From: Ignavibacteria bacterium
Lineage (GTDB): Bacteria > Bacteroidota > Ignavibacteria > Ch128b
Direction: 5' to 3'
NCBI GenBank assembly: GCA_016873845.1
Contig: VGVX01000003.1
Span: forward strand, 49,637-113,636
Length of the DNA: 64,000 nucleotides
Notes under the pieces: model-generated
What the model was told of the DNA's origin: nothing
Databases searched by the model: none
The model's input: only the letters and a program-made list of their open reading frames with translations
In this document: positions 1 to 64,000 of the stretch, piece by piece
Position numbering within the stretch: the stretch's first letter is position 1
Layout: each line of letters starts with the position of its first letter
Program-made: the position numbers and the translations under genes

Positions 1-167
1 AGCTTGAAGCTGCATCTCTCGTTTATGACTCAATTACCTTGTGAGATTGAAACAGTTATCAAAACAATGAATTGAAGTTAATATCGAGTTGATTTTTGCA
101 TCGCTTGAGGACTGATTAAGAGAGGTTTAATCGACCAAATTTCCAAAAAGAACCTAAAAAACATCAC

Positions 168-196
168 TTCAAATATATTTACAAAATCATTATAAT
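168..196 (+). promoter_or_regulatory. candidate promoter of hicBA
   Basis: A TATAAT hexamer lies at 191-196, with TTCAAA at 168-173 exactly 17 bases upstream. A transcript would start near 203, just ahead of the GAAGGA ribosome-binding site at 213-218. The -35 match is weak. The first 167 bases of the window hold no gene I can identify; a 24-codon open frame ending at base 75 is too short to name. Confidence 0.4.
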
Positions 197-225
197 TGTA
201 CTAAGGTATGGACGAAGGAAATGAT

Positions 226-498
226 ATGACGACTCGATATATAATAAGTGATTATTTGGAACAAGCCATGAATCTCGCCGAATATGATAAACTTGAAGAT
301 AGTTCTTTCGCCGGAAAAATTCCTGGTTGCAAGGGTGTAATAGCTTTCGGCAATTCACTAAGAGAATGTGAAGCTGAATTGCGTTCAACACTTGAAGATT
401 GGATTTTAATCGGTTTGAAGCTTAAGCATCCGCTTCCGGTGATTAAAGGTATTGATTTAAATAAAGAACCCAAACGTGAGCAAGTGGAGTCCGTGTAA
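226..498 (+). CDS. hicB: HicB-family antitoxin
   Basis: This 90-residue protein has the HicB fold signature: an N-terminal strand, then a segment reading FAGKIPGCKGVIAFG, then an Arg/Glu-rich helix and LEDWILIGLKL. HicB antitoxins bind and neutralise the HicA ribonuclease and repress their own promoter. An in-frame ATG exists at 208, but I chose 226 because GAAGGA at 213-218 sits seven bases before it. The next gene overlaps its last 23 bases, as expected of a translationally coupled toxin-antitoxin pair. Here the antitoxin comes first, the reverse of the E. coli hicAB order. Confidence is fairly high for the family and lower for the exact start. Confidence 0.8.
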   Translation: MTTRYIISDYLEQAMNLAEYDKLEDSSFAGKIPGCKGVIAFGNSLRECEAELRSTLEDWILIGLKLKHPLPVIKGIDLNKEPKREQVESV

Positions 499-706
499 AC
501 GGAGAGACTTTGTACGCAAACTGCATCATCTTAATTTCGACGGGCCATTTTCTGGCGCTAAACATCAATTTATGGTATATAATAAATACCGCTTGACGAT
601 TCCCTCAAATGATGAATATTCAGTCCCTCAACTCCGTATTATGATTCGTGAAATTGAAGTGATAATTGGACGTGAAATAACCATCGAAGAGTGGTATAAA
701 TTGTAA
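476..706 (+). CDS. hicA: HicA-family mRNA interferase toxin
   Basis: This 76-residue basic protein starts at GTG 476 inside hicB and looks like a HicA toxin, a small double-stranded-RNA-binding-fold ribonuclease that cleaves mRNA. The diagnostic region is FSGAKHQFMVY, where His30 is the expected catalytic histidine, followed by RLTIPSN. Families of this kind usually run 60-90 residues, so it looks complete. The 23-base overlap with hicB suggests coupled translation. The start is a GTG with no strong ribosome-binding site, which would keep toxin yield low. The 170 bases after it hold no recognisable gene. Confidence 0.8.
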   Translation: MSKWSPCKRRDFVRKLHHLNFDGPFSGAKHQFMVYNKYRLTIPSNDEYSVPQLRIMIREIEVIIGREITIEEWYKL

Positions 707-876
707 CAATCAACAGTAATTAAGTCGGTTTTTTATCTTCATGGTCATCTCCACTAAAAATATTAAGCTCTCCTAGAGTATAATTTTAGTATGTAATAAT
801 CTTAATGGAGAAAAATTCTTCAGAGCATTGAAATATGTTGATCTAATTTTGATGCTTCCCTAATCCAGTTACAAAT

Positions 877-1767
877 ATGAAAATTATAGTAATCGGACAC
901 ACCTGTAAAGATATCATTCATAAAGATGATCAAGTAACTGAATCATTCGGCGGTATCATTTATAGTCTTCTCGGATTCGCTTTGGTTATGAAAAAAGAAG
1001 ATAACGTTCTGCCGTTTTTCAATATCAACCTGAATGATTATGAAAAATATTTTGATGTTTTATTAGGGACTCCGATTAATGATTTTTCATTAATTCAAAA
1101 AACAGATCGCCATACAAACCTCGTTCATCTTATTTTTGACGGAAGCGATTTGAAATTTGAATGTTATCAAGAGAAAGCCGAAAAGATTGATCTGACGGCA
1201 GCGTTATCCAAAATTGCTACCGACTCGAATTTCTATATTAATATGATCTCCGGATTTGAAATTGAACTCGATGACTTAAGAGAGATTAAAAAACATACAA
1301 CCGGGAAAATTTATTTTGATTTCCACACTATGACACGAGGAATGGATGAGAACGGAAAACGTTTCTATCGACCAATTGAAAATTGGAGAGAATGGACTCG
1401 ATACTGCGATGTCATTCAGTTTAATGAAATTGAAATGCAGAATCTCACTCCAGAAAAATTAAATGAAGGAAATTTTGTGACCGAAGCGATTAAAACCGGC
1501 ACGAAGATAATTAACATAACAAAAGGAAACGCAGGAGCAATTTCATATTTTATTGATAATGAATTGATCAGAAGTCAATTTGTTTCAGTTGATAAAAATT
1601 TAATTCATAAAAATTCGATTGGCTGCGGCGACATATTCGGCTCCGTTTTTGCTTACAAGTATTTTAATAATTATAATGTAAAAGATTCGCTTGAAGAAGC
1701 GGTTCGAATCTCTTCAAAGAAAATCGAAATTGAAAATATTGAAGAGATAATTTCACTAAGAAAGTAA
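877..1767 (+). CDS. PfkB-family carbohydrate kinase
   Basis: This 296-residue cytoplasmic protein belongs to the PfkB/ribokinase superfamily, ATP-dependent kinases of sugars, nucleosides and similar substrates. The N-terminus starts with a buried strand (IIVIGHTCKD) and an early FGG turn. The C-terminal signature is NSIGCGDIFGSVFA, where Asp252 is the predicted catalytic base; the usual form is DTxGAGD, so the motif is slightly divergent. Substrate cannot be read from the sequence. It is followed after 18 bases by an RmlD-like reductase and then a HAD phosphatase, which suggests a nucleotide-sugar or sugar-phosphate role for the three. No clear ribosome-binding site precedes the ATG. Confidence 0.75.
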   Translation: MKIIVIGHTCKDIIHKDDQVTESFGGIIYSLLGFALVMKKEDNVLPFFNINLNDYEKYFDVLLGTPINDFSLIQKTDRHTNLVHLIFDGSDLKFECYQEKAEKIDLTAALSKIATDSNFYINMISGFEIELDDLREIKKHTTGKIYFDFHTMTRGMDENGKRFYRPIENWREWTRYCDVIQFNEIEMQNLTPEKLNEGNFVTEAIKTGTKIINITKGNAGAISYFIDNELIRSQFVSVDKNLIHKNSIGCGDIFGSVFAYKYFNNYNVKDSLEEAVRISSKKIEIENIEEIISLRK

Positions 1768-1785
1768 TTTTGTTTGTATAGGTAA

Positions 1786-2688
1786 ATGATCAAAAGAAGA
1801 ATACTAATAGTCGGATGCAACGGTTTGTTAGGGCAAGCTTTGGTAGAAAGTCTCTCGCGCGCAAATAATGATGAACTTTTACTCGCTTCTGTTGAAGATA
1901 ATTTTGTTGGAAATTCAAATTTCCCTTATGTTCAGCTCGATATTTCAAAACGGAATGAAGCCAAAAAAGTCGTACTAGATTTTTTCCCGGATATTGTAAT
2001 TAATGCTGCAGCATACACTAATGTTGATGGATGCGAAGATAACAAAGAATTAGCCTGGAATATAAACGTCAATGGGGCGAAATATTTAGTCGAGGGTTGT
2101 CGAGTCGTAGATGCAAAACTTATTCATCTTTCTACAGATTTTATTTTTGATGGCATCAATGGTCCTTACAGCGAACTCGATAAGCCGAATCCTATTTCTT
2201 ACTATGGCAGGACAAAATTAGGGAGCGAGAACGAAATAAAAATCGGAGGCATTCCATTTACTATTGTTCGTACTAATGTTATTTACGGAATCCAAAAAGG
2301 GATTAAAAAAGATTTTGTCCAGTGGGTTGTGGAGAATTTGAGAGAAGAAAAAAAAATAAATGTTGTCACCGATCAAATGAATAATCCTGCATTTGTCAAT
2401 GACCTGGCAGATGGGATCATTTTAACTATTGATAAGAAAAAACCCGGAATTTTTAACATTGGCGGAATTGAACTAATAAGCAGATATGATTTTGCCGGTA
2501 AAATCGCTGAGGTTTTTGATCTTGACAAAAATTTAATTAATCCAATTTTGACTTCTCAATTAAATCAAAAAGCAAAGCGACCTTTGAAAGGTGGGCTGAT
2601 TATTCTCAAAGCACAATCAGAACTTAACTTCAAGCCTCACACTTTGAAAGAAAATTTGAAATTCATTAAAAGAAAATTACAATTATAA
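1786..2688 (+). CDS. RmlD-like dTDP-4-dehydrorhamnose reductase
   Basis: This 300-residue NAD(P)-dependent sugar-nucleotide reductase belongs to the extended SDR superfamily. It shows the Rossmann motif GCNGLLGQ near residue 10, the STDFIFDG strand typical of RmlD, and the catalytic Tyr140-x3-Lys144 pair in SYYGRTK. RmlD performs the last step of dTDP-L-rhamnose synthesis, but no rmlA, rmlB or rmlC is adjacent. The true substrate could therefore be another 4-keto sugar nucleotide, or the protein could be a relative such as the MAT2B type. An AGGT precedes the ATG. Its stop is followed directly by the start of the HAD gene, indicating an operon with the PfkB kinase upstream. Confidence 0.75.
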   Translation: MIKRRILIVGCNGLLGQALVESLSRANNDELLLASVEDNFVGNSNFPYVQLDISKRNEAKKVVLDFFPDIVINAAAYTNVDGCEDNKELAWNINVNGAKYLVEGCRVVDAKLIHLSTDFIFDGINGPYSELDKPNPISYYGRTKLGSENEIKIGGIPFTIVRTNVIYGIQKGIKKDFVQWVVENLREEKKINVVTDQMNNPAFVNDLADGIILTIDKKKPGIFNIGGIELISRYDFAGKIAEVFDLDKNLINPILTSQLNQKAKRPLKGGLIILKAQSELNFKPHTLKENLKFIKRKLQL

Positions 2689-3486
2689 ATGGATCTTGTT
2701 TCAAACTATAACGGCTTTATCTTCGATTTAGATGGAACTATTTATCGTGAAAATCAATTGATCCATAAAGCAAACGAAGTAGTAAATCGAGTCATATCCA
2801 ATGGGAAGAAATTTGTTTTCCTGTCGAATCGAACTACAAGCGAAATAGAAATTTATTCTGAAAAACTTAACCGATTTGATATTAGGTGCACTCCAAATGA
2901 TATCATTACATCTGCCGAAATTACAAGCGATTATTTAGCTGAGAATCATTCAAACGAAAAAGTTTTTGTTATCGGAGAAAATCCTTTGATCAAATGTCTG
3001 AATAATTCTGGGATTGAAACTACGGATGTGATTTCTAAAATCGATATAGTTCTGATTTCTCTCGATAGAACTTTGACGTTCGAAAAATTTCATATTGCGC
3101 AGAATGCATTAAAACGCGGAGCGAGATTTTTTGCTGCGAATACTGATTTGACTTGCCCGATCGAAGAAGACGAAATCCCCGATGCAGGCGCAACTATCGC
3201 TGCACTTGAACGTCTTACGAACAGAAAACTTGAAATGAATTTTGGAAAGCCATCACGCTTGATGATCGAACGTGCACTTAGAAAACTTGGAATTCCTCCG
3301 AATGAATGTTTAATCGTCGGTGATAGGCTCGATACCGATATTGCAATGGGAAATTATTTTGGGATTGATACTGCGCTGGTTTTAAGCGGAGTCACCCCTT
3401 CTTACGAAAAAGACGGGAGAGAAATCGAACCAACATTTATCATTCATGATATTTCGAAATTAATCGATACAAAGAAAATCATTTAG
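2689..3486 (+). CDS. HAD-IIA phosphatase, NagD-like
   Basis: This 265-residue HAD hydrolase is of the NagD/4-nitrophenylphosphatase type (subfamily IIA). Motif I is FDLDGT at residues 12-17, with Asp13 as nucleophile and Asp15 as acid/base. The cap segment contains DAGATIAALE. The C-terminal motif IV is VGDRLDTDIAMG, followed by TALVLSGVT, which is highly characteristic of this subfamily. Substrates in the family include nucleotides, phosphoglycolate and sugar phosphates, and cannot be fixed here. The ATG follows the RmlD-like stop codon with no gap, so the genes are surely cotranscribed, and a phosphosugar substrate made by the neighbours is a reasonable inference. Confidence 0.8.
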   Translation: MDLVSNYNGFIFDLDGTIYRENQLIHKANEVVNRVISNGKKFVFLSNRTTSEIEIYSEKLNRFDIRCTPNDIITSAEITSDYLAENHSNEKVFVIGENPLIKCLNNSGIETTDVISKIDIVLISLDRTLTFEKFHIAQNALKRGARFFAANTDLTCPIEEDEIPDAGATIAALERLTNRKLEMNFGKPSRLMIERALRKLGIPPNECLIVGDRLDTDIAMGNYFGIDTALVLSGVTPSYEKDGREIEPTFIIHDISKLIDTKKII

Positions 3487-3506
3487 AAAATATTGAGGTT
3501 AGTCTA

Positions 3507-5696
3507 ATGAAAGTCAAAAATATATTGTTACTCTTTTTAATTATTGTTTCTGTATCCTTTGCACAAAACGGAACGAAGAAATTTACAATCGAAGAAATTT
3601 ACGGCAGTATGAAATTTATGGGAAAATCTATTCGAGGTGTGCAGTGGATCGAAAAAGGTGAAAAGTTTACCTATCTCGAAACTGATATGGCAACCCGCTC
3701 GACTGATATTTGGGTTTACGATATAAAAAACAAAAAACGAGAAGTGTTTCTGAAATCATCAGAATTAAAGCTTGAAGATTCGGATAAACCATTTTCGATA
3801 ATGAATTACAGTTTTTCCCCGAATGAAAGATATATTCTTTTCACTGGAGTTTTGCCCGCACGGACATTGAAAAGCGGGGGCGCGATCTACATTTATGACC
3901 TTAAAGAGAAAAGATTTTCGGAGATTGAAACTTCCGGAAGCACGATGAACGTTAAGTTCTCCGAGGACGGGACAAAATTGGGTTATGTGATAAAAGATAA
4001 TATTTATGTTTATGATCTCGCATCGAATGTCGAACGGCAACTAACCTTTGATGGAAACGGCGTTATTCTCAACGGTCATTTCGATTGGGTTTATGAAGAA
4101 GAATTCTCAATCATCGACGGATGGCAGTTCTCACCTGATGGAAAAGAAATCGCTTTTTGGCAGTTGGATCAATCGCCTGTTCCGGAAATTGAAATTCAGC
4201 AATTTGATTCTCTTTACTTTAATTCTATTATAATGCGTTACCCAAAAGCTGGCGATAAAAATTCAATTGTCAAAATTGGTGTGATAGATATCGCATCTGG
4301 AAAAACAAATTGGATGAATATTGGTACAGAGATTGACATTTACATTCCACGAATTCGTTGGACGGAAAATTCCGGAGTGCTCGCAATCACGCGAATGAAC
4401 AGACTCCAAAATAAACTCGAATTACTTTTAGCCGATTCGAAAAGTGGAAAATCGAAAGTTATTTACATTGATACCGATTCCTGTTGGGTGGATGTGGAAG
4501 ATGCCAATTTAGTTTTTCTGAAAGATAAGAAACATTTTCTCATCACTTCTGAGCGAAGCGGATTCAAACATTTTTATCTGTATGATTTGAACGGAAAGAT
4601 GATACGACAAATTACAAAAGGAAATTGGGAAGTAACATCACTCAGCTCACTCGATGAGAAAAATCAAATTATTTATTTTATCTCCGGAATGAATGATCCA
4701 ACTTTGCGGCATCTGTATAAGATAAATCTGAATGGTAAAGGTTTTACACAAATCACCAAAGATGATGGGAACAATTCTATCAATTTCTCGCCTAACTCAA
4801 AATATTTTATCAGATCGTATTCAAACATCAGCTCAGTATCAAAAACTCAACTAGAAACTTCTGACGGCAAAGTAATCGAAGTTCTTGAAAATAACGAGAA
4901 GCTTGCAAATACCTTAGAAGAATACTCATTCGCACCGGCTGAGTTTTTAAGTTTCACAACTTCTGATGGAATTCAATTAAATGCAATGATGATCAAGCCA
5001 AAAGATTTTGATGCGTCAAAAAAATATCCTGTTCTTGTTTACAATTATTCCGGTCCAGGAAGTCAGATCGTCCGCAATGCTTGGCAGGGTGGACAATATC
5101 TTTGGTATCAAATGCTTGCTCAAGAAGGATATATAATTTTTATGCTCGATAATCGCGGAACCGGTGGAAGAGGGAAATCCTTTAAAAATATTGTCTACAA
5201 AAAACTTGGGTACTGGGAAGTGAACGATCAAATCGAAGGTACAAAATATCTGATGACGCTTCCTTATGTTGACGGTGAACGGATCGGAATTTGGGGATGG
5301 AGTTACGGAGGATATATGTCTGCTTTGACAATTATGGAAGGAAATGAATATTTCAAAGCGGCTGTTGCAGTCGCACCACTTGCCGACTGGAAATTTTACG
5401 ATACGATTTACACCGAGCGATATATGTCCACTCCGCAGCTGAATCCGGAAGGATACGAAGCAGGTTCGGTTTTAAATAAAGTAGATAAACTCAAAGGAAA
5501 ACTTTTGCTTGTTCATGGCACTGCAGACGATAATGTTCATTTCCAAAATACTGTTGTACTGGTTGATGAACTTGTAAAAGCGAATAAACAATTTCAAGTG
5601 ATGTTTTATCCTGGGAAGAATCATGGAATCTACGGAGGGAAAACTCGTGAACAGTTGTTCACAATGATCACAAATTTTATTAGAGAGAATCTTTAA
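3507..5696 (+). CDS. Secreted S9 peptidase, dipeptidyl peptidase IV type
   Basis: This 729-residue protein has a signal peptide (residues 1-19, ending SFAQ), a seven-to-eight-bladed beta-propeller (about 30-490), and a C-terminal alpha/beta-hydrolase domain. The catalytic triad is Ser599 in GWSYGG, an Asp in GTADDNVHF (674-675) and His706 in KNHGIYGG. The propeller carries WVYEEEF (about 193-200), the double-Glu motif that holds the substrate amino terminus in DPP-IV. It should release Xaa-Pro or similar dipeptides from peptide N-termini in the periplasm. The length fits the family (about 700-750). It lies 20 bases after the HAD gene, but a role shared with the upstream sugar genes is not evident. 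Confidence 0.92.
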   Translation: MKVKNILLLFLIIVSVSFAQNGTKKFTIEEIYGSMKFMGKSIRGVQWIEKGEKFTYLETDMATRSTDIWVYDIKNKKREVFLKSSELKLEDSDKPFSIMNYSFSPNERYILFTGVLPARTLKSGGAIYIYDLKEKRFSEIETSGSTMNVKFSEDGTKLGYVIKDNIYVYDLASNVERQLTFDGNGVILNGHFDWVYEEEFSIIDGWQFSPDGKEIAFWQLDQSPVPEIEIQQFDSLYFNSIIMRYPKAGDKNSIVKIGVIDIASGKTNWMNIGTEIDIYIPRIRWTENSGVLAITRMNRLQNKLELLLADSKSGKSKVIYIDTDSCWVDVEDANLVFLKDKKHFLITSERSGFKHFYLYDLNGKMIRQITKGNWEVTSLSSLDEKNQIIYFISGMNDPTLRHLYKINLNGKGFTQITKDDGNNSINFSPNSKYFIRSYSNISSVSKTQLETSDGKVIEVLENNEKLANTLEEYSFAPAEFLSFTTSDGIQLNAMMIKPKDFDASKKYPVLVYNYSGPGSQIVRNAWQGGQYLWYQMLAQEGYIIFMLDNRGTGGRGKSFKNIVYKKLGYWEVNDQIEGTKYLMTLPYVDGERIGIWGWSYGGYMSALTIMEGNEYFKAAVAVAPLADWKFYDTIYTERYMSTPQLNPEGYEAGSVLNKVDKLKGKLLLVHGTADDNVHFQNTVVLVDELVKANKQFQVMFYPGKNHGIYGGKTREQLFTMITNFIRENL

Positions 5697-5701
5697 TTAA
5701 A

Positions 5702-5752
5702 TCAACCTTAAAGGTGACAAATCGTTTTTAATTTTGGCACCTTCAAGGTTGA
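5702..5752. repeat. paired-palindrome repeat, copy 1
   Basis: Two 14-base arms, CAACCTTAAAGGTG (5703-5716) and CACCTTCAAGGTTG (5738-5751), are separated by 21 bases. Each arm is nearly self-complementary, and the two arms are also inverted copies of each other, so one large or two small hairpins can form. It lies just after the S9 peptidase stop and may end its transcription. A second copy of the same length lies at 6500-6548. Confidence 0.75.
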
Positions 5753-5787
5753 AGTTATTCAAAAAGTTTGGCTTTTGAAAAAGGCTT

Positions 5788-6043
5788 TTAAATTTTAAGA
5801 ATTTTTATTACTGCAGAGGAAATAAGAATTATTATGATTGTAGCAATAAAAAATATTAAATACCTTTTCTTCGAAGTTTTAATAAGCGGGGAAAAATTTA
5901 TTGCGACTAATGAGCCAAAAAAAAATTGAATAATACATCAAACTTTCAACTCCAAAAAAATGAAATAAAATGACAGGAGTAAATATTACTGCCAGTATCA
6001 ATAAGCTCAATTTTAATAACTGGGAGGTCACATTCTTGTCCAT
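5788..6043 (-). pseudogene. small membrane protein interrupted by a frameshift in an A9 tract
   Basis: On the minus strand an ATG at 6043-6041 follows an AGAGGTG ribosome-binding site. As written the frame runs 54 codons and stops at 5879-5881 after FFWLISRNKFFPAY. At 5917-5925 the plus strand has nine A residues. Removing one base there restores an 84-residue protein ending at 5788, in which the continued frame encodes a second hydrophobic segment (YLIFFIATIIIILISS) flanked by lysines. The restored product would have two or three membrane segments. The break could be a real mutation, phase-variation slippage or an assembly error. No family recognised. It lies 56 bases downstream of another small membrane-protein gene. 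Confidence 0.55.
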
Positions 6044-6099
6044 TTTTCACCTCTAACGAGTTTATTGATCAAATAGTAATTATTTAAGATATAATCTTT

Positions 6100-6315
6100 T
6101 CATTTCCATAATAATAAATGAAATCCAAAAATGCTAAATAAAATCGCAAGGTACCTGTTTTCCTCATCCATAACGGCATAGATTATTAAATAGGATGTTG
6201 CCAATAAAAGCAATATGAAGAAAATGGTTCCCATTGGTTTATTCTGATGGCTTCTTGAAAAGAAACTTGCGATCCCAAATAGCAAAACTAGACTGAACAT
6301 TAATATAGTTTCCAT
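6100..6315 (-). CDS. Small predicted membrane protein, unknown
   Basis: This 71-residue product has three hydrophobic segments, at about residues 1-20, 28-48 and 54-70, with only short charged links (SRSHQNK, MDEENR). I do not recognise a family. The ATG is preceded on the minus strand by GAGGGA at a good distance, which supports real translation. A frameshifted small membrane-protein gene follows it on the same strand, and the pair is bracketed by two copies of a paired-palindrome repeat. It could be an accessory or recently acquired unit. Function cannot be assigned. Confidence 0.5.
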   Translation of the reverse strand: METILMFSLVLLFGIASFFSRSHQNKPMGTIFFILLLLATSYLIIYAVMDEENRYLAILFSIFGFHLLLWK

Positions 6316-6499
6316 ATTTCCCTCGGTTCTTGGGCAAATTTCGAAATAGATAAATCAAAATGCAATCTGAATCCATAACGTTACTATAAACTCTTATTGA
6401 AGTCATCCAAACATTGCAGAAAAAAAGAATTGGAATCACATTTTGTCGGTTCGGACATTTGCATTGGTTAGTCTTTTTTAATTTTTTAAGGAAGCCGGA

Positions 6500-6548
6500 C
6501 AACCTTCAAGGCGATGAAGTTTTTCAAATGATTGCACCCTCAAGGTTA
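6500..6548. repeat. paired-palindrome repeat, copy 2
   Basis: This has the same total length (49 bases) and arm spacing as the element at 5703-5751. Its arms are CAACCTTCAAGGCG (6500-6513) and CACCCTCAAGGTTA (6535-6548), with a 21-base spacer. The arms match copy 1 closely while the spacer does not, so selection or the copying mechanism acts on the palindromes. Confidence 0.7.
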
Positions 6549-6577
6549 AGCGTGATAAATTTCCCCCTTGATTTGAT

Positions 6578-6595
6578 ATTTAAGCACGCTTAAAT
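6578..6595. promoter_or_regulatory. candidate operator of the iron regulator
   Basis: A perfect 18-base palindrome, ATTTAAGCACGCTTAAAT, lies 24 bases before the dtxR-like start. DtxR/MntR/IdeR proteins bind AT-rich dyads of about this size in front of metal-uptake genes, so this is the likely autoregulatory site for the dtxR-feoA-feoB operon. This is inferred from position and symmetry only. Confidence 0.5.
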
Positions 6596-6618
6596 TTTAG
6601 TTAAAAGCATGCTGAAAA

Positions 6619-7278
6619 ATGCCTAACATATCGAAAGAAGATTATCTTCGAGTCATTTATAAAAATTATACTGAAGGCTCGCTCGTGACGGCGACTGTTA
6701 TCGCAGAAAAGCTGAAAGTTTCAAATGCTGCAGTAACAGATATGCTGAAAAAGTTATCGAGGGCGAAGTTTGTCAATTACATTCCTTATAAAGGCGTGGA
6801 GTTGCTGCCGAAAGGAATGGAAACGGCAGTGAATCTTGTCCGCAGGCACAGAATCTGGGAGACTTACTTGTATAAAATCGTAGGTCTGCCTCTTTCGCTG
6901 GTCGATTCGGAAGCCGAAAATCTCGAGCATAGTTCGTCCGACGAATTGATAGATCGCTTAGAGGAAATCCTTGGATTCCCTGAATTCGATCCGCACGGCG
7001 ACCCAATTCCGAGCAAGAAGGGCAAAATTCCAAAACTCAAAAAGAATGTAGCTCTATCCGAATTGCAAATTGACGAATGCGGCTCAATAGCCCGCGTAAG
7101 CGATGACAGCACCGAACTTCTCGATCACTTCAGCAAGCTTGGAATTGAGTTGGCGATGGAAGTAAAGGTGATAGAAAAAAGAAGTTTCGATAACTCAATG
7201 CTGATACGAGTTAAAAGAAAGAATCACAACATAAGCGAAAAGTTTGCCCAAAATATATTTATAGAGTTAAAACAATGA
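6619..7278 (+). CDS. DtxR/MntR-family metal-dependent repressor
   Basis: This 219-residue regulator is the first gene of the iron-uptake operon. Residues 1-60 form the winged helix (VTATVIAEKLKVSNAAVTDMLKKL). Residues about 62-140 form the metal-binding dimerisation domain, with VRRHRIWETYL, DSEAENLEHSSSDELIDRLEE and HGDPIP. The C-terminal 75 residues resemble the SH3-like FeoA fold found in long members. These proteins repress uptake genes when Fe(II) or Mn(II) is bound. feoA starts within its stop codon (ATGA overlap at 7275-7278), so Fe(II) is the likely signal. A perfect palindrome at 6578-6595 is the probable operator. Confidence 0.88.
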   Translation: MPNISKEDYLRVIYKNYTEGSLVTATVIAEKLKVSNAAVTDMLKKLSRAKFVNYIPYKGVELLPKGMETAVNLVRRHRIWETYLYKIVGLPLSLVDSEAENLEHSSSDELIDRLEEILGFPEFDPHGDPIPSKKGKIPKLKKNVALSELQIDECGSIARVSDDSTELLDHFSKLGIELAMEVKVIEKRSFDNSMLIRVKRKNHNISEKFAQNIFIELKQ

Positions 7279-7526
7279 GCAGTATTTTTAGTCTAACAGA
7301 TTTACGGAATGGACAAAAAGCAATTATAAGATCAATTGAAGTCAACGGATTGAACCGCCGCAGATTCTTCGACCTCGGCTTTATTCCCGGGACAGAAGTG
7401 AGCTTGGCGTTCAAGAGTCCTCTTGCCGATCCGATAGCATACAATATTCGCGGGACGGTGATTGCAATTCGGAATGAAGAAGCAAAAAACATTAAGGTTG
7501 AAATTATCTCGGAGATTAATAAATGA
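7275..7526 (+). CDS. feoA: Ferrous iron transport protein A
   Basis: This 83-residue cytoplasmic SH3-like protein is the small partner of FeoB. Recognisable features are the opening LTDLRNGQKAIIRSI, then LNRRRFFDLGFIPGTEVSL, and the closing VIAIRNEEAKNIKV, all typical of FeoA. It is thought to bind FeoB and tune its GTPase or transport activity. It overlaps both neighbours by four bases (start within the dtxR-like stop, stop over the feoB start), so the operon is translationally coupled. Length and motifs are normal for the family. Confidence 0.92.
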   Translation: MSSIFSLTDLRNGQKAIIRSIEVNGLNRRRFFDLGFIPGTEVSLAFKSPLADPIAYNIRGTVIAIRNEEAKNIKVEIISEINK

Positions 7527-8335
7527 GCGAGAGCTGTTCAAAATTCGAAAGAAGTAAAGATATAAAACAAAACGTATATCAAATCGGATTAAACCTTAAT
7601 CGAAACGAAAAGATAATTGCATTAGCAGGAAATCCGAACACGGGAAAAAGCACTGTCTTCAATCAATTAACAGGTTTGAAACAATACACAGGCAATTGGC
7701 CGGGAAAGACAGTAACCCGCGCCGAAGGTAAGTTTTCTTATAATAATGAAAACTATCTTCTAATTGATCTACCCGGGACTTACTCTCTGCTTTCAACGTC
7801 GGACGATGAAGAGATCGCCCGAAACTTCATTCTTTTTGGCAAGCCGGATGTTGTTATAGTGGTTGTAGATTCAACCTCTCTCGAAAGAAATTTGAACCTC
7901 GCGATTCAAATTATGCAAATCAAAAAAAAAGTAGTTGTTTGCTGCAACTTAATCGACGAGGCGGAGAGGAAAGGAATTAAGATTGATAGAGAAATGCTCG
8001 AACAGGATTTAGGTGTGCCTGTCGTATTGTCAAATGCAAGAGGCGGTGAAGGAATTGATGAGCTTCTCTCCAAGGTAGATTTAATGGTGAATGATAAGCT
8101 AATTACAAATCCACGAAAGGTTGAGTTCAATAACGAGCTGAAAGACAAATTGAGTGAGATCGTACCTTTGATACAATCGACTTTTCTCGGAGTTCAAAAT
8201 GCAGAGTGGATCGCATTAAGATTAATCGAAGGCGATCAGAAGATCCGTGAAGCATTACTGAATGGTGAATTCGATTCATTAGTCGCAGAACCAGAAAACG
8301 GTAATTCTCTTTCTCCAGTTTTAGAAGGATTGTAA
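7523..8335 (+). CDS. feoB: FeoB, GTPase half (split gene)
   Basis: This 270-residue product is the cytosolic part of the ferrous iron transporter. G1 is GNPNTGKS (36-43), the Thr-containing switch I follows in GKTVTRAEG, G3 is DLPG (82-85) and G4 is NLID (142-145). Residues after about 190 make up the helical GDI-like region. In most bacteria this is fused to the membrane permease. Here a TAA (8333-8335) ends the protein and the permease half starts at the next base in the same reading frame. The AGAAGGA just before the TAA is a good ribosome-binding site for the second half, which argues for two real proteins rather than a sequencing error. Confidence 0.9.
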   Translation: MSESCSKFERSKDIKQNVYQIGLNLNRNEKIIALAGNPNTGKSTVFNQLTGLKQYTGNWPGKTVTRAEGKFSYNNENYLLIDLPGTYSLLSTSDDEEIARNFILFGKPDVVIVVVDSTSLERNLNLAIQIMQIKKKVVVCCNLIDEAERKGIKIDREMLEQDLGVPVVLSNARGGEGIDELLSKVDLMVNDKLITNPRKVEFNNELKDKLSEIVPLIQSTFLGVQNAEWIALRLIEGDQKIREALLNGEFDSLVAEPENGNSLSPVLEGL

Positions 8336-9724
8336 ATGAGCACAAAAGAAAATCGCATTCAGAAAATTTTAGAATTAGCCGATAGCACAGGAGCACCGGT
8401 AAAAGAATCAATCAGCGATGATTTAGTCGAGTCGATTTATTCAGACGCGGCGAAAATTTCACGACGCGCTGTAGCGAGAACAGATTCATCAATTCAAAAT
8501 TTTGATATTACGCTCGATAAAGTTCTCACGTCAAAGCTGTTTGGATTCCCTGCGATGCTGCTTTTGCTTGCCGGAGTTTTTTACTTGACGATAACCGGCG
8601 CAAATGTGCCTTCTGCAATGTTAGCAGATGGTTTATTTTGGATTGAAGATCAAATAAAAATTCTTTTCAACTTTTTGGGAAGTCCATTGTGGCTGACCGG
8701 ATTTTTAGTCGATGGAATTTACCGCGGTTCGGCTTGGGTGATTTCCGTAATGCTTCCGCCGATGGCAATCTTTTTTCCGATTTTTACTTTTCTTGAAGAT
8801 GCAGGCTATCTGCCGCGTGTCGCTTTTAATTTAGATAGACTTTTCAAATGGTCGGGTGCACATGGAAAGCAGGCACTGACAATGGGAATGGGATTCGGAT
8901 GTAATGCGGCTGGTGTTGTGTCGACACGAATTATCGATTCGCCGCGTGAAAGATTAATTGCAATAATCACGAACAATTTTGTCCCTTGCAATGGCCGCTG
9001 GCCTACAATCATCATGCTTGCATCGGTTTTTGTTGCGGCTTCTTTTCAAGAAAAGATTTCTGCCGTTGTTGCGGCATCAACAGTTGTTGGCGTAACTTTA
9101 TTTGGTGTACTTGTAACTCTTCTTGTTTCAAAATTTTTAAGTTCAACAGTATTGAAAGGAGAAGCGTCTACATTCAAGTTGGAACTTCCACCTTATCGCA
9201 AGCCGAAGATTTTAAGAATCCTTTATAGATCGTTGATCGATAGAACAATTTTTGTACTCGGCAGAGCTGTAGTGATGGCGGCACCGGCTGGAGGTTTGAT
9301 TTGGCTCCTTGGAAATATTCAAATAGATGGAATCTCTCTGATGGCTTATGCAGTTGACATACTTCAGCCAATTGGAAAAGCGATCGGTTTGGATGGCGTT
9401 ATTTTGCTTGCATACATAATTGCAATTCCCGCAAACGAAATTATAATCCCGACAATTATTATGGCATACTCTGCCGGCTCAAGAATGATGGAACTCGAAA
9501 TCGATCAATTGAAAGAATTGTTCTTGCAAAATGAGTGGACGGTTCTTACAGCAATTTGCCTGATGTTCTTTTCGCTTCTCCACTATCCTTGCTCAACAAC
9601 AACATGGACGATCTGGAAAGAAACTAAAAGCATCAAGTGGACAGTCATCTCAAATCTTCTTCCTCTTGCGATTGCGTTCATTGTTTGCTTTTTGATTTAT
9701 AGAATTGGATTATTTTTTTTGTAG
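8336..9724 (+). CDS. feoB: FeoB, membrane permease half (split gene)
   Basis: This 462-residue polytopic membrane protein matches the FeoB permease: an N-terminal cytosolic helix region (about 1-65), then two Gate (nucleoside-recognition-like) domains. Signatures are FLEDAGYLPRVAF, MGMGFGCNAAGVVSTR with the conserved Cys, and DSPRERLIAIITNNFVPCNGR. The C-terminus ends in hydrophobic helices. It moves Fe(II) across the inner membrane with its GTPase partner. It begins at the base after the TAA of the GTPase ORF and in the same frame, with AGAAGGA six bases before the ATG. Together the two halves give about 730 residues, a normal full-length FeoB. A paired palindrome at 9732-9782 follows the stop. 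Confidence 0.9.
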   Translation: MSTKENRIQKILELADSTGAPVKESISDDLVESIYSDAAKISRRAVARTDSSIQNFDITLDKVLTSKLFGFPAMLLLLAGVFYLTITGANVPSAMLADGLFWIEDQIKILFNFLGSPLWLTGFLVDGIYRGSAWVISVMLPPMAIFFPIFTFLEDAGYLPRVAFNLDRLFKWSGAHGKQALTMGMGFGCNAAGVVSTRIIDSPRERLIAIITNNFVPCNGRWPTIIMLASVFVAASFQEKISAVVAASTVVGVTLFGVLVTLLVSKFLSSTVLKGEASTFKLELPPYRKPKILRILYRSLIDRTIFVLGRAVVMAAPAGGLIWLLGNIQIDGISLMAYAVDILQPIGKAIGLDGVILLAYIIAIPANEIIIPTIIMAYSAGSRMMELEIDQLKELFLQNEWTVLTAICLMFFSLLHYPCSTTTWTIWKETKSIKWTVISNLLPLAIAFIVCFLIYRIGLFFL

Positions 9725-9731
9725 TTACTCG

Positions 9732-9782
9732 AAAGATGCCATCTTTCCACAATCAATTGCAGCGTAAAAAGATGGCATCTTT
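9732..9782. terminator. paired palindrome between convergent genes, likely bidirectional terminator
   Basis: Two 15-base arms, AAAGATGCCATCTTT (9732-9746) and AAAGATGGCATCTTT (9768-9782), are exact inverted copies and each is also self-complementary around one central base. The spacer is 21 bases, the same as in the elements at 5703-5751 and 6500-6548, although the arm sequence differs. It sits between the convergent feoB and queE genes, where a two-way terminator is expected. Confidence 0.65.
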
Positions 9783-9792
9783 TAGAATGTAA

Positions 9793-10431
9793 TTATACAC
9801 CGCGGCGAGTTGGTTCCCAAATGTATTTATGAAGCTGAATCTGGAATCTAACATTAAGTTTATCTTCAAGAATCCACTTTACAAGTTCGATTGGTTTTAG
9901 TTTGTTAAATACACATCCCATCAGCACAGTGCATTTATCGTTCAAATTATGTTGGGATATTATTTCTTTTGCCCAGTCATAATCTTCACGATTACTAAGG
10001 ACAAACTTGATCTCATCTGAAGGTTTAAGTAGGGTCACATTCTCATACAAATTTTTATTCATCATTCCGCTTGATGGTGTTTTTAAGTCCATTATGATTT
10101 TTACTCGCTTGTCGACATCTTGAATTGAAATGCTTCCGCTTGTTTCTAAAAGGACTTCATATTGTTCATTACACAATCGTTTCAATAAATCAAATGATTC
10201 GTTTTGGGTAAGCGGCTCACCGCCGGTAACTTCAAGCAATTTGCAGTCATACTTTTTTATTTCGGTCAATATCTCTTCGATCGTCATATCTTTACCTTCG
10301 TAAAAAGCATATTCAGTATCGCAGTAGGTGCATCGCAGGTTGCAAAAAGTTAGTCGTATAAATACGCATGGCAAACCAGCATAGCTCGACTCTCCCTGAA
10401 TGGAATAAAATATTTCGTTTACTTTGAGCAT
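9793..10431 (-). CDS. queE: 7-carboxy-7-deazaguanine synthase
   Basis: This 212-residue radical SAM enzyme converts 6-carboxytetrahydropterin to 7-carboxy-7-deazaguanine in preQ0/queuosine synthesis. The cluster motif CNLRCTYC (CxxxCxxC) and the preceding FYSIQGESSYAG and LPCVFIRLTFC are typical, as is LEVTGGEPL. The C-terminus LHKYIWEPTRRGV fits the family. I place the start at ATG 10431 because homologues begin MLKVNEIFYSIQGE; a TTG at 10446 would add five residues. The rest of the pathway (queD, queC, queF) lies 16 kb away. It is convergent with feoB. Confidence 0.93.
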   Translation of the reverse strand: MLKVNEIFYSIQGESSYAGLPCVFIRLTFCNLRCTYCDTEYAFYEGKDMTIEEILTEIKKYDCKLLEVTGGEPLTQNESFDLLKRLCNEQYEVLLETSGSISIQDVDKRVKIIMDLKTPSSGMMNKNLYENVTLLKPSDEIKFVLSNREDYDWAKEIISQHNLNDKCTVLMGCVFNKLKPIELVKWILEDKLNVRFQIQLHKYIWEPTRRGV

Positions 10432-10542
10432 GAAATTCTGGTTCAAAATAGAATAACAAATATTTTAATTCAACATCTGCTTTTTAGTACTTATAGAAAT
10501 GAATTAGTAACTTATAACAACTTTGTAAATTGAGAGTAAAAT

Positions 10543-10791
10543 ATGACTGCGTTATTTGACAAAACAGAAAAACAAAATTCCGAATTCCCAAATGGTTATT
10601 CGATCAGTGGAAAACATGTAACCTGTTCTCACTGCGGTGGAGAGCAATTTCAAAAAAAAGATATTTTGCTCAATACGCCCGGATTAACTTTTCTCGGACT
10701 CGATTGGGCCAATAGAACTGCAATTACTCTTATCTGCAGCAGCTGCAGAAAGATTGAATGGTTTGCGAAAGAGCCTGAGAGAATAGAATAA
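10543..10791 (+). CDS. Small zinc-ribbon protein
   Basis: This 82-residue soluble protein has two CxxC knuckles, CSHCGG near residue 29 and CSSCRK near residue 66, spaced as in a zinc ribbon, and a conserved-looking middle (LNTPGLTFLGLDWANRTAITLIC). This layout resembles the Zn-ribbon proteins annotated as possibly nucleic-acid-binding (DUF2082-like), but the match is by eye. It stands alone between convergent and divergent neighbours: queE is divergent upstream and the NRDE gene convergent downstream. Function unknown. Confidence 0.6.
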   Translation: MTALFDKTEKQNSEFPNGYSISGKHVTCSHCGGEQFQKKDILLNTPGLTFLGLDWANRTAITLICSSCRKIEWFAKEPERIE

Positions 10792-10845
10792 GAAGCAAAA
10801 TCACCGTAAATACCCAGTTACTAATGAAATGTTCTCTTTTTCCTC

Positions 10846-11616
10846 TCATTCAATTTGGAATTCGTGATTAACAAAAGTGAAGTTCTCGTTCTCATGATGA
10901 AAAGTTCTTTCTGTAAACTTTACGTAATTGGTTCTATCTATTGTGATTATTGTGGATGATCTCGTACCGTAGATTGGTGATTTGATAAAAATAGAAGAGA
11001 GCACTCTCTCATATTCTATTCCCACACCAGTATCGGGCAGAAGTGCATCATCGAATTGTTTATCATCCGACAATAAATTAAATATCTCCTCAATGGAAAA
11101 GCTGTTTTTTGAAATTATCTCTCCAAACCTAAGCTTGCCCCAATGAACTTTTGGCCACGCAGTGTTCAGCAGATGATTGCTTATCCCGTGTATCCCATTT
11201 TCAATTCGAGTGAGACTCTTTGAAATATTTGAATAATGAATAAGCTCGTCAAAATTCCCGAATATCATATTGAATGAATTGTACTCGTATCCATGTTGAG
11301 AAATGCAGGAAGAAAACTCCGTTAGAGATAATTTTTCTGATAGAAACTTTAATACCAGCTTTCCCCTCGATTTGAATTCTGATTTTTCTCTTTGTGAATA
11401 AAAATCTCTGTAATTGGTAATGGCGGCAATTTTTCCTTTTCGAATAACTCCGAGCCAAGTCCCGTTTGCTTTCAAGTCTTTTCCGGCAAGGAGATTCGGG
11501 TGGTCATTCCAGAACTTTGCACCTTCAGTTGGTCGTTCATAAAACTCATCACGATTGGCAGCAATTATCAGCTTAAAATCAGGATGAAAGTTTTTTGCTA
11601 GGAGAATTAGACACAT
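10846..11616 (-). CDS. NRDE (TANGO2-like) family protein
   Basis: This 256-residue protein opens MCLILLAKN and carries IIAANRDEFYERPT, the NRDE motif that names the family. Further family features are LLAGKDLKANGTWLGV and AAITNYRD, then GIHGISNHLLNTAWPKV. The conserved Cys2 suggests an Ntn-hydrolase-like fold. Biochemical function is not established for bacterial members; eukaryotic TANGO2 has been linked to lipid or haem handling. It starts five bases after the SDR gene stop on the same strand, so the two are cotranscribed. Confidence 0.8.
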   Translation of the reverse strand: MCLILLAKNFHPDFKLIIAANRDEFYERPTEGAKFWNDHPNLLAGKDLKANGTWLGVIRKGKIAAITNYRDFYSQREKSEFKSRGKLVLKFLSEKLSLTEFSSCISQHGYEYNSFNMIFGNFDELIHYSNISKSLTRIENGIHGISNHLLNTAWPKVHWGKLRFGEIISKNSFSIEEIFNLLSDDKQFDDALLPDTGVGIEYERVLSSIFIKSPIYGTRSSTIITIDRTNYVKFTERTFHHENENFTFVNHEFQIE

Positions 11617-11621
11617 TCGGT

Positions 11622-12410
11622 TTATATCTCACTATTTATCAAACGTATTATCGAAGTAACAATTTTTCTGGGTACGAATTTAACGCTCAGTACTCCGATG
11701 TGATTCATTAGTCCTGGAATTACAATTCTTTTTCCTTTCATCATCCCTTTATAACCAATGCGAGCGGCTTTCTCGGCAGTCATTGGAGCAATTATTTTAT
11801 TTTTTACTAAGGTAATATTTTCCATTTCAGCCCGAGTAAAAAATTTCGTTTTCGTTGGACCTGGACAAAAAGCCGTAGATGTTACACCTGTTCCTTTTAA
11901 TTCGCTGTCGAGTGATTCCGAAAACGAAAGGACAAAAGCTTTTGAAGCATAATAAATGCTCATAAATGGTCCCGATTGAAACGCTGCTGTTGATGCCACG
12001 TTCATGATTTTACCCCCTTTATTTTCAATCATTTTTGGGAGAAACAGTTTTGTTAATTGTACGAGAGAAGTGATGTTCAATTGAATCATCTCTAATTCAG
12101 TTTTCAAATCGTTTTCACAGAATTTCCCACGAAGACCGAAGCCGGCATTGTTGACTAAGAATTCAACTGGAAGATTCTTTTGATTAATCTGTTCAAACAC
12201 TTCTTTCGCTGAATCAAGAATAGATAAATCTTTTTCTATCGTAATTATTTCGATTTTGTATTTTTCATTTAGCTCAATGGATAATTCGTTGAGCCTAGTT
12301 TTGTCTCTGGCAATTAAAATCAAATTGTGTCTATCGCTTGCAAAAAGTTTTACGAGTTCGTATCCGATACCGAAAGTTGCACCTGTGATTAGAGCGTATT
12401 TACTTGTCAT
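11622..12410 (-). CDS. Short-chain dehydrogenase/reductase
   Basis: This 262-residue classical SDR has the cofactor loop TGATFGIG (residues 9-16), the NNAGFGLRG strand, and the catalytic Ser/Tyr/Lys set within NVASTAAFQSGPFMSIYYASK. Family members reduce carbonyls with NAD(P)H. The closest textual resemblance is to the DltE/YqjQ-like group of cytosolic SDRs, but no substrate can be given. It is the promoter-proximal gene of a two-gene minus-strand unit with the NRDE gene and is divergent from the nitroreductase. Confidence 0.82.
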   Translation of the reverse strand: MTSKYALITGATFGIGYELVKLFASDRHNLILIARDKTRLNELSIELNEKYKIEIITIEKDLSILDSAKEVFEQINQKNLPVEFLVNNAGFGLRGKFCENDLKTELEMIQLNITSLVQLTKLFLPKMIENKGGKIMNVASTAAFQSGPFMSIYYASKAFVLSFSESLDSELKGTGVTSTAFCPGPTKTKFFTRAEMENITLVKNKIIAPMTAEKAARIGYKGMMKGKRIVIPGLMNHIGVLSVKFVPRKIVTSIIRLINSEI

Positions 12411-12537
12411 ATTTATCCTATCAATATTTGGAAATAAAAATACTCAATTAATAATAATGTTCACAGAGCGAAACTTTTTTGTGCATTGTAATTGTTGAGT
12501 TAATAAATTCAAATGAAAAAGGAGAACTTAAATTTAT

Positions 12538-13131
12538 ATGACGTTGAGCCATACCACAAAGAATGAATTACACGAATTGATCTCAAAAAGATTCAGCCCA
12601 AAGAATTTCTCACCAAAAGAAATTAACTATGACATTATGAAAACGATTTTAGAAGCTGGAAGATCAGCTCCATCAAGTTTTAATCAGCAGCCATGGAGAT
12701 TCATTATTACCCAAAGAAATGACGAATCATTTGAGAAACTGCTTCGATGCCTGTCACCGAAAAATGCCGAATGGGCAAAAAATGCGGGTGCTTTAATTTT
12801 ATCCGTGGCGAAGAAAAAATTTGATCATAATGGTTCAGAAAATCGCCATGCTGTTCACGATGTTGGACTCGCAGTTGCAGCAATGGTTTTTCAGGCATTG
12901 ACATTTGATATTTTCTCGCATCAAATGGGCGGATTCTCAAGCGAAAAAGCAAAAACAACTTTTAATATTCCCGATGATCACGAACCAGTCGCTGTAATTG
13001 CTTTTGGCTATCTTGATAAAGATTATTTCACAGATGAAAAGTTGAAACAGAAATTCTCTGAAACAAGAAATCGAATCGCTTTGGAAAATTTGGCTTTTAA
13101 AGATTCATGGGGGAATAGTTTTTTACACTAA
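12538..13131 (+). CDS. Nitroreductase-family flavoprotein
   Basis: This 197-residue protein has the nitroreductase FMN-binding layout: RFSPKNFSPKEI near residue 17, then ILEAGRSAPSSFNQQPWRFII with the phosphate-contacting Arg/Ser residues, and a C-terminal GMFL-type segment replaced by AVIAFGYLDKD. Such enzymes use FMN and NAD(P)H to reduce nitroaromatics, quinones or other electrophiles; the physiological substrate is unknown. An AAAGGAGAA lies upstream of the ATG but at 13 bases, slightly far. It is a single gene divergent from the SDR. Confidence 0.85.
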   Translation: MTLSHTTKNELHELISKRFSPKNFSPKEINYDIMKTILEAGRSAPSSFNQQPWRFIITQRNDESFEKLLRCLSPKNAEWAKNAGALILSVAKKKFDHNGSENRHAVHDVGLAVAAMVFQALTFDIFSHQMGGFSSEKAKTTFNIPDDHEPVAVIAFGYLDKDYFTDEKLKQKFSETRNRIALENLAFKDSWGNSFLH

Positions 13132-13460
13132 TCTTATCTATGTCTCTGCTAGATTCATATAAAAAGCTCAATAAGATATTATAAACAAAACAAATATTTC
13201 CTTTTAGAATTTAAAGGAACTTTGATTTATAACTTAATTTTCTCTTCTCTATTTTTTCTCTCTTCGGAATAAAATATTATTCCTCAATCGCTCCAAACAC
13301 TCAGGTCAAAATTTAATACCAGCAATTATGTTTTGCTCTTAATTTTTGACGTCAAATTCGCACCTTTGATAATTCTCTTCTCTGAAATTCTTAAATCTGA
13401 GAGTAAAAGGACAACAAAACTTTATTTATTCTTCTTTTTTAGCGTTTTTTCTCTGGCAAG
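13132..13460. other. non-coding stretch between nitroreductase and merR
   Basis: About 330 AT-rich bases without a convincing gene. A 63-codon frame (13333-13524) is rich in Phe/Leu/Lys, has no ribosome-binding site and runs into merR out of frame, so I do not call it. No repeat or stable hairpin with a U tract was seen. Confidence 0.6.
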
Positions 13461-13494
13461 AAAGTTGACATTTATAAATATCAACTTTTATAAT
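13461..13494 (+). promoter_or_regulatory. operator-like dyad over a consensus promoter at merR
   Basis: AAAGTTGA (13461-13468) and TCAACTTT (13481-13488) form a perfect inverted repeat with a 12-base centre. Overlapping it are TTGACA (13465-13470) and TATAAT (13489-13494), 18 bases apart, a near-ideal sigma-70 promoter. A dyad between -35 and -10 elements is how MerR-type activators bind. The -10 box, however, overlaps the first ATG of merR, so its transcript would start inside the gene. Confidence 0.5.
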
Positions 13495-13939
13495 GATGAC
13501 ACCAGAAACAAAATACTCAGATGAGCCAAAGTACAAAATCAGTGCAGCAGCAGAAAAACTCGGAATATCAGTCCATACTTTGAGGATGTACGAAAGGGAA
13601 GGTTTGGTTATTCCATTTAAAAAAGAAACTTACCAGCGACTTTATTCTGATAAAGATTTGGAGCGGATCGGTTGTATTCGCAATGCCATCAACGAGGATA
13701 AAATAAGCATCCAAGGAATAAAAAGGATTTTTTCACTCGTCCCTTGCTGGGCGATTGTTAAGTGTTCTGAAGAAGACAAAGCAACTTGTGAAGCCTTGAA
13801 TGGACATGCAAAACCATGCTGGATGTTTAAACACGAAAATAATTTTTGCACCGGCAGAGAATGCCGCGAATGTACTGTATACAATGATTATGGAAACTGC
13901 GGAGTAATAAAAGAAAAACTTAAAGAGTTGTTATTGTGA
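13493..13939 (+). CDS. MerR-family regulator with a Cys-rich C-terminus
   Basis: This 148-residue protein has a MerR winged helix (YKISAAAEKLGISVHTLRMY, residues 14-33), the EREGLVIP wing and YSDKDLERI, then a dimer helix. The C-terminal third carries eight cysteines (85, 91, 99, 109, 119, 124, 127, 136), which could hold an iron-sulfur cluster, zinc, or reactive thiols. Standing directly before SQR-like, TusE and DsrE2 genes, it most likely senses sulfide, polysulfide or redox state, by inference. Tandem ATGs at 13493 and 13496 are the only possible starts; no ribosome-binding site is visible. The dyad at 13461-13488 is the likely binding site. Confidence 0.85.
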   Translation: MMTPETKYSDEPKYKISAAAEKLGISVHTLRMYEREGLVIPFKKETYQRLYSDKDLERIGCIRNAINEDKISIQGIKRIFSLVPCWAIVKCSEEDKATCEALNGHAKPCWMFKHENNFCTGRECRECTVYNDYGNCGVIKEKLKELLL

Positions 13940-14008
13940 TTCGGTTTTGAATCGCAACAAGTAGAGTCCGCATCTAATTAGAAAAAAATTTTAAAGGTTT
14001 CAAAATTT

Positions 14009-15238
14009 ATGAAAAAACTCGTGATTCTTGGTGCAGGAACCGCCGGCACCATGATGCTTAATAAACTAAATGGCACATTAGATAAGAATGAATGGCAGAT
14101 TACGATAGTCGATCAATTCGAGACTCATTATTATCAACCTGGATTTCTTTTCATCCCATTTGGGATTTATAACCGAAAAGATGTGATAAAACCCAAGAGA
14201 GATTTTTTCCCTCCTGGTACAAACGTGATAATGTCTGAAATCGAAAAGATAGAACCGAAAGAAAATCGTGTTCTGCTAAAGAATAATCAGGTCCTAAGCT
14301 ATGATTATTTGATTATCGCCACTGGTGCGAAGATTGCACCCGAAGAAACAGAAGGACTAAAAGACGGTCTGTGGCATAAAAACGTTTTTGACTTTTATAC
14401 GATTGAAGGTGCGTGCGCACTCGCTGATTTTTTCAAACACTGGGAAGGTGGAAAACTTGTCATCAGCATTACGGAGATGCCGATTAAATGTCCCGTTGCT
14501 CCGCTCGAGTTCGCTTTTTTGGCAGATTGGTACTTCACGGAAAAAGGGATTCGCGATAAAGTTGAAATTCATTTCGTAACTCCATTAGACGGAGCTTTTA
14601 CAAAACCAAAAGCTTCTGCGATCCTCGGCGATTTCCTTCAAAAGAAAAATATTAAGCTCACATCTGAATTCAATATTGCACGGGTGGATAACGAAGCAAA
14701 GAAGATTGTTTCATGGGATGAGATTGAAATTCCTTTTGATGTTCTTGTTACAATTCCAACTAATAAGGGGGATGAACTGATTGAACGCAGCGAAATTGGT
14801 GACGAGTTAAATTTCATTCCAACAGATAAGCATACTCTCTTAGCAGAAGGTTATGAAAATATTTTTGTTATAGGTGATGCGACAAATCTACCAAGTTCTA
14901 AAGCAGGTTCGGTTGCTCACTTTCAAGCTGATATTTTATTTGAAAATTTACTTAGTGTGATTGAAGGTCGCAAACCCCACGCAAAATTCGATGGACACGC
15001 TAACTGCTTTATTGAATCAGGATTTGGCAAGGGGATTTTAATTGATTTCAATTATGATACGGAACCGTTGCCGGGAAAATTTCCTCTGCCGGGAGTGGGA
15101 CCTTTTTCACTACTCGAAGAAACAAAAATGAATCACTATGGAAAGATCATGTTCCGATGGATGTACTGGAATTTTCTGCTTAAAGGTGTCGAACTACCGA
15201 TTGAAGCAAACATGTCGATGGCAGGCAAGAGGATGTAA
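14009..15238 (+). CDS. SQR-like FAD/NAD(P)-dependent oxidoreductase
   Basis: This 409-residue flavoprotein has the N-terminal dinucleotide fold LGAGTAGTM (7-15), a second motif YLIIATGAK (100-108), and the FAD-contacting VIGDATNLPSSKAGSVAHFQ. Cys161 in KCPVAP and Cys333 in ANCFIE match the positions of the two redox cysteines of sulfide:quinone oxidoreductases, and the C-terminal helices (MFRWMYWNFLLKG) resemble their membrane anchor. It probably oxidises sulfide or persulfide at the membrane with quinone as acceptor. The next gene starts inside its stop codon. The downstream DUF1641, TusE and DsrE2 genes support sulfur transfer. A NADH dehydrogenase type II identity is less likely given the cysteines. 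Confidence 0.82.
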   Translation: MKKLVILGAGTAGTMMLNKLNGTLDKNEWQITIVDQFETHYYQPGFLFIPFGIYNRKDVIKPKRDFFPPGTNVIMSEIEKIEPKENRVLLKNNQVLSYDYLIIATGAKIAPEETEGLKDGLWHKNVFDFYTIEGACALADFFKHWEGGKLVISITEMPIKCPVAPLEFAFLADWYFTEKGIRDKVEIHFVTPLDGAFTKPKASAILGDFLQKKNIKLTSEFNIARVDNEAKKIVSWDEIEIPFDVLVTIPTNKGDELIERSEIGDELNFIPTDKHTLLAEGYENIFVIGDATNLPSSKAGSVAHFQADILFENLLSVIEGRKPHAKFDGHANCFIESGFGKGILIDFNYDTEPLPGKFPLPGVGPFSLLEETKMNHYGKIMFRWMYWNFLLKGVELPIEANMSMAGKRM

Positions 15239-15945
15239 TGGGACAAGAAAAATTACAAATCCAGATGAACGAGTTAAATGCAAAGCTCGATATCATTCTC
15301 GAAGAGATCGAGCTTCAGAAACGGCATCGAAGAGAAATGGAAGATCTTAAAGATGATTTGATGAGGGTTGGAAAAGATGTTTATCAAACTGCTGTTGAAG
15401 AGTTAGATCAAATTCACGATTACGTCAATTCACGGGATATTCTTCATTTTGGCAAGTACATGCTGAGAAATGTAAACACGATCAGCAAAGTTATCCAGCA
15501 GTTAGAGAGTGCAAAAGATTTCTTGACAGATGCATCACCATTGATAAGGGAATCGATAATTGACTTCATGGCAAAACTAGATGAATTCGATAGAAAAGGA
15601 TATTTCGAATTCATGAAAGAATTGGGTAAAGTTTCTGACAGAGTAGTGACTTCATTTAATGTAGAAGATATAAAGAGTCTTGGAGATAACGTCGTTACAA
15701 TTCTGAATACTGTAAAAAATCTTACCCAACCCGATATGCTTCATACGATCAACAATGCAATCAACGTTTATAAAAAACTCGATATAGAAGTCACAGAAAA
15801 AGTAACTTTTTTATCATTATTAAAAGAACTTAACGATCCTGAGACTAAAAAAGGATTAACATTTGCGATTAGATTTTTAAAGAATCTTGCAAACGAACAA
15901 GCTGTATCGAATAACAAAGAGACAAAAATTGTAAAAACAAATTAA
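15238..15945 (+). CDS. DUF1641 family protein
   Basis: This 235-residue, largely helical, soluble protein begins with a coiled-coil-like segment (residues 5-45, ELNAKLDIILEEIELQKRHR). It then has a DUF1641-type core with SLGDNVVTILNTVKNLTQPDM and a C-terminal TKKGLTFAIRFLKNL, both familiar from proteins encoded beside sulfide:quinone reductases and formate dehydrogenases. No catalytic residues are apparent and no biochemical role is established. Its ATG overlaps the SQR-like stop by one base, and TusE follows after 13 bases, so it is an integral member of the operon, perhaps a subunit or scaffold for the flavoprotein. Confidence 0.75.
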   Translation: MGQEKLQIQMNELNAKLDIILEEIELQKRHRREMEDLKDDLMRVGKDVYQTAVEELDQIHDYVNSRDILHFGKYMLRNVNTISKVIQQLESAKDFLTDASPLIRESIIDFMAKLDEFDRKGYFEFMKELGKVSDRVVTSFNVEDIKSLGDNVVTILNTVKNLTQPDMLHTINNAINVYKKLDIEVTEKVTFLSLLKELNDPETKKGLTFAIRFLKNLANEQAVSNNKETKIVKTN

Positions 15946-15958
15946 AGGAAAAACTTTT

Positions 15959-16276
15959 ATGCCTACAAAAGAAATACACGGCAAATCGTTTGAGATTGAT
16001 GCCGACGGCAATCTGAAGAACTTATCAGATTGGAACGAAAACATAGCGAAAGCACTCGCTAAGGAAGAAGAAGTCAATGATCTAACCGACCGCCATTGGG
16101 TTGTAATAAATTACATGCGCAAAGAGTTTCAAGAAAAAGGAGACGCGCCTTCAATTCGTAAATTAACGAAAGAAAGCGGCGTTGATACAAAAGAACTTTA
16201 TGCATTATTTCCAAAAGGTCCGGCAAAAAAAGCTGCTAAAATTGCAGGTCTGCCGAAACCAAAAGGCTGCATATAA
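15959..16276 (+). CDS. TusE/DsrC-family sulfur carrier
   Basis: This 105-residue carrier has the DsrC/TusE fold: an N-terminal EIHGKSFEIDADGNL hairpin, the HTH-like middle (SIRKLTKESGV) and the flexible C-terminal arm FPKGPAKKAAKIAGLPKPKGCI, seen here at residues 84-105. The penultimate Cys104, which carries the persulfide, is present. The second cysteine that dissimilatory DsrC has 11 residues earlier is Ala93, so this is TusE-like with one active cysteine. In this operon it likely accepts sulfane sulfur coming from the SQR-like enzyme via DsrE2. An AAAGGAAAAAC ribosome-binding region precedes the ATG. Confidence 0.85.
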   Translation: MPTKEIHGKSFEIDADGNLKNLSDWNENIAKALAKEEEVNDLTDRHWVVINYMRKEFQEKGDAPSIRKLTKESGVDTKELYALFPKGPAKKAAKIAGLPKPKGCI

Positions 16277-16320
16277 TTTCTAATAAAAATTTTTTGAATA
16301 ACATTTAATAGGAGAAAAAA

Positions 16321-16824
16321 ATGTCAAACGGAACTTATGAACCAATCAAAAAAGTTTCGATAGTTGTTTCGCGAGGTTCACTCGAAGGCGTTTATCCAGG
16401 ATTAATCATGGCAAACGGTGCAAGAATGGAAGGAATTGAAGCAACACTTTTCTTTACATTCTTTGGACTGCACGCAGTAATTGAAAAGAAAATGGATAAA
16501 ATCAAAGTTGCCACGGTTGGGAATCCTGCAATGTGTGTACCATCTGCAATGGGTCCTGGCTTACCAACATGGATGGGCGCAATTCCCGGAATGTCCTGGT
16601 TTGCTACTGGAATGATGAAAAAAGAAATGGAAAAACTCGATATTCCACCAATTCGTGAATTCATCGAGATGATCCACGATGCAGGCTGTGAGATTTATGG
16701 ATGCAAAGCAACTGTCGATATGTTTCATTTAACGAAGAAAGATTTCTGCCCGCAAGTTGATGGAATTATTTCCGTCGGTGAGTTTTATGAGAAATCAGCT
16801 GGTGCTCAAATAATATTTACTTAA
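16321..16824 (+). CDS. DsrE2-type sulfur transferase (DsrE/DsrF family)
   Basis: This 167-residue protein resembles the DsrE2 subgroup: the opening KVSIVVSRGSLEGVYPGLIMA, a central hydrophobic stretch (LFFTFFGLHAVI), and the paired cysteines in DAGCEIYGCKATVDMF, of which the second is the probable persulfide carrier. It passes sulfur among TusA-, DsrC- or TusE-like partners. It sits 44 bases after tusE with AGGAG before the ATG. Unlike many DsrE2 clusters, no TusA or rhodanese gene is adjacent in this window. Family assignment is good; direction of sulfur flow is inference. Confidence 0.82.
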   Translation: MSNGTYEPIKKVSIVVSRGSLEGVYPGLIMANGARMEGIEATLFFTFFGLHAVIEKKMDKIKVATVGNPAMCVPSAMGPGLPTWMGAIPGMSWFATGMMKKEMEKLDIPPIREFIEMIHDAGCEIYGCKATVDMFHLTKKDFCPQVDGIISVGEFYEKSAGAQIIFT

Positions 16825-16909
16825 GAGTTAATTAGAAACTTCTAGCATTTCGATTCATTCAGGTGGATCGATAATTTAACTAAATCAAAAACATAGTAGA
16901 GAGGAATTT

Positions 16910-18016
16910 ATGCGTCTAAGGATGTTAACTATCTTATTTTTGATCTCGTACGTCATTCTGCCTGCCACAGATCACGGCATATATTTGCATGTTGTTTCCA
17001 ATATTAAGGATGATTTCAATAAAGTCGGCGAGGAGGTAAAGTCGAAATTAAAATCTGCTGGATACGATATTTTATATTTCGACGATGTATCTACTCCAGA
17101 TATTGTCAGAACAAAAAATGACGAGCATTGCGGATTTAGAGCGCAACTAATCGTTGTAAGTTCGGATGAGTATTCTAAAATGCTGACTTCAAAAGGGAAC
17201 CAGTATTTAATTGGAGCTTTTTTGAGAGTCGGTATTTTTGAGACTCCCGACGGAGTGCAAATTTCTATTGCAGATCCCGAAACTATTAATAGGATAATTT
17301 TTAATAATCTTTGGGAAAATAATAAAAGAAATGAGTATGAGCAGATCATTTCTAAGACAAAGGAATTTAAATCAGGATTCATTAAAACAATCCATTCCAT
17401 AAGCAGCGGCAATAAAATAGAAAAAGCGATGGAGCCAATTCGAAGTGCGAAAGATTTACGTGAATCATCCAGAGATATGTTTATGATGGTTGGCAAGATG
17501 ACTTTCTTCAACGATGAAGATCAATTCCCGCTCGTTTATTCGCGAAAAAATAATGATGGAAAAGAAGGGATTGAAAAGCTGTTAAGTGAAATGCAAATCA
17601 ATCTTAAAAACTTCAAACCGACTAAAGATGACGTAGAATATAGATATGTTGCTTCACCGGAAGTCTTAAAATGGAATATTATTAGTAAAGTTTATTCTCC
17701 TGATTCATTCGCTGTTGTTCTTGGTGTTACAAGACCTCAGACTGAAGGTTTATCTTTTCACATTTGTGGAACAAGCCGAGAGACAAAACAAAATAAATGT
17801 CCGGGGATAGATCACGTAACAGCATATCCGATAGAAGTTCTGATAATTCAAAATCGAGGTGAGCTTCAAGTTTATACTGCTCGCGAAATGTTTAGAATGG
17901 ATATGTACTTTTGGGATGCCGGAAAAATGGCTTTCATGAATCATATGAGCATGCCATCGATTTTGGATGAATCGATTCGTATGGCGCTGCTTGGTAAATA
18001 TTATAAACCAGATTAA
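16910..18016 (+). CDS. Secreted protein of unknown function
   Basis: This 368-residue protein has a signal peptide (MRLRMLTILFLISYVILPAT) and no further membrane segment, so it is probably periplasmic. The first half (about 20-150) has alternating helix/strand text (FNKVGEEVKSKLKSAGYDILY ... AFLRVGIFETPDG) that recalls the DUF302 fold, a weak resemblance. The second half (180-368) includes SRDMFMMVGKMTFF, GLSFHICGTSRETKQN and MYFWDAGKMAFMNHMSMP, which I do not recognise. It follows dsrE2 by 85 bases with AGAGAGGAA before the ATG and precedes an outer-membrane barrel gene, so it may be the periplasmic end of the sulfur system. That is context only. Confidence 0.5.
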   Translation: MRLRMLTILFLISYVILPATDHGIYLHVVSNIKDDFNKVGEEVKSKLKSAGYDILYFDDVSTPDIVRTKNDEHCGFRAQLIVVSSDEYSKMLTSKGNQYLIGAFLRVGIFETPDGVQISIADPETINRIIFNNLWENNKRNEYEQIISKTKEFKSGFIKTIHSISSGNKIEKAMEPIRSAKDLRESSRDMFMMVGKMTFFNDEDQFPLVYSRKNNDGKEGIEKLLSEMQINLKNFKPTKDDVEYRYVASPEVLKWNIISKVYSPDSFAVVLGVTRPQTEGLSFHICGTSRETKQNKCPGIDHVTAYPIEVLIIQNRGELQVYTAREMFRMDMYFWDAGKMAFMNHMSMPSILDESIRMALLGKYYKPD

Positions 18017-18108
18017 TTCAGTACAAGTCAATGAACTTTGGTTTAAATCAAAAACTAACTGTCCTTATAACAAACAAACAAAAACAATTAAGTAACAGGA
18101 GTAAATCT

Positions 18109-19602
18109 ATGAAGTTAATCTTAAAGACTTCGTTTTTACTTGTTTTATTTACATCGTTGACTTTTGCCCAGACGGGAACGCGGCTGGTTGACTTTAATGC
18201 AAAGTCGATTGGGAGAGGTGGAACAAGTATCGGTACATTCGATAGCCCTGCTTTAATGATGAACAATCCTGCAGGTATTTCTTTTTTATCAAATTCTATG
18301 TTGGATGCAAATATTTCGCTTATGTTTCCAAAAATTCACTTCACAAATACTTTAAATGATGCGGATGGCGACAAAAATATGTTTCCATTACCTGCACTTG
18401 GTTATGTGAACAAATATCCCGAAAGTGATTTCACCTGGGGAGTTGGCTTCTTCACAGCTGGTGGTATGGGTGCAGATTTAAAACTAATGCATGCACTTTA
18501 CCGCGATCAAACTGGAAACTCTGTATTGCAAGAGTACCATTCTCAACTTGCTTCAATGCAAGGAGGAATATCTGCTGCATATAAATTCACAGAGAATTTA
18601 TCTTTGGGTGTAAGTTTGCATGGTGTATACAGTATGCTCGAATTCTGGATGCCATACTCACTTGATCCATCGATTATGAAAGGTATAGCAATGCCTGGAA
18701 TGACCTTTGGACAATTATTCGCTGCACCTCCAACTGCAGGTGGTTTTGGATATGATGAAGTAACTGCATCTGCAAAAATGAGCGATCTTACAGCAATTGG
18801 TTTCAACGGAAAAGTTGGTTTAGCATATCAATGCAATGATCTATTTTCATTGGGATTGAGCTACACAATGCCCACACCATTGACTTATAAAAATGGCAAA
18901 GCAAAGATGGATATGACATATCAATTCAATGACGCCTTTGCAAAGGCAATTCAAGGATATAAAATGCTAAATCCAAGTGCAACTGATGCACAGGCACAAG
19001 CTGCGGTGATGGCGCAATTTGATGGAATGAGAATTGACCTCACAAAAGGTGTTGCCGCGGATTACGATTTGAATCTCGATTTGACTTTTCCACAATCAGT
19101 TGGATTTGGTATTTCTTATAAACCATCTGCAAGTCTTAATTTGGCACTAGACGTAGAATGGATTAATTGGAAATCTGCTTTCGATAATATGACAATTAAA
19201 TTATCGAACGGCGCTAATCCAAATATAAATAAAATGCTTGGAAACACGGGTACATTTGATTTAGAATTTCCATTGAACTGGAAGAATTCATTTGTTGTTA
19301 AGGTCGGGGGTGAATATATGGTCAATCACGATCTAACATTCCGATTGGGATTTGCACATGGAACTAATCCGGTTCCGGAAGAAACAGTCTTTCCAGTATT
19401 TCCAGCCATTGTAGAAAACCATTTAATGGTCGGTGGTAGTTACAAAATAGCAAAACCACTTACTCTTCATTTTGCATACGAAATGGCATTAAATAATTCT
19501 TTAACTGCATCTAAACCAAGTTTGATTGCAAATGAATATGATGGAAGCACAAGTAAACTTGGAACAAGTATCGGTCATTTAGCGATTTCATATAATTTCT
19601 AG
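18109..19602 (+). CDS. OmpP1/FadL-family outer-membrane channel
   Basis: This 497-residue outer-membrane protein belongs to the FadL group of 14-stranded barrels that admit hydrophobic compounds. After the signal peptide (MKLILKTSFLLVLFTSLTFA) come GRGGTSIGTFDSPALMMNNP, the N-terminal hatch signature with an Asn-Pro, repeated amphipathic strands, and a terminal aromatic (AISYNF). An earlier ATG at 18031 is in frame, but I chose 18109 because AGGAG lies seven bases before it and the signal peptide starts there. It follows the secreted unknown protein closely. Elemental sulfur, polysulfide or an organic substrate could be the cargo; the sequence does not say. A terminator hairpin follows at 19628-19667. 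Confidence 0.85.
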   Translation: MKLILKTSFLLVLFTSLTFAQTGTRLVDFNAKSIGRGGTSIGTFDSPALMMNNPAGISFLSNSMLDANISLMFPKIHFTNTLNDADGDKNMFPLPALGYVNKYPESDFTWGVGFFTAGGMGADLKLMHALYRDQTGNSVLQEYHSQLASMQGGISAAYKFTENLSLGVSLHGVYSMLEFWMPYSLDPSIMKGIAMPGMTFGQLFAAPPTAGGFGYDEVTASAKMSDLTAIGFNGKVGLAYQCNDLFSLGLSYTMPTPLTYKNGKAKMDMTYQFNDAFAKAIQGYKMLNPSATDAQAQAAVMAQFDGMRIDLTKGVAADYDLNLDLTFPQSVGFGISYKPSASLNLALDVEWINWKSAFDNMTIKLSNGANPNINKMLGNTGTFDLEFPLNWKNSFVVKVGGEYMVNHDLTFRLGFAHGTNPVPEETVFPVFPAIVENHLMVGGSYKIAKPLTLHFAYEMALNNSLTASKPSLIANEYDGSTSKLGTSIGHLAISYNF

Positions 19603-19627
19603 TTTAGAGATTGTATTCTCTCCTCAC

Positions 19628-19667
19628 AGAACCAATCGTTCGATAATTAGAATGGTTGGTTCTTTTA
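19628..19667. terminator. likely bidirectional intrinsic terminator
   Basis: AGAACCAA (19628-19635) pairs with TTGGTTCT (19656-19663) and is followed by TTTATTTT. It lies between the convergent fadL-like and alaX-like genes. Confidence 0.65.
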
Positions 19668-19669
19668 TT

Positions 19670-20104
19670 TTAAAGAAGTTTAAATCTCAATCGTAATATT
19701 TCATTCTCAAAACTTGTAGAGATGATCTTGAACTGACCGATTTCTGATGTATTGCTTACGTGCAGCCCGCTGCAGGGACATGCATCGTAATCGCCGATTT
19801 TTATGATTCGTAAAGTTTCTCCAGCATCGTCAGGAAGTTTCTCCAGATTAAAAAGTTCTTCTGCTTCGTTTCTCGAGATGAATTCTTCAAACACGTTGGA
19901 GTTTGAGCTGATTACATTATTCACCCGAGTTTCGATCTCTAAAGTTTCTTCTTGGGTAATTTCTCGGCTGAATCTGTAATCACATTTAGATTTTTTCTTT
20001 TCGATGTGTGCGCTGAATGCTCTGCCGCAATTGAACATTCTTACCATGGTTTGATTAAGAATATGCTCAGCTGAGTGCATTCTTGGGTCATAATCTTTTT
20101 TCAT
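19670..20104 (-). CDS. AlaX-like alanyl-tRNA editing protein
   Basis: This 144-residue stand-alone editing domain is related to the second editing domain of threonyl/alanyl-tRNA synthetases. Zinc-binding motifs are HSAEH (residues 10-14, HxxxH) and, near the C-terminus, CPCSGLHV (CxxxH type). Such proteins hydrolyse Ser-tRNA(Ala) or Gly-tRNA(Ala). At 144 residues it is a short AlaX form. It lies 16 bases after the quinone oxidoreductase stop on the same strand, so it is the second gene of that unit. Confidence 0.82.
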   Translation of the reverse strand: MKKDYDPRMHSAEHILNQTMVRMFNCGRAFSAHIEKKKSKCDYRFSREITQEETLEIETRVNNVISSNSNVFEEFISRNEAEELFNLEKLPDDAGETLRIIKIGDYDACPCSGLHVSNTSEIGQFKIISTSFENEILRLRFKLL

Positions 20105-20120
20105 ATTTGCATTTTCTCTG

Positions 20121-21137
20121 TTATACAGTTAGTACAACTTTCCCAATTGTTTCCCCGGATTTTAATCGTGCGACCGCATTTGGAAGCTGCTCAAATGGAA
20201 ATCGTTCGTTAATAATTGGTTTGGGTAAATTTAATTCTAGAATTTCTGGAAGCATTCCTTTCAACATGTCGACTCTATCATAAATCCAAATCAAGTTGAA
20301 TCCGCTGACAGTTCTATTTTGTTCGATGATATTCAAAGTGTCAATCTTTGGTCTTTTCATGTAATTATAAATGAGTTTTAGATAATTTGAACCAAATTTG
20401 CCCGTTGAGAAACTTGCACTTCCGTAGATAATCATCCTTCCGGTTGGGGCGAGTAAATTAAATTTGTCTGTCAAACCTTTTCCGCCTACAGCTTCCAAAA
20501 CGAGATCAAGAGTACGATCTTTCAATGCAGTTCGGATATTATTTTTAAGATTCTTATCTCTCAATAATACTTCATCATATCCTTCTGATTTTGCGAATTT
20601 TACTTTCTCTTCTCTTCCTACAATTCCAATCGTAAAAGCAGAAAACTTTTTCGCAATTCGATTCGCATAAATTCCGACTCCACCGGCTGCACTTTCAATT
20701 AAAACAGTCCCACCAGAATGTAGATTTCCCAACTTAGTTAGTGCGTAAAAGGCAGTTAGAGCATTAACTATAAAACTTGCCCCTTCATCGAATGTCCATT
20801 CATCGGGCAGCTTAAGCGTATAACGTTGGTCAATATTTAAATGTGTTGCATAACTTCCAAATTTGATTACTCCCATCACACTATCACCGATTTGGAAATC
20901 ATTAACAGCTGATCCTTTCTGTATAATCACTCCAGAAAATTCTAAACCAGGAATAAAGTTTCGTTTCGGTGCCGCTTTATAAAAACCAAGGATGGTAAAG
21001 ATATCTGCAAAATTCAATCCGATTGCTTTAACTTCGACAGTAACTTCGTTTTTGAGTGGAGCGTCTAAAGGTTCTGAAACGAACTTCAATTTCCTAATTG
21101 AACCAGGTCGGTCAATTCTATAAACTTGTCTAATCAT
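20121..21137 (-). CDS. Zinc-free quinone oxidoreductase (MDR family)
   Basis: This 338-residue medium-chain reductase has a GroES-like N-terminus (VTVEVKAIGLNFADIFTILG) and a Rossmann domain with AAGGVGIYANRIAKKF and DLVLEAVGGKGLTDKF. The catalytic zinc cysteine ligands of alcohol dehydrogenases are absent, as in NADPH:quinone reductases. The text is closest to the VAT-1/zeta-crystallin-like group. It is cotranscribed with alaX. A 28-base perfect palindrome 71 bases upstream of its start (21208-21235) may be a repressor site controlling it or the divergent M3 peptidase. Confidence 0.82.
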   Translation of the reverse strand: MIRQVYRIDRPGSIRKLKFVSEPLDAPLKNEVTVEVKAIGLNFADIFTILGFYKAAPKRNFIPGLEFSGVIIQKGSAVNDFQIGDSVMGVIKFGSYATHLNIDQRYTLKLPDEWTFDEGASFIVNALTAFYALTKLGNLHSGGTVLIESAAGGVGIYANRIAKKFSAFTIGIVGREEKVKFAKSEGYDEVLLRDKNLKNNIRTALKDRTLDLVLEAVGGKGLTDKFNLLAPTGRMIIYGSASFSTGKFGSNYLKLIYNYMKRPKIDTLNIIEQNRTVSGFNLIWIYDRVDMLKGMLPEILELNLPKPIINERFPFEQLPNAVARLKSGETIGKVVLTV

Positions 21138-21207
21138 TGAAAATCTTATAACTCTTGCGACAAGCTAAAAAGTTTAGGAAATAATGGCAATGATAAATTA
21201 AATAATT

Positions 21208-21235
21208 TGCTGTCACCGACCGGTCGGTGACAGCA
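21208..21235. promoter_or_regulatory. 28-bp perfect palindrome, candidate TetR-type operator
   Basis: A perfect 14+14 inverted repeat lies in the 200-base divergent region between the quinone oxidoreductase and M3 peptidase genes. Its core is GTCACCGACCGGTCGGTGAC. GC-rich dyads built on ACCGACCGGTCGGT resemble known TetR-family operators for lipid-degradation regulons. No TetR gene lies in the window. Confidence 0.55.
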
Positions 21236-21337
21236 GCAAGCTAACCAATTCAAAACTAATTCAAGTTTGAATCAATAGGGGAAAATTTTAACTTGCTGAA
21301 AAATATATGCGAGAACTGAAAAAAGCGAGGAATAAAA

Positions 21338-23449
21338 ATGAGAAGTTTTCTTTATTTAATCACCACAATTCTTTTTTTACAAAACCTATGTATAGCACAA
21401 AATAATATGATGAAAACCGCTAATCCCTTTTTTGAAGAATACAAAACTCCCTTCCAAGTTCCACCATTCGATAAGATTAAAGAAGTGCATTATATGCCTG
21501 CATTCAAAGCTGGGATGGAAGAACAACAAAAAGAAGTAGATGATATTATTAACAACAATGCAGCCCCAACTTTTTCAAACACAATTGAAGCACTTGAATA
21601 CAGCGGAAATCTTCTTAATAAAGTCAGCTATGTTTTTTACAATTTGAATTCAGCTGACACAAATGAATCACTTCAGAAAATTGCGAAAGATGTTTCACCG
21701 CTTCTATCAAAGCATCGTGATGATATTAACTTAAGCGAAAAACTTTTTCAAAGAGTTAAGTCAGTTTACGAAAATCGAAGTAATTTTAATTTAACTCCAG
21801 AGCAAATCAGATTACTCGATGAATACTACAAAGATTTTGTTCGAGGCGGAGCTAATTTAGATGAAAAGCAAAAAGAAAGAATGCGAGAAATTAATAAAGA
21901 GCTTTCTCTTCTCACATTAAAATTTGGCGAGAACAACTTAAAGGAAACCAATTCATTTAAAATGATTTTGGAAAATGAAGAAGATCTTATCGGATTGCCT
22001 CAGTCAAATAAAGAAAGCTCGAGCAAAGCTGCGAAAGAAGCTGGTTTAGATGGTAAATGGTTATTCACATTAGACAAGCCAAGTCTCATTCCATTTCTTC
22101 AGTACTCAAATCGACGTGATTTGCGTGAAAAAATGTTCAAAGCTTACATTAACCGCGGAAATAATAACAACGAGTATGACAATAAAGAAATTTTATCGAA
22201 AATTGTTTCGCTTCGCATAGAAAAGGCTAAACTGCTTGGATACAACAACCATGCTGAATTTATACTTGAAGAAAATATGGCAAAGACTCCGGATAAAGTT
22301 TATGAATTCATGAAACAGTTATGGGAGCCAGCTTTGGGTGTAGCTAAAAATGAAGCAGCCGAGCTTCAGGAAATGATTAAAAAAGATGGAGGTGATTTTC
22401 AGTTAGCACCGTGGGATTGGTGGTACTATTCCGAAAGAATTAAAAAAGAGAAATATGAACTAGATGAAGAAGAAATGCGGCCGTATTTCAAGTTAGAAAA
22501 CGTCAGAAACGGCGTATTTGATGTTGCCAACAAACTGTATGGAATTACTTTTTACGAAAGAAAAGATATTCCAATTTATCATCCCGACGTTCAAGTATTT
22601 GAAGTTAAAGAATCTGATGGTAAACATATCGGAATCCTATTCATGGATTTTCACCCACGGCAAGGTAAAAGAGTCGGTGCCTGGATGAATTCCTTCCGCA
22701 AGCAGTATCGTGAGAAAGGGAAAAACATCACTCCATTAATTGCAAACGTTTGCAATTTCTCCAAACCAACAGCAAACAAACCTGCACTTCTTAGCTTTGA
22801 AGAGGTAGAAACATTATTTCATGAATTTGGTCATGCTCTTCATGGGTTGCTTTCAAACAGTACATATCCAAGTTTAACAGGGACTTCGGTACCGCGTGAT
22901 TTTGTTGAACTCTGTTCTCAAATCATGGAAAATTGGGCGAATGAACCTGAAGTTCTAAAAACTTATGCACGACATTATTTAACTAACGAACCGATTCCCG
23001 ATGAACTTATCGAACGAATGAAAAAAGCAGAACACTTCAATCAAGGATTTGCAACTGTAGAATATCTTGCTGCTGCATTTCTCGATATGGACTTGCACAC
23101 TTTGAATGAGCCAATTTCAATTGATCCAATGGAATTTGAAGAGAAGTCTCTCATAAATATTCAATTAATTCCAGAAATAGTTGTGCGCTATAGAAGTCCA
23201 TATTTCAATCATATTTTTTCCGGCGGATACTCATCGGGGTACTACAGTTATGTTTGGGCAGAAGTCCTCGATGCTGATGCTTTTGAAGCATTTAAAGAAA
23301 CAAGTTTGTTTGATAAAAAAACTGCACAGAGTTTTCGAGATAATATTCTCTCAAAAGGGGGAACCGAAGATCCAATGGAACTCTATCTAAAATTTAGAGG
23401 GAGAGAACCAAAAGTTGATCCTTTGTTGAAAAGAAAAGGCCTCAATTAG
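21338..23449 (+). CDS. M3-family metallopeptidase (peptidyl-dipeptidase Dcp-like)
   Basis: This 703-residue zinc peptidase has a signal peptide (residues 1-20, ending CIAQ), a long helical N-terminal domain and the active site HEFGHALH at about residues 495-502, with the third zinc ligand in the downstream VPRDFVELCSQIMENW. The end of the protein carries FSGGYSSGYYSYVWAEVLDADAF, a strong M3 signature at about residues 627-650. Dcp-type enzymes cut dipeptides from the C-terminus of oligopeptides. The signal peptide puts it in the periplasm, where it may work with the DPP-IV-type enzyme. Length is standard for the family. Confidence 0.92.
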   Translation: MRSFLYLITTILFLQNLCIAQNNMMKTANPFFEEYKTPFQVPPFDKIKEVHYMPAFKAGMEEQQKEVDDIINNNAAPTFSNTIEALEYSGNLLNKVSYVFYNLNSADTNESLQKIAKDVSPLLSKHRDDINLSEKLFQRVKSVYENRSNFNLTPEQIRLLDEYYKDFVRGGANLDEKQKERMREINKELSLLTLKFGENNLKETNSFKMILENEEDLIGLPQSNKESSSKAAKEAGLDGKWLFTLDKPSLIPFLQYSNRRDLREKMFKAYINRGNNNNEYDNKEILSKIVSLRIEKAKLLGYNNHAEFILEENMAKTPDKVYEFMKQLWEPALGVAKNEAAELQEMIKKDGGDFQLAPWDWWYYSERIKKEKYELDEEEMRPYFKLENVRNGVFDVANKLYGITFYERKDIPIYHPDVQVFEVKESDGKHIGILFMDFHPRQGKRVGAWMNSFRKQYREKGKNITPLIANVCNFSKPTANKPALLSFEEVETLFHEFGHALHGLLSNSTYPSLTGTSVPRDFVELCSQIMENWANEPEVLKTYARHYLTNEPIPDELIERMKKAEHFNQGFATVEYLAAAFLDMDLHTLNEPISIDPMEFEEKSLINIQLIPEIVVRYRSPYFNHIFSGGYSSGYYSYVWAEVLDADAFEAFKETSLFDKKTAQSFRDNILSKGGTEDPMELYLKFRGREPKVDPLLKRKGLN

Positions 23450-23505
23450 GATTAAGTAAGGCTAAGGTTTAGACTAAGGCTGAGGTATATTGATTGCGTA
23501 AATAA

Positions 23506-25107
23506 ATGACGAGAAACTTGAAATCAGAAAAATCAAAATTCGATTATGATTATTTGGTTATTGGCAGCGGATTTGGTGGTTCGGTCGCTGCGCTTCGGTT
23601 ATCCGAAAAAGGTTATAAAGTCCTTGTCGTTGAAAAAGGAAAGTGGTTTTCATCTAAAGATTTTCCTGAAACTAATTGGAATCTAAAACGCTGGCTCTGG
23701 CTTCCCATTTTTAGATTTTTTGGTTTCTTTAAAATAACATTCTATCAGCATGTTGGAATATTATCTGGAGTTGGGATCGGCGGCGGCTCTTTAGTTTATG
23801 CAAACACTTTACCGATTCCCAAAAAAGAATTCTTCCAAGCTAAATCGTGGGTACATCTTGCAGACTGGGAAACGGAATTAACTCCTCATTATGAAACAAG
23901 CAAACGAATGATGGGAGTTGTGCAAAATCCGAGATTAGAAAATGGAGATAAAGCACTTCAGCAGCTTGCGAAAGAAATTGGTAAAGATAAATTCTTTGAA
24001 CCAACACAAGTGGCTGTTTTCTTTGGTGAGCCAACTAAAACAGTGAAAGATCCATATTTCAACGGGGAAGGTCCAGATCGATCTGGCTGTACTTTTTGTG
24101 GTGGGTGTATGATAGGCTGCCGTGAGAATGCAAAAAACTCACTTGACAAGAACTATCTCTTCCTTGCGCAAAAAAAAGGGGCAGAAATATTATCTGAATC
24201 GAAAGTTTATGACATAATCCCAATCGATAATAAAGATGGAAGCGATGGTTATATTATTAAATGGAAATCATCAACAAATTTTTTCAAAACAAAATCTGAA
24301 GCAAGAGTTCAAGGAATTGTTTTCGCTGGAGGCGTTCTTGGGACAATTCCGCTAATGCTGAAATTGAAAAAAACATCTTTACCTAATCTTTCTAATAAAA
24401 TTGGTTACAACGTAAGAACGAATTGTGAAAGTCTGATGGGTGTTGTTGCTCCGAATAAAGCAACAGTATTCTCAGATGGAATTGCTATTAGTTCAATCCT
24501 TCACACCGATGAACACAGCCATCTCGAGCCAGTAAGGTATCCATCTGGTTCAGGATTTTGGCGGCTGCAGTTGGCTCCATTAACTTCTGGAAGAAATGTG
24601 ATCGTTAGATTATTGAAAGCAATTGCAGAAATTCTAAAGCATCCAATTACTTATTCGAAAATATATTTTGTGAGAGATTGGGCAAAAAAAACACAGATAC
24701 TTCTCTACATGCGGACAATTAGCGGAACGATTAGATTTACACGCGGCTGGTTTGGAATGAAATCTAAAATTGGAGAAGGAACATTACCAACCGCATTTAT
24801 GCCTGAAGCAGCAAAATTAGCAAAGCAATTTGGCAGAATAGTAAATGGAACGCCTGGTGCCTTGCTCTCGGAAATTATTCTCGGAATTCCCACAACAGCT
24901 CATATTCTCGGCGGTGCTACGATGGGAATAAATTCTGAGGAAGGTGTAATTGATAAAGAGAACCGAGTCTTTGGTTATAAAAATATGTATATATGTGATG
25001 GTTCAATGATATCTGCAAATCCAGGAGTGAATCCATCACTTACAATTCTTGCATTAAGCGAAAGAGCGATGAGTAAGATTGAAATGAAAAAATCTGTGAA
25101 GAACTGA
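23506..25107 (+). CDS. GMC-family FAD oxidoreductase (cholesterol-oxidase-like)
   Basis: This 533-residue flavoprotein begins with the FAD-binding fold VIGSGFGGSVAALRLSEKGY (residues 16-35) followed by VLVVEKG. It has the GMC segment GVGIGGGSLVYANTLP and a C-terminal NPGVNPSLTILALSERA that closes the FAD site. A four-cysteine segment (CTFCGGCMIGC) near residues 198-208 is unusual for GMC enzymes but occurs in the long cholesterol-oxidase-like group of GMC proteins. Substrate unknown; sterol or other alcohols are possible. No signal peptide. It follows the M3 gene by 56 bases, with no clear shared function. Confidence 0.82.
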   Translation: MTRNLKSEKSKFDYDYLVIGSGFGGSVAALRLSEKGYKVLVVEKGKWFSSKDFPETNWNLKRWLWLPIFRFFGFFKITFYQHVGILSGVGIGGGSLVYANTLPIPKKEFFQAKSWVHLADWETELTPHYETSKRMMGVVQNPRLENGDKALQQLAKEIGKDKFFEPTQVAVFFGEPTKTVKDPYFNGEGPDRSGCTFCGGCMIGCRENAKNSLDKNYLFLAQKKGAEILSESKVYDIIPIDNKDGSDGYIIKWKSSTNFFKTKSEARVQGIVFAGGVLGTIPLMLKLKKTSLPNLSNKIGYNVRTNCESLMGVVAPNKATVFSDGIAISSILHTDEHSHLEPVRYPSGSGFWRLQLAPLTSGRNVIVRLLKAIAEILKHPITYSKIYFVRDWAKKTQILLYMRTISGTIRFTRGWFGMKSKIGEGTLPTAFMPEAAKLAKQFGRIVNGTPGALLSEIILGIPTTAHILGGATMGINSEEGVIDKENRVFGYKNMYICDGSMISANPGVNPSLTILALSERAMSKIEMKKSVKN

Positions 25108-25134
25108 TTTTATTAAAAAAGTAAATTCGATATG

Positions 25135-25220
25135 CGGAGAGGGAGGGATTCGAACCCCCGGTAGCCAGAGACTACAACGGTTTTCAAGACCGCCGCTTTC
25201 AACCACTCAGCCACCTCTCC
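25135..25220 (-). tRNA. tRNA-Ser (UGA)
   Basis: An 86-base tRNA on the minus strand. The acceptor stem is GGAGAGG/CCTCTCC with discriminator G, a long variable arm follows the anticodon stem as in class II tRNAs, the anticodon loop centres on TGA (CTTGAAA), and the T loop is GTTCGAATC. CCA is not encoded. Confidence 0.95.
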
Positions 25221-25358
25221 ATAAAAAACATTTTATCAGAGGTCAAATTGATTTTATCGGTTGCAAAATTAAGAATTATGAAATGATTAACCAAGTCATT
25301 TTAATTGCCAGAAAAACAAATTTCATTCAACCTTCAAAATACTTAATTTTGATTAAAT

Positions 25359-25450
25359 GCCCCGGTAGCTCATCCGTCTCCGTCAGCTGACGGATGACGG
25401 AGGAAAGAGCAGTCTGCCTCCAGCGGATTGGTCGGAGGTATGCAAAGGGG
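25359..25450 (+). pseudogene. degenerate tRNA-Arg copy with palindromic insertion
   Basis: The first 14 bases (GCCCCGGTAGCTCA, 25359-25372) match the start of the intact tRNA-Arg at 25526, and ATTGGTCGGAGGT near 25427-25439 matches its anticodon/variable-arm region. Between them is an insert built on CCGTCAGCTGACGG (25380-25393), a perfect palindrome nested in outer TCCGTC/GACGGA arms. The T arm and acceptor 3' strand are not recoverable, so it cannot make a tRNA. This looks like a duplicated tRNA broken by a small palindromic element. Confidence 0.6.
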
Positions 25451-25525
25451 AAAGAAAGATGAAAAAGAGATATTTCATAAAAGTAAATATCAATATTTAA
25501 TTTTAAACAGTAGAAAATAAAACAA

Positions 25526-25599
25526 GCCCCGGTAGCTCAGTAGGATAGAGCAGCAGTTTCCTAAACTGTTGGTCGGAGGTTCGAATCCTCTCCGGGGTA
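25526..25599 (+). tRNA. tRNA-Arg (CCU)
   Basis: A 74-base tRNA with acceptor stem GCCCCGG/CCGGGGT, D arm GCTCAGTAGGATAGAGC, anticodon loop TTCCTAA with anticodon CCT, T loop GTTCGAATC and discriminator A. It decodes AGG. A broken copy of it lies 167 bases upstream. Confidence 0.95.
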
Positions 25600-25698
25600 C
25601 AAAACCAATGCAAAATGTTGATTGTAAATTGTAAAATTATTGTTTAGGGAACAAACCCAATTTCAATTTCGTCTAAGTTCACAAAAAAGGAGAAAATC

Positions 25699-26310
25699 GT
25701 GAAACAACACACAAATATTTATAAGCTATTTTTTTCAGCTTTACTTTTCGTAATTGCTGTTTCATTCAATGTGAATGTTCTAGCTCAGGAAAAAGAGAAG
25801 GCACCGTTGAATAAAAAAATCAAAAATATTAAAGGTGACGTTACAAAGATTGTTGTTACTGCAGATGGAAAAGAGACAGTTTTCCAAGGTGAAGAAGCTC
25901 AAAAGCTGTTCAAGAAACTAAAACCAGAAGCAAAGAAAAGAGTTAAAGTAATTATGCTCGATGATGACGATGACATCTCTTGCATAGATGACGATAAGGT
26001 ATTTTTCTTCAAAGGGGATGATAATAAAGATGTTAAGATCTTTATGAAAAAACTTGATGAAGACTTTGACTGGACCGATAAAGGTGATAAAAAAGTAAAA
26101 AAAGAAATTAATGTTGAAGTCAAGGATGGCAAGAAGAAAGTGACTATAACTACAACCGAGGACGGAGAAAAAAAAGTTGATGTCTTAGAAGGAGAAGCAG
26201 CGGAAAAATTTCTGAAAGAACATGAAGCTAAAGGTGAACATAAAATGATGTTTAAAAATAAAGAAGGAAAAGAGATTAAAATATTTAAAAAGAAGATAGA
26301 AAAAGAGTAA
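25699..26310 (+). CDS. Secreted charged protein with internal duplication, unknown
   Basis: This 203-residue protein starts at GTG 25699, chosen because AAAGGAGA lies just upstream. A signal peptide covers about residues 1-30 (ending NVLAQ). The mature part is extremely rich in Lys, Asp and Glu. Two similar units are visible: VTADGKETVFQGEEAQKLFK (about 53-72) and TEDGEKKVDVLEGEAAEKFL (about 152-171), each followed by a basic stretch and a KIFMKK/KIFKKK end. I recognise no family. A periplasmic or surface ion-binding role is possible from composition but unproven. A terminator follows at 26328-26376. Confidence 0.6.
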   Translation: MKQHTNIYKLFFSALLFVIAVSFNVNVLAQEKEKAPLNKKIKNIKGDVTKIVVTADGKETVFQGEEAQKLFKKLKPEAKKRVKVIMLDDDDDISCIDDDKVFFFKGDDNKDVKIFMKKLDEDFDWTDKGDKKVKKEINVEVKDGKKKVTITTTEDGEKKVDVLEGEAAEKFLKEHEAKGEHKMMFKNKEGKEIKIFKKKIEKE

Positions 26311-26327
26311 ACATTTATTTAAGAATT

Positions 26328-26376
26328 AAAAGCTTCTTGGGTGCTAAAAAAATATTGTACTCGAGAAGCTTTTTTT
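26328..26376 (+). terminator. intrinsic terminator
   Basis: AAAAGCTTCT pairs with AGAAGCTTTT across a 26-base loop and runs into a tract of seven T. It ends the secreted charged protein gene. Confidence 0.65.
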
Positions 26377-26421
26377 ATGTACTAAAAACCTCCCTAAAAT
26401 TTATTATTTTTGTTTGAATTT

Positions 26422-26494
26422 GCCTCCGTAGCTCAGTTGGATAGAGCATCGGCCTCCGGAGCCGAGTGCACAGGTTCGAGTCCTGTCGGGGGTA
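26422..26494 (+). tRNA. tRNA-Arg (CCG)
   Basis: A 73-base tRNA with acceptor GCCTCCG/CGGGGGT (G-U pairs at the first and fourth positions), D arm GCTCAGTTGGATAGAGC, anticodon loop CTCCGGA with anticodon CCG, T loop GTTCGAGTC and discriminator A. It decodes CGG. Confidence 0.93.
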
Positions 26495-26530
26495 CAAAAT
26501 TAATTTAAAATGTAAAATGGAAATTGCAGA

Positions 26531-26947
26531 ATGAAAGTCGCTAAAGAGTATAAATGGGAAATGGGTCATCGATTACATTTCCACGATGGTAGATGCAAAA
26601 ACCTACACGGTCATTCTTATAAAGCAATTTTTGAGTTCGAAGGAGGACTAAATGAAAATGGGATGGTGATCGACTTCTATGAAATCGACAAAATTGTGAA
26701 TCCCATTGTTGATGAACTTGATCATGCTTTTTTATGTCATGAAGAAGACATAGAGCTGCTCGAAGTTTTAACAAAATTGAAAAGCAAAACTGTCATCGTC
26801 AAGTTCCCCACTACAGCAGAAAATATTTCTAAATATTTGTGCGATAGAGCTGCAAATTCTCGGCTTCCAAAGAATTTAAACTTCCTTTCAGTTAAAGTGT
26901 TTGAGACAACAGATTCATATTCGGAGTCAACAATAACATTAAACTGA
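26531..26947 (+). CDS. queD: 6-carboxytetrahydropterin synthase
   Basis: This 138-residue member of the 6-pyruvoyltetrahydropterin synthase family converts dihydroneopterin triphosphate to 6-carboxytetrahydropterin, the second step of preQ0 synthesis. Zinc-binding histidines appear in MGHRLHFH and LHGHSY (spacing as in QueD), the catalytic Cys lies in GRCKNLHGH, and FPTTAENISKYL and the terminal VFETTDSYSE are family hallmarks. It begins the queD-queC-queF run, with 50 bases to queC. GTP cyclohydrolase (folE) is not in the window. Confidence 0.93.
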   Translation: MKVAKEYKWEMGHRLHFHDGRCKNLHGHSYKAIFEFEGGLNENGMVIDFYEIDKIVNPIVDELDHAFLCHEEDIELLEVLTKLKSKTVIVKFPTTAENISKYLCDRAANSRLPKNLNFLSVKVFETTDSYSESTITLN

Positions 26948-26997
26948 GTAGTTAGAGTTTCTTTTTCATTTCATTTTTTATAATTTGTTAAAGAAAA

Positions 26998-27696
26998 ATG
27001 AGTTTCGATTCAACTAAAAATCTTGCTGTAGTACTTACAAGTGGTGGGATGGATAGCTGCGTGACTGCAGCGATCGCATCTCAGGAATTTGAACTTGCAA
27101 TGCTTCACCTCAATTATGGACAGCGGACCGAAAACCGCGAGTTGAAAGCTTTCAATGATTTATCAGAATATTTTAAAGCAAAAGTAAAATTAATCCTTGA
27201 TACAGATTTATTCAGAAGAATTGGGAATTCATCTCTCACAGATTATTCGATTCACGTTTCAGAAGCGAATTTAAAATCAAAAGAAATTCCGACTTCATAT
27301 GTTTCGTTCCGGAATGCGAATATTTTATCAATGGCAGTTAGTTGGGCTGAGACTCTTGGTGCAAAAAAAATTTTTATCGGAGCTGTTGAAGAAGACTCTT
27401 CTGGTTATCCCGATTGTCGGAAAGTTTTTTATAAACAGTTTAATGCACTGATTGAAGTTGGAACGAAACCAGAGACAAAAATTGAAATTATTACACCTCT
27501 TATTTCAATGAAAAAAAACGAAATAATAAAAAAAGGAATCGAGCTTAATGCACCCTTTCACTTGACGTGGTCATGTTATCAAAGTGAGGAAATTGCCTGT
27601 GGAGTTTGTGATAGCTGCGCACTTCGACTGCGTGGATTTCAACAAGCTGGTGTTGACGATCCAATCCCCTATAAATCAAAACCGAATTATTTATGA
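26998..27696 (+). CDS. queC: 7-cyano-7-deazaguanine (preQ0) synthase
   Basis: This 232-residue ATP-dependent enzyme converts 7-carboxy-7-deazaguanine and ammonia to preQ0. The PP-loop SGGMDS is at residues 15-20, followed by [12 protein letters not shown]. The zinc knuckle is at the C-terminus in [19 protein letters not shown] (four cysteines). Motif [12 protein letters not shown] is also typical. It overlaps the queF start by four bases (ATGA), so the two are coupled. Confidence 0.95.
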
Positions 27697-28055
27697 AAAA
27701 TAAAGTTACTATACTTGAAACATTTGACAACCAGTATCCCCAAAGAGATTATGTAGTTACTCACTTCGCACCTGAATTTACCTCTGTTTGTCCAAAAACA
27801 GGACAGCCGGATTTTGCTGAGATAATCATCGAATATATTCCCGATAAAAAGTGTGTGGAACTCAAGTCTTTAAAGCTTTATTTAAATTCTTTTCGCAATG
27901 ACGGAATTTTTTATGAGAGTGTTGTCAATTTTATTTGCGATGATTTGATTAAGTTGATGAAGCCCCGTTACATAAAAGTTATCGGAGAGTTTAAGACTCG
28001 CGGCGGGATTGAAAGCATTATAACTGTTGAACACAATTCAAAAAAGAAAAAGTAA
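27693..28055 (+). CDS. queF: NADPH-dependent 7-cyano-7-deazaguanine reductase
   Basis: This 120-residue unimodular (YkvM-type) QueF reduces preQ0 to preQ1 with NADPH. The catalytic Cys33 lies in [14 protein letters not shown], and [20 protein letters not shown] carries the substrate Glu and His/Asn region. The terminal TRGGIE motif is present. Length matches the short family form. Its ATG overlaps the queC stop. With queE, queD and queC this completes preQ1 synthesis from the QueD substrate; tgt and queA are outside the window. Confidence 0.95.
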
Positions 28056-28061
28056 AACAAA

Positions 28062-28685
28062 ATGTTTCGAAACAGCGTTTATTATTTAGGCGGAATAGTA
28101 ATTTTTGTTTTCGGAATGTTTATTTATGGAATCGTTTCTAACTGGCGAGAGGTTGAACTGAATGATGTTCTCAAGGAAAAAAAATTACCAACTGGTTTCC
28201 AGCCAAAGTTAGTTATTAATAAAATTGATTATAAGCTCCATCTTTATGCCGATACAATATTGGTTAAAACCTATGATGTAGTTTTTGGTGGAAATCCAAA
28301 ATATGATAAACGTGACAGCGAAGATAGATATACGCCTAAAGGAAGTTATTTTATCTGCGATAAAAAAATTACAACTGGACTTGGAAAAACATTAGTTCTG
28401 AATTATCCAACAATTCATGATGCTGAGTACGGATTAAAGCAGAACATAATTTCAAATAAAGAGTATTTATTAATTGAAAGTGCATTTCAAAACCAATCCA
28501 TTCCACCAATGAATTCTAAACTTGGTGGAAATATTAAAATTCATGGGAATGGAAAATTTGATCTCATCCTTCGAAATTTACCATTCATATTAAATTGGAC
28601 AAACGGCAGTATCGCCGTCAATAACCGAGAAATTGAGGAACTCTATGATGCATGTCCGGTCGGGACTGAAGTTATTATTTATTAG
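28062..28685 (+). CDS. L,D-transpeptidase (YkuD) homologue with Cys replaced by Ser
   Basis: This 207-residue protein has an N-terminal membrane anchor (about 7-25) and a YkuD-type domain (about 48-207) with LVINKIDYKLHLY, GNPKYDKRDSEDRYTPKGSY, the conserved HGNGK, and WTNGSIAVNNREI. In active enzymes the last motif reads xGCI with a catalytic cysteine; here it is Ser183 (codon AGT, one base from TGT). Active family members make 3-3 peptidoglycan crosslinks or attach lipoproteins; this one may be inactive or altered. It begins six bases after queF, probably sharing its transcript. Confidence 0.8.
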   Translation: MFRNSVYYLGGIVIFVFGMFIYGIVSNWREVELNDVLKEKKLPTGFQPKLVINKIDYKLHLYADTILVKTYDVVFGGNPKYDKRDSEDRYTPKGSYFICDKKITTGLGKTLVLNYPTIHDAEYGLKQNIISNKEYLLIESAFQNQSIPPMNSKLGGNIKIHGNGKFDLILRNLPFILNWTNGSIAVNNREIEELYDACPVGTEVIIY

Positions 28686-29307
28686 CTTCGCAATCGTTTT
28701 TCTTTTCGGTTGCAAGTCTGAAAAAGAAGACCCTGCCAAAATGATTTCCGGAGGGAAATTAGAATCCAAGTTTGAAAAGCTTGAAGGTCAAGATCTTTTG
28801 GAAGAAGCGTCTTTACTTCTTGGCGAGGATGTATTCTTTGCCTCGTTGGATTTTTATATTGAATCTAAGGAAAAATCTCTTGCCGTAATTTCAACTGAAG
28901 TGAAAAACCGAACCACCTACGGAGTGAAATTTACACTTGTAGAATTTACTGACGATCTTGCAGAAGTAAAATTTTGCACCGATTTTATCGATGGCATAAA
29001 AGAAACTTCGGATTTTGGAATTAGAGAATTTCCCGACATAAACAGAACTTTTTTATTTTATAACAGTCGTTCTTCGTTCATTGGTTCAAGCGGCGGAGAG
29101 CTGTTCTTGTATTTGTTTGAGATTAAAACCGGTGAATTATTCACTTTCTATTTTTTTGAAGAGAATCAAAAGATAAAGCTAGAACTCTCAAAGAATTTAA
29201 AAGAGACTCAAAATTTCTTGTTAAGAGATTGGTTCTTATTAGAAGGGCAAAAAGTAATTCCAGAAATAAGTATGCATAAGGGGAGTGAATTATATGTCAC
29301 AAAATAA
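28645..29307 (+). CDS. Predicted lipoprotein, unknown
   Basis: This 220-residue product has a lipoprotein signal with lipobox LFGC around residue 23, followed by KSEKED. The Asp-free +2 Lys is compatible with outer-membrane sorting by E. coli rules, which may not hold here. The rest looks like a beta-rich soluble domain (FASLDFYIESKEKSLAVIST, YGVKFTLVEF) with no family I know. I chose ATG 28645 because GAGGAA lies just before it; a TTG at 28633 and an ATG at 28648 are alternatives. It overlaps the L,D-transpeptidase homologue by about 40 bases, suggesting coupled translation. Confidence 0.55.
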   Translation: MMHVRSGLKLLFISFAIVFLFGCKSEKEDPAKMISGGKLESKFEKLEGQDLLEEASLLLGEDVFFASLDFYIESKEKSLAVISTEVKNRTTYGVKFTLVEFTDDLAEVKFCTDFIDGIKETSDFGIREFPDINRTFLFYNSRSSFIGSSGGELFLYLFEIKTGELFTFYFFEENQKIKLELSKNLKETQNFLLRDWFLLEGQKVIPEISMHKGSELYVTK

Positions 29308-29339
29308 TGTGAATTCATTCTTCATTGGAGAAATGAGTT

Positions 29340-31460
29340 TTGATTTATTTGAAAAGATTTAACCTATCTGTCATTCCATTTATTGCACTTTTTATTTTCC
29401 CCCTGTTATCCTTTTCTCAGGAGAGTGAAAAAAAATTTGAACTTAAAGAAATTCAATTCGAAGGAAATGAGTTTGCTTCCTCAAGTTTATTAAAAAGTAT
29501 TATCCTTTCGAAAGAAACACCAAACTGGGTATGGAAATTTTTAAACTCATTTACCAACTTAGGAAAAGAACCTGTCTATTTCGATTCGACTTTAATTCAA
29601 ACCGATTTAAGAATATTAAAATCATTTTACACAGACAATGGTTTCTTTCGTACAGAAATTCAGTCGAGTTTCTCTATCGATTCCATTGATCAGATTGCAT
29701 TTTTAAAATACTATATATATGAAAATATCCGAAACAGAATTTCGTTATACGAATACTATGGTTTAAAAAAAGAAGTCATCGGTGAGTGGCTGTTTAATAA
29801 AATAATCGAAGAAAGAACTATTGGCACTAATTTTTCATTCTCCAGAGAGATGATTGAAGCTGATGTTTTTAGAGTATTAAATGAGTTGAAAAGTTATGGT
29901 TTCATGCTTGCGGAGAGAGGAAGTACAGTTGTAACCATTGATACCGCAGCAAATACTGTCTCCATAGAAACCTATTTCAATCCTGGCAAACACTTCAAGA
30001 TTTCAAATGTAACAGTTGAAAAGCAAGGCGTCGGAAAAGATTTTGTTGATGATGAACTTCTGATAGACTTAGTTGACATTAATCGCGGCGAGAGATACAA
30101 CAATACTCAAATAGGCGAGGCACAATTACGTTTATATAGAACAGGACTTTTTTCGTCGGCATTAATTAATAGCGTTATTTCCGATACAGTTAATGGGACA
30201 GTCCCATTAAATATTAGTGTCGATATCGGGAAAATAAATGAATTAGGTCCTGAAGTTTTGTTAAATAATCAGTCAAGCACATTTAATGTTGGATTAGGAT
30301 TAAACTATACAAGAAAAAATCTTTTTGGCGGTGCAAGAAAATTCACAATTCGAACCGAAGTTTTATCTCAAGATATTTTAAATGTGAATTTCAAAAATGT
30401 TTTCAGTGGGAATGGATTAAAAGATAGTTCCGTACTCGGAAATGCTTTAGTAGTTGCTGGTATTGAGCAGCCATATCTTCTTAGTAAATCGATTTCTGGA
30501 AAATTGGAATTCTTTGGAGCAGTAGAGCAGCAAAAGTTTTATAGATATTATACGCTCGGTTCTAAACTTGGACTGACATTTGAATCGCCGCAGTATGTGT
30601 TCTTTAATAATTACAAAACTTATTTGACTTATGAATCGATCGATGTTGATCTCAGAGCATCGCTGGTTAGAGAAGTTATAATTGGATTGCTAACCTATTT
30701 AAATTATCCAATACCTAATGATTATTTGATAGATGAATTAGTTGAAGAATTCCAATCTGCTCTGCATCAGTCTAATATCATTCTTGGAGTTGATTTATTT
30801 TCGAATCATGCAAACGATCTTTTTTCACCTACAAAAGGGTATAATCTTCAGCTTTCACTTGAATATGCCGGATTGCTTCCTTTCATGAAAAATTTATTCG
30901 GAAGTGTTAAAGACGAAAATGTTCAATATTATAAGATAAACTTTATTACTTCGTTTTATACAAATCCTTGGAAACCCAGTCTTGGGGGATTAGCTTACAA
31001 ACTTCGACTTGGCTATATGCATAAATTCGATGGAGCAAAATCGATTTCACAAAATAAATTATTCCATTCAGGCGGAAGTAACAGCGTGCGCGGTTGGAGA
31101 GCAAGAGGACTTGGTCCATCAGTAACTTATGTAAATACATCAGGCAATGTAGCCACAATTGATGAACTCGGAGGACAATTTATTTTTGAAGGTTCGATTG
31201 AATCGCGGAATAGAATAATCGGTGACTTTGGCTCTGCCGCATTCGTTGATTTTGGTAATACTTGGGATAACATTAAGGTTCCACGATTAAATGAATTTGC
31301 TGTTACTGTTGGAGCCGGGATCCGGTATTACAGCTCATTTGCTCCGTTCCGGCTGGACTTTGGGATTCAATTGTATGATCCTTACAGCCGTAAATTCATT
31401 TTTGATAGAGCTTTCTTCAAAGGATTTCAAATACATTTTGGTATTGGAGAAGCGTTTTAA
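29340..31460 (+). CDS. Omp85/BamA-TamA-like outer-membrane protein
   Basis: This 706-residue protein has a signal peptide (ending SFSQ), POTRA-like repeats at about residues 30-310 (KEIQFEGNEFASSSLLKSII; FKISNVTVEKQGVG), and a C-terminal barrel (about 320-706). The barrel carries SGGSNSVRGWRARGLGP, the L6-loop RGW/VRGF-type motif of Omp85 insertases, and ends in a strand region closing with GIGEAF. It is probably a secondary assembly factor (TamA-like) since it has few POTRA domains; main BamA cannot be excluded. The start is TTG 29340 with GGAG nine bases upstream. It closes the queD-to-Omp85 run. Confidence 0.85.
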   Translation: MIYLKRFNLSVIPFIALFIFPLLSFSQESEKKFELKEIQFEGNEFASSSLLKSIILSKETPNWVWKFLNSFTNLGKEPVYFDSTLIQTDLRILKSFYTDNGFFRTEIQSSFSIDSIDQIAFLKYYIYENIRNRISLYEYYGLKKEVIGEWLFNKIIEERTIGTNFSFSREMIEADVFRVLNELKSYGFMLAERGSTVVTIDTAANTVSIETYFNPGKHFKISNVTVEKQGVGKDFVDDELLIDLVDINRGERYNNTQIGEAQLRLYRTGLFSSALINSVISDTVNGTVPLNISVDIGKINELGPEVLLNNQSSTFNVGLGLNYTRKNLFGGARKFTIRTEVLSQDILNVNFKNVFSGNGLKDSSVLGNALVVAGIEQPYLLSKSISGKLEFFGAVEQQKFYRYYTLGSKLGLTFESPQYVFFNNYKTYLTYESIDVDLRASLVREVIIGLLTYLNYPIPNDYLIDELVEEFQSALHQSNIILGVDLFSNHANDLFSPTKGYNLQLSLEYAGLLPFMKNLFGSVKDENVQYYKINFITSFYTNPWKPSLGGLAYKLRLGYMHKFDGAKSISQNKLFHSGGSNSVRGWRARGLGPSVTYVNTSGNVATIDELGGQFIFEGSIESRNRIIGDFGSAAFVDFGNTWDNIKVPRLNEFAVTVGAGIRYYSSFAPFRLDFGIQLYDPYSRKFIFDRAFFKGFQIHFGIGEAF

Positions 31461-31594
31461 TTCATTATTTCACCATTTATTTGATATTTTACCTGGAATT
31501 TTGGCATTGGTTAAAATCGTTGAAAATTAACCTTTGAATCAAAATAAATAACCTTGAATTCGGTGAGTAATTTCCGTATGATTGTACGTTGAAT

Positions 31595-31619
31595 TTGCCC
31601 GTAAAGGGCAATTTTTTTT
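31595..31619 (+). terminator. terminator-like hairpin abutting the rimP start
   Basis: TTGCCC (31595-31600), loop GTAAA, GGGCAA (31606-31611) and eight T (31612-31619) form a textbook intrinsic terminator. The next bases are the ATG of rimP, so transcripts entering from upstream would stop here or the hairpin acts as an attenuator in the leader of the rimP-nusA-infB operon. Confidence 0.7.
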
Positions 31620-32075
31620 ATGTATGTAAGTTTAGATAAGATTAAAGAGATTTCAACTCCTCTTTTAGAAGAGAATAATGCCTTTCTAATTGAACTAAAG
31701 CATCTCAAAGAAAAAGGATTTGATAAATATCTATTTTTTATTGATAAGGAAACCAATTTAACAATTGAAGATTGCTCAACAATCAGTCGATTGCTCGAAA
31801 AGTCACTTGTAGAAGAAAACGCAATTGCTGAAAATGATCAAATCGAGGTTTCTTCACCTGGAATTGATAAACCTTTGAAATTCTTGAAACAATTTTCAAA
31901 ACATCTCAATAAGAAATTTTCTATAACATATATTGATGGTGAAGTCAAAAAGACGCAGGAGATGAAGCTGATTGGTGTGAATGATGACACACTGACTTTC
32001 GAGCTAAATCAGAACGTCAAAGAAATTAAATTTAATAATATTGTTTTTGCTAAGACTTTAATAAGTTTTAAATAG
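31620..32075 (+). CDS. rimP: Ribosome maturation factor RimP
   Basis: This 151-residue protein is needed for 30S subunit maturation. The N-terminal domain includes FFIDKETNLTIEDCSTISRLLEKSL, and SSPGIDKPLKFLKQFSKHLNKKF is the hallmark inter-domain region, followed by an SH3-like C-terminus. It opens the conserved rimP-nusA-infB-rbfA-truB order, with nusA 15 bases downstream. The ATG directly follows a T8 tract and lacks a normal ribosome-binding site, except AAAGGG within the hairpin stem, so translation may depend on whether the hairpin is open. Confidence 0.9.
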   Translation: MYVSLDKIKEISTPLLEENNAFLIELKHLKEKGFDKYLFFIDKETNLTIEDCSTISRLLEKSLVEENAIAENDQIEVSSPGIDKPLKFLKQFSKHLNKKFSITYIDGEVKKTQEMKLIGVNDDTLTFELNQNVKEIKFNNIVFAKTLISFK

Positions 32076-32090
32076 AAGGAAAATCACTTT

Positions 32091-33329
32091 ATGAATTACG
32101 ATATCGTTGAATCGTTTGCTCATATGGTTAGAGAAAAGAGCATGGATAAAGACGTGCTTGCCGGAATCATTGAGGAAATTTTTTCCACATTGATGAAAAA
32201 GAAGTATGGATTAGATGCTCAGTTTGAGATCGTTGTTAATCTTGATAAAGGTGAAATCGAAATATTTTTAGAAAGAGAAATCGTTGAAGAGGTTACTGAT
32301 CCCAATCTTCAAGTTTCACTAGAGGAAGCTGTAAATAAAAGCGGTGAAGTTTTTGAAATCGGTGATATTTTCCCGGAAGAAATAAAATTAAGTGATTTTG
32401 GACGAAGATTAGTCAACCTTGCTAAACAAACTCTCAGTCAAAGATTAAGAGAAGTAGAAAAAGATATTGTTTACAATGAATATTCTCAGTTGGTTAATGA
32501 AATTGTGATCGGTGACATTTATCAAATTAGACGTGAAGATATTCTTGTAAATCATAATAAGAATGAACTTGTAATGCCAAGAGTTGATCAAATACCAAAG
32601 GAACGATATCGTAAAGGTGATACAGTCCGAGCAATTATAAAAGAGGTCAGCAAAGATCAACGCGGACCAAAAATAGTTATTTCACGGAGCGATGATAAAT
32701 TTTTATCAAAACTATTTGAGTTGGAAATACCAGAAATATATGATGGAATCGTCGAGATAAAATCAATTGCAAGAGAACCAGGCGAACGAGCAAAAGTTGC
32801 TGTGATTTCAAATGATGATCGAATAGATGCCGTTGGCGCATGCGTTGGTATGAAAGGGGTGAGAATTCATTCGATCGTCCGTGAATTAAGCAATGAAAAC
32901 ATTGACGTTGTCCATTATTCCGATAATTTGGAAACATTCATCCGTCGGGCGCTATCACCAGCCAAAATTAAAAACGTTGAAATAAACGAAGCCGAAAAGA
33001 AAGCTACGATCTGGGCTGATGCAGACCAAGTTTCTCTGATTGTTGGCAGGAATGGACAAAATATAAGACTTGCAATGAAGTTAGTCGGTGTCCACATCGA
33101 TGTTATCCGTGAAGAAAAACCGATAGAAGAATATGAAGTTGATATCGAATTAATCGACTTCAAACAGGAACTCGGTGAAGAAGTCTATGATAAACTTATA
33201 AATGCTGGGTATGATACTGCTATCGATGTACTTAAAGCTGGAATGGAAGCAGTAAAAGAGATCGAAGGTTTTGACGAGGATAAAGTAGCTGAAATATTCA
33301 GTATCTTAAAAGAAGGTTTTGAAGAGTAA
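32091..33329 (+). CDS. nusA: Transcription termination/antitermination protein NusA
   Basis: This 412-residue RNA-polymerase-binding factor shows the N-terminal domain (1-125), an S1 domain (about 135-200, with VRAIIKEVSKDQRGPKIVISR), and two KH domains with VGACVGMKGVRIHSIVREL and LIVGRNGQNIRLAMKLVG. A short helix-hairpin-helix-like tail (residues 360-412) follows, without the long acidic repeats of enterobacteria. It controls pausing, termination and antitermination. Its position between rimP and infB is the widespread arrangement; AGAAGGAAAA precedes the ATG. Confidence 0.96.
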   Translation: MNYDIVESFAHMVREKSMDKDVLAGIIEEIFSTLMKKKYGLDAQFEIVVNLDKGEIEIFLEREIVEEVTDPNLQVSLEEAVNKSGEVFEIGDIFPEEIKLSDFGRRLVNLAKQTLSQRLREVEKDIVYNEYSQLVNEIVIGDIYQIRREDILVNHNKNELVMPRVDQIPKERYRKGDTVRAIIKEVSKDQRGPKIVISRSDDKFLSKLFELEIPEIYDGIVEIKSIAREPGERAKVAVISNDDRIDAVGACVGMKGVRIHSIVRELSNENIDVVHYSDNLETFIRRALSPAKIKNVEINEAEKKATIWADADQVSLIVGRNGQNIRLAMKLVGVHIDVIREEKPIEEYEVDIELIDFKQELGEEVYDKLINAGYDTAIDVLKAGMEAVKEIEGFDEDKVAEIFSILKEGFEE

Positions 33330-33347
33330 TTCAAATTAGGAATTATA

Positions 33348-36101
33348 ATGTCCAAAGAAGGCAAAAAAACTAAATATGCAATTTATAAGATAGCTTCCGA
33401 GCTTAATATCTCGAAAGAACATCTTCTCGAATATCTTAACAGTAAGGGTATCGAAGTAAAAAGCCACGTTTCAAAAGTGGATGAAGGTGTTTATGAAGAC
33501 ATTATAAGTCATTTTAAAAAAGATAAAGATCTTGCCGATAAGCATCAGAGAAAATGGGATGCTTTTAAAAAGAAACATGAAGAAGTTGATGATAAAGGAA
33601 AGAAGGAGAAGAAAAAAGAGGAAGAGTCGAAGGAAGAAATAGTTGAACTGACATATACGGTTACCGAGAAAGCTGATCTAGCAGAATCTGAAATTCAAGA
33701 GGGTATAGAAATAACAGCGCCATCGGAAATTCCTCCAACTGAGGAAAAAGTCACCGAAGAAGATTCTTTGCCTGGGGAGATTGCTGAAGTGATTGCTGGA
33801 GAAATCTTTGCGCCAGTTAGTGAAGAGAAAATTGAAGTGACAGCCGAAGAGACGGCAATTGAAAAATTAGTTGAGACCGAGGTTAAGGAAGTTGTGAAAG
33901 AGGAAAAAGAAGCTGTTGAAACGAAAGCTAAACCTGAGATCGCCACGACCTCTATATCAGCACTAAAACGAAATAAAAAAAGTCTGAAAATTGTCGGAAA
34001 GATCTCACTTGACGGAAAAGACAAAAAAGAAGAAACCAGCGGAAAAGAAACTCCTGCAGAAAAAGAAGAGAAAAAAGTCAAACGTCATAAGAAAAAACGA
34101 CTGCGTGAAGATCTGAAAAAGACGAAAATTGAGGAAGAGCCTGTTAAAGCGAAACGAGTAAAGAAAATCAAAGGCCGAGAAATAGATGAAAAAGCTGTCG
34201 ATGATGCCATTCGAAGAACCAAAGAATCAATGGATGTATCTGCTTCTTCAGCAAGGGCTTCATTGAAGAAAAAAAAGAAAAAAGAAAAGTTAGAAGAGAT
34301 AAAACAACAGCATGAAAAAGAATTATCGGAGAAGAGTATACTTCGTGTCTCGGAATTTGTTAGCGTCTCTGAACTAGCAAATTTGATGAATGTATCAGTC
34401 GCAGAAGTTATTACGAAATGTATGTCATTCGGTTTAATGGTTTCAATCAATCAAAGGCTGAATAAAGACACAATAATTCTTGTTGCTGATGATTTTGGTT
34501 TTGAAGTAGATTTTCAAGAGGAATATGTTACGGCTAAAATTGAGGATCAGGAAGATTCTGCAGAATCTTTAGAAACTAGACCCCCTGTTGTCACAATTAT
34601 GGGTCACGTAGATCATGGTAAGACCTCGCTGCTTGATTATATAAGAAATTCACAAGTAGTTGCCGGTGAAGCAGGCGGAATCACTCAGCACATTGGTGCG
34701 TATAAAGTCGCTCTCGAAAGCGGAAAAGAAATAGCATTTTTAGATACTCCTGGTCACGAAGCATTTACCGCAATGCGTGCCCGCGGTGCAATGATCACTG
34801 ACATAGTAATTCTTGTAGTTGCAGCTGATGACAGCGTTATGCCGCAGACAATCGAAGCAATAAATCACGCTCAAGCCGCAGGTGTGCCAATCATTATTGC
34901 AATCAACAAAATTGATAAACAATCCGCCAACACAGAACGTATTCGTCAACAACTGGCTGATAAAAATGTTCTCGTTGAGGAGTGGGGTGGAAAATATCAA
35001 TCTGTTGAAATTTCTGCTAAGCAGGGAAAAAATATAGAGCTTCTTCTTGAAAAAGTCTTACTCGAGGCAGAAGTTCTTGATATGAAAGCAAATCCAAATC
35101 GGTATGCTCGCGGTCACATAATTGAGGTAGAATTAGATAGAGGTAAAGGCGTTGTGGCAACCGTATTAGTTCAAAAAGGAACTTTGAACATTGGCGATCC
35201 ATTTGTTGCAGGAGCTTCGTCAGGAAGAGTTCGAGCGATGTTCGACGAAAGAGGGCATAAAATGGAATCAGCTCCGCCATCAACCCCGGTGCAAATTCTT
35301 GGTTTCGATGAAATGCCTCAAGCAGGTGATGAATTTGTCGCTGTTGAAACAGACCGAATCGCGCGCAGCATAAGCACCGAAAGAATGCTAATAAAACGCG
35401 AACAAGAACATAGACTTGTTAAACATTTAACTCTGGATGAAATCTCTAAACAAATAAAAATTGGCGGTGTCAAAGATTTACGAATAATTGTAAAAGGTGA
35501 TGTCGATGGTTCCGTTGAAGCACTCGCTGATTCTCTACTGAAAATTTCAACCGAAGAAGTTAAAGTAAGCGTAATTCATAAAGGCGTCGGTGCAATTGTA
35601 GAATCCGATGTATTGCTTGCTGCGGCTTCTCAAGCTGTTATTGTTGGATTTCATGTCAGACCTAACTTAAATGCTCGTAAGCTTGCCGAAACCGAAAAAA
35701 TTGAAATTAGACTCTACAATATTATTTACAATGCGATAAATGAAATTAAAAGCGCCGTTGAAGGAATGCTCTCACCCGAGGTTTCTGAAGAAATTACTTC
35801 GACTGTTGAAGTCCGAGATGTCTTCAAAATTTCACGAGTTGGAACTATTGCAGGATGTTATGTTCAAGACGGGAAAATTCAGAGGAACAATAAAATTCGT
35901 TTGGTTCGTGAGGGAATCGTAATTTACGATGGAAACATCGATACGCTCAAACGATTCAAAGATGATATTAGAGAAGTTGAAAATGGTAAAGAGTGTGGAA
36001 TTAAAATTGAGAATTTTAACGATGTTAAAGTTGGTGATATAATTGAATCATACAAATTTGTTGAAAAGAAGAGAAAATTAGAAAATGTCAGTAAGAACTG
36101 A
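33348..36101 (+). CDS. infB: Translation initiation factor IF-2
   Basis: This 917-residue GTPase brings initiator tRNA to the ribosome. It has a long charged N-terminal region (60-330, Lys/Glu repeats), an IF2_N module (about 340-390, [19 protein letters not shown]), and the G domain with GHVDHGKT (419-426), DTPGHE and NKID. Then come domains II, III ([13 protein letters not shown]) and IV ([19 protein letters not shown]). The large acidic/basic spacer explains its length. The last 17 bases overlap rbfA in another frame. Confidence 0.96.
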
Positions 36102-36441
36102 TAAAGTCAGCGAGCTAATTAAAAAAGAGATCAGTATGATCCTTCTGAAGGAGGTTAGCGATCCTGGTTTAGGATTTGTTACAATTACTTCAGTCAAAAT
36201 GTCCCCCGATCTTAGAAATGCAAAAATTTACATAAGTGTATTTAATAAAGAACTTCGAGAAAATGCTCTCAATCATTTAAATAGTGCAAAAGGACATGTG
36301 AGAACAAAACTTGCTTCGCGATTGCACCTCAAGCATACCCCCGAGTTACATTTTTTTATCGATGATACGCTCGACTATGTGGAAAACATTGAAAACCTGA
36401 TTAAGGAAATTCATAAGAATGATAACCAATCAGACGAGTGA
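36085..36441 (+). CDS. rbfA: Ribosome-binding factor A
   Basis: This 118-residue KH-fold protein helps mature the 5' end of 16S rRNA. Family text: [39 protein letters not shown], and [19 protein letters not shown] near the end. It starts within the 3' end of infB and its own end overlaps truB by 23 bases, so the three are translationally linked. Length and order are standard. Confidence 0.94.
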
Positions 36442-37129
36442 TTTCAATAATATAGATTTTAACAAAGGAGAAGTTATTCTGGTTGATAAACCATTGGATT
36501 GGACTTCATTTAATGTGGTTGATAAAATTAGAAAAACCATAAAAGTAAAAAAGGTCGGTCATACCGGTACTCTCGATCCTAAGGCAACCGGACTTTTGAT
36601 TATTTGCACTGGCGCAAAAACAAAAACTATCTCATCTTATCTTGATCTAACAAAGGAATATGCCGGAAAAATTTTTCTTGGGAAAACTACTCCGACAATG
36701 GATACTGAGTCTATCAATGAAGCTACTGAGCAGCAGGATACTTCTAGTATAGATAGGAAAATGATTGAAAAAGTTTCAGAGAGATTTATGGGTGTGATTG
36801 AACAAGTGCCACCAAGTTATTCAGCAATATGGGTTGATGGCAGGCGGGCATATAAACTCGCACGGAAAGGGAGAGAAATTAAGCTCGAACCAAGAAAAGT
36901 CATTATCGACAAATTTAAAATTACAGATTATGATGAGCCGCTTATCTCATTTGAAATAAGCTGTTCAAAGGGGACTTATGTTAGAAAAATTGCTTCGGAT
37001 CTCGGTACTGAACTCGGATGCGGTGCGTTTTTATATGAATTAAGACGTACGAAAATCGGACAGTATGATCTTAACGATGCAATAAATATTGATAAGTTCC
37101 AGGACTTGTTCGCAAATAGAGTGAATTGA
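36419..37129 (+). CDS. truB: tRNA pseudouridine-55 synthase
   Basis: This 236-residue pseudouridine synthase modifies U55 in the T loop of tRNA. Motifs: GEVILVDKPLDWTSFNVV near the start, the catalytic-Asp segment GHTGTLDPKATGLL, then PPSYSAIWVDGRRAYKLAR and CSKGTYVRKIASDLG. It lacks the long C-terminal PUA extension of E. coli TruB, as in the shorter bacterial forms. It overlaps rbfA by 23 bases, and its TGA overlaps the ribF ATG. Confidence 0.95.
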   Translation: MITNQTSDFNNIDFNKGEVILVDKPLDWTSFNVVDKIRKTIKVKKVGHTGTLDPKATGLLIICTGAKTKTISSYLDLTKEYAGKIFLGKTTPTMDTESINEATEQQDTSSIDRKMIEKVSERFMGVIEQVPPSYSAIWVDGRRAYKLARKGREIKLEPRKVIIDKFKITDYDEPLISFEISCSKGTYVRKIASDLGTELGCGAFLYELRRTKIGQYDLNDAINIDKFQDLFANRVN

Positions 37130-38076
37130 TGAATATATTTTATGACATATCTGAAGTAAAAAAAGATGCAAAAACGGTTGTTACCGTTGGTACTTTTGAC
37201 GGTTTTCATCTAGGTCATCAAAAAATTATTAATGAATTAATATTCAGATCAGTAGACGCAGCAAGCAGAAATTTCATCGTAACTTTTGAACCACATCCCA
37301 GACTTGTAATTGGAATCGTTCATGATGTTCAGATACTGACCACACTTGACGAAAAGTTTAAATATCTTCAGGCACACTCAGTTCAAAACGTTTTAGTGCT
37401 CAAGTTTACTAAAGAGTTCTCACAGTTAAATTTCAGAGATTTCATTGTGAAATATCTTGTTGATGGAATTGGCATGTCGGAAATCGTAATAGGATACGAT
37501 CATCAATTCGGAAAAAACCGAGAAGGGAATGCAAAAGCTCTTAATGAAATTGGAAAAGAGTACAATTTCAAAGTAACGCAAGTGTCACCATTTTCCATTG
37601 AGGAGACATCGGTAAGCAGTACAAAGATTAGACGCGCACTTCAGGATGGGAATATCCAACTTGCAAATTCGTTTCTAGGAAAGCAGTATGAATTTAGCGG
37701 GAAAGTAGTACGAGGAATAAAACGAGGAACCGAAATCGGATTCCCAACTGCAAATATAGGTTTAATGAACAGATCAAAAATTACTCCGAAGAGAGGTGTT
37801 TATTTTGTTGAAGTTGTTACTTGCGGTAAAAAATATTTTGGAATGATGAATATTGGATATCGGCCGACTTTTAACAGTGCGAGCGAGATGACCTTGGAGG
37901 TTCACATTTTCTATTTTAATGAAGATATTTATGATGAAGAAATCAACATAAAATTTATTGATAGAATTAGAGAAGAAAAAAAATTCTCTTCTGTACGGGA
38001 GTTAGTTGAACAATTATCTGCTGACAGGCAGCTTTGTTTTGAAAGAGTTAATAATTATAAAGTTGAAAGTTTTTAA
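37129..38076 (+). CDS. ribF: Bifunctional riboflavin kinase/FAD synthetase
   Basis: This 315-residue enzyme makes FMN and FAD from riboflavin. The adenylyltransferase domain (1-180) has VTVGTFDGFHLGHQKII and SSTKIRRAL. The kinase domain (185-310) has RGIKRGTEIGFPTANIG and GMMNIGYRPTF, including the conserved PTAN. I chose ATG 37129, which overlaps the truB stop as TGATG, over a TTG three bases earlier. It is a common partner of truB. A hairpin separates it from rpsO. Confidence 0.95.
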   Translation: MNIFYDISEVKKDAKTVVTVGTFDGFHLGHQKIINELIFRSVDAASRNFIVTFEPHPRLVIGIVHDVQILTTLDEKFKYLQAHSVQNVLVLKFTKEFSQLNFRDFIVKYLVDGIGMSEIVIGYDHQFGKNREGNAKALNEIGKEYNFKVTQVSPFSIEETSVSSTKIRRALQDGNIQLANSFLGKQYEFSGKVVRGIKRGTEIGFPTANIGLMNRSKITPKRGVYFVEVVTCGKKYFGMMNIGYRPTFNSASEMTLEVHIFYFNEDIYDEEINIKFIDRIREEKKFSSVRELVEQLSADRQLCFERVNNYKVESF

Positions 38077-38084
38077 TAATTAAT

Positions 38085-38108
38085 TAACACCGGTTGATTC
38101 TGGTGTTA
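38085..38108 (+). promoter_or_regulatory. hairpin in the rpsO leader
   Basis: TAACACC (38085-38091) pairs with GGTGTTA (38102-38108) across a 10-base loop, ending 28 bases before the rpsO ATG. There is no U tract, so it is more likely a leader element than a terminator. S15 represses its own mRNA through leader structures in several bacteria, which makes this a candidate site. Confidence 0.4.
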
Positions 38109-38136
38109 CATTTACAAATCAAATAATGGAGTTAAA

Positions 38137-38403
38137 ATGTTAACAAAAGAGTTAAAAAAGGAATTGATCCAGAAATACGGAGGCGGTGAAAAAAATTCTG
38201 GTAAAGCAGAAGTGCAAATTGCAATTCTCACAACCAGAATTAATGAATTGACCTCACATTTTGAGAAGCATAAAAAAGACAACCACTCTCGTGTCGGTTT
38301 GTTGAAAATGGTAGGAAAAAGAAGACGTCTCTTAGACTACCTTACAAATAAAGATATCACTCGATATCGAAAAATTATAGAAGAATTAAATATCAGAAAA
38401 TAA
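38137..38403 (+). CDS. rpsO: 30S ribosomal protein S15
   Basis: This 88-residue protein binds the 16S rRNA central domain early in assembly. Typical text: [40 protein letters not shown] and [13 protein letters not shown]. Normal length is 88-89 residues. It lies 20 bases before pnp, the near-universal rpsO-pnp arrangement. AATGGAG precedes the ATG. Confidence 0.97.
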
Positions 38404-38422
38404 ATTTTTTAGGATTACGGAA

Positions 38423-40552
38423 ATGATTTTGATTAAAGAATATGAATTGAACGGAAAAGTCCTTTCGTTAGAGGTTGGCAAATTCGCCAAGCAGGCAAAT
38501 GGTGCAGTTATGGTGAGTTATGGCGATACAAAAGTTTTAGCAGTTGCAGTTGCGGCTGATGAGCCCGTTTCAGGGCAGGATTTTTTCCCACTCTCCGTCG
38601 AATATCGTGAAAAATATTCTGCAGTTGGTAAAATACCTGGCGGATTTTTTAAACGCGAAGGAAAACCAACTGAAAAAGAAGTTCTTTCTGCTCGTTTAAT
38701 TGATAGGCCTATAAGACCACTCTTTCCTAAAGGATATATGAATGAAACCCAGGTAATCGTTCAAGTGTATTCTTCAGATCAAGAGCATGATCCAGATGTT
38801 TTCGGAGCCGTCGGAGCTTCTGCGGCGCTCGCAATTTCGAATATTCCTTTCGAAGGTCCAATTGGTGAAGTCCGTGTTTGTTTGGTTGGGGATGAATTCA
38901 TAGTCAATCCATCATACAAAGAAGTTGAGAGCAGTCTGCTTGAAATCGTTGTTGCCGGAACCGAGGATTCCATTTTAATGGTTGAAGGCGATGCAAGAGA
39001 AGTTTCCGAAGAAACAATGCTTGAAGCTATAAAAGTTGGACACAGAGAGATAAAGAAAATTGTTGCACTCCAAAATGAATTAGTGAACGAGATTGGTGTT
39101 GAAAAGATTTCACTTGTCTTTGATGAATCAGAAAATGAAATCGTTAAAGCAGTTGATGAGCTTTGCCGCGAAAGGATCAAATCATTAATTCACACTGCTG
39201 CCCCTAAAGAAGAGCGCCGGAAAAATATTAAACTAGTCTATACACAAACTCAAGAAACATTGAAGGAAAAATTTCCAGAAAAAGAATCTCTTATTGCAGA
39301 AGCCATTCATGAGATTGAAAGTGAATTAATGCGAGCAATGATTCTTGAAGAAGAAGTAAGATTGGATGGACGTTCAACAAAAGATATTCGTCCGATCACT
39401 TGTGAAGCAGGTCTTCTCCCGCGCACCCATGGTTCAGCATTGTTTACACGGGGCGAAACACAAAGTTTAACCACTCTTACACTCGGAACTAAATTTGATG
39501 AACAAACCATCGAAGGTTTAGTCCCTGAATTCAGTAAAAAATTCATGCTTCATTATAACTTCCCGCCATTTAGTGTGGGTGAAGTTGGGCGTTATACGGG
39601 AGTTGGAAGAAGGGAAATTGGTCATGGTAATCTTGCAGAACGGTCGCTAAAAAATTTATTACCAAAGGATAATCAATTCCCATATACGATCAGATTAGTT
39701 TCTGATATTTTAGAATCGAACGGTTCTTCCTCAATGGCAACGGTTTGTGCAGGTTCATTATCACTGATGGACGGTGGTGTTCCATTGAAAAAACCTGTTG
39801 CAGGAATTGCGATGGGACTAATTAAAGAGGAAAATAAGTACAAAATTCTCAGTGATATTTTAGGTGATGAAGACCATCTTGGAGATATGGATTTTAAAGT
39901 CGCTGGCACCGAAGATGGAATTTCCGGATTTCAAATGGATATTAAGATCAAAGGTATATCCTATGAGATAATGCAGGAAGCTTTAGAGCAAGCAAAAGCT
40001 GGGAGATTGCACATTTTAAAGAAAATGAACGAAACTCTTTCTGCAACCAGATCTCAGATTTCAAAATATGCTCCACATCTGATTCAGATTAAAATTCCCA
40101 TAGATATGATTGGATCAGTTATTGGACCAGGTGGAAAGAACATTCAGGCAATTCAACGTGATACACAGACTGAAATATCGATAGAAGAAGATGGAACTGT
40201 AGCAATTGCCGCTGTTTCTCAAGAAGGTGGAGAAGAAGCCAAAACAAGAATTAGATTAATTACAGAACCGCCCGAAGTTGGCAAAATTTACAAAGCCACA
40301 GTAAAGAGAATTTTAGATTTCGGTGCAGTTGTTGAGATTTCTCCGAATAATGACGGATTATTGCATATCTCTCAAATTGAAAACAGAAAAATCGGTAAAG
40401 TTGAAGATGTGCTGAAAGTTGGAGAAAAAGTAGAAGTTAAGCTAATGAAAATTGAAGACAATGGAAGATTGAGCTTTAGCAGAAAAGTACTTCTCCAATC
40501 ACCGAAGCAAGAAAAAAAATCTGATGAAGTTTCACAAAAAGACGACAATTAA
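38423..40552 (+). CDS. pnp: Polyribonucleotide nucleotidyltransferase
   Basis: This 709-residue phosphorolytic 3'-5' exoribonuclease contains two RNase PH-like domains (about 10-145 and 310-535), a KH domain (IDMIGSVIGPGGKNIQAIQR, about 555-610) and an S1 domain (about 620-690, YKATVKRILDFGAVVEISP). The signatures GGFFKREGKPTEKEVLSARLIDRP (near residues 73-96) and FPPFSVGEVG mark PNPase. It takes part in mRNA decay together with the RNase E/G encoded next. Length is standard. Confidence 0.97.
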   Translation: MILIKEYELNGKVLSLEVGKFAKQANGAVMVSYGDTKVLAVAVAADEPVSGQDFFPLSVEYREKYSAVGKIPGGFFKREGKPTEKEVLSARLIDRPIRPLFPKGYMNETQVIVQVYSSDQEHDPDVFGAVGASAALAISNIPFEGPIGEVRVCLVGDEFIVNPSYKEVESSLLEIVVAGTEDSILMVEGDAREVSEETMLEAIKVGHREIKKIVALQNELVNEIGVEKISLVFDESENEIVKAVDELCRERIKSLIHTAAPKEERRKNIKLVYTQTQETLKEKFPEKESLIAEAIHEIESELMRAMILEEEVRLDGRSTKDIRPITCEAGLLPRTHGSALFTRGETQSLTTLTLGTKFDEQTIEGLVPEFSKKFMLHYNFPPFSVGEVGRYTGVGRREIGHGNLAERSLKNLLPKDNQFPYTIRLVSDILESNGSSSMATVCAGSLSLMDGGVPLKKPVAGIAMGLIKEENKYKILSDILGDEDHLGDMDFKVAGTEDGISGFQMDIKIKGISYEIMQEALEQAKAGRLHILKKMNETLSATRSQISKYAPHLIQIKIPIDMIGSVIGPGGKNIQAIQRDTQTEISIEEDGTVAIAAVSQEGGEEAKTRIRLITEPPEVGKIYKATVKRILDFGAVVEISPNNDGLLHISQIENRKIGKVEDVLKVGEKVEVKLMKIEDNGRLSFSRKVLLQSPKQEKKSDEVSQKDDN

Positions 40553-40577
40553 TTGTCGATCGGAAAAATAACATGTT

Positions 40578-40628
40578 AAAGAATTATGCAGGTGAATGAA
40601 TTCAGGTTTTTAATTCATACAATTCTTT
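40578..40628 (+). terminator. hairpin after pnp, possible terminator
   Basis: AAAGAATT (40578-40585) pairs with AATTCTTT (40621-40628) with further pairing inside (ATG/CAT). It lies 26 bases after the pnp stop. There is no clean U tract, so termination is uncertain; it could instead protect the pnp 3' end. Confidence 0.4.
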
Positions 40629-40670
40629 TAAGGTTTTTGTTTACTCGAATAGAAGTAATAAAGTTTTACT

Positions 40671-40696
40671 CATGGGTCAACCGAATTAAACCCATG
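40671..40696 (+). promoter_or_regulatory. hairpin in the rng leader
   Basis: CATGGGT (40671-40677) pairs with ACCCATG (40690-40696) over a 12-base loop, 34 bases before the ATG. RNase E of E. coli autoregulates through its 5' untranslated region, so a similar role is conceivable here. Confidence 0.35.
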
Positions 40697-40730
40697 CAGC
40701 TTATAAACAGAGAGGATTTTTTAGTTCATT

Positions 40731-42314
40731 ATGAACAAAGAAATTATAATAAATGTAAGTACAAATCTTACACGCATTGCAATTACAGAAGATGGACTTT
40801 TAACCGAATACTTTGGCGAACACGAAGAGTCAAAAAAGTCTGTTGGTGATATTTACCTAGGCAGAATTGCCAAGGTCATTCCTGGAATAAAAGCAGCATT
40901 TATTGATGTGGGACAGAAACAAGATGCTTTTCTTCACTTCTCTGATATTGGAGATCAATTTGATGAATACAATTCATTGATCGATGACGAAGATTCTGAT
41001 GTAGAAACTTCCGAAGAAGATGAGGAAGATGAAAATGGAGAGTCGGCAGGTACTTCTCAAAATGGGTCGGCTCAATCAGAAGAGTTTCAATTTCCAAAAT
41101 TAGAAAGAGGAAAAGACATACTTGTACAGGTAACGAAAGAACCTATTGGAAACAAAGGATTTCGAGTTACGACACGTGTTTCATTGCCAGGGAGATTTTT
41201 AGTTCTTCTTCCATTTGATAGAAAGGTTGGAGTCTCAAGAAAGATTTATGATCCGAGAAAAAGGCGTTGGTTAAGAAAAATAGTGAAATCTGTAATGCCC
41301 AAAGGATTCGGTGCAATTATCCGTACAGTTGCAGCCACTGCGGATGAAAAAGTAATAGTTCATGACTTGAAGAGTTTGCTTGAAACTTGGCAGGAAGTAG
41401 AACAGACAATAAAAACTGAAGACTCTCCATCTTTAGTTTATAAGGATTTAAGCACTACGTCGAGTGTGATTCGTGATGTATTTAATCGTGATGTTTCGAA
41501 GATCGTTGTCGATTCCAAGAAAATGTTCAAGCAGTTGAAGAATTATTTAAACGTCGTTCAGCCTGAAGTCGCATCAAGAATAGAATTATTTAAAGGCTCG
41601 CAGCCAATTTTTGATGTATTTAGAATCGAGAGTCAGCTAAAAATTGCTATGTCTCGGAAAGTTTCACTTCCAAGTGGTGGACATATTGTTATAGACACCA
41701 CCGAAGCTATGACAGTAGTTGATGTAAACAGCGGAAAATATGCTGCTTCTATGAATCAAGAGATGAATTCATTAAAAACTGACCTTGAGGCATCTCGCGA
41801 AATTTGCAGACAGATACGACTCAGAGATATTGGCGGCATAATTGTAATTGATTTTATCGATCTCGAAGATGAAAAGAACAAGAAAAAAGTTTACGATGAA
41901 CTTCGAAAAGAATTCCGAAAAGATAAGGCAAAAGCAACGATACTCCCCATGACGGAGTTTGGGCTAGTTCAAATTACTAGGCAGAGAATGAAAAGGAGTA
42001 TGTTTCAAGCCACCCGAGAAAAATGCTTTGCTTGTGATGGAACCGGGTATTACATATCAAAGACAAATTTGGTCGAGTCAATCGATCGGTGGCTGAAAAG
42101 ATTTCGTGCTGGAAAAATTTACTCAACAGTGACTTTGAAAGTTAGTGCCTTTCTTTATCGTGAACTTACTAAAGGAATTATCCCTAAACGGTGGAAGTAC
42201 TTCTTCAAGTTTGGAGTGATGGTAGAAATTCTAGAAGATGTAAATCTAAAAGCGGATGAATTCAGATTCATTTCAACAAAAACAGAAAAAGACATAACTT
42301 TAGAGTTTTTATAA
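40731..42314 (+). CDS. rng: Ribonuclease E/G family protein
   Basis: This 527-residue single-strand endoribonuclease of mRNA decay and rRNA processing has an S1 domain interrupted by an acidic, Ser-rich insertion (about 74-122). The 5'-sensor/RNase-H-like part follows, with the DNase-I-like catalytic region: VDVNSGKY and the paired Asp residues in GGIIVIDFIDLEDEKN. The zinc-link region is CFACDGTGYY (Cys432, Cys435). The long C-terminal degradosome scaffold of RNase E is absent, so RNase G is the better name. GAGAGGA lies well upstream of the ATG. The adjacent pnp is functionally related. Confidence 0.93.
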   Translation: MNKEIIINVSTNLTRIAITEDGLLTEYFGEHEESKKSVGDIYLGRIAKVIPGIKAAFIDVGQKQDAFLHFSDIGDQFDEYNSLIDDEDSDVETSEEDEEDENGESAGTSQNGSAQSEEFQFPKLERGKDILVQVTKEPIGNKGFRVTTRVSLPGRFLVLLPFDRKVGVSRKIYDPRKRRWLRKIVKSVMPKGFGAIIRTVAATADEKVIVHDLKSLLETWQEVEQTIKTEDSPSLVYKDLSTTSSVIRDVFNRDVSKIVVDSKKMFKQLKNYLNVVQPEVASRIELFKGSQPIFDVFRIESQLKIAMSRKVSLPSGGHIVIDTTEAMTVVDVNSGKYAASMNQEMNSLKTDLEASREICRQIRLRDIGGIIVIDFIDLEDEKNKKKVYDELRKEFRKDKAKATILPMTEFGLVQITRQRMKRSMFQATREKCFACDGTGYYISKTNLVESIDRWLKRFRAGKIYSTVTLKVSAFLYRELTKGIIPKRWKYFFKFGVMVEILEDVNLKADEFRFISTKTEKDITLEFL

Positions 42315-42483
42315 TTTTCAAGTTTTCGTAGAAAGTCTAAAAGTGTCTAGTTTGGATACTATACTAGGCGCACAACTACTTAAGTTCTCGGCTTAAAACC
42401 GTCCAGCTCAATATTTCAAAAAAGTTAAAAAAATTTAATTTCCTACTTGCGTGTATTTAAGAAATTACTTAATATAATCCTGG

Positions 42484-42513
42484 TAACCTACTAAAATACA
42501 ATAGGTTATTTTT
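42484..42513 (+). terminator. intrinsic terminator after rng
   Basis: TAACCTA (42484-42490) pairs with TAGGTTA (42502-42508), loop of 11, followed by five T. It lies 170 bases after rng; the sequence between (42315-42483) shows no gene. Confidence 0.6.
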
Positions 42514-42543
42514 GATATTTTTCTCTAACTCCTCAAATGCATG

Positions 42544-42608
42544 AGAGCTAAGGCGTGGTCAAGACGCTGAAGGAGAAAACACGTAAGTGATTTTCTCCTT
42601 CTTGCTCT
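42544..42608 (+). promoter_or_regulatory. structured leader RNA of gcvT, three-way junction
   Basis: Three helices close a compact junction. P1: AGAGC (42544-42548) with GCTCT (42604-42608). P2: GGCGT (42552-42556) with ACGCT (42564-42568). P3: GAAGGAGAAAA (42569-42579) with TTTTCTCCTTC (42591-42601), capped by CAC/GTG and a GTAA (GNRA-type) tetraloop. It ends 20 bases before the gcvT start. The stretch CGCTGAAGGAGAAAAC differs at two positions from the conserved core of glycine riboswitches, but their CTCTCAGGCAAA half is missing. It may be a divergent or different RNA switch. Confidence 0.5.
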
Positions 42609-42628
42609 AATAATGTAAGGAAACAAAT

Positions 42629-43711
42629 TTGAAGTTCACAACTTTCAATTCTGTCCATAAAAAACTAAATGCCAAAATGGTTGAGTTTGCTGGCTTTCAT
42701 ATGCCTGTTTATTATTCTTCTATTGTTGAAGAACATCTCACCGTTCGGAATTCTATCGGTGTGTTTGATGTATCCCACATGGGAGAAATTTTTATAAAAG
42801 GAAAGAATTCGCTCGACTTTGTTCAAAAAATTACAACCAATGACGCGTCAAAGTTAGAATTTGGTAGGGTTCAGTATTCAGCAATGTGTTATGAGAATGG
42901 CGGTATAGTCGATGATCTTCTTGTGTATAAATTGGAAGACGGCTTTATGTTCGTTGTAAATGCTTCAAACTTGATTAAAGATTTCGAATGGATGAAATTG
43001 AATCAACTCTCTGATGTTGAAATTAATGATTTAAGCGATGACTATTCACTTTTAGCAGTTCAAGGACCAAAATCAGCAGAAGTTTTGTCGTCGCTTGTAG
43101 ATTTCAATATAAACGAATTGAAGTATTACACTTTTCGTATCGGAAAAATAATTGGAATCGAAGTAATAATTTCGAGAACTGGATACACAGGCGAATTGGG
43201 ATTTGAAATTTATTTTAAGGGGGATGACAAAACTGCGGAAAAGATCTGGAATGCAATTTTTGATTCAGGAAAAACATTTGATATAAAGCCTGCTGGACTT
43301 GGCTCTAGAGATAGTCTAAGATTGGAAATGGGATTTTGTTTATATGGCCACGACATTGACCAATTGACCAATCCTCTTGAAGCAGGTCTTGGATGGATAA
43401 CTAAATTGAATAAAAAATCATTCATCGGAAAAGAAGAATTAACTAAAATAAAAGCTAAAGGATTAAATAGATCTCTATTTGGATTTGAACTTATTGAAAA
43501 AGGTATTCCGCGTCATGGTTCAGAGATATATTTAAAAAACGAAAGAATTGGACGTGTAACTAGTGGAGTTCATTCACCTTCCTTGAATAAACCAATTGGT
43601 CTAGGATATTTCGATATGAATAAAGTAAATAGTGACACGCTATTCGATATCGATATTCGTGGAAGAAAACTGAAAGCCAAATTAACCGAAGTGCCTTTTA
43701 TAAAGAAATGA
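42629..43711 (+). CDS. gcvT: Glycine cleavage system T protein (aminomethyltransferase)
   Basis: This 360-residue tetrahydrofolate-dependent protein releases ammonia and 5,10-methylene-THF from the H-protein intermediate. Motifs: AKMVEFAGFHMPVYYSSIVE, GVFDVSHMGEI, the catalytic-Asp region ENGGIVDDLLVYKL, and SRTGYTGELGFEIYF. The start is TTG 42629, with AAGGA seven bases upstream. gcvH and gcvP are not in the window. The leader RNA at 42544-42608 may control it. It overlaps comB by four bases. Confidence 0.94.
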   Translation: MKFTTFNSVHKKLNAKMVEFAGFHMPVYYSSIVEEHLTVRNSIGVFDVSHMGEIFIKGKNSLDFVQKITTNDASKLEFGRVQYSAMCYENGGIVDDLLVYKLEDGFMFVVNASNLIKDFEWMKLNQLSDVEINDLSDDYSLLAVQGPKSAEVLSSLVDFNINELKYYTFRIGKIIGIEVIISRTGYTGELGFEIYFKGDDKTAEKIWNAIFDSGKTFDIKPAGLGSRDSLRLEMGFCLYGHDIDQLTNPLEAGLGWITKLNKKSFIGKEELTKIKAKGLNRSLFGFELIEKGIPRHGSEIYLKNERIGRVTSGVHSPSLNKPIGLGYFDMNKVNSDTLFDIDIRGRKLKAKLTEVPFIKK

Positions 43712-44433
43712 AGATTGATGTATTATTTTTCACTGCGGGTGTTCCGGAAAATTATTTCACAGAAAAAAACTGTGTAGTAATCGACCTTCTAAGAGCAACT
43801 TCAACAATAATTACTGCACTAAATAACGGCGCAAGAGAAATTATTCCAATCGCTTCAGTTGATGAAGCAATAAGAATCAGTAAAAACTTAGATAAGAACA
43901 GCTATTTGCTTTGTGGGGAAAGACAAGCCAAAAAAATTGATGGATTCGATTTAGGAAATTCACCTCTGGAATACACGGAAGATAAGGTAAAAGGAAAAAT
44001 ATTAATTTTATCTACAACCAACGGGACTAAAGTTTTCAATCACTTAAAAAATGCTAAGAAAGTAATTCTGGCGTCAGCATTTAACATTTCGGCAGTTGTG
44101 GATGAACTTATGAACTCAAAAGAAGATTGGACAGTCATTTGCTCAGGCAGTGAAAACATGTTCGATGCGTCTGATGCACTATGCGCCGGTTTATTGATTC
44201 ATCGAATCAGATCATCTGTATCCAATAAAATTGAGTTGAATGATGCAGCGAGTTTGAGTTTACTCTATTTTGAAAAATCATCTAATGAAATAGAGAAAAC
44301 TCTGAGTCAAACAGAACATGGTAGATATTTAATTGAAAATAATTTTGGTGATGATATTAAATTCATTTCGCAAATCGATTTATTCAACAACGTAGTTCAC
44401 TATAAGAATAATTTAATCACAACGCACAATTAA
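43708..44433 (+). CDS. comB: 2-phosphosulfolactate phosphatase family (ComB-like)
   Basis: This 241-residue protein carries the ComB signatures VVIDLLRATSTIITALNNG, LCGERQAKKIDGFDLGNSP and ILSTTNGTKVFNHL. ComB removes phosphate from 2-phosphosulfolactate in archaeal coenzyme M synthesis. In bacteria the family is widespread but usually without the rest of that pathway, so the real substrate here is open; sulfolactate metabolism is one option. It sits between gcvT (ATGA overlap) and ftsK (one base gap), an arrangement implying cotranscription but not a shared pathway. Confidence 0.85.
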   Translation: MKIDVLFFTAGVPENYFTEKNCVVIDLLRATSTIITALNNGAREIIPIASVDEAIRISKNLDKNSYLLCGERQAKKIDGFDLGNSPLEYTEDKVKGKILILSTTNGTKVFNHLKNAKKVILASAFNISAVVDELMNSKEDWTVICSGSENMFDASDALCAGLLIHRIRSSVSNKIELNDAASLSLLYFEKSSNEIEKTLSQTEHGRYLIENNFGDDIKFISQIDLFNNVVHYKNNLITTHN

Positions 44434-44434
44434 A

Positions 44435-46900
44435 ATGAAGCGCAGAAAAAAATCTGTAGATACCGCCGCTCACGATTCTTCTCTTCTAATTCCATATGAA
44501 AAGAAAAGGATGGCATTCGGAGTTTTATTAATTGTGTTTTCGTTTTTAGCCGCATTAAGCATTATATCATATAGCTCGTATGATTCGATTTATATTTCTG
44601 ACCTTAAATTAAGCAGTCTACTTTCATTGACGGATCGAAACTCTGAACTGTCTCAAAGCATAGCCAAAACCAAAAACTGGCTCGGACTGACCGGTGCAGT
44701 GATTTCAAATTTTTTAATTAACGGTACGATTGGATATTTCTCGATAATAATACCACTATTGCTGTCATTCTGGGGATTGACCATTGTTCGTAGCGGAGAT
44801 TATAGAAAAACAGCTTTCTTTACGAATTTATTTCTGATTGGGGGAGTATTGCTTGCAATGCTTTTCAGTATTCTTGCGAAATCAGTTCCTTTCTTTTTAG
44901 AAAAGAAAGAGTTTTATGGTACGATTGGATTATTTCTTGGTGAACTCAGTGTTAGAATTCTTGGAAGTGCCGGGAGTATCATTTTAATTTTTTCACTTCT
45001 CTTACTTACTTCATTTTTGCTGTTTGATTATAATTTAAAGTCCTTTATTGAAGTCCCAATCCATTTGTTCAAAGGATTACTTGAAAAAATTAAGACAAAA
45101 ATTAGCAGTAGAGGAAAAATTGAAAAACCTATTACACCATCACGTGCAAAGAAAAACATTGTTGATGAAAATCTGAATGAAATATCACTTCAACCACCGA
45201 TCACAAAGATAAATCGAGAACCGCTTCCGATTACCGAATCTCATCCAATCCTTAAAAAAATGGACAAGCTTGCTAATGAAGATATCGAAGATGAAGTACT
45301 GCCTTTAAAAAGTATTTCACTGAAAAACTTGAAAGAGAGTAAGGAAAAAGCTATTAGTAAAATTGGCGACAAAAAAAATGATGAATCCGTTGAAATAGAA
45401 TGCTGGGACGAGGAAATAGAGTTCATACCGCCCACGTTGGATTTACTTGACCCTCCGAGACATCATGGCAGCGTGGACGATTCCGAACTAAATTCAAATG
45501 CAGAACTTCTCCGAGGGAAACTTGCACTCTTCGATATAACGATAGATGACATTACTGTTACGCCTGGTCCTGTAGTAACTTTGTACGAAATTGTCCCTTC
45601 ACCAGGAGTTAAGATTAGCAAAATTGTAAGTCTGCAGGATGACATTGCACTTGCACTTGCGGCGAAAGGAATTCGTATCATTGCGCCAATCCCAGGTAAA
45701 AGTGCCATCGGTGTTGAAATACCGAATCACAATCCAGAACTGGTTTATTGCAGAAGCATTTTTGGATCGAATAAGTTTAGAGAAAGTTCTTCGGTACTCC
45801 CTATCGCATTCGGCAAAACAACTATTGGTGAAATTTTCATTGATGATCTTTCGAAAATGCCGCACATGTTAATTGCTGGAGCTACGGGTTCTGGTAAAAG
45901 TGTGGGAATAAATACAATAATCACTTCGTTGTTGTTTAAACTTCATCCATCTGATATAAAGTTTGTAGTTATTGATCCAAAAAAAATCGAATTATCTTTT
46001 TATCGGGATTTGAAATATCATTTTCTTGCAACTTGCCCTGATGTCGGCGAAGATATTATTACTAATTCTCAAAATTCAGTGACTGTCTTAAAAGCAGTTG
46101 AACTTGAGATGGAACAGCGTTACGACATGCTCGCCAAGGCAGGCGTTAGAAATATCCAGGATTACAATGAAAAATATAATTCCGGGAAAATTCTTGATTC
46201 TGAAGAAATGAAATTTCACAAACTGCCATACATTATTGTTGTAATTGACGAACTTGCTGATTTGATGATTACAGCAGCCCGCGAAATTGAGGAGCCGATC
46301 GCACGAATTGCGCAATTAGCTCGAGCAGTTGGAATTCATTTGATCCTTGCAACTCAGCGTCCTTCGGTTGATGTTATAACTGGGGTAATAAAAGCTAATT
46401 TTAATACACGCATCGCATATCAAGTTGCATCCAAGACAGATTCGAGAACAATTCTTGATGCTAATGGTGCAGAAAAACTTTTGGGTAACGGCGATATGCT
46501 TTACCTTCCGAGCAACAGTCCAAAGTCTCAGAGAATTCAAAATGCATTTGTTTCCACTTCAGAAGTAGAGCGAATAGTATCACATATTAGCAAGCAGAAG
46601 GGTTTTTCGAAACCATATCAGCTTCCATCAGTACAAGAAAAGAAACGAAATGATAATGCAGGACTTTTGGCAGATCGAGACGAGCTTTTTGAAGAAGCAG
46701 CTAGATTAGTGACAAGACACCAGCAAGGATCAGTTTCGCTGCTTCAGCGCAGGTTAAAAGTAGGTTATTCACGTGCTGCTCGAATTATGGATGAACTTGA
46801 GGAAGCTGGAATTGTAGGTCCATTCGATGGAAGCAAGGCACGGTTAGTTCTTATTGATACTGATGAGGAGCTAGAAAGAATCTTAGCGCTTCTTGATTGA
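44435..46900 (+). CDS. ftsK: DNA translocase FtsK/SpoIIIE
   Basis: This 821-residue protein coordinates chromosome segregation with division. Four or so membrane helices occupy residues about 25-210, followed by a variable linker (210-340). The RecA-like motor follows, with Walker A GATGSGKS (482-489) and the Walker B region in YIIVVIDELADLM. ILATQRPSVDVITGVIKANF is a strong family marker. The C-terminal gamma winged helix (about 750-821) reads VSLLQRRLKVGYSRAARIMD and binds polarity (KOPS-like) sites. Length is typical outside enterobacteria. Confidence 0.96.
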   Translation: MKRRKKSVDTAAHDSSLLIPYEKKRMAFGVLLIVFSFLAALSIISYSSYDSIYISDLKLSSLLSLTDRNSELSQSIAKTKNWLGLTGAVISNFLINGTIGYFSIIIPLLLSFWGLTIVRSGDYRKTAFFTNLFLIGGVLLAMLFSILAKSVPFFLEKKEFYGTIGLFLGELSVRILGSAGSIILIFSLLLLTSFLLFDYNLKSFIEVPIHLFKGLLEKIKTKISSRGKIEKPITPSRAKKNIVDENLNEISLQPPITKINREPLPITESHPILKKMDKLANEDIEDEVLPLKSISLKNLKESKEKAISKIGDKKNDESVEIECWDEEIEFIPPTLDLLDPPRHHGSVDDSELNSNAELLRGKLALFDITIDDITVTPGPVVTLYEIVPSPGVKISKIVSLQDDIALALAAKGIRIIAPIPGKSAIGVEIPNHNPELVYCRSIFGSNKFRESSSVLPIAFGKTTIGEIFIDDLSKMPHMLIAGATGSGKSVGINTIITSLLFKLHPSDIKFVVIDPKKIELSFYRDLKYHFLATCPDVGEDIITNSQNSVTVLKAVELEMEQRYDMLAKAGVRNIQDYNEKYNSGKILDSEEMKFHKLPYIIVVIDELADLMITAAREIEEPIARIAQLARAVGIHLILATQRPSVDVITGVIKANFNTRIAYQVASKTDSRTILDANGAEKLLGNGDMLYLPSNSPKSQRIQNAFVSTSEVERIVSHISKQKGFSKPYQLPSVQEKKRNDNAGLLADRDELFEEAARLVTRHQQGSVSLLQRRLKVGYSRAARIMDELEEAGIVGPFDGSKARLVLIDTDEELERILALLD

Positions 46901-47035
46901 TCGAGAATTTGAAACATCGAAAAGATATTTTAAATTGCATTCGATGAAAATTTAAGTTTTGAGTTATTCGAGAACTGAATTTCTGGCTAAAATATAAAAA
47001 GATTACTACCAATTATATTTTGATGACTAAAAAAA

Positions 47036-47647
47036 ATGATTTTTCAATTAATTTTAATTTTACTTTTTAATAATCCGTTTCAAACTAATCCACAGCAAAT
47101 CATAAGCGAAGTTCAGAAAAAATATTCTGCAATAAATGATTTGAGAGCTGTTCTTACGCAGTCCGTCGAATCTTCAGTAACATCTGAACCGCAGAAAGTT
47201 AAAGCCGATCTTTACTTTAAGAAAGAAAACAACTACAGAATAGAATTTAAAAATCAATTAGTAATTTCTAATGGAATAACTTCTTGGAACTATTCAAAAC
47301 CCGCCAAAAGAGTTGTTATTACTAATTATGAAGAAAATTTTTTTTCACCTCAAACGTTATTATTTAATCTCCCGGCTAAATCGAGCAGCAAATTTGAGGG
47401 AATTGAAAAATTAGACGGAGAAGAACATTCAATAATCAGCTTTTCACCAAAGGGATCTGATTTTAGTTTCAAGAATCTCAAAGTATGGATCTCGAAGAAT
47501 TATTTAATCAAAAAAGTTGAAGCTGAAGATTGGGCACAGAACAAGTATTCGTTCATGTTTTTGGAGATAAAGATTAATACGAATTTAAGCGCCAATCTAT
47601 TCGAGTTCACTTCACCTAGCGGGGTAAAAGTAATTGATATCAGATAA
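47036..47647 (+). CDS. lolA: LolA-like outer-membrane lipoprotein carrier
   Basis: This 203-residue periplasmic protein resembles LolA: an N-terminal hydrophobic signal segment, then KYSAINDLRAVLTQSVES, VKADLYFKKENNYRIEFK, and a C-terminal strand series ending FEFTSPSGVKVIDI. LolA ferries lipoproteins from LolCDE to the outer membrane. The signal peptide as translated from ATG 47036 lacks the usual basic start. An upstream ATG (47023) is out of frame by one base in an A8 run and would give MTKK before it, so the true start is uncertain. A membrane protein gene overlaps its end. Confidence 0.82.
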   Translation: MIFQLILILLFNNPFQTNPQQIISEVQKKYSAINDLRAVLTQSVESSVTSEPQKVKADLYFKKENNYRIEFKNQLVISNGITSWNYSKPAKRVVITNYEENFFSPQTLLFNLPAKSSSKFEGIEKLDGEEHSIISFSPKGSDFSFKNLKVWISKNYLIKKVEAEDWAQNKYSFMFLEIKINTNLSANLFEFTSPSGVKVIDIR

Positions 47648-48668
47648 ACAAAACGGAAAAAGATTTTCTTTCCGTGAAATATTTTTTTATTCCATTTCGG
47701 TCGTTGTCGGATTAACACTATTAATTTACACTTTTCGCGGTGTCGGATTAGATGAAGTGTTAATTCATTTTAATGATGTAAATATATTCTATTTAGTTTT
47801 ATTTGTTTTCGTTGTGTTTCTTGGTGCATTCATTCGTGCTTGGCGTTGGAAATATATGATCGAATCATTTAAGTCAGATGTAAAAATTGTGAATTTATTT
47901 TCTGCAGTTATCATTGGTTATGGTGTAAATGTCATATTGCCTCGTTTCGGAGAAGTTGCTCGTGCAATGTCGATCGGTTCGCTCGAAGGGATATCGCGAG
48001 TTTCGTCTCTTGGAACAGTTGTCATTGAAAGAGTCCTTGATCTAATTTTTTTAATTCTTACCGTTTTAATCGGTTTATCAATGTTTCGAGAAGTTTTAGA
48101 ATCTGAGTATCCGTGGATTTATAGTTCTATTTATATCGGTATTGCGGCATTTGTAGCATCGATTCTGGTTTTAGGATTGATAATTAAATATCAAAGAAAA
48201 GTCCTTGTATTGATAGATAAACTTTTTTTAAAAATGAATTTTAAAATCCTAAACAAGGCAACACTTTTCACATCAAAAATAATAGATGGATTTGACAGCA
48301 TTAAATCCAGAAAAAATCTTTTATTAGTAATTTTTATGTCACCTATCATCTGGATTACATATGCAGTCGGTGCGTATTTAGGTTTATATATGATGAATAT
48401 GCAGAAGATAGTTCCGGTCGATTTTTCTTTCGGATGGATAATCATGAGTATCACTACTTTTGGGATTCTCATTCCTACTCCTGGTTCAACAGGAAGTTAT
48501 CATGCTTTTTGTAAATCGGTTCTAACAATGATCCTTGGATTTGCCGTTGACATCAGTCTTGCCTATGCGTTATTGACTCATTTCCTTTCAACTCTTCCGT
48601 TCTTATTAATTTCAATTATTCTCTTTTTTATGCATCAACGAAAAAAGAGAAATTTTTCTCAATCTTAA
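47634..48668 (+). CDS. Flippase-like integral membrane protein (UPF0104/LPG synthase TM)
   Basis: This 344-residue protein has about eight membrane segments and the family signatures LGAFIRAWRWKYMIE and GYGVNVILPRFGEVARAMSIG, ending with STGSYHAFCKSVLT. Related domains occur in MprF (lysyl-phosphatidylglycerol synthase) and in predicted lipid or isoprenoid-sugar transporters. The only start is TTG 47634, overlapping the LolA-like gene by 14 bases, so expression is coupled. A cell-envelope lipid role is likely; substrate unknown. Confidence 0.78.
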   Translation: MISDKQNGKRFSFREIFFYSISVVVGLTLLIYTFRGVGLDEVLIHFNDVNIFYLVLFVFVVFLGAFIRAWRWKYMIESFKSDVKIVNLFSAVIIGYGVNVILPRFGEVARAMSIGSLEGISRVSSLGTVVIERVLDLIFLILTVLIGLSMFREVLESEYPWIYSSIYIGIAAFVASILVLGLIIKYQRKVLVLIDKLFLKMNFKILNKATLFTSKIIDGFDSIKSRKNLLLVIFMSPIIWITYAVGAYLGLYMMNMQKIVPVDFSFGWIIMSITTFGILIPTPGSTGSYHAFCKSVLTMILGFAVDISLAYALLTHFLSTLPFLLISIILFFMHQRKKRNFSQS

Positions 48669-48752
48669 GTTCATCAACTACTTTTTTTTAGATTTTTTTC
48701 CGAAATGGGCTATTTTTATTCTATATAAGTAGTAAAAATATAGAAGCAGTAA

Positions 48753-48809
48753 CTCAGAGGTTGGGCTTTGGCAATAGCTGAGGGGACTTTAATTGTCCCC
48801 TCTTTTTTT
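48753..48809 (+). terminator. terminator with overlapping alternative hairpin (attenuator-like)
   Basis: GAGGGGAC (48780-48787), loop TTTAATT, GTCCCCTC (48795-48802) and seven T form a strong intrinsic terminator. An earlier stem, CTCAG (48753-48757) with CTGAG (48778-48782), and TTG/CAA inside it, uses bases of the terminator arm, so the two cannot form together. This could be simple termination after the flippase-like gene or attenuation before the barrel gene at 48879. Confidence 0.65.
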
Positions 48810-48878
48810 ACTGACCAGTCTATTTTGTTTTGAATAAAAGTCTATTATTTAATAGCTTTACACCTAAAAAATTAAATT

Positions 48879-49541
48879 ATGCTCAAAAATTTTTTGTATT
48901 GCGTAATAATTTTATCATGTTGTTTCTCGTCAAATATATTCGGACAAAAAAATTTGAATATTTCTGCTGGGATGGGTTTGAATTATTATTTAATGGAAAA
49001 TCTAAATGACTACCTAAGCTACAATTGGGGTTTTAATAATCGAAAAGATGATTTCAATGGAGCAGTTGATTTTTTTGGCTCTATTGGGTTTGATCTCTCG
49101 CAAAATTATTCGATTGATCTTGATTTAAGTTATTCAATTAATTCATTTAATAAAGCAATTGGTGCAGGTACCTACGAATTTGCATATTCGTTATTAATGC
49201 CTGCTTTAGTCATCATACATCATCTTATGCAAAATGGCTATCGAATATCAATTGGAGCTGGAGGTGGCTATTATTTTGCGAATGTCAGTGAAAGGATCCC
49301 AAGTTCATTTTCATTAGGAGATTTTTCTTCTGGCGGTTTTGGATTAATTGCAAAAGTTGATGGGATATCTGCAATAAGTACAAGTTTATTCATTCTTATT
49401 AATTTAAATGCGCGTTACACAAGTTTATCAGATGTATCAAACGATGCACAATCCTTAGTTATCAATAAAACAAATAAAGAAAATCTAAACCTTAGCTTCA
49501 CGAGTTTCGGTTTGCGGCTTGGAATGAGGTACGTTTTTTAA
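48879..49541 (+). CDS. Outer-membrane beta-barrel protein, unknown
   Basis: This 220-residue protein has a signal peptide (residues 1-22, ending NIFGQ) and alternating amphipathic strands such as NLNISAGMGLNYYLM, YSIDLDLSYSINSF and LRLGMRYVF, ending in Phe as outer-membrane barrels do. It resembles small eight-to-ten-strand porin-like proteins of Bacteroidota but I cannot name a family. A strong terminator lies upstream (48780-48809), so it has its own promoter or depends on readthrough. uppP starts two bases after its stop codon. Confidence 0.65.
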   Translation: MLKNFLYCVIILSCCFSSNIFGQKNLNISAGMGLNYYLMENLNDYLSYNWGFNNRKDDFNGAVDFFGSIGFDLSQNYSIDLDLSYSINSFNKAIGAGTYEFAYSLLMPALVIIHHLMQNGYRISIGAGGGYYFANVSERIPSSFSLGDFSSGGFGLIAKVDGISAISTSLFILINLNARYTSLSDVSNDAQSLVINKTNKENLNLSFTSFGLRLGMRYVF

Positions 49542-49543
49542 TT

Positions 49544-50365
49544 ATGGAATATATTAAAGCTGTAGTTCTTGGAATAGTACAGGGGCTTACAGAGTTTTTA
49601 CCTATCAGCAGCACTGCTCACTTACGAATTATTCCCGCTTTGTTTGGATGGGAAGATCCAGGCGCCGGATTCTCGGCAGTTATTCAAATCGGTACGATGC
49701 TCGCTGTAATATTTTATTTTGCAAAAGATTTGTATGAGATATTTACTTCTGTAACGAAAAATTTACTGCAGGGAAAATTAATAACCGATGAGAATTCAAA
49801 ACTTGGATGGTATATAATATCAGGAACGATTCCAATTTCCGTGTTTGGATTGCTGTTCAAAGACTTTATCGAAAATGAAGCACGATCACTATACATTGTA
49901 ACATTTTCACTAGTTGGATTTGCTCTTCTATTGGCATTTGCTGAAAAAGTCTCAAAGTTAAACTATGAATTGAAATATCTTACATTTCTAAAATCCCAAG
50001 TAGTTGCATTTGCACAAGTTTGTGCATTGATCCCTGGGGCTTCTCGTTCCGGAACAACTATTACCGGCGGATTATTCATCGGACTGACTCGTGAAGCTGC
50101 AGCGAGATTCTCGTTTTTGTTAAGTGTTCCAGCTGTTTTGCTAAGCGGATTATATCAGTTATATAAAATCTTCCCCCATCTATCAGGGGAAAATTTTATT
50201 GCACTCTTTATAGCGACTTTTTTTTCGTATCTCAGTGGATATTGGGCTATAGGATTTTTACTCAAATATCTGAAATCCAAATCAACATTTATTTTCGTTT
50301 ATTATCGAATTGCTCTGGGGATTTTAATTCTAATCTTATTATGGGCTGGAGTATTATTGCCTTGA
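49544..50365 (+). CDS. uppP: Undecaprenyl-diphosphate phosphatase
   Basis: This 273-residue inner-membrane enzyme (BacA family) dephosphorylates C55-PP to recycle the lipid carrier of cell-wall synthesis. Motif 1 is VQGLTEFLPISSTAHLRI (with the catalytic Glu and Ser-Thr) and motif 2 is ALIPGASRSGTTITGG (with the essential Arg). About eight membrane helices are present. It lies two bases after the barrel gene, so they are cotranscribed. Length is standard. Confidence 0.96.
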   Translation: MEYIKAVVLGIVQGLTEFLPISSTAHLRIIPALFGWEDPGAGFSAVIQIGTMLAVIFYFAKDLYEIFTSVTKNLLQGKLITDENSKLGWYIISGTIPISVFGLLFKDFIENEARSLYIVTFSLVGFALLLAFAEKVSKLNYELKYLTFLKSQVVAFAQVCALIPGASRSGTTITGGLFIGLTREAAARFSFLLSVPAVLLSGLYQLYKIFPHLSGENFIALFIATFFSYLSGYWAIGFLLKYLKSKSTFIFVYYRIALGILILILLWAGVLLP

Positions 50366-50422
50366 ATTTTTTTATTGTAAAGTAAATAACTAAATTAAAA
50401 GTAAACAAATTAGAGGATAATT

Positions 50423-51037
50423 ATGATTAAAAGAAACTTATCATTTGCTTTGGCAATTCTGTTAATTTCAACGATAGCATTTGCACAAACAAAAGAATCA
50501 AAAGACAAAACAATAAAGAATGAGAGTAAAATAAAAACAATGACAATTGCAGTAATTGAAACGAATATGGGGAAAATTGAAATTGAATTATTTGAAGATA
50601 AGACACCAAAAACAGCTAACAATTTTATCGGGCTTGCAAAAAAAGGATATTACGATGGAATAATTTTTCACAGAGTCATCGACAATTTCATGATTCAAGG
50701 TGGAGACCCGACCGGGACTGGAATGGGAGGTGAAAGCATTTACGGTGCTAAGTTCGAAGATGAATTTCACAAAGATTTGAAACATGACAAACCGGGAATT
50801 CTATCCATGGCTAATGCCGGACCGAACACAAATGGAAGTCAATTCTTCATAACTTTGGTTCCAACACCTTGGCTTGACAATCGGCATTCTGTGTTTGGGC
50901 AAGTTATTAAAGGAATGGATGTAGTAAAAGCTGTTGGAAAAGTTGAAACATCTAAACCTGGCGACAGACCGAAAAAAGATGTCGTAATGAATTCTGTGAA
51001 AATTGAGATTAAAAAAGTCAAAGAGATTACAAAATAA
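50423..51037 (+). CDS. Secreted cyclophilin-type peptidyl-prolyl isomerase
   Basis: This 204-residue PPIase has a signal peptide (residues 1-21, ending AFAQ) and a cyclophilin domain at about 40-200. Signatures: [39 protein letters not shown] and [17 protein letters not shown], containing the Arg, Phe and Gln of the active site. It should act as a periplasmic folding helper. AGAGGATAA precedes the ATG. Single gene. Confidence 0.93.
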
Positions 51038-51151
51038 TAGAGAATGAATCCGTCTCTTTCTCCGTGAAATCTGTGGTGAAAGAAGTATTTCCCACAGAAA
51101 ATCAACTGATTAATTCTTTATGTATTCTGGAATAAATTCTATTAGTTAGTA

Positions 51152-52612
51152 ATGTCAATAAAAGAAACCTTCACGTCGCGGTGGACGCTCATAATTTCAG
51201 TTCTCGGCATCGCCGTCGGCACCGGAAACATTTGGCGTTTCTCTCGGATTGTTGCTCAAAATGGTGGAGGTTCTTTTTTAATTCCCTGGATAATTTTTCT
51301 TGTAGTTTGGTCTGTACCACTCATCATTGCCGAATTTGCGATTGGGAAATATACTCGCAAAGGACCCATCGGTGCAGTTATTAAAATGGCAGGTGAAAAA
51401 TTTGCATGGATGGGTGGATTTATCGTTTTAGTTGCTACAGCAATTATGTTTTATTATTCTGTTGTCACAGGATGGTGCATAAAATATTTTACAGCAGTCT
51501 TTACCGATGATCTTCTTTCAGTTACAAATTACCCTCAATATTGGACGGATTTCAGCACAGGTTTTCAACCGATTTTCTTTCATGCGGCGGCGATTTTGTT
51601 CTCCGCATTCATTGTTTATCGTGGAATTGTTAATGGAATAGAAAAGGCAAGCAAGCTATTAGTTCCATCTCTATTAATTATACTAGTTCTTCTTGGTGTG
51701 CGCGCAGTTACTTTGCCAAATGCATTTCTCGGGATCGAATATTTCTTTAAACCCGATTTCCAATTGCTCCTAAATCATAAAATTTGGATTCAAGCTCTCA
51801 CACAAAATGCTTGGGATACTGGTGCAGGCTGGGGATTAATTCTTACTTACGCAATCTACACGAAGCAAAAAGAGGATCTTTCGTTAAATGGAGCTTTAGT
51901 TGGTTTTGGAAATAATTCTATCTCCCTTCTTGCAGGAATAATTATTTTTTCAACAGTCTTTGCATTAACTACTGGCGATGCTTTTAAGGATATTTCCATT
52001 TCAGGACCGGCAAATACAGGTTTGACTTTCATCTATCTTCCGGAATTATTTAACCATCTGCCTGGAGGATATTTAATTCGACTCGCGATCACAGCACTCT
52101 TTTTTCTTGCACTTTCTTTTGCAGCACTTACATCTCTAATTTCATTAGTTGAGCTGACAACGCGTGCATTGATAGATTTTGGACTTCCGCGCGAACGATC
52201 AATTATCTTTGTTGCAGTTGCTGCATTTCTGCTCGGACTTCCTTCGAGCTTGAATTTAGATTTTCTAATTAATCAAGATTGGGTTTGGGGAGTAGGATTA
52301 ATTTTAAGCGGAGGATTTATTTCATTCACAATAATTAAGTTTGGCGTTAATCGTTTTAGAGAGGAAATCATCAATGGAGAGGGGAGTGATTACAAAATTG
52401 GAAAGTGGTATAATTTCATTGTTGCGGTAATCATTCCGGTTTTAGCGGTTGTATTATTATTATGGTGGATTATCTCTTCATACAGCTGGGAAACTGAATG
52501 GTGGAATCCTTTTAGAATAGAATCTGCTGGAACTGCGATCTTGCAATGGATGATTGTATTGTTGCTTTTAATTATCTTCAATAAAAAAATTGTTGCCAGA
52601 ATAGAAAAGTAA
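51152..52612 (+). CDS. Sodium-dependent amino-acid transporter (NSS/SNF family)
   Basis: This 486-residue symporter has about twelve membrane segments. The opening FTSRWTLIISVLGIAVGTGN followed by IWRFSRIVAQNGGGSFLIPW matches TM1-2 of bacterial NSS proteins (LeuT/MhsT type) with the unwound GxG-N substrate/Na site. NAWDTGAGWGLILTYAIY corresponds to TM6. It probably imports amino acids with Na+. The tiny gene immediately downstream (52617-52733) encodes a MetS-type subunit, which ties it to the MetPS methionine/alanine class of C. glutamicum, by analogy. Confidence 0.88.
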   Translation: MSIKETFTSRWTLIISVLGIAVGTGNIWRFSRIVAQNGGGSFLIPWIIFLVVWSVPLIIAEFAIGKYTRKGPIGAVIKMAGEKFAWMGGFIVLVATAIMFYYSVVTGWCIKYFTAVFTDDLLSVTNYPQYWTDFSTGFQPIFFHAAAILFSAFIVYRGIVNGIEKASKLLVPSLLIILVLLGVRAVTLPNAFLGIEYFFKPDFQLLLNHKIWIQALTQNAWDTGAGWGLILTYAIYTKQKEDLSLNGALVGFGNNSISLLAGIIIFSTVFALTTGDAFKDISISGPANTGLTFIYLPELFNHLPGGYLIRLAITALFFLALSFAALTSLISLVELTTRALIDFGLPRERSIIFVAVAAFLLGLPSSLNLDFLINQDWVWGVGLILSGGFISFTIIKFGVNRFREEIINGEGSDYKIGKWYNFIVAVIIPVLAVVLLLWWIISSYSWETEWWNPFRIESAGTAILQWMIVLLLLIIFNKKIVARIEK

Positions 52613-52616
52613 TTTT

Positions 52617-52733
52617 ATGTCGAATGACGCGATCATATTTGCCGTTATAACAATAGCAATCATTTGGGGTGGATTGGTTTTTTTTCTATTCAAAGCAATC
52701 TCAAAAGAAAGTAAAAAGCATACTTCTGAGTGA
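52617..52733 (+). CDS. MetS-type small subunit of NSS transporter (38 aa)
   Basis: A 38-residue single-span membrane peptide, MSNDAIIFAVITIAIIWGG onward, with a hydrophobic helix (about 5-25) and a basic, hydrophilic tail (ISKESKKHTSE). Small MetS subunits of this shape are encoded directly after NSS transporters and are required for transport by the MetPS system. It begins four bases after the transporter stop, and holA starts at GTG 52730 within its end. The position and helix make it convincing despite its size. Confidence 0.75.
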   Translation: MSNDAIIFAVITIAIIWGGLVFFLFKAISKESKKHTSE

Positions 52734-53734
52734 AAGCTAACCGAAATATCAAAGAATTTTCCACGCAGATAAACAAAGGAACCTTTCCCGAGCTTGCTTT
52801 TATTTTCGGAGAGGAAAATTATTATCTCGACAAAACTCTTGGTTTAATCAAAGAGAAATCAAAAGAACAAAATTGCTCAATTGAGAGTTTCTATCAACAC
52901 GAAAAAACAATCCAAGAAATTATAGACCTTACTTCCGAAATTTCTCTTTTCGGTGGAAGAAAAATTATTGTAATCAAAGATTTCGGTTCGATGAAGCTGA
53001 AAGAAAAGCTAATTCCATATTTTGAGAATCCCTCTCCAGAGACTTCATTGATTTTAGTGGAAAACTCAAAAGTTAATTTGAATCAAAATCAAACCTATAA
53101 AAAACTTGCGGCACTAAATTGCGCCTATAATTCTCCCAAACTAAAAGAGGATGAAGTTCTTGAATGGATCGAACGGAGAATCAAGAAAGAAAAAATAAAA
53201 TCCGATTTTGAGATTATTAATTTATTGTATTCGAGCATTGGAAATAATCTTGCTGAGTTGGATGCCGAATTGAGTAAAATATTTCTTGCACTTGGAGACA
53301 GTAAAGAGATTGACAAGGAATCAATAAAATCACTGTTAGTTTCAAGCAGGCAATTCACGATTTTTGATCTTTATAATTCATTGGGAGACAAAAAATTCGA
53401 TTCTGCTCTGAAAATTGGATTTAACCTCCTAAATGGTGAAGCAACAATGGTTTATATCATTGTTATGCTCACGCGATACTTTACCAGCATTTTAACTTAT
53501 TCAGAACTCAAGAGAAATTCATCCAATCAGAATGTACTTGCATCAAAAATTGGCTGTCATCCTTATTTTCTGAAGGATTATGAGTCAGCATCGAAACGAT
53601 ATACTTTCAATCAAATATCAAAAATATTCAGTATTCTGCTTCAGAAAGATATTGAACTTAAGTCCACAAGTCTTGATGAGAAAACACTTTTCACACAAAT
53701 GATAGGGGAATTTGCGATTGCATCAAAAAGCTGA
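52730..53734 (+). CDS. holA: DNA polymerase III, delta subunit
   Basis: This 334-residue clamp-loader subunit opens the beta clamp during replication. It is an AAA+-like protein lacking the usual ATP site: FPELAFIFGEENYYLDKTL at the start, LTSEISLFGGRKIIVIKDFG (clamp-contacting region), SSIGNNLAELDAELSKIFL, and a C-terminal helical collar with SKIGCHPYFLKDYESASKRY. It begins at GTG 52730, overlapping the MetS-type gene by four bases. Length fits HolA. Confidence 0.9.
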   Translation: MKANRNIKEFSTQINKGTFPELAFIFGEENYYLDKTLGLIKEKSKEQNCSIESFYQHEKTIQEIIDLTSEISLFGGRKIIVIKDFGSMKLKEKLIPYFENPSPETSLILVENSKVNLNQNQTYKKLAALNCAYNSPKLKEDEVLEWIERRIKKEKIKSDFEIINLLYSSIGNNLAELDAELSKIFLALGDSKEIDKESIKSLLVSSRQFTIFDLYNSLGDKKFDSALKIGFNLLNGEATMVYIIVMLTRYFTSILTYSELKRNSSNQNVLASKIGCHPYFLKDYESASKRYTFNQISKIFSILLQKDIELKSTSLDEKTLFTQMIGEFAIASKS

Positions 53735-53781
53735 GGGGATTTTTTAGTAACTTTGGAACATAAATTTTCTGATATGGTTAA

Positions 53782-54390
53782 ATGAGCGGTTCTGAGAATA
53801 AAAAATTAAAGGATCTTAATGACGAAGATTTGATACTTCATTTCCAAAAGACTGACGACATTGAAGCTTATAATATCCTTGTCGCTCGTTACAAAGATCC
53901 ATTGATGAATTTCATATACAAATTCCTCGGAAGCCGTGACTTATCTGAAGATGTTTTACAAGAAACATTTTTCAGATTGTATAAAAATAAAAATTATTAT
54001 ACAACTATTGCTAAATTTTCAACTTGGATTTACACAATTGCAGCGAATCTGGCAAAAACAGAATTGCGGAAAAAGAACAGGCGAGTTTTTTTCTCAATTC
54101 AAGGAACGAATTTACATGGCGATGACGAAGTCACAGAATTCGAGCTGCCGGATGAATCTTATAGGCCCGATGATTATGCTGATGCTGTTTTCAAAAACAA
54201 AATAATATTGAATGCATTGAAAAAAGTTAAGCCCTTATATCGTGAACTTATAATTCTAAGAGATGTTCAGGAACTCTCTTACGAAGAAATTGCTGAGATT
54301 ACAGGGTTAAACATCGGTACGGTCAAGTCCAGAATTAACCGTGGAAGAGCTCGTTTACAAAAATTATTAAAACATATTTATCATGCATAA
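53782..54390 (+). CDS. ECF-type RNA polymerase sigma factor
   Basis: This 202-residue sigma-70 family factor has region 2 (about 12-95: DLILHFQKTDDIEAYNILVA, LSEDVLQETFFRLYKN, FSTWIYTIAANLA) and region 4 (about 140-195: LSYEEIAEITGLNIGTVKSR) but no region 3, so it is of the ECF class. It probably switches on an envelope or stress response. The next gene, three bases away, encodes a single-span protein likely to be its anti-sigma factor. Confidence 0.93.
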   Translation: MSGSENKKLKDLNDEDLILHFQKTDDIEAYNILVARYKDPLMNFIYKFLGSRDLSEDVLQETFFRLYKNKNYYTTIAKFSTWIYTIAANLAKTELRKKNRRVFFSIQGTNLHGDDEVTEFELPDESYRPDDYADAVFKNKIILNALKKVKPLYRELIILRDVQELSYEEIAEITGLNIGTVKSRINRGRARLQKLLKHIYHA

Positions 54391-54393
54391 AAA

Positions 54394-55005
54394 ATGGAAT
54401 CAAATATTATCGATAATATTTCTACTGATTTAAGAAATTTACCCAAAATAGCTGCTTCGGAAAATTTTGAACAAAATTTAGCCAATCGAATTGCAGAATA
54501 TGAAATTTCAAAGCAACCTAACTTTAGGCAGACTTCACCTGTCTTTGGGTTTTTCAAAAATCCAATCTTTGCCCCTGCATTATCTTTGGCCATCGTTACA
54601 GTTTTAATTCTCTTTGCAGTTAACGCAAATTCAAATCTTAGGGATGAGGGCTTACTAATGCTTCCCAAAGCCGAATCGAAACTGAGCGAAGATAACTCAT
54701 TGAAAGACATCCCGATACCAAACAAGATTGTACTTCCAAAGAAAAAAGAGATTGTTGTCGCTCGCAATCGAAATCGCGAACCGATTCAATTAGGCCCGGG
54801 CGTGAGTCTTGATCAACCTTTATCAACATCAACAACTCACTTAGAAACAATTGAAACAAATGCAGGTTTTTCTTTTCCAAGTGAACCTACCTTGATTAGA
54901 ATTCCTCCGCCAGCTCAGTATGGACCTCAAAGAACCGTTGGATTTGAATCGACTACTAATCGGACTCGTGATACAGTTATTTCAAATCTAAGACGGAATA
55001 AATAG
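54394..55005 (+). CDS. Probable anti-sigma factor, single membrane span
   Basis: This 203-residue protein has a cytoplasmic N-terminal stretch (1-55), one membrane helix (about 59-76, FAPALSLAIVTVLILFAV) and a low-complexity, proline-rich outer part. No zinc-binding HxxxCxxC anti-sigma motif is visible. The call rests on the topology and the three-base gap after the ECF sigma gene, which is the standard layout of a sigma/anti-sigma pair. The family is not recognised from sequence. Confidence 0.55.
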   Translation: MESNIIDNISTDLRNLPKIAASENFEQNLANRIAEYEISKQPNFRQTSPVFGFFKNPIFAPALSLAIVTVLILFAVNANSNLRDEGLLMLPKAESKLSEDNSLKDIPIPNKIVLPKKKEIVVARNRNREPIQLGPGVSLDQPLSTSTTHLETIETNAGFSFPSEPTLIRIPPPAQYGPQRTVGFESTTNRTRDTVISNLRRNK

Positions 55006-55142
55006 AAAACCTCCATTTTTTAAGAATTATTGATTATTTCGCTAAATCTCTGCAAAAATTTCGTTTTATGAGAGTTATGGATTGTTTTTAGAAGTATGTT
55101 TTGCTATTTTTGAACCCAATTTTGATTAGAAACGGAGATATT

Positions 55143-55358
55143 ATGAAAAAAGGAATTCATCCAGGATATAAAAAATCTACGGTAACATGTGTTTGCGGTA
55201 ATTCGTTTGTTACTAGATCGACTGTTGGTGATCTAAAATTAGAAATTTGTTCAAGTTGTCATCCATTTTTCACTGGAAAGCAAAAATTAGTTGACTCTGC
55301 AGGCCGTGTCGAGAAATTCATGAAGAAATATAAGACACAATCTGCTCAGGAAGCTTAG
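55143..55358 (+). CDS. rpmE: 50S ribosomal protein L31
   Basis: This 71-residue protein starts at ATG 55143, preceded by CGGAGA. It has [20 protein letters not shown] and [20 protein letters not shown], with the CxC and CxxC zinc ligands of the zinc-containing (C+) L31 form. The end VEKFMKKYK is typical. A longer frame reaching back to 55101 has no support. A long hairpin follows at 55387-55432. Confidence 0.95.
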
Positions 55359-55386
55359 CATATATTAATTTTAGTAATGTTTTTTT

Positions 55387-55432
55387 TGAGCTTCTCTTGT
55401 CTATCAGTCTTTTATGATAGCAGAGAAGCTCA
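55387..55432 (+). terminator. long hairpin after rpmE
   Basis: TGAGCTTCTCT (55387-55397) pairs with AGAGAAGCTCA (55422-55432), and inside CTATCA pairs with TGATAG. It ends the rpmE transcript or protects it; T residues flank both sides (seven T before, TTCATTTT after), so it may act in both directions. Confidence 0.6.
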
Positions 55433-55480
55433 TTCATTTTCTGTAACAATTGCACTCCAAATAATATAAGGACTCACGCA

Positions 55481-56740
55481 ATGCACGTCTGCATATTTGA
55501 GGGAATATATTTTGAGCGGCTTCTTCCACTAACTTATTTTCGGCCGACATATGAACTTCGCTGCGGTATCACTTCATTAAAAGATAAAATTCTCAGACAC
55601 TTTCCAAATTCAAAAGTGACACTTCATTGCAGAAGTTATCTCGCTGATTTTCTTGTGGAGAAAAATCCGGAATACGAAATAAATTTCATAAGCAGCAAAG
55701 AATGTTTGTTTGTTAACGGAAGAGTACTGGCAGAAGAGGGTTTTCTGCAAAAATTAGATTTGACTAATCCTAATGATGTGCTATTTGTAAATGGTGAGAC
55801 TATTGTAGCGGCAAAGGTATCTGGAGAAAAGTTAGAGAACTTAAAAAGTAATTTGCATGATTTATTTACACTTTCAGACTTCGATGGATTGATCAAAAAG
55901 CAAATTGATGTGAAGATGATTAATTATTATTGGGATTTAGTTAATAATAATCCATCGCAAATTGCGGCTGACTATAATTTTTTCACTAAGGAAAAAAAGA
56001 AAAAGCTTTTAGGGAAAATTTATCAAGGGACTTATTTACTGAATGAAAATGAAATTTTCGTTGATGAAGGAGCATCTGTAAAACCTGGTGTTGTTTTGGA
56101 TGCAGAATTAGGTCCAATTTTCATTGGAAAAGGTGCAAAACTGATGCCTAATGCTGTGATCGAAGGTCCTTGTTTTATCGGCGAAAATTCGGTTATTAAA
56201 ATAGGTGCAAAGATTTATGAAGGGACTTCAATTGGCGAAGTATGTAAAGTAGGCGGGGAAGTCGAAAACTCGATCATTCATTCTCACTCAAATAAACAGC
56301 ATGAAGGATTTCTTGGACATAGTTATCTTGCAATGTGGGTGAATTTGGGAGCTGATACCAACAACAGCGATTTGAAAAACAACTATGGAAGTGTAAAAGT
56401 CTTTATAAATGGAGAACTTGTAGATACAGGTTCGTTGTTTGTCGGTCTATCAATGGGAGATCACTCGAAATGTGCAATCAACACAATGTTTAATACTGGA
56501 ACAAACGTTGGTGTCTCCTGCAATATTTATGGAGCTGGAGTTCCTCCGAAATATATGCCTTCATTTTCCTGGGGAGGCGGCGAAATGATGACAACTTATG
56601 CGCTTGATCGCAGTCTGGATGTTGCAAAAAGAGTCATGGGTAGGAGAAAGATAACTATGAGCCCTGCCGAAGAGAAATTGTTTAGAAAGGTTTTTGATTT
56701 AACTCGTGAAGAACGGCGTAAAAGAGGAATGCCGAATTAA
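55481..56740 (+). CDS. GlmU-like sugar nucleotidyltransferase (NTP_transf_4)
   Basis: This 419-residue protein has a degenerate nucleotidyltransferase N-terminus (1-170: RLLPLTYFRPTYELRCGITS) and a left-handed beta-helix of hexapeptide repeats (about 195-390: GPIFIGKGAKLMPNAVIEGP, IYEGTSIGEV). Bacteroidota encode such proteins, often annotated GlmU-like or putative sugar-nucleotidyl transferase. The classical GxGxRMxP pyrophosphorylase loop is not present at the N-terminus, so it need not make UDP-GlcNAc. SHSNKQHEGFLGHSYLAMWV carries histidines that could serve acyltransfer. Single gene between two terminators. Confidence 0.78.
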   Translation: MHVCIFEGIYFERLLPLTYFRPTYELRCGITSLKDKILRHFPNSKVTLHCRSYLADFLVEKNPEYEINFISSKECLFVNGRVLAEEGFLQKLDLTNPNDVLFVNGETIVAAKVSGEKLENLKSNLHDLFTLSDFDGLIKKQIDVKMINYYWDLVNNNPSQIAADYNFFTKEKKKKLLGKIYQGTYLLNENEIFVDEGASVKPGVVLDAELGPIFIGKGAKLMPNAVIEGPCFIGENSVIKIGAKIYEGTSIGEVCKVGGEVENSIIHSHSNKQHEGFLGHSYLAMWVNLGADTNNSDLKNNYGSVKVFINGELVDTGSLFVGLSMGDHSKCAINTMFNTGTNVGVSCNIYGAGVPPKYMPSFSWGGGEMMTTYALDRSLDVAKRVMGRRKITMSPAEEKLFRKVFDLTREERRKRGMPN

Positions 56741-56816
56741 ATTCTGAGTTACCCTTTCTGACTGAAAAGTTGGTTTTAGGTCTATCGTAACTTCAACTGA
56801 TTTTTATTATCTTGAG

Positions 56817-56846
56817 AGTGAGTGAAGCATTCTTCCTCACTTTTTT
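56817..56846 (+). terminator. intrinsic terminator
   Basis: AGTGAG plus GAAG (56817-56827, one bulged T) pairs with CTTC plus CTCACT (56832-56841) around a CATT loop, followed by five T. It ends the GlmU-like gene. Confidence 0.75.
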
Positions 56847-56879
56847 ATTTAAGAACCTTATATATGAATTATAAATTGT

Positions 56880-58229
56880 ATGGAAACTTTCAAAAATCTT
56901 TATGTCGGACCGCGTGGGATTGCCGTTAAAATTTTAAACCGTGTTGATAGAACTGATGCCTATCTAGATAAATTAGTTGATGTTGAACTTCGTTTCGGAG
57001 AGCTTTCATCGCAGGATAAAGCGTTATTGAATGAACTTGTACATGGAGTAGTGCGATGGGAACGTAAACTCGATTGGATTCTGCGCGGATTTTATCGAGG
57101 TGAGTTTTCCAAATGTATTCCAAATTTGAAGAATGCAATGCGCGTAGCTCTTTATCAAATTCTTTTTCTTGATAACATTCCCGATTATGCAGCTGTTAAT
57201 GAAGCAGTGGAATTTGTAAAAAAACTTCAAGGGGAAAAATCCGCAGATTTAGTGAATGCAGTTTTAAGGAATATTATCCGGGCAAAGCAAGAAATTCGTT
57301 ATCCTAATCAAGAGGAAGATACTATTAACTATTACGGAACAATTTATTCGCATCCCAACTGGCTTGTTAAGAGATGGATTTCAAGATACGGTGCTGACTT
57401 TGCTGAAAAATTGATGTCAGAAAATAATGAACGACCAAGATTAACATTGCGGTTTAACCAAAGCCGTACAAGCAGAGAAGATTTTCTGAAAAAATTAAAT
57501 AAGGCAGAGTTAAAATTTCGAGAATCGATCTATTCAAATAATTTCATCACCTTACTTCATCTTACTAATATCACAGATTGGGATTATTTCAAGGAGGGAT
57601 ATTTTTCTATTCAAGATGAATCTGCCGGGCTCCCTTGTCTTCTATTAGATCCTCAGCAGGAAGATGCCGTACTTGACCTTTGTGCAGCACCTGGAGGGAA
57701 AAGCAGCTTCATCTCCGAACTAATGATGAATAAAGGAAAAATATTCGCTGTTGATAAATATGCAAGCCGAATTGCTCTGATGAAGAAAAATATCGAACGG
57801 TTAAAGCTCACTAATATTAATTTTCTCGAAGCGGATAGCGAGAAGCTAGAAATGGAATCAGTTGATAAAGTACTTGTTGATGTTCCATGTTCCGGTTTGG
57901 GTGTTCTTATGAAGAAACCAGAAATAAAATGGAAACGTGACGCTGATGATATAAAAAGATTATCTCAAATTCAGAAACGGTTGTTAGAGAGTGCTTCAAG
58001 ATTAGTTAAAGTAGGCGGTGTAATTGTATACAGCACTTGCACTATAGAGCCTGAAGAGAATTTTGAAATCATAAAAGACTTCTTGATACATAACTCGCAT
58101 TTTGAATTGGTTACAAATCATCCGAACCTTCATCCGAGTCTAATTGATGAGAATGGATGCATCTCTACCTTCCCAAATATTCACGGGATGGATGGAAGTT
58201 TTGCGGCTAAAATTTTAAGGAAATCTTAA
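56880..58229 (+). CDS. rsmB: 16S rRNA m5C967 methyltransferase RsmB
   Basis: This 449-residue SAM-dependent enzyme has a NusB-like N-terminal RNA-binding domain (about 12-145: LLNELVHGVVRWERKLDWIL) and a methyltransferase domain (150-449). The latter carries the SAM site LDLCAAPGGKSSFISELM and the two catalytic cysteines in DVPCSGLG (Cys337) and YSTCTIEPEEN (Cys387). It methylates cytosine 967 of 16S rRNA. A very small open frame overlaps its stop, and the RodZ-like gene follows. Length is standard. Confidence 0.93.
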   Translation: METFKNLYVGPRGIAVKILNRVDRTDAYLDKLVDVELRFGELSSQDKALLNELVHGVVRWERKLDWILRGFYRGEFSKCIPNLKNAMRVALYQILFLDNIPDYAAVNEAVEFVKKLQGEKSADLVNAVLRNIIRAKQEIRYPNQEEDTINYYGTIYSHPNWLVKRWISRYGADFAEKLMSENNERPRLTLRFNQSRTSREDFLKKLNKAELKFRESIYSNNFITLLHLTNITDWDYFKEGYFSIQDESAGLPCLLLDPQQEDAVLDLCAAPGGKSSFISELMMNKGKIFAVDKYASRIALMKKNIERLKLTNINFLEADSEKLEMESVDKVLVDVPCSGLGVLMKKPEIKWKRDADDIKRLSQIQKRLLESASRLVKVGGVIVYSTCTIEPEENFEIIKDFLIHNSHFELVTNHPNLHPSLIDENGCISTFPNIHGMDGSFAAKILRKS

Positions 58230-58315
58230 TGCAATTACTTACTTTAAGTTCGCATGACGTGATGAATGTTTATCTCGAAGACTCAAATGTTGCTTCTGAA
58301 AAATCTCTTGAGTAA
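58229..58315 (+). CDS. possible 28-residue peptide, uncertain
   Basis: An ATG overlapping the rsmB stop (TAATG) opens a 28-codon frame (MQLLTLSSHDVMNVYLEDSN then VASEKSLE) with AAGGA eight bases before it. The ribosome-binding site and coupling are good, but the peptide matches nothing I know and may be chance. Confidence 0.2.
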   Translation: MQLLTLSSHDVMNVYLEDSNVASEKSLE

Positions 58316-58347
58316 CTTTTTATTGAATTAAGAAATATTCAAATTAA

Positions 58348-61167
<2,820 letters not shown>

Positions 61168-61168
<1 letters not shown>

Positions 61169-61692
61169 TGAAGAAATTTACCCAATCACTGTTTTACTTC
61201 TATCTTAGAGCTTTCAACCGAAAAAAACTGAGAAATGTTTCTGTGCCAATCATTAATCCAGATGTAAAATGTGCATTAGTCTTACTGCCTGATGATCCAG
61301 TCCTAATTAATCATTTAAAGAAGTTTACTCCTCAATTTAAAAAGCACATCGAGTCAATTACGTTTGTAATTAACGAATCTTACACTCCTCTTTTCAAAGA
61401 TAAAATTCCCATAACTGCTGTAGTTTACAATTCAGGTCATCGGAGTAAATTTGATACCCCTTCACAGCAGCTTATCAATCAGCTCAGAATGAAGTCATAC
61501 GATTTAGTGATTGATCTAAATATTTCCGATTCTTATTTCCATTATTATCTTATGCACAAAATTAAATGTGATAGAAAGCTCGGCTTTTTGAAGAAAAATT
61601 CTGATTTATTTAATAACTTACAATTGAGGACTTCTGAAAACGCAAACTTTGAGGGGGTCTATGAAAGTTTTTTCAAATTTTTATTCCTGTAG
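61168..61692 (+). CDS. Unknown protein, possibly DUF6913-like
   Basis: This 174-residue protein starts at the last base of the ligA stop codon. It has an alternating alpha/beta pattern: VKCALVLLPDDPVLINHLKK, ITFVINESYTPLF, YDLVIDLNISDSYFHYYL and RKLGFLKKNSDLFNNLQL. Size and order of elements recall small DUF6913 proteins of Bacteroidota, and the first half also resembles the N-terminal Rossmann half of glycosyltransferases such as heptosyltransferases, but neither is firm. It sits in a ligA-to-SSS run. Function unknown. Confidence 0.4.
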
Positions 61693-61701
61693 GGAGAGAA
61701 C

Positions 61702-62052
61702 ATGAATTTTGAAGTCAAACACAATGATGATATAGTCGTATTTAAGTTAAATGAAAAAAAATTAGATACAACAATATCCGGCATCTTAAAAGGCGAGTTC
61801 ACAATCTTATGTCAAGCAGAAGGCGTTAGAAAGATGATTGTTGATTTGAGTGAAGTCGAATTTTGTGACAGCTCGGGTTTAAGTGCATTACTGCTTTGTC
61901 AACGTCAAATTAGAGAACGCGGTGGTGCTATCAGATTGACACATTGTAATGAAAAAGTTGAAACGCTTGTTAGAATTTCTCAACTCGAACGAGTACTTCC
62001 ACTCATAAGTACTAACGAAGAAGCAATTAGTGAACTCCAGAATTTAGAGTAA
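61702..62052 (+). CDS. STAS-domain protein (anti-sigma-factor antagonist type)
   Basis: This 116-residue single STAS domain begins NFEVKHNDDIVVFKLNEKKL and has the diagnostic VDLSEVEFCDSSGLSALLLC, in which DSSG holds the serine phosphorylated by anti-sigma kinases in SpoIIAA-like proteins. The closing LVRISQLERVLPLISTNEEA is typical. It probably works in a partner-switching signal path, although no kinase or phosphatase is nearby. GGGAGAG lies before the ATG. The SSS transporter follows four bases later. Confidence 0.88.
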   Translation: MNFEVKHNDDIVVFKLNEKKLDTTISGILKGEFTILCQAEGVRKMIVDLSEVEFCDSSGLSALLLCQRQIRERGGAIRLTHCNEKVETLVRISQLERVLPLISTNEEAISELQNLE

Positions 62053-62056
62053 TATT

Positions 62057-63508
62057 TTGGTAAATCATCCTCACCTGATTGATTACATAATAATTATAGT
62101 CTATTTGGTATTTATAGCTGCTCTTGGCATAATTTCAGGCGGTAAACAGCGAAGTATCAGAGATTATTTTTTGGGATCGGATGTAGTCCCTTGGTGGGCG
62201 GTTTGCTTTTCAATTGTTGCCGCAGAAACGAGCACCTTAACTTTTATTTCAATTCCTGGACTCGCATATTTAACTAATTTGAATTTCCTCCAATTAACAA
62301 TTGGATATTTAATAGGAAGAATATTAGTTGCATATGTTTTTCTGCCTGCATATTTCAAAGGGGAACTTTCGACTGCCTATGCCTTTCTTGAAACACGATT
62401 CGGTACTAAAACCAGATCATTCGCATCAATTGTTTTTCTATTCACACGAACAGCAGCCGATGGAGTTAGATTATTTGCCACTGCCATTCCACTGAAGCTA
62501 ATGCTCGATATAAGTTATCCGGTCGCGATTACAATAATTGCTGCTGTAACATTAGTTTATACATATACTGGAGGCGTGAAAGGAATCATTTGGGTCGATG
62601 TTGTACAAATGTTGATTTATCTCGGTGGAGCTTTCATCGCTGGAATATTTATATTAAATATACTTCCGGATGGATGGAATTCAGTACTGAATGCCGCAAG
62701 CTCTGAATCAAAACTAAACATTATTAATTTAGGATTCGGTGATGGATTTTCCGGATTCTTTGCTAAACCATACACATTGATTGGGGGTGTGCTTGGTGGT
62801 GCATTTTTATCGATGGCATCTCATGGGACAGATCAATTAATTGTTCAAAGATTACTTGCAACAAAAAGTTTGAAGAGCAGTCAGCGAGCGATAATTGGCA
62901 GTGGAGTTATAGTTATTATTCAATTTGCAATTTTCTTAATTGTCGGCGTAATGCTTTATGCATATTATGGTCAAATCAATGTTAAATCAGATGAAATATT
63001 TCCAATGTTTATCATTAATGTTTTGCCGCCTGGTTTAACTGGATTAATAATTGCAGGATTGTTTGCCGCGGCTATGTCCACACTCGCGGGTTCAATGAGT
63101 TCGCTTTCATCTTCGACGATGCTTGACCTTTATATTCCATATTTCGGGAAATTTGAAAATGATAAAAAACAGCTTTCAATTTCACGGTTGTTTACAATTC
63201 TATGGGCTGTCTTGTTAGTAGGGGCGGCAATATTTTTCATGGAATCTCCGCAGGCGGTTGTAGAACTTGCATTAAGTATCGCATCTTTTACCTATGGAGG
63301 TTTGTTAGGAACTTTTCTATTGGGTTTATTAAATAAACGCTCTTCGCAAGAAGATGCGCTCGCTGGATTTACTGCAGGAATATTTATTATGATCACAGTA
63401 ATCTCACTTAAACTTGTTGCTTGGACATGGTTCACATTCATTGGTGTAATTGCAACACTATTAATTGGCTCGTTCTTAACTTCGCTCTCTTCAAAAAAGA
63501 TTGAATAA
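62057..63508 (+). CDS. Sodium:solute symporter (SSS family)
   Basis: This 483-residue membrane protein has about thirteen helices. Signatures: YFLGSDVVPWWAVCFSIVAA, ETSTLTFISIPG with the Na-site Ser/Thr, YTYTGGVKGIIWVDVVQML and AAAMSTLAGSMSSLSSSTML. Family substrates include proline, pantothenate, glucose and others; this one is not resolved. The only start near the N-terminus is TTG 62057, four bases after the STAS stop, so the two are coupled. A small intergenic region follows before hsdM. Confidence 0.88.
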   Translation: MVNHPHLIDYIIIIVYLVFIAALGIISGGKQRSIRDYFLGSDVVPWWAVCFSIVAAETSTLTFISIPGLAYLTNLNFLQLTIGYLIGRILVAYVFLPAYFKGELSTAYAFLETRFGTKTRSFASIVFLFTRTAADGVRLFATAIPLKLMLDISYPVAITIIAAVTLVYTYTGGVKGIIWVDVVQMLIYLGGAFIAGIFILNILPDGWNSVLNAASSESKLNIINLGFGDGFSGFFAKPYTLIGGVLGGAFLSMASHGTDQLIVQRLLATKSLKSSQRAIIGSGVIVIIQFAIFLIVGVMLYAYYGQINVKSDEIFPMFIINVLPPGLTGLIIAGLFAAAMSTLAGSMSSLSSSTMLDLYIPYFGKFENDKKQLSISRLFTILWAVLLVGAAIFFMESPQAVVELALSIASFTYGGLLGTFLLGLLNKRSSQEDALAGFTAGIFIMITVISLKLVAWTWFTFIGVIATLLIGSFLTSLSSKKIE

Positions 63509-63635
63509 TTTCATCTCGATCTTTATTGTGAAAGTGAAAAAAAACAAACTCAATTAATATTAGCTCAGTTAAGTGATAAACTAATTTGCATTTGTTTATT
63601 TTGGCATAAATGCTTTTCCAAATACAGTTAGAAAC

Positions 63636-64000
63636 ATGACAAACAATAACTCCAAATCTCTTGAATCGTGGATATGGGACGCTGCGTGCGCAATTAGAGG
63701 AGCGCAGGATGCCCCGAAGTACAAAGATTTTATTTTGCCGTTAATCTTTGTCAAGCGCTTATGTGATGTTTTCGATGATGAAGTTAGCAGAATAGCCGAC
63801 AACGTTGGTACGAAAGAAAAAGCACTCAAGCTAATATCAAAAGATCGAAAGCTTACGAGGTTTTACATCCCACTTCGACCCGAGAATCTAGATGATTCTA
63901 CTTGGTCAGTTATACGAAAACTATCTACAAAAATAGGCGAGCAGCTTACCGAGTTAATCCGTTCTATAGCTCGTGAAAATCCAAGATTGCAAGGAATAAT
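63636..64000 (+). CDS. hsdM: Type I restriction-modification methyltransferase HsdM, N-terminal part
   Basis: An ATG at 63636 opens a frame that runs off the window after 121 codons. The product SLESWIWDAACAIRGAQDAP then KYKDFILPLIFVKRLCDVFDD matches the HsdM N-terminal helical domain (HsdM_N), which precedes the N6-adenine methyltransferase domain. HsdM methylates the host site and forms the R2M2S complex with HsdS and HsdR, expected downstream. Partial only because the window ends. Confidence 0.85.
   Translation, partial: MTNNNSKSLESWIWDAACAIRGAQDAPKYKDFILPLIFVKRLCDVFDDEVSRIADNVGTKEKALKLISKDRKLTRFYIPLRPENLDDSTWSVIRKLSTKIGEQLTELIRSIARENPRLQGI

Follow-up and report, generated by a model that had tools for sequence, protein, structure and literature searches.

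Serine in place of the catalytic cysteine in an Omp85-linked clade of YkuD proteins from Ignavibacteria

The YkuD gene and its neighbours

The window analysed here, a 64,000-nucleotide stretch of contig VGVX01000003.1 from an Ignavibacteria bacterium, carries a gene for a YkuD (L,D-transpeptidase-like) protein, followed by genes for a lipoprotein and an Omp85 protein (Table 1). The Pfam YkuD model (PF03734) covers residues 50–206 with E 1.5e-12 and 48.8 bits, above the curated cut-off of 23.4, so that the protein has the domain expected of L,D-transpeptidase enzymes. YkuD enzymes carry a catalytic cysteine at the position of Ser183, which lies here in the active-site motif NWTNGSIAVNN. The initial annotation had described the open reading frame, its coordinates and strand, the TNGSIAVNN motif and the AGT codon of Ser183 just as we find them, and had stated that the His motif and the membrane anchor are kept; both are present in the window protein, as His161 (in KIHG) and as a hydrophobic N-terminal stretch. 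A stretch of this kind occurs in all 86 scored members of the clade described below, the window protein included (best 19-residue Kyte-Doolittle mean at least 1.97), and residues within it are conserved (F15 in 85/86, G18 in 82/86, Y22 in 85/86 and G23 in 86/86). The anchor probably lies in the inner membrane, a placement that, like the orientation of the protein, we infer. AlphaFold models of the protein were poor, with a mean pLDDT of 52.2 and 39.7 in two runs using a 4-row alignment.

Table 1 Features of the YkuD locus, in window coordinates
Feature	Position	Strand	Basis
QueD-QueC-QueF preQ1 genes (local context only)	26531..28055	+	Domain and family matches
Ser-type YkuD (L,D-transpeptidase-like) protein, 207 aa	28062..28685	+	Open reading frame and Pfam YkuD match
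N-terminal anchor, probably transmembrane (residues 5-27 approximately, bounds set by eye)	28074..28142	+	Hydropathy
Lys83 codon, aligned with DpaA Lys83	28308..28310	+	Profile alignment to 8ikr
TPKG motif, residues 91-94 (mostly TPEG in Cys relatives)	28332..28343	+	Glu counts, Ser against Cys rows
His161 codon (CAT; KIHG), usual general-base position	28542..28544	+	Alignment of Ser and Cys rows
Ser183 codon (AGT), catalytic Cys position	28608..28610	+	Sequence and alignment
Lipoprotein with a lipobox judged by eye (LFGC; its Cys is codon 22)	28648..29307	+	With the start chosen, 38 bases are shared with the YkuD gene
Omp85 protein with POTRA stretches, distinct from the BamA-like copy elsewhere in the genome	29340..31460	+	Pfam Omp85 and POTRA

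The lipoprotein has no match in Pfam or NCBIfam, and its family lacks a convincing family or solved-structure match; among 30 aligned members (A6) the lipobox Cys22 is invariant. The Omp85 protein has an Omp85 barrel with POTRA stretches, as do TamL, TamA and BamA, and falls below the NCBIfam cut-off for each of them (163.7 of 400 bits for TamL, 139.2 of 297.15 for BamA and 74.5 of 625 for TamA). Identity with BamA was rejected on this score and because a second Omp85 protein in genome G000 (C6), 834 residues long and BamA-like, has the neighbours typical of BamA (uppS-like and Skp-like, by eye). Identity with TamA or TamL was rejected on the scores together with the lack of a TamB match at E 0.001 in G000, an assembly of 162 contigs. 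Across the six genomes of the window's family, TamB matches were seen in three (G003, G004 and G005; L209-L213), with none at E 0.001 in G000, G001 and G002.

The grouping of the YkuD gene with the lipoprotein and Omp85 genes, proposed as an operon in the initial annotation, is borne out at the locus as a tight same-strand cluster. The preQ1 genes, which had been placed in the same operon, drop out as a meaningful functional partner, as QueF adjoins the YkuD gene in only five of 86 loci, all from family f1, and in none of the other 81. Further upstream, positions 25699-26310 encode a 203-residue, Asp/Lys-rich protein with a signal-like start and no Pfam match at E 0.01.

Serine 183 is invariant across the clade

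Among 391 genomes drawn from the class, a profile search found matches in 102, and 86 of these have a full-length copy. The remaining 16 gave weak or partial matches only; five of these were fetched, four having cysteine at the motif and one (L097) failing to align there. Residue 183 is serine in all 86 distinct full-length members, one from each of the 86 class genomes; 11 weak-match class genomes and the weak additional matches in G139 and G299 lie outside these counts. The xGC motif of the catalytic cysteine is thus absent from the window protein and from every other member. The initial annotation had claimed that serine is fixed at the nucleophile position, a view that cysteine-bearing orthologues would have overturned, and the alignment has serine throughout.

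Closest to the window, relatives occur in five of the six genomes of its family (G000 included), and all read GSIAVNN, as do three named Ignavibacteria MAG records whose proteins are the same as those of three of the family genomes; the class name used here is taken from the titles and NCBI ranks of these records. G000 (2,984,218 bases) has one further YkuD match, with the motif SHGCVRV. In all, five YkuD loci other than those of the clade were read in family genomes (L001, L201-L204), and each has SHGC, a motif that the Ser clade lacks.

Ser183 is encoded by TCN in 83 members and by AGY in three. On the tree described below this takes at least three switches between TCN and AGY, with serine retained throughout. 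Because TCN and AGY differ by two base changes, serine itself appears to be selected. The earlier remark that the AGT codon of the window is one base from TGT is correct as to the codon and says little, given the TCN codons of most members. A sequencing error, a strain-level change or a decaying pseudogene, for which that single-base distance from a Cys codon is the only argument, has a negligible probability in view of serine in 86/86 members, 83 of them with TCN codons, and of the absence of internal stops from every match listed in the class and order searches.

Cysteine-bearing relatives were sought in the window's phylum only, where 101 of 395 genomes matched, 61 of them outside the class. 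Out-of-class relatives were read at 39 places in 37 of these 61 genomes. WTxGC was found at all 40 places comprising these 39 and one weak in-class match, and three further weak in-class matches also have cysteine; across the 43 distant relatives read at the motif, Cys and His are both present in 43. For a quick tree of 129 rows, 86 with Ser and 43 with Cys, the 30 profile columns at the N-terminus and the columns of residues 161 and 183 were excluded, and L097 was omitted for lack of alignment at the motif; on this tree the Ser/Cys difference needs a single change. The Ser clade has 76% SH-aLRT support on this quick tree. We found no earlier report of a natural Cys-to-Ser YkuD clade among the open-licence papers listed.

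The remaining active site and known relatives

The Ser clade shares its domain with the YkuD L,D-transpeptidases such as B. subtilis YkuD (PF03734 in 45/45 scanned members), and the 43 Cys relatives have the HG and WTxG motifs in the same order. It differs from them in more than the nucleophile, and the picture of a single isolated base change suggested by the initial annotation is not supported. Residue 161 is His in 68 Ser rows, Gln in 15, Glu in two and Ile in one, against His in all 43 Cys rows (absence in 18/86 versus 0/43, Fisher p 0.0007 with relatedness ignored), and the His/non-His pattern among Ser rows takes at least 12 changes on the tree. The Glu of TPEG is found in none of the 86 Ser rows and in 41 of the 43 Cys rows. 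The initial annotation had expected a serine version to be either inactive as a transpeptidase or chemically different; the absence of His from 18 members favours a loss of the usual acyl-transfer chemistry.

Other parts of the site are strictly kept: G162, G164, W179, T180 and G182 are each present in 86/86. Lys83 is conserved in 75 members and replaced by Arg in three; the case for a kept pocket is weakened by five members in which His161 and Lys83 are both missing. Two cysteines are widespread in the clade, Cys99 in 82/86 members (28356-28358 in the window) and Cys147 in 78/86, and may pair as a disulfide; in the window protein, residue 147 is Ile (28500-28502).

The best solved-structure profile matches are the DpaA/YafK/LdtF amidase (8ikr, E 6e-05) and the H. 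pylori structure 4xzz (E 5e-05), which is Csd6 according to PMC10653827, and both matches fall mainly in the N-terminal half. The profile alignment to 8ikr, with residue numbers counted by hand, pairs Lys83 of the window protein with Lys83 of DpaA. According to the same paper, the side chain of DpaA Lys83 contacts the D-centre carboxylate of mDAP in a docking model, and a K83A variant has no activity (PMC10653827). Lys83 is also present in most Cys relatives and so does not single out DpaA. The catalytic Cys143 of DpaA aligns with the serine of the clade. The NCBIfam DpaA model NF040599 matches five of 45 members (best E 2.3e-6) and gives no match at E 0.01 in the other 40, including the window protein, which has no NCBIfam hit at that threshold.

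Serine-dependent chemistry has been described on the YkuD/YafK fold. Legionella Lpg1514 (YafK) is reported to hydrolyse beta-lactams through Ser132, Cys174 being kept and not needed (PMC13400389). As Ser132 lies at another position, we ruled out that it represents the change seen here.

Linkage to Omp85 and possible roles

Within the flanking sequence read, 84 of 86 loci have an Omp85 gene downstream of the YkuD gene and on its strand; in G003 it lies beyond the flank, which brings the count to 85. The exception is G156 (L083, L218), in which the YkuD gene and a small downstream gene are on one contig and Omp85 is on another; the small downstream protein has no clear lipobox by eye. A relative of the lipoprotein is present at the loci of f1 (5/5), f22 (33/34) and f26 (4/4). 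None was seen in the 43 loci of f10, where Omp85-like sequence begins no more than about 100 bases from the end of the YkuD gene.

Families f10, f22 and f26 belong to one order, in which 143 of 164 genomes gave a match to the profile (among high-quality genomes, 95 of 109; among genera, 63 of 68); residue 183 was read in the fetched set of these. A single match is present in 142 genomes, and G756 has two partial matches on two contigs. Of the 21 genomes with no match, many are drafts and some of the absences may be gaps; 14 were examined for Omp85, and all 14 keep it (partial in G726 and with one internal stop in G730). In G688, G314 and G253 the frr, lipoprotein and Omp85 genes follow in a row with no YkuD gene between, and in G148, G217 and G366 Omp85 comes after frr, and no YkuD or lipoprotein gene was seen. 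The same-genus genome G001 was not counted as an absence, as its contig ends inside the lipoprotein gene. This pattern suggests an accessory role for the YkuD protein, whose gene would be lost from genomes that retain Omp85, and any dependence is one-sided at most, because Omp85 persists where the YkuD gene is missing.

The explanation we prefer, to which we give an even chance, is that the YkuD domain has been re-used as an accessory of the lipoprotein-Omp85 module, binding peptidoglycan without transpeptidation. In this scheme, the catalytic cysteine of these inner-membrane-anchored proteins of Ignavibacteria would have given way to serine once, after which selection would have kept the serine. 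The domain would no longer carry out L,D-transpeptidation and may still bind peptidoglycan through its mDAP stem peptide, Ser183 serving to hold that ligand or the loop. As a putative partner of the lipoprotein and Omp85 encoded downstream, the protein could tether outer-membrane assembly to the wall or inform it of the state of the wall. The sharp division between serine (86/86) and cysteine (43/43) after one change, the codon-class changes through which serine was kept, the losses of His161 and of the TPEG Glu, and the retention of Lys83 are consistent with this, as are the linkage to Omp85, the wide occurrence of matches in the order and the persistence of Omp85 in genomes with no copy. On the other side, His is retained in 68/86 members, five have neither His161 nor Lys83, the AlphaFold models are poor and the clade support is 76%; adjacency is not proof of interaction, and in G156 the YkuD gene is apart from Omp85. 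EnvC and NlpD are catalytically dead LytM regulators, in which degenerate peptidoglycan-enzyme domains have been re-used in envelope control. They may be compared with the Ser clade by analogy only, having another fold and an amidase as partner, against an Omp85 neighbour here.

An invariant serine fits a catalytic residue equally well. The domain could be a serine-dependent YkuD enzyme, with Ser183 as the nucleophile, activated by His161 in members that have it and by Lys83 or another group in the rest. Such an enzyme would act, by cleavage or transfer, on an amide or ester bond that joins peptidoglycan to an envelope component, in the manner of DpaA or a carboxypeptidase. We regard this as possible and somewhat doubtful. 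The retention of serine through at least three codon-class changes, the invariant G162, G164, W179, T180 and G182, the frequent His and Lys83 and the precedent of Lpg1514, though with a different serine, all speak for such an enzyme; it is harder to reconcile with the absence of His from 18 members in no fewer than 12 changes, with the five members that have neither His161 nor Lys83, and with the absence of the TPEG Glu from all 86. A narrower proposal, that one lineage evolved a Ser-nucleophile YkuD enzyme with less dependence on His, which forms or cleaves a link from the wall to an outer-membrane component handled by the lipoprotein-Omp85 module, seems unlikely.

More improbable still is that the role of the domain has nothing to do with peptidoglycan. 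It might then serve as a chaperone or scaffold, for instance, acting on the lipoprotein or the POTRA domains, and the pocket residues would be kept for folding. The conserved residues of the membrane segment, the Omp85 linkage in 85/86 loci, the His and TPEG Glu losses and the five members with neither His161 nor Lys83 would suit such a role. Against it, Lys83, the mDAP contact in the DpaA docking model, is kept in 75/86 members, and the invariance of W179, T180, G182 and S183 suggests that a ligand pocket has been kept.

Returning to the preferred explanation, an accessory of the lipoprotein-Omp85 module, the change of nucleophile suggests re-use that links the wall with outer-membrane building, not simple breakage. 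Kept across several families of the class and steadily linked to Omp85, it would provide a clear case of the re-use of a wall enzyme. It makes testable whether, in these diderm bacteria, a YkuD domain that is either dead or serine-converted connects outer-membrane assembly with peptidoglycan. For the Ser clade, "L,D-transpeptidase" would be the wrong annotation until activity is shown. In other families (L193, L200, L225, L226, L228 and L230), the YkuD-Omp85 cluster or a lone Omp85 gene lies behind genes of the translation type (pyrH-like, frr-like) or a malic-enzyme-like gene, as judged by eye from translations.
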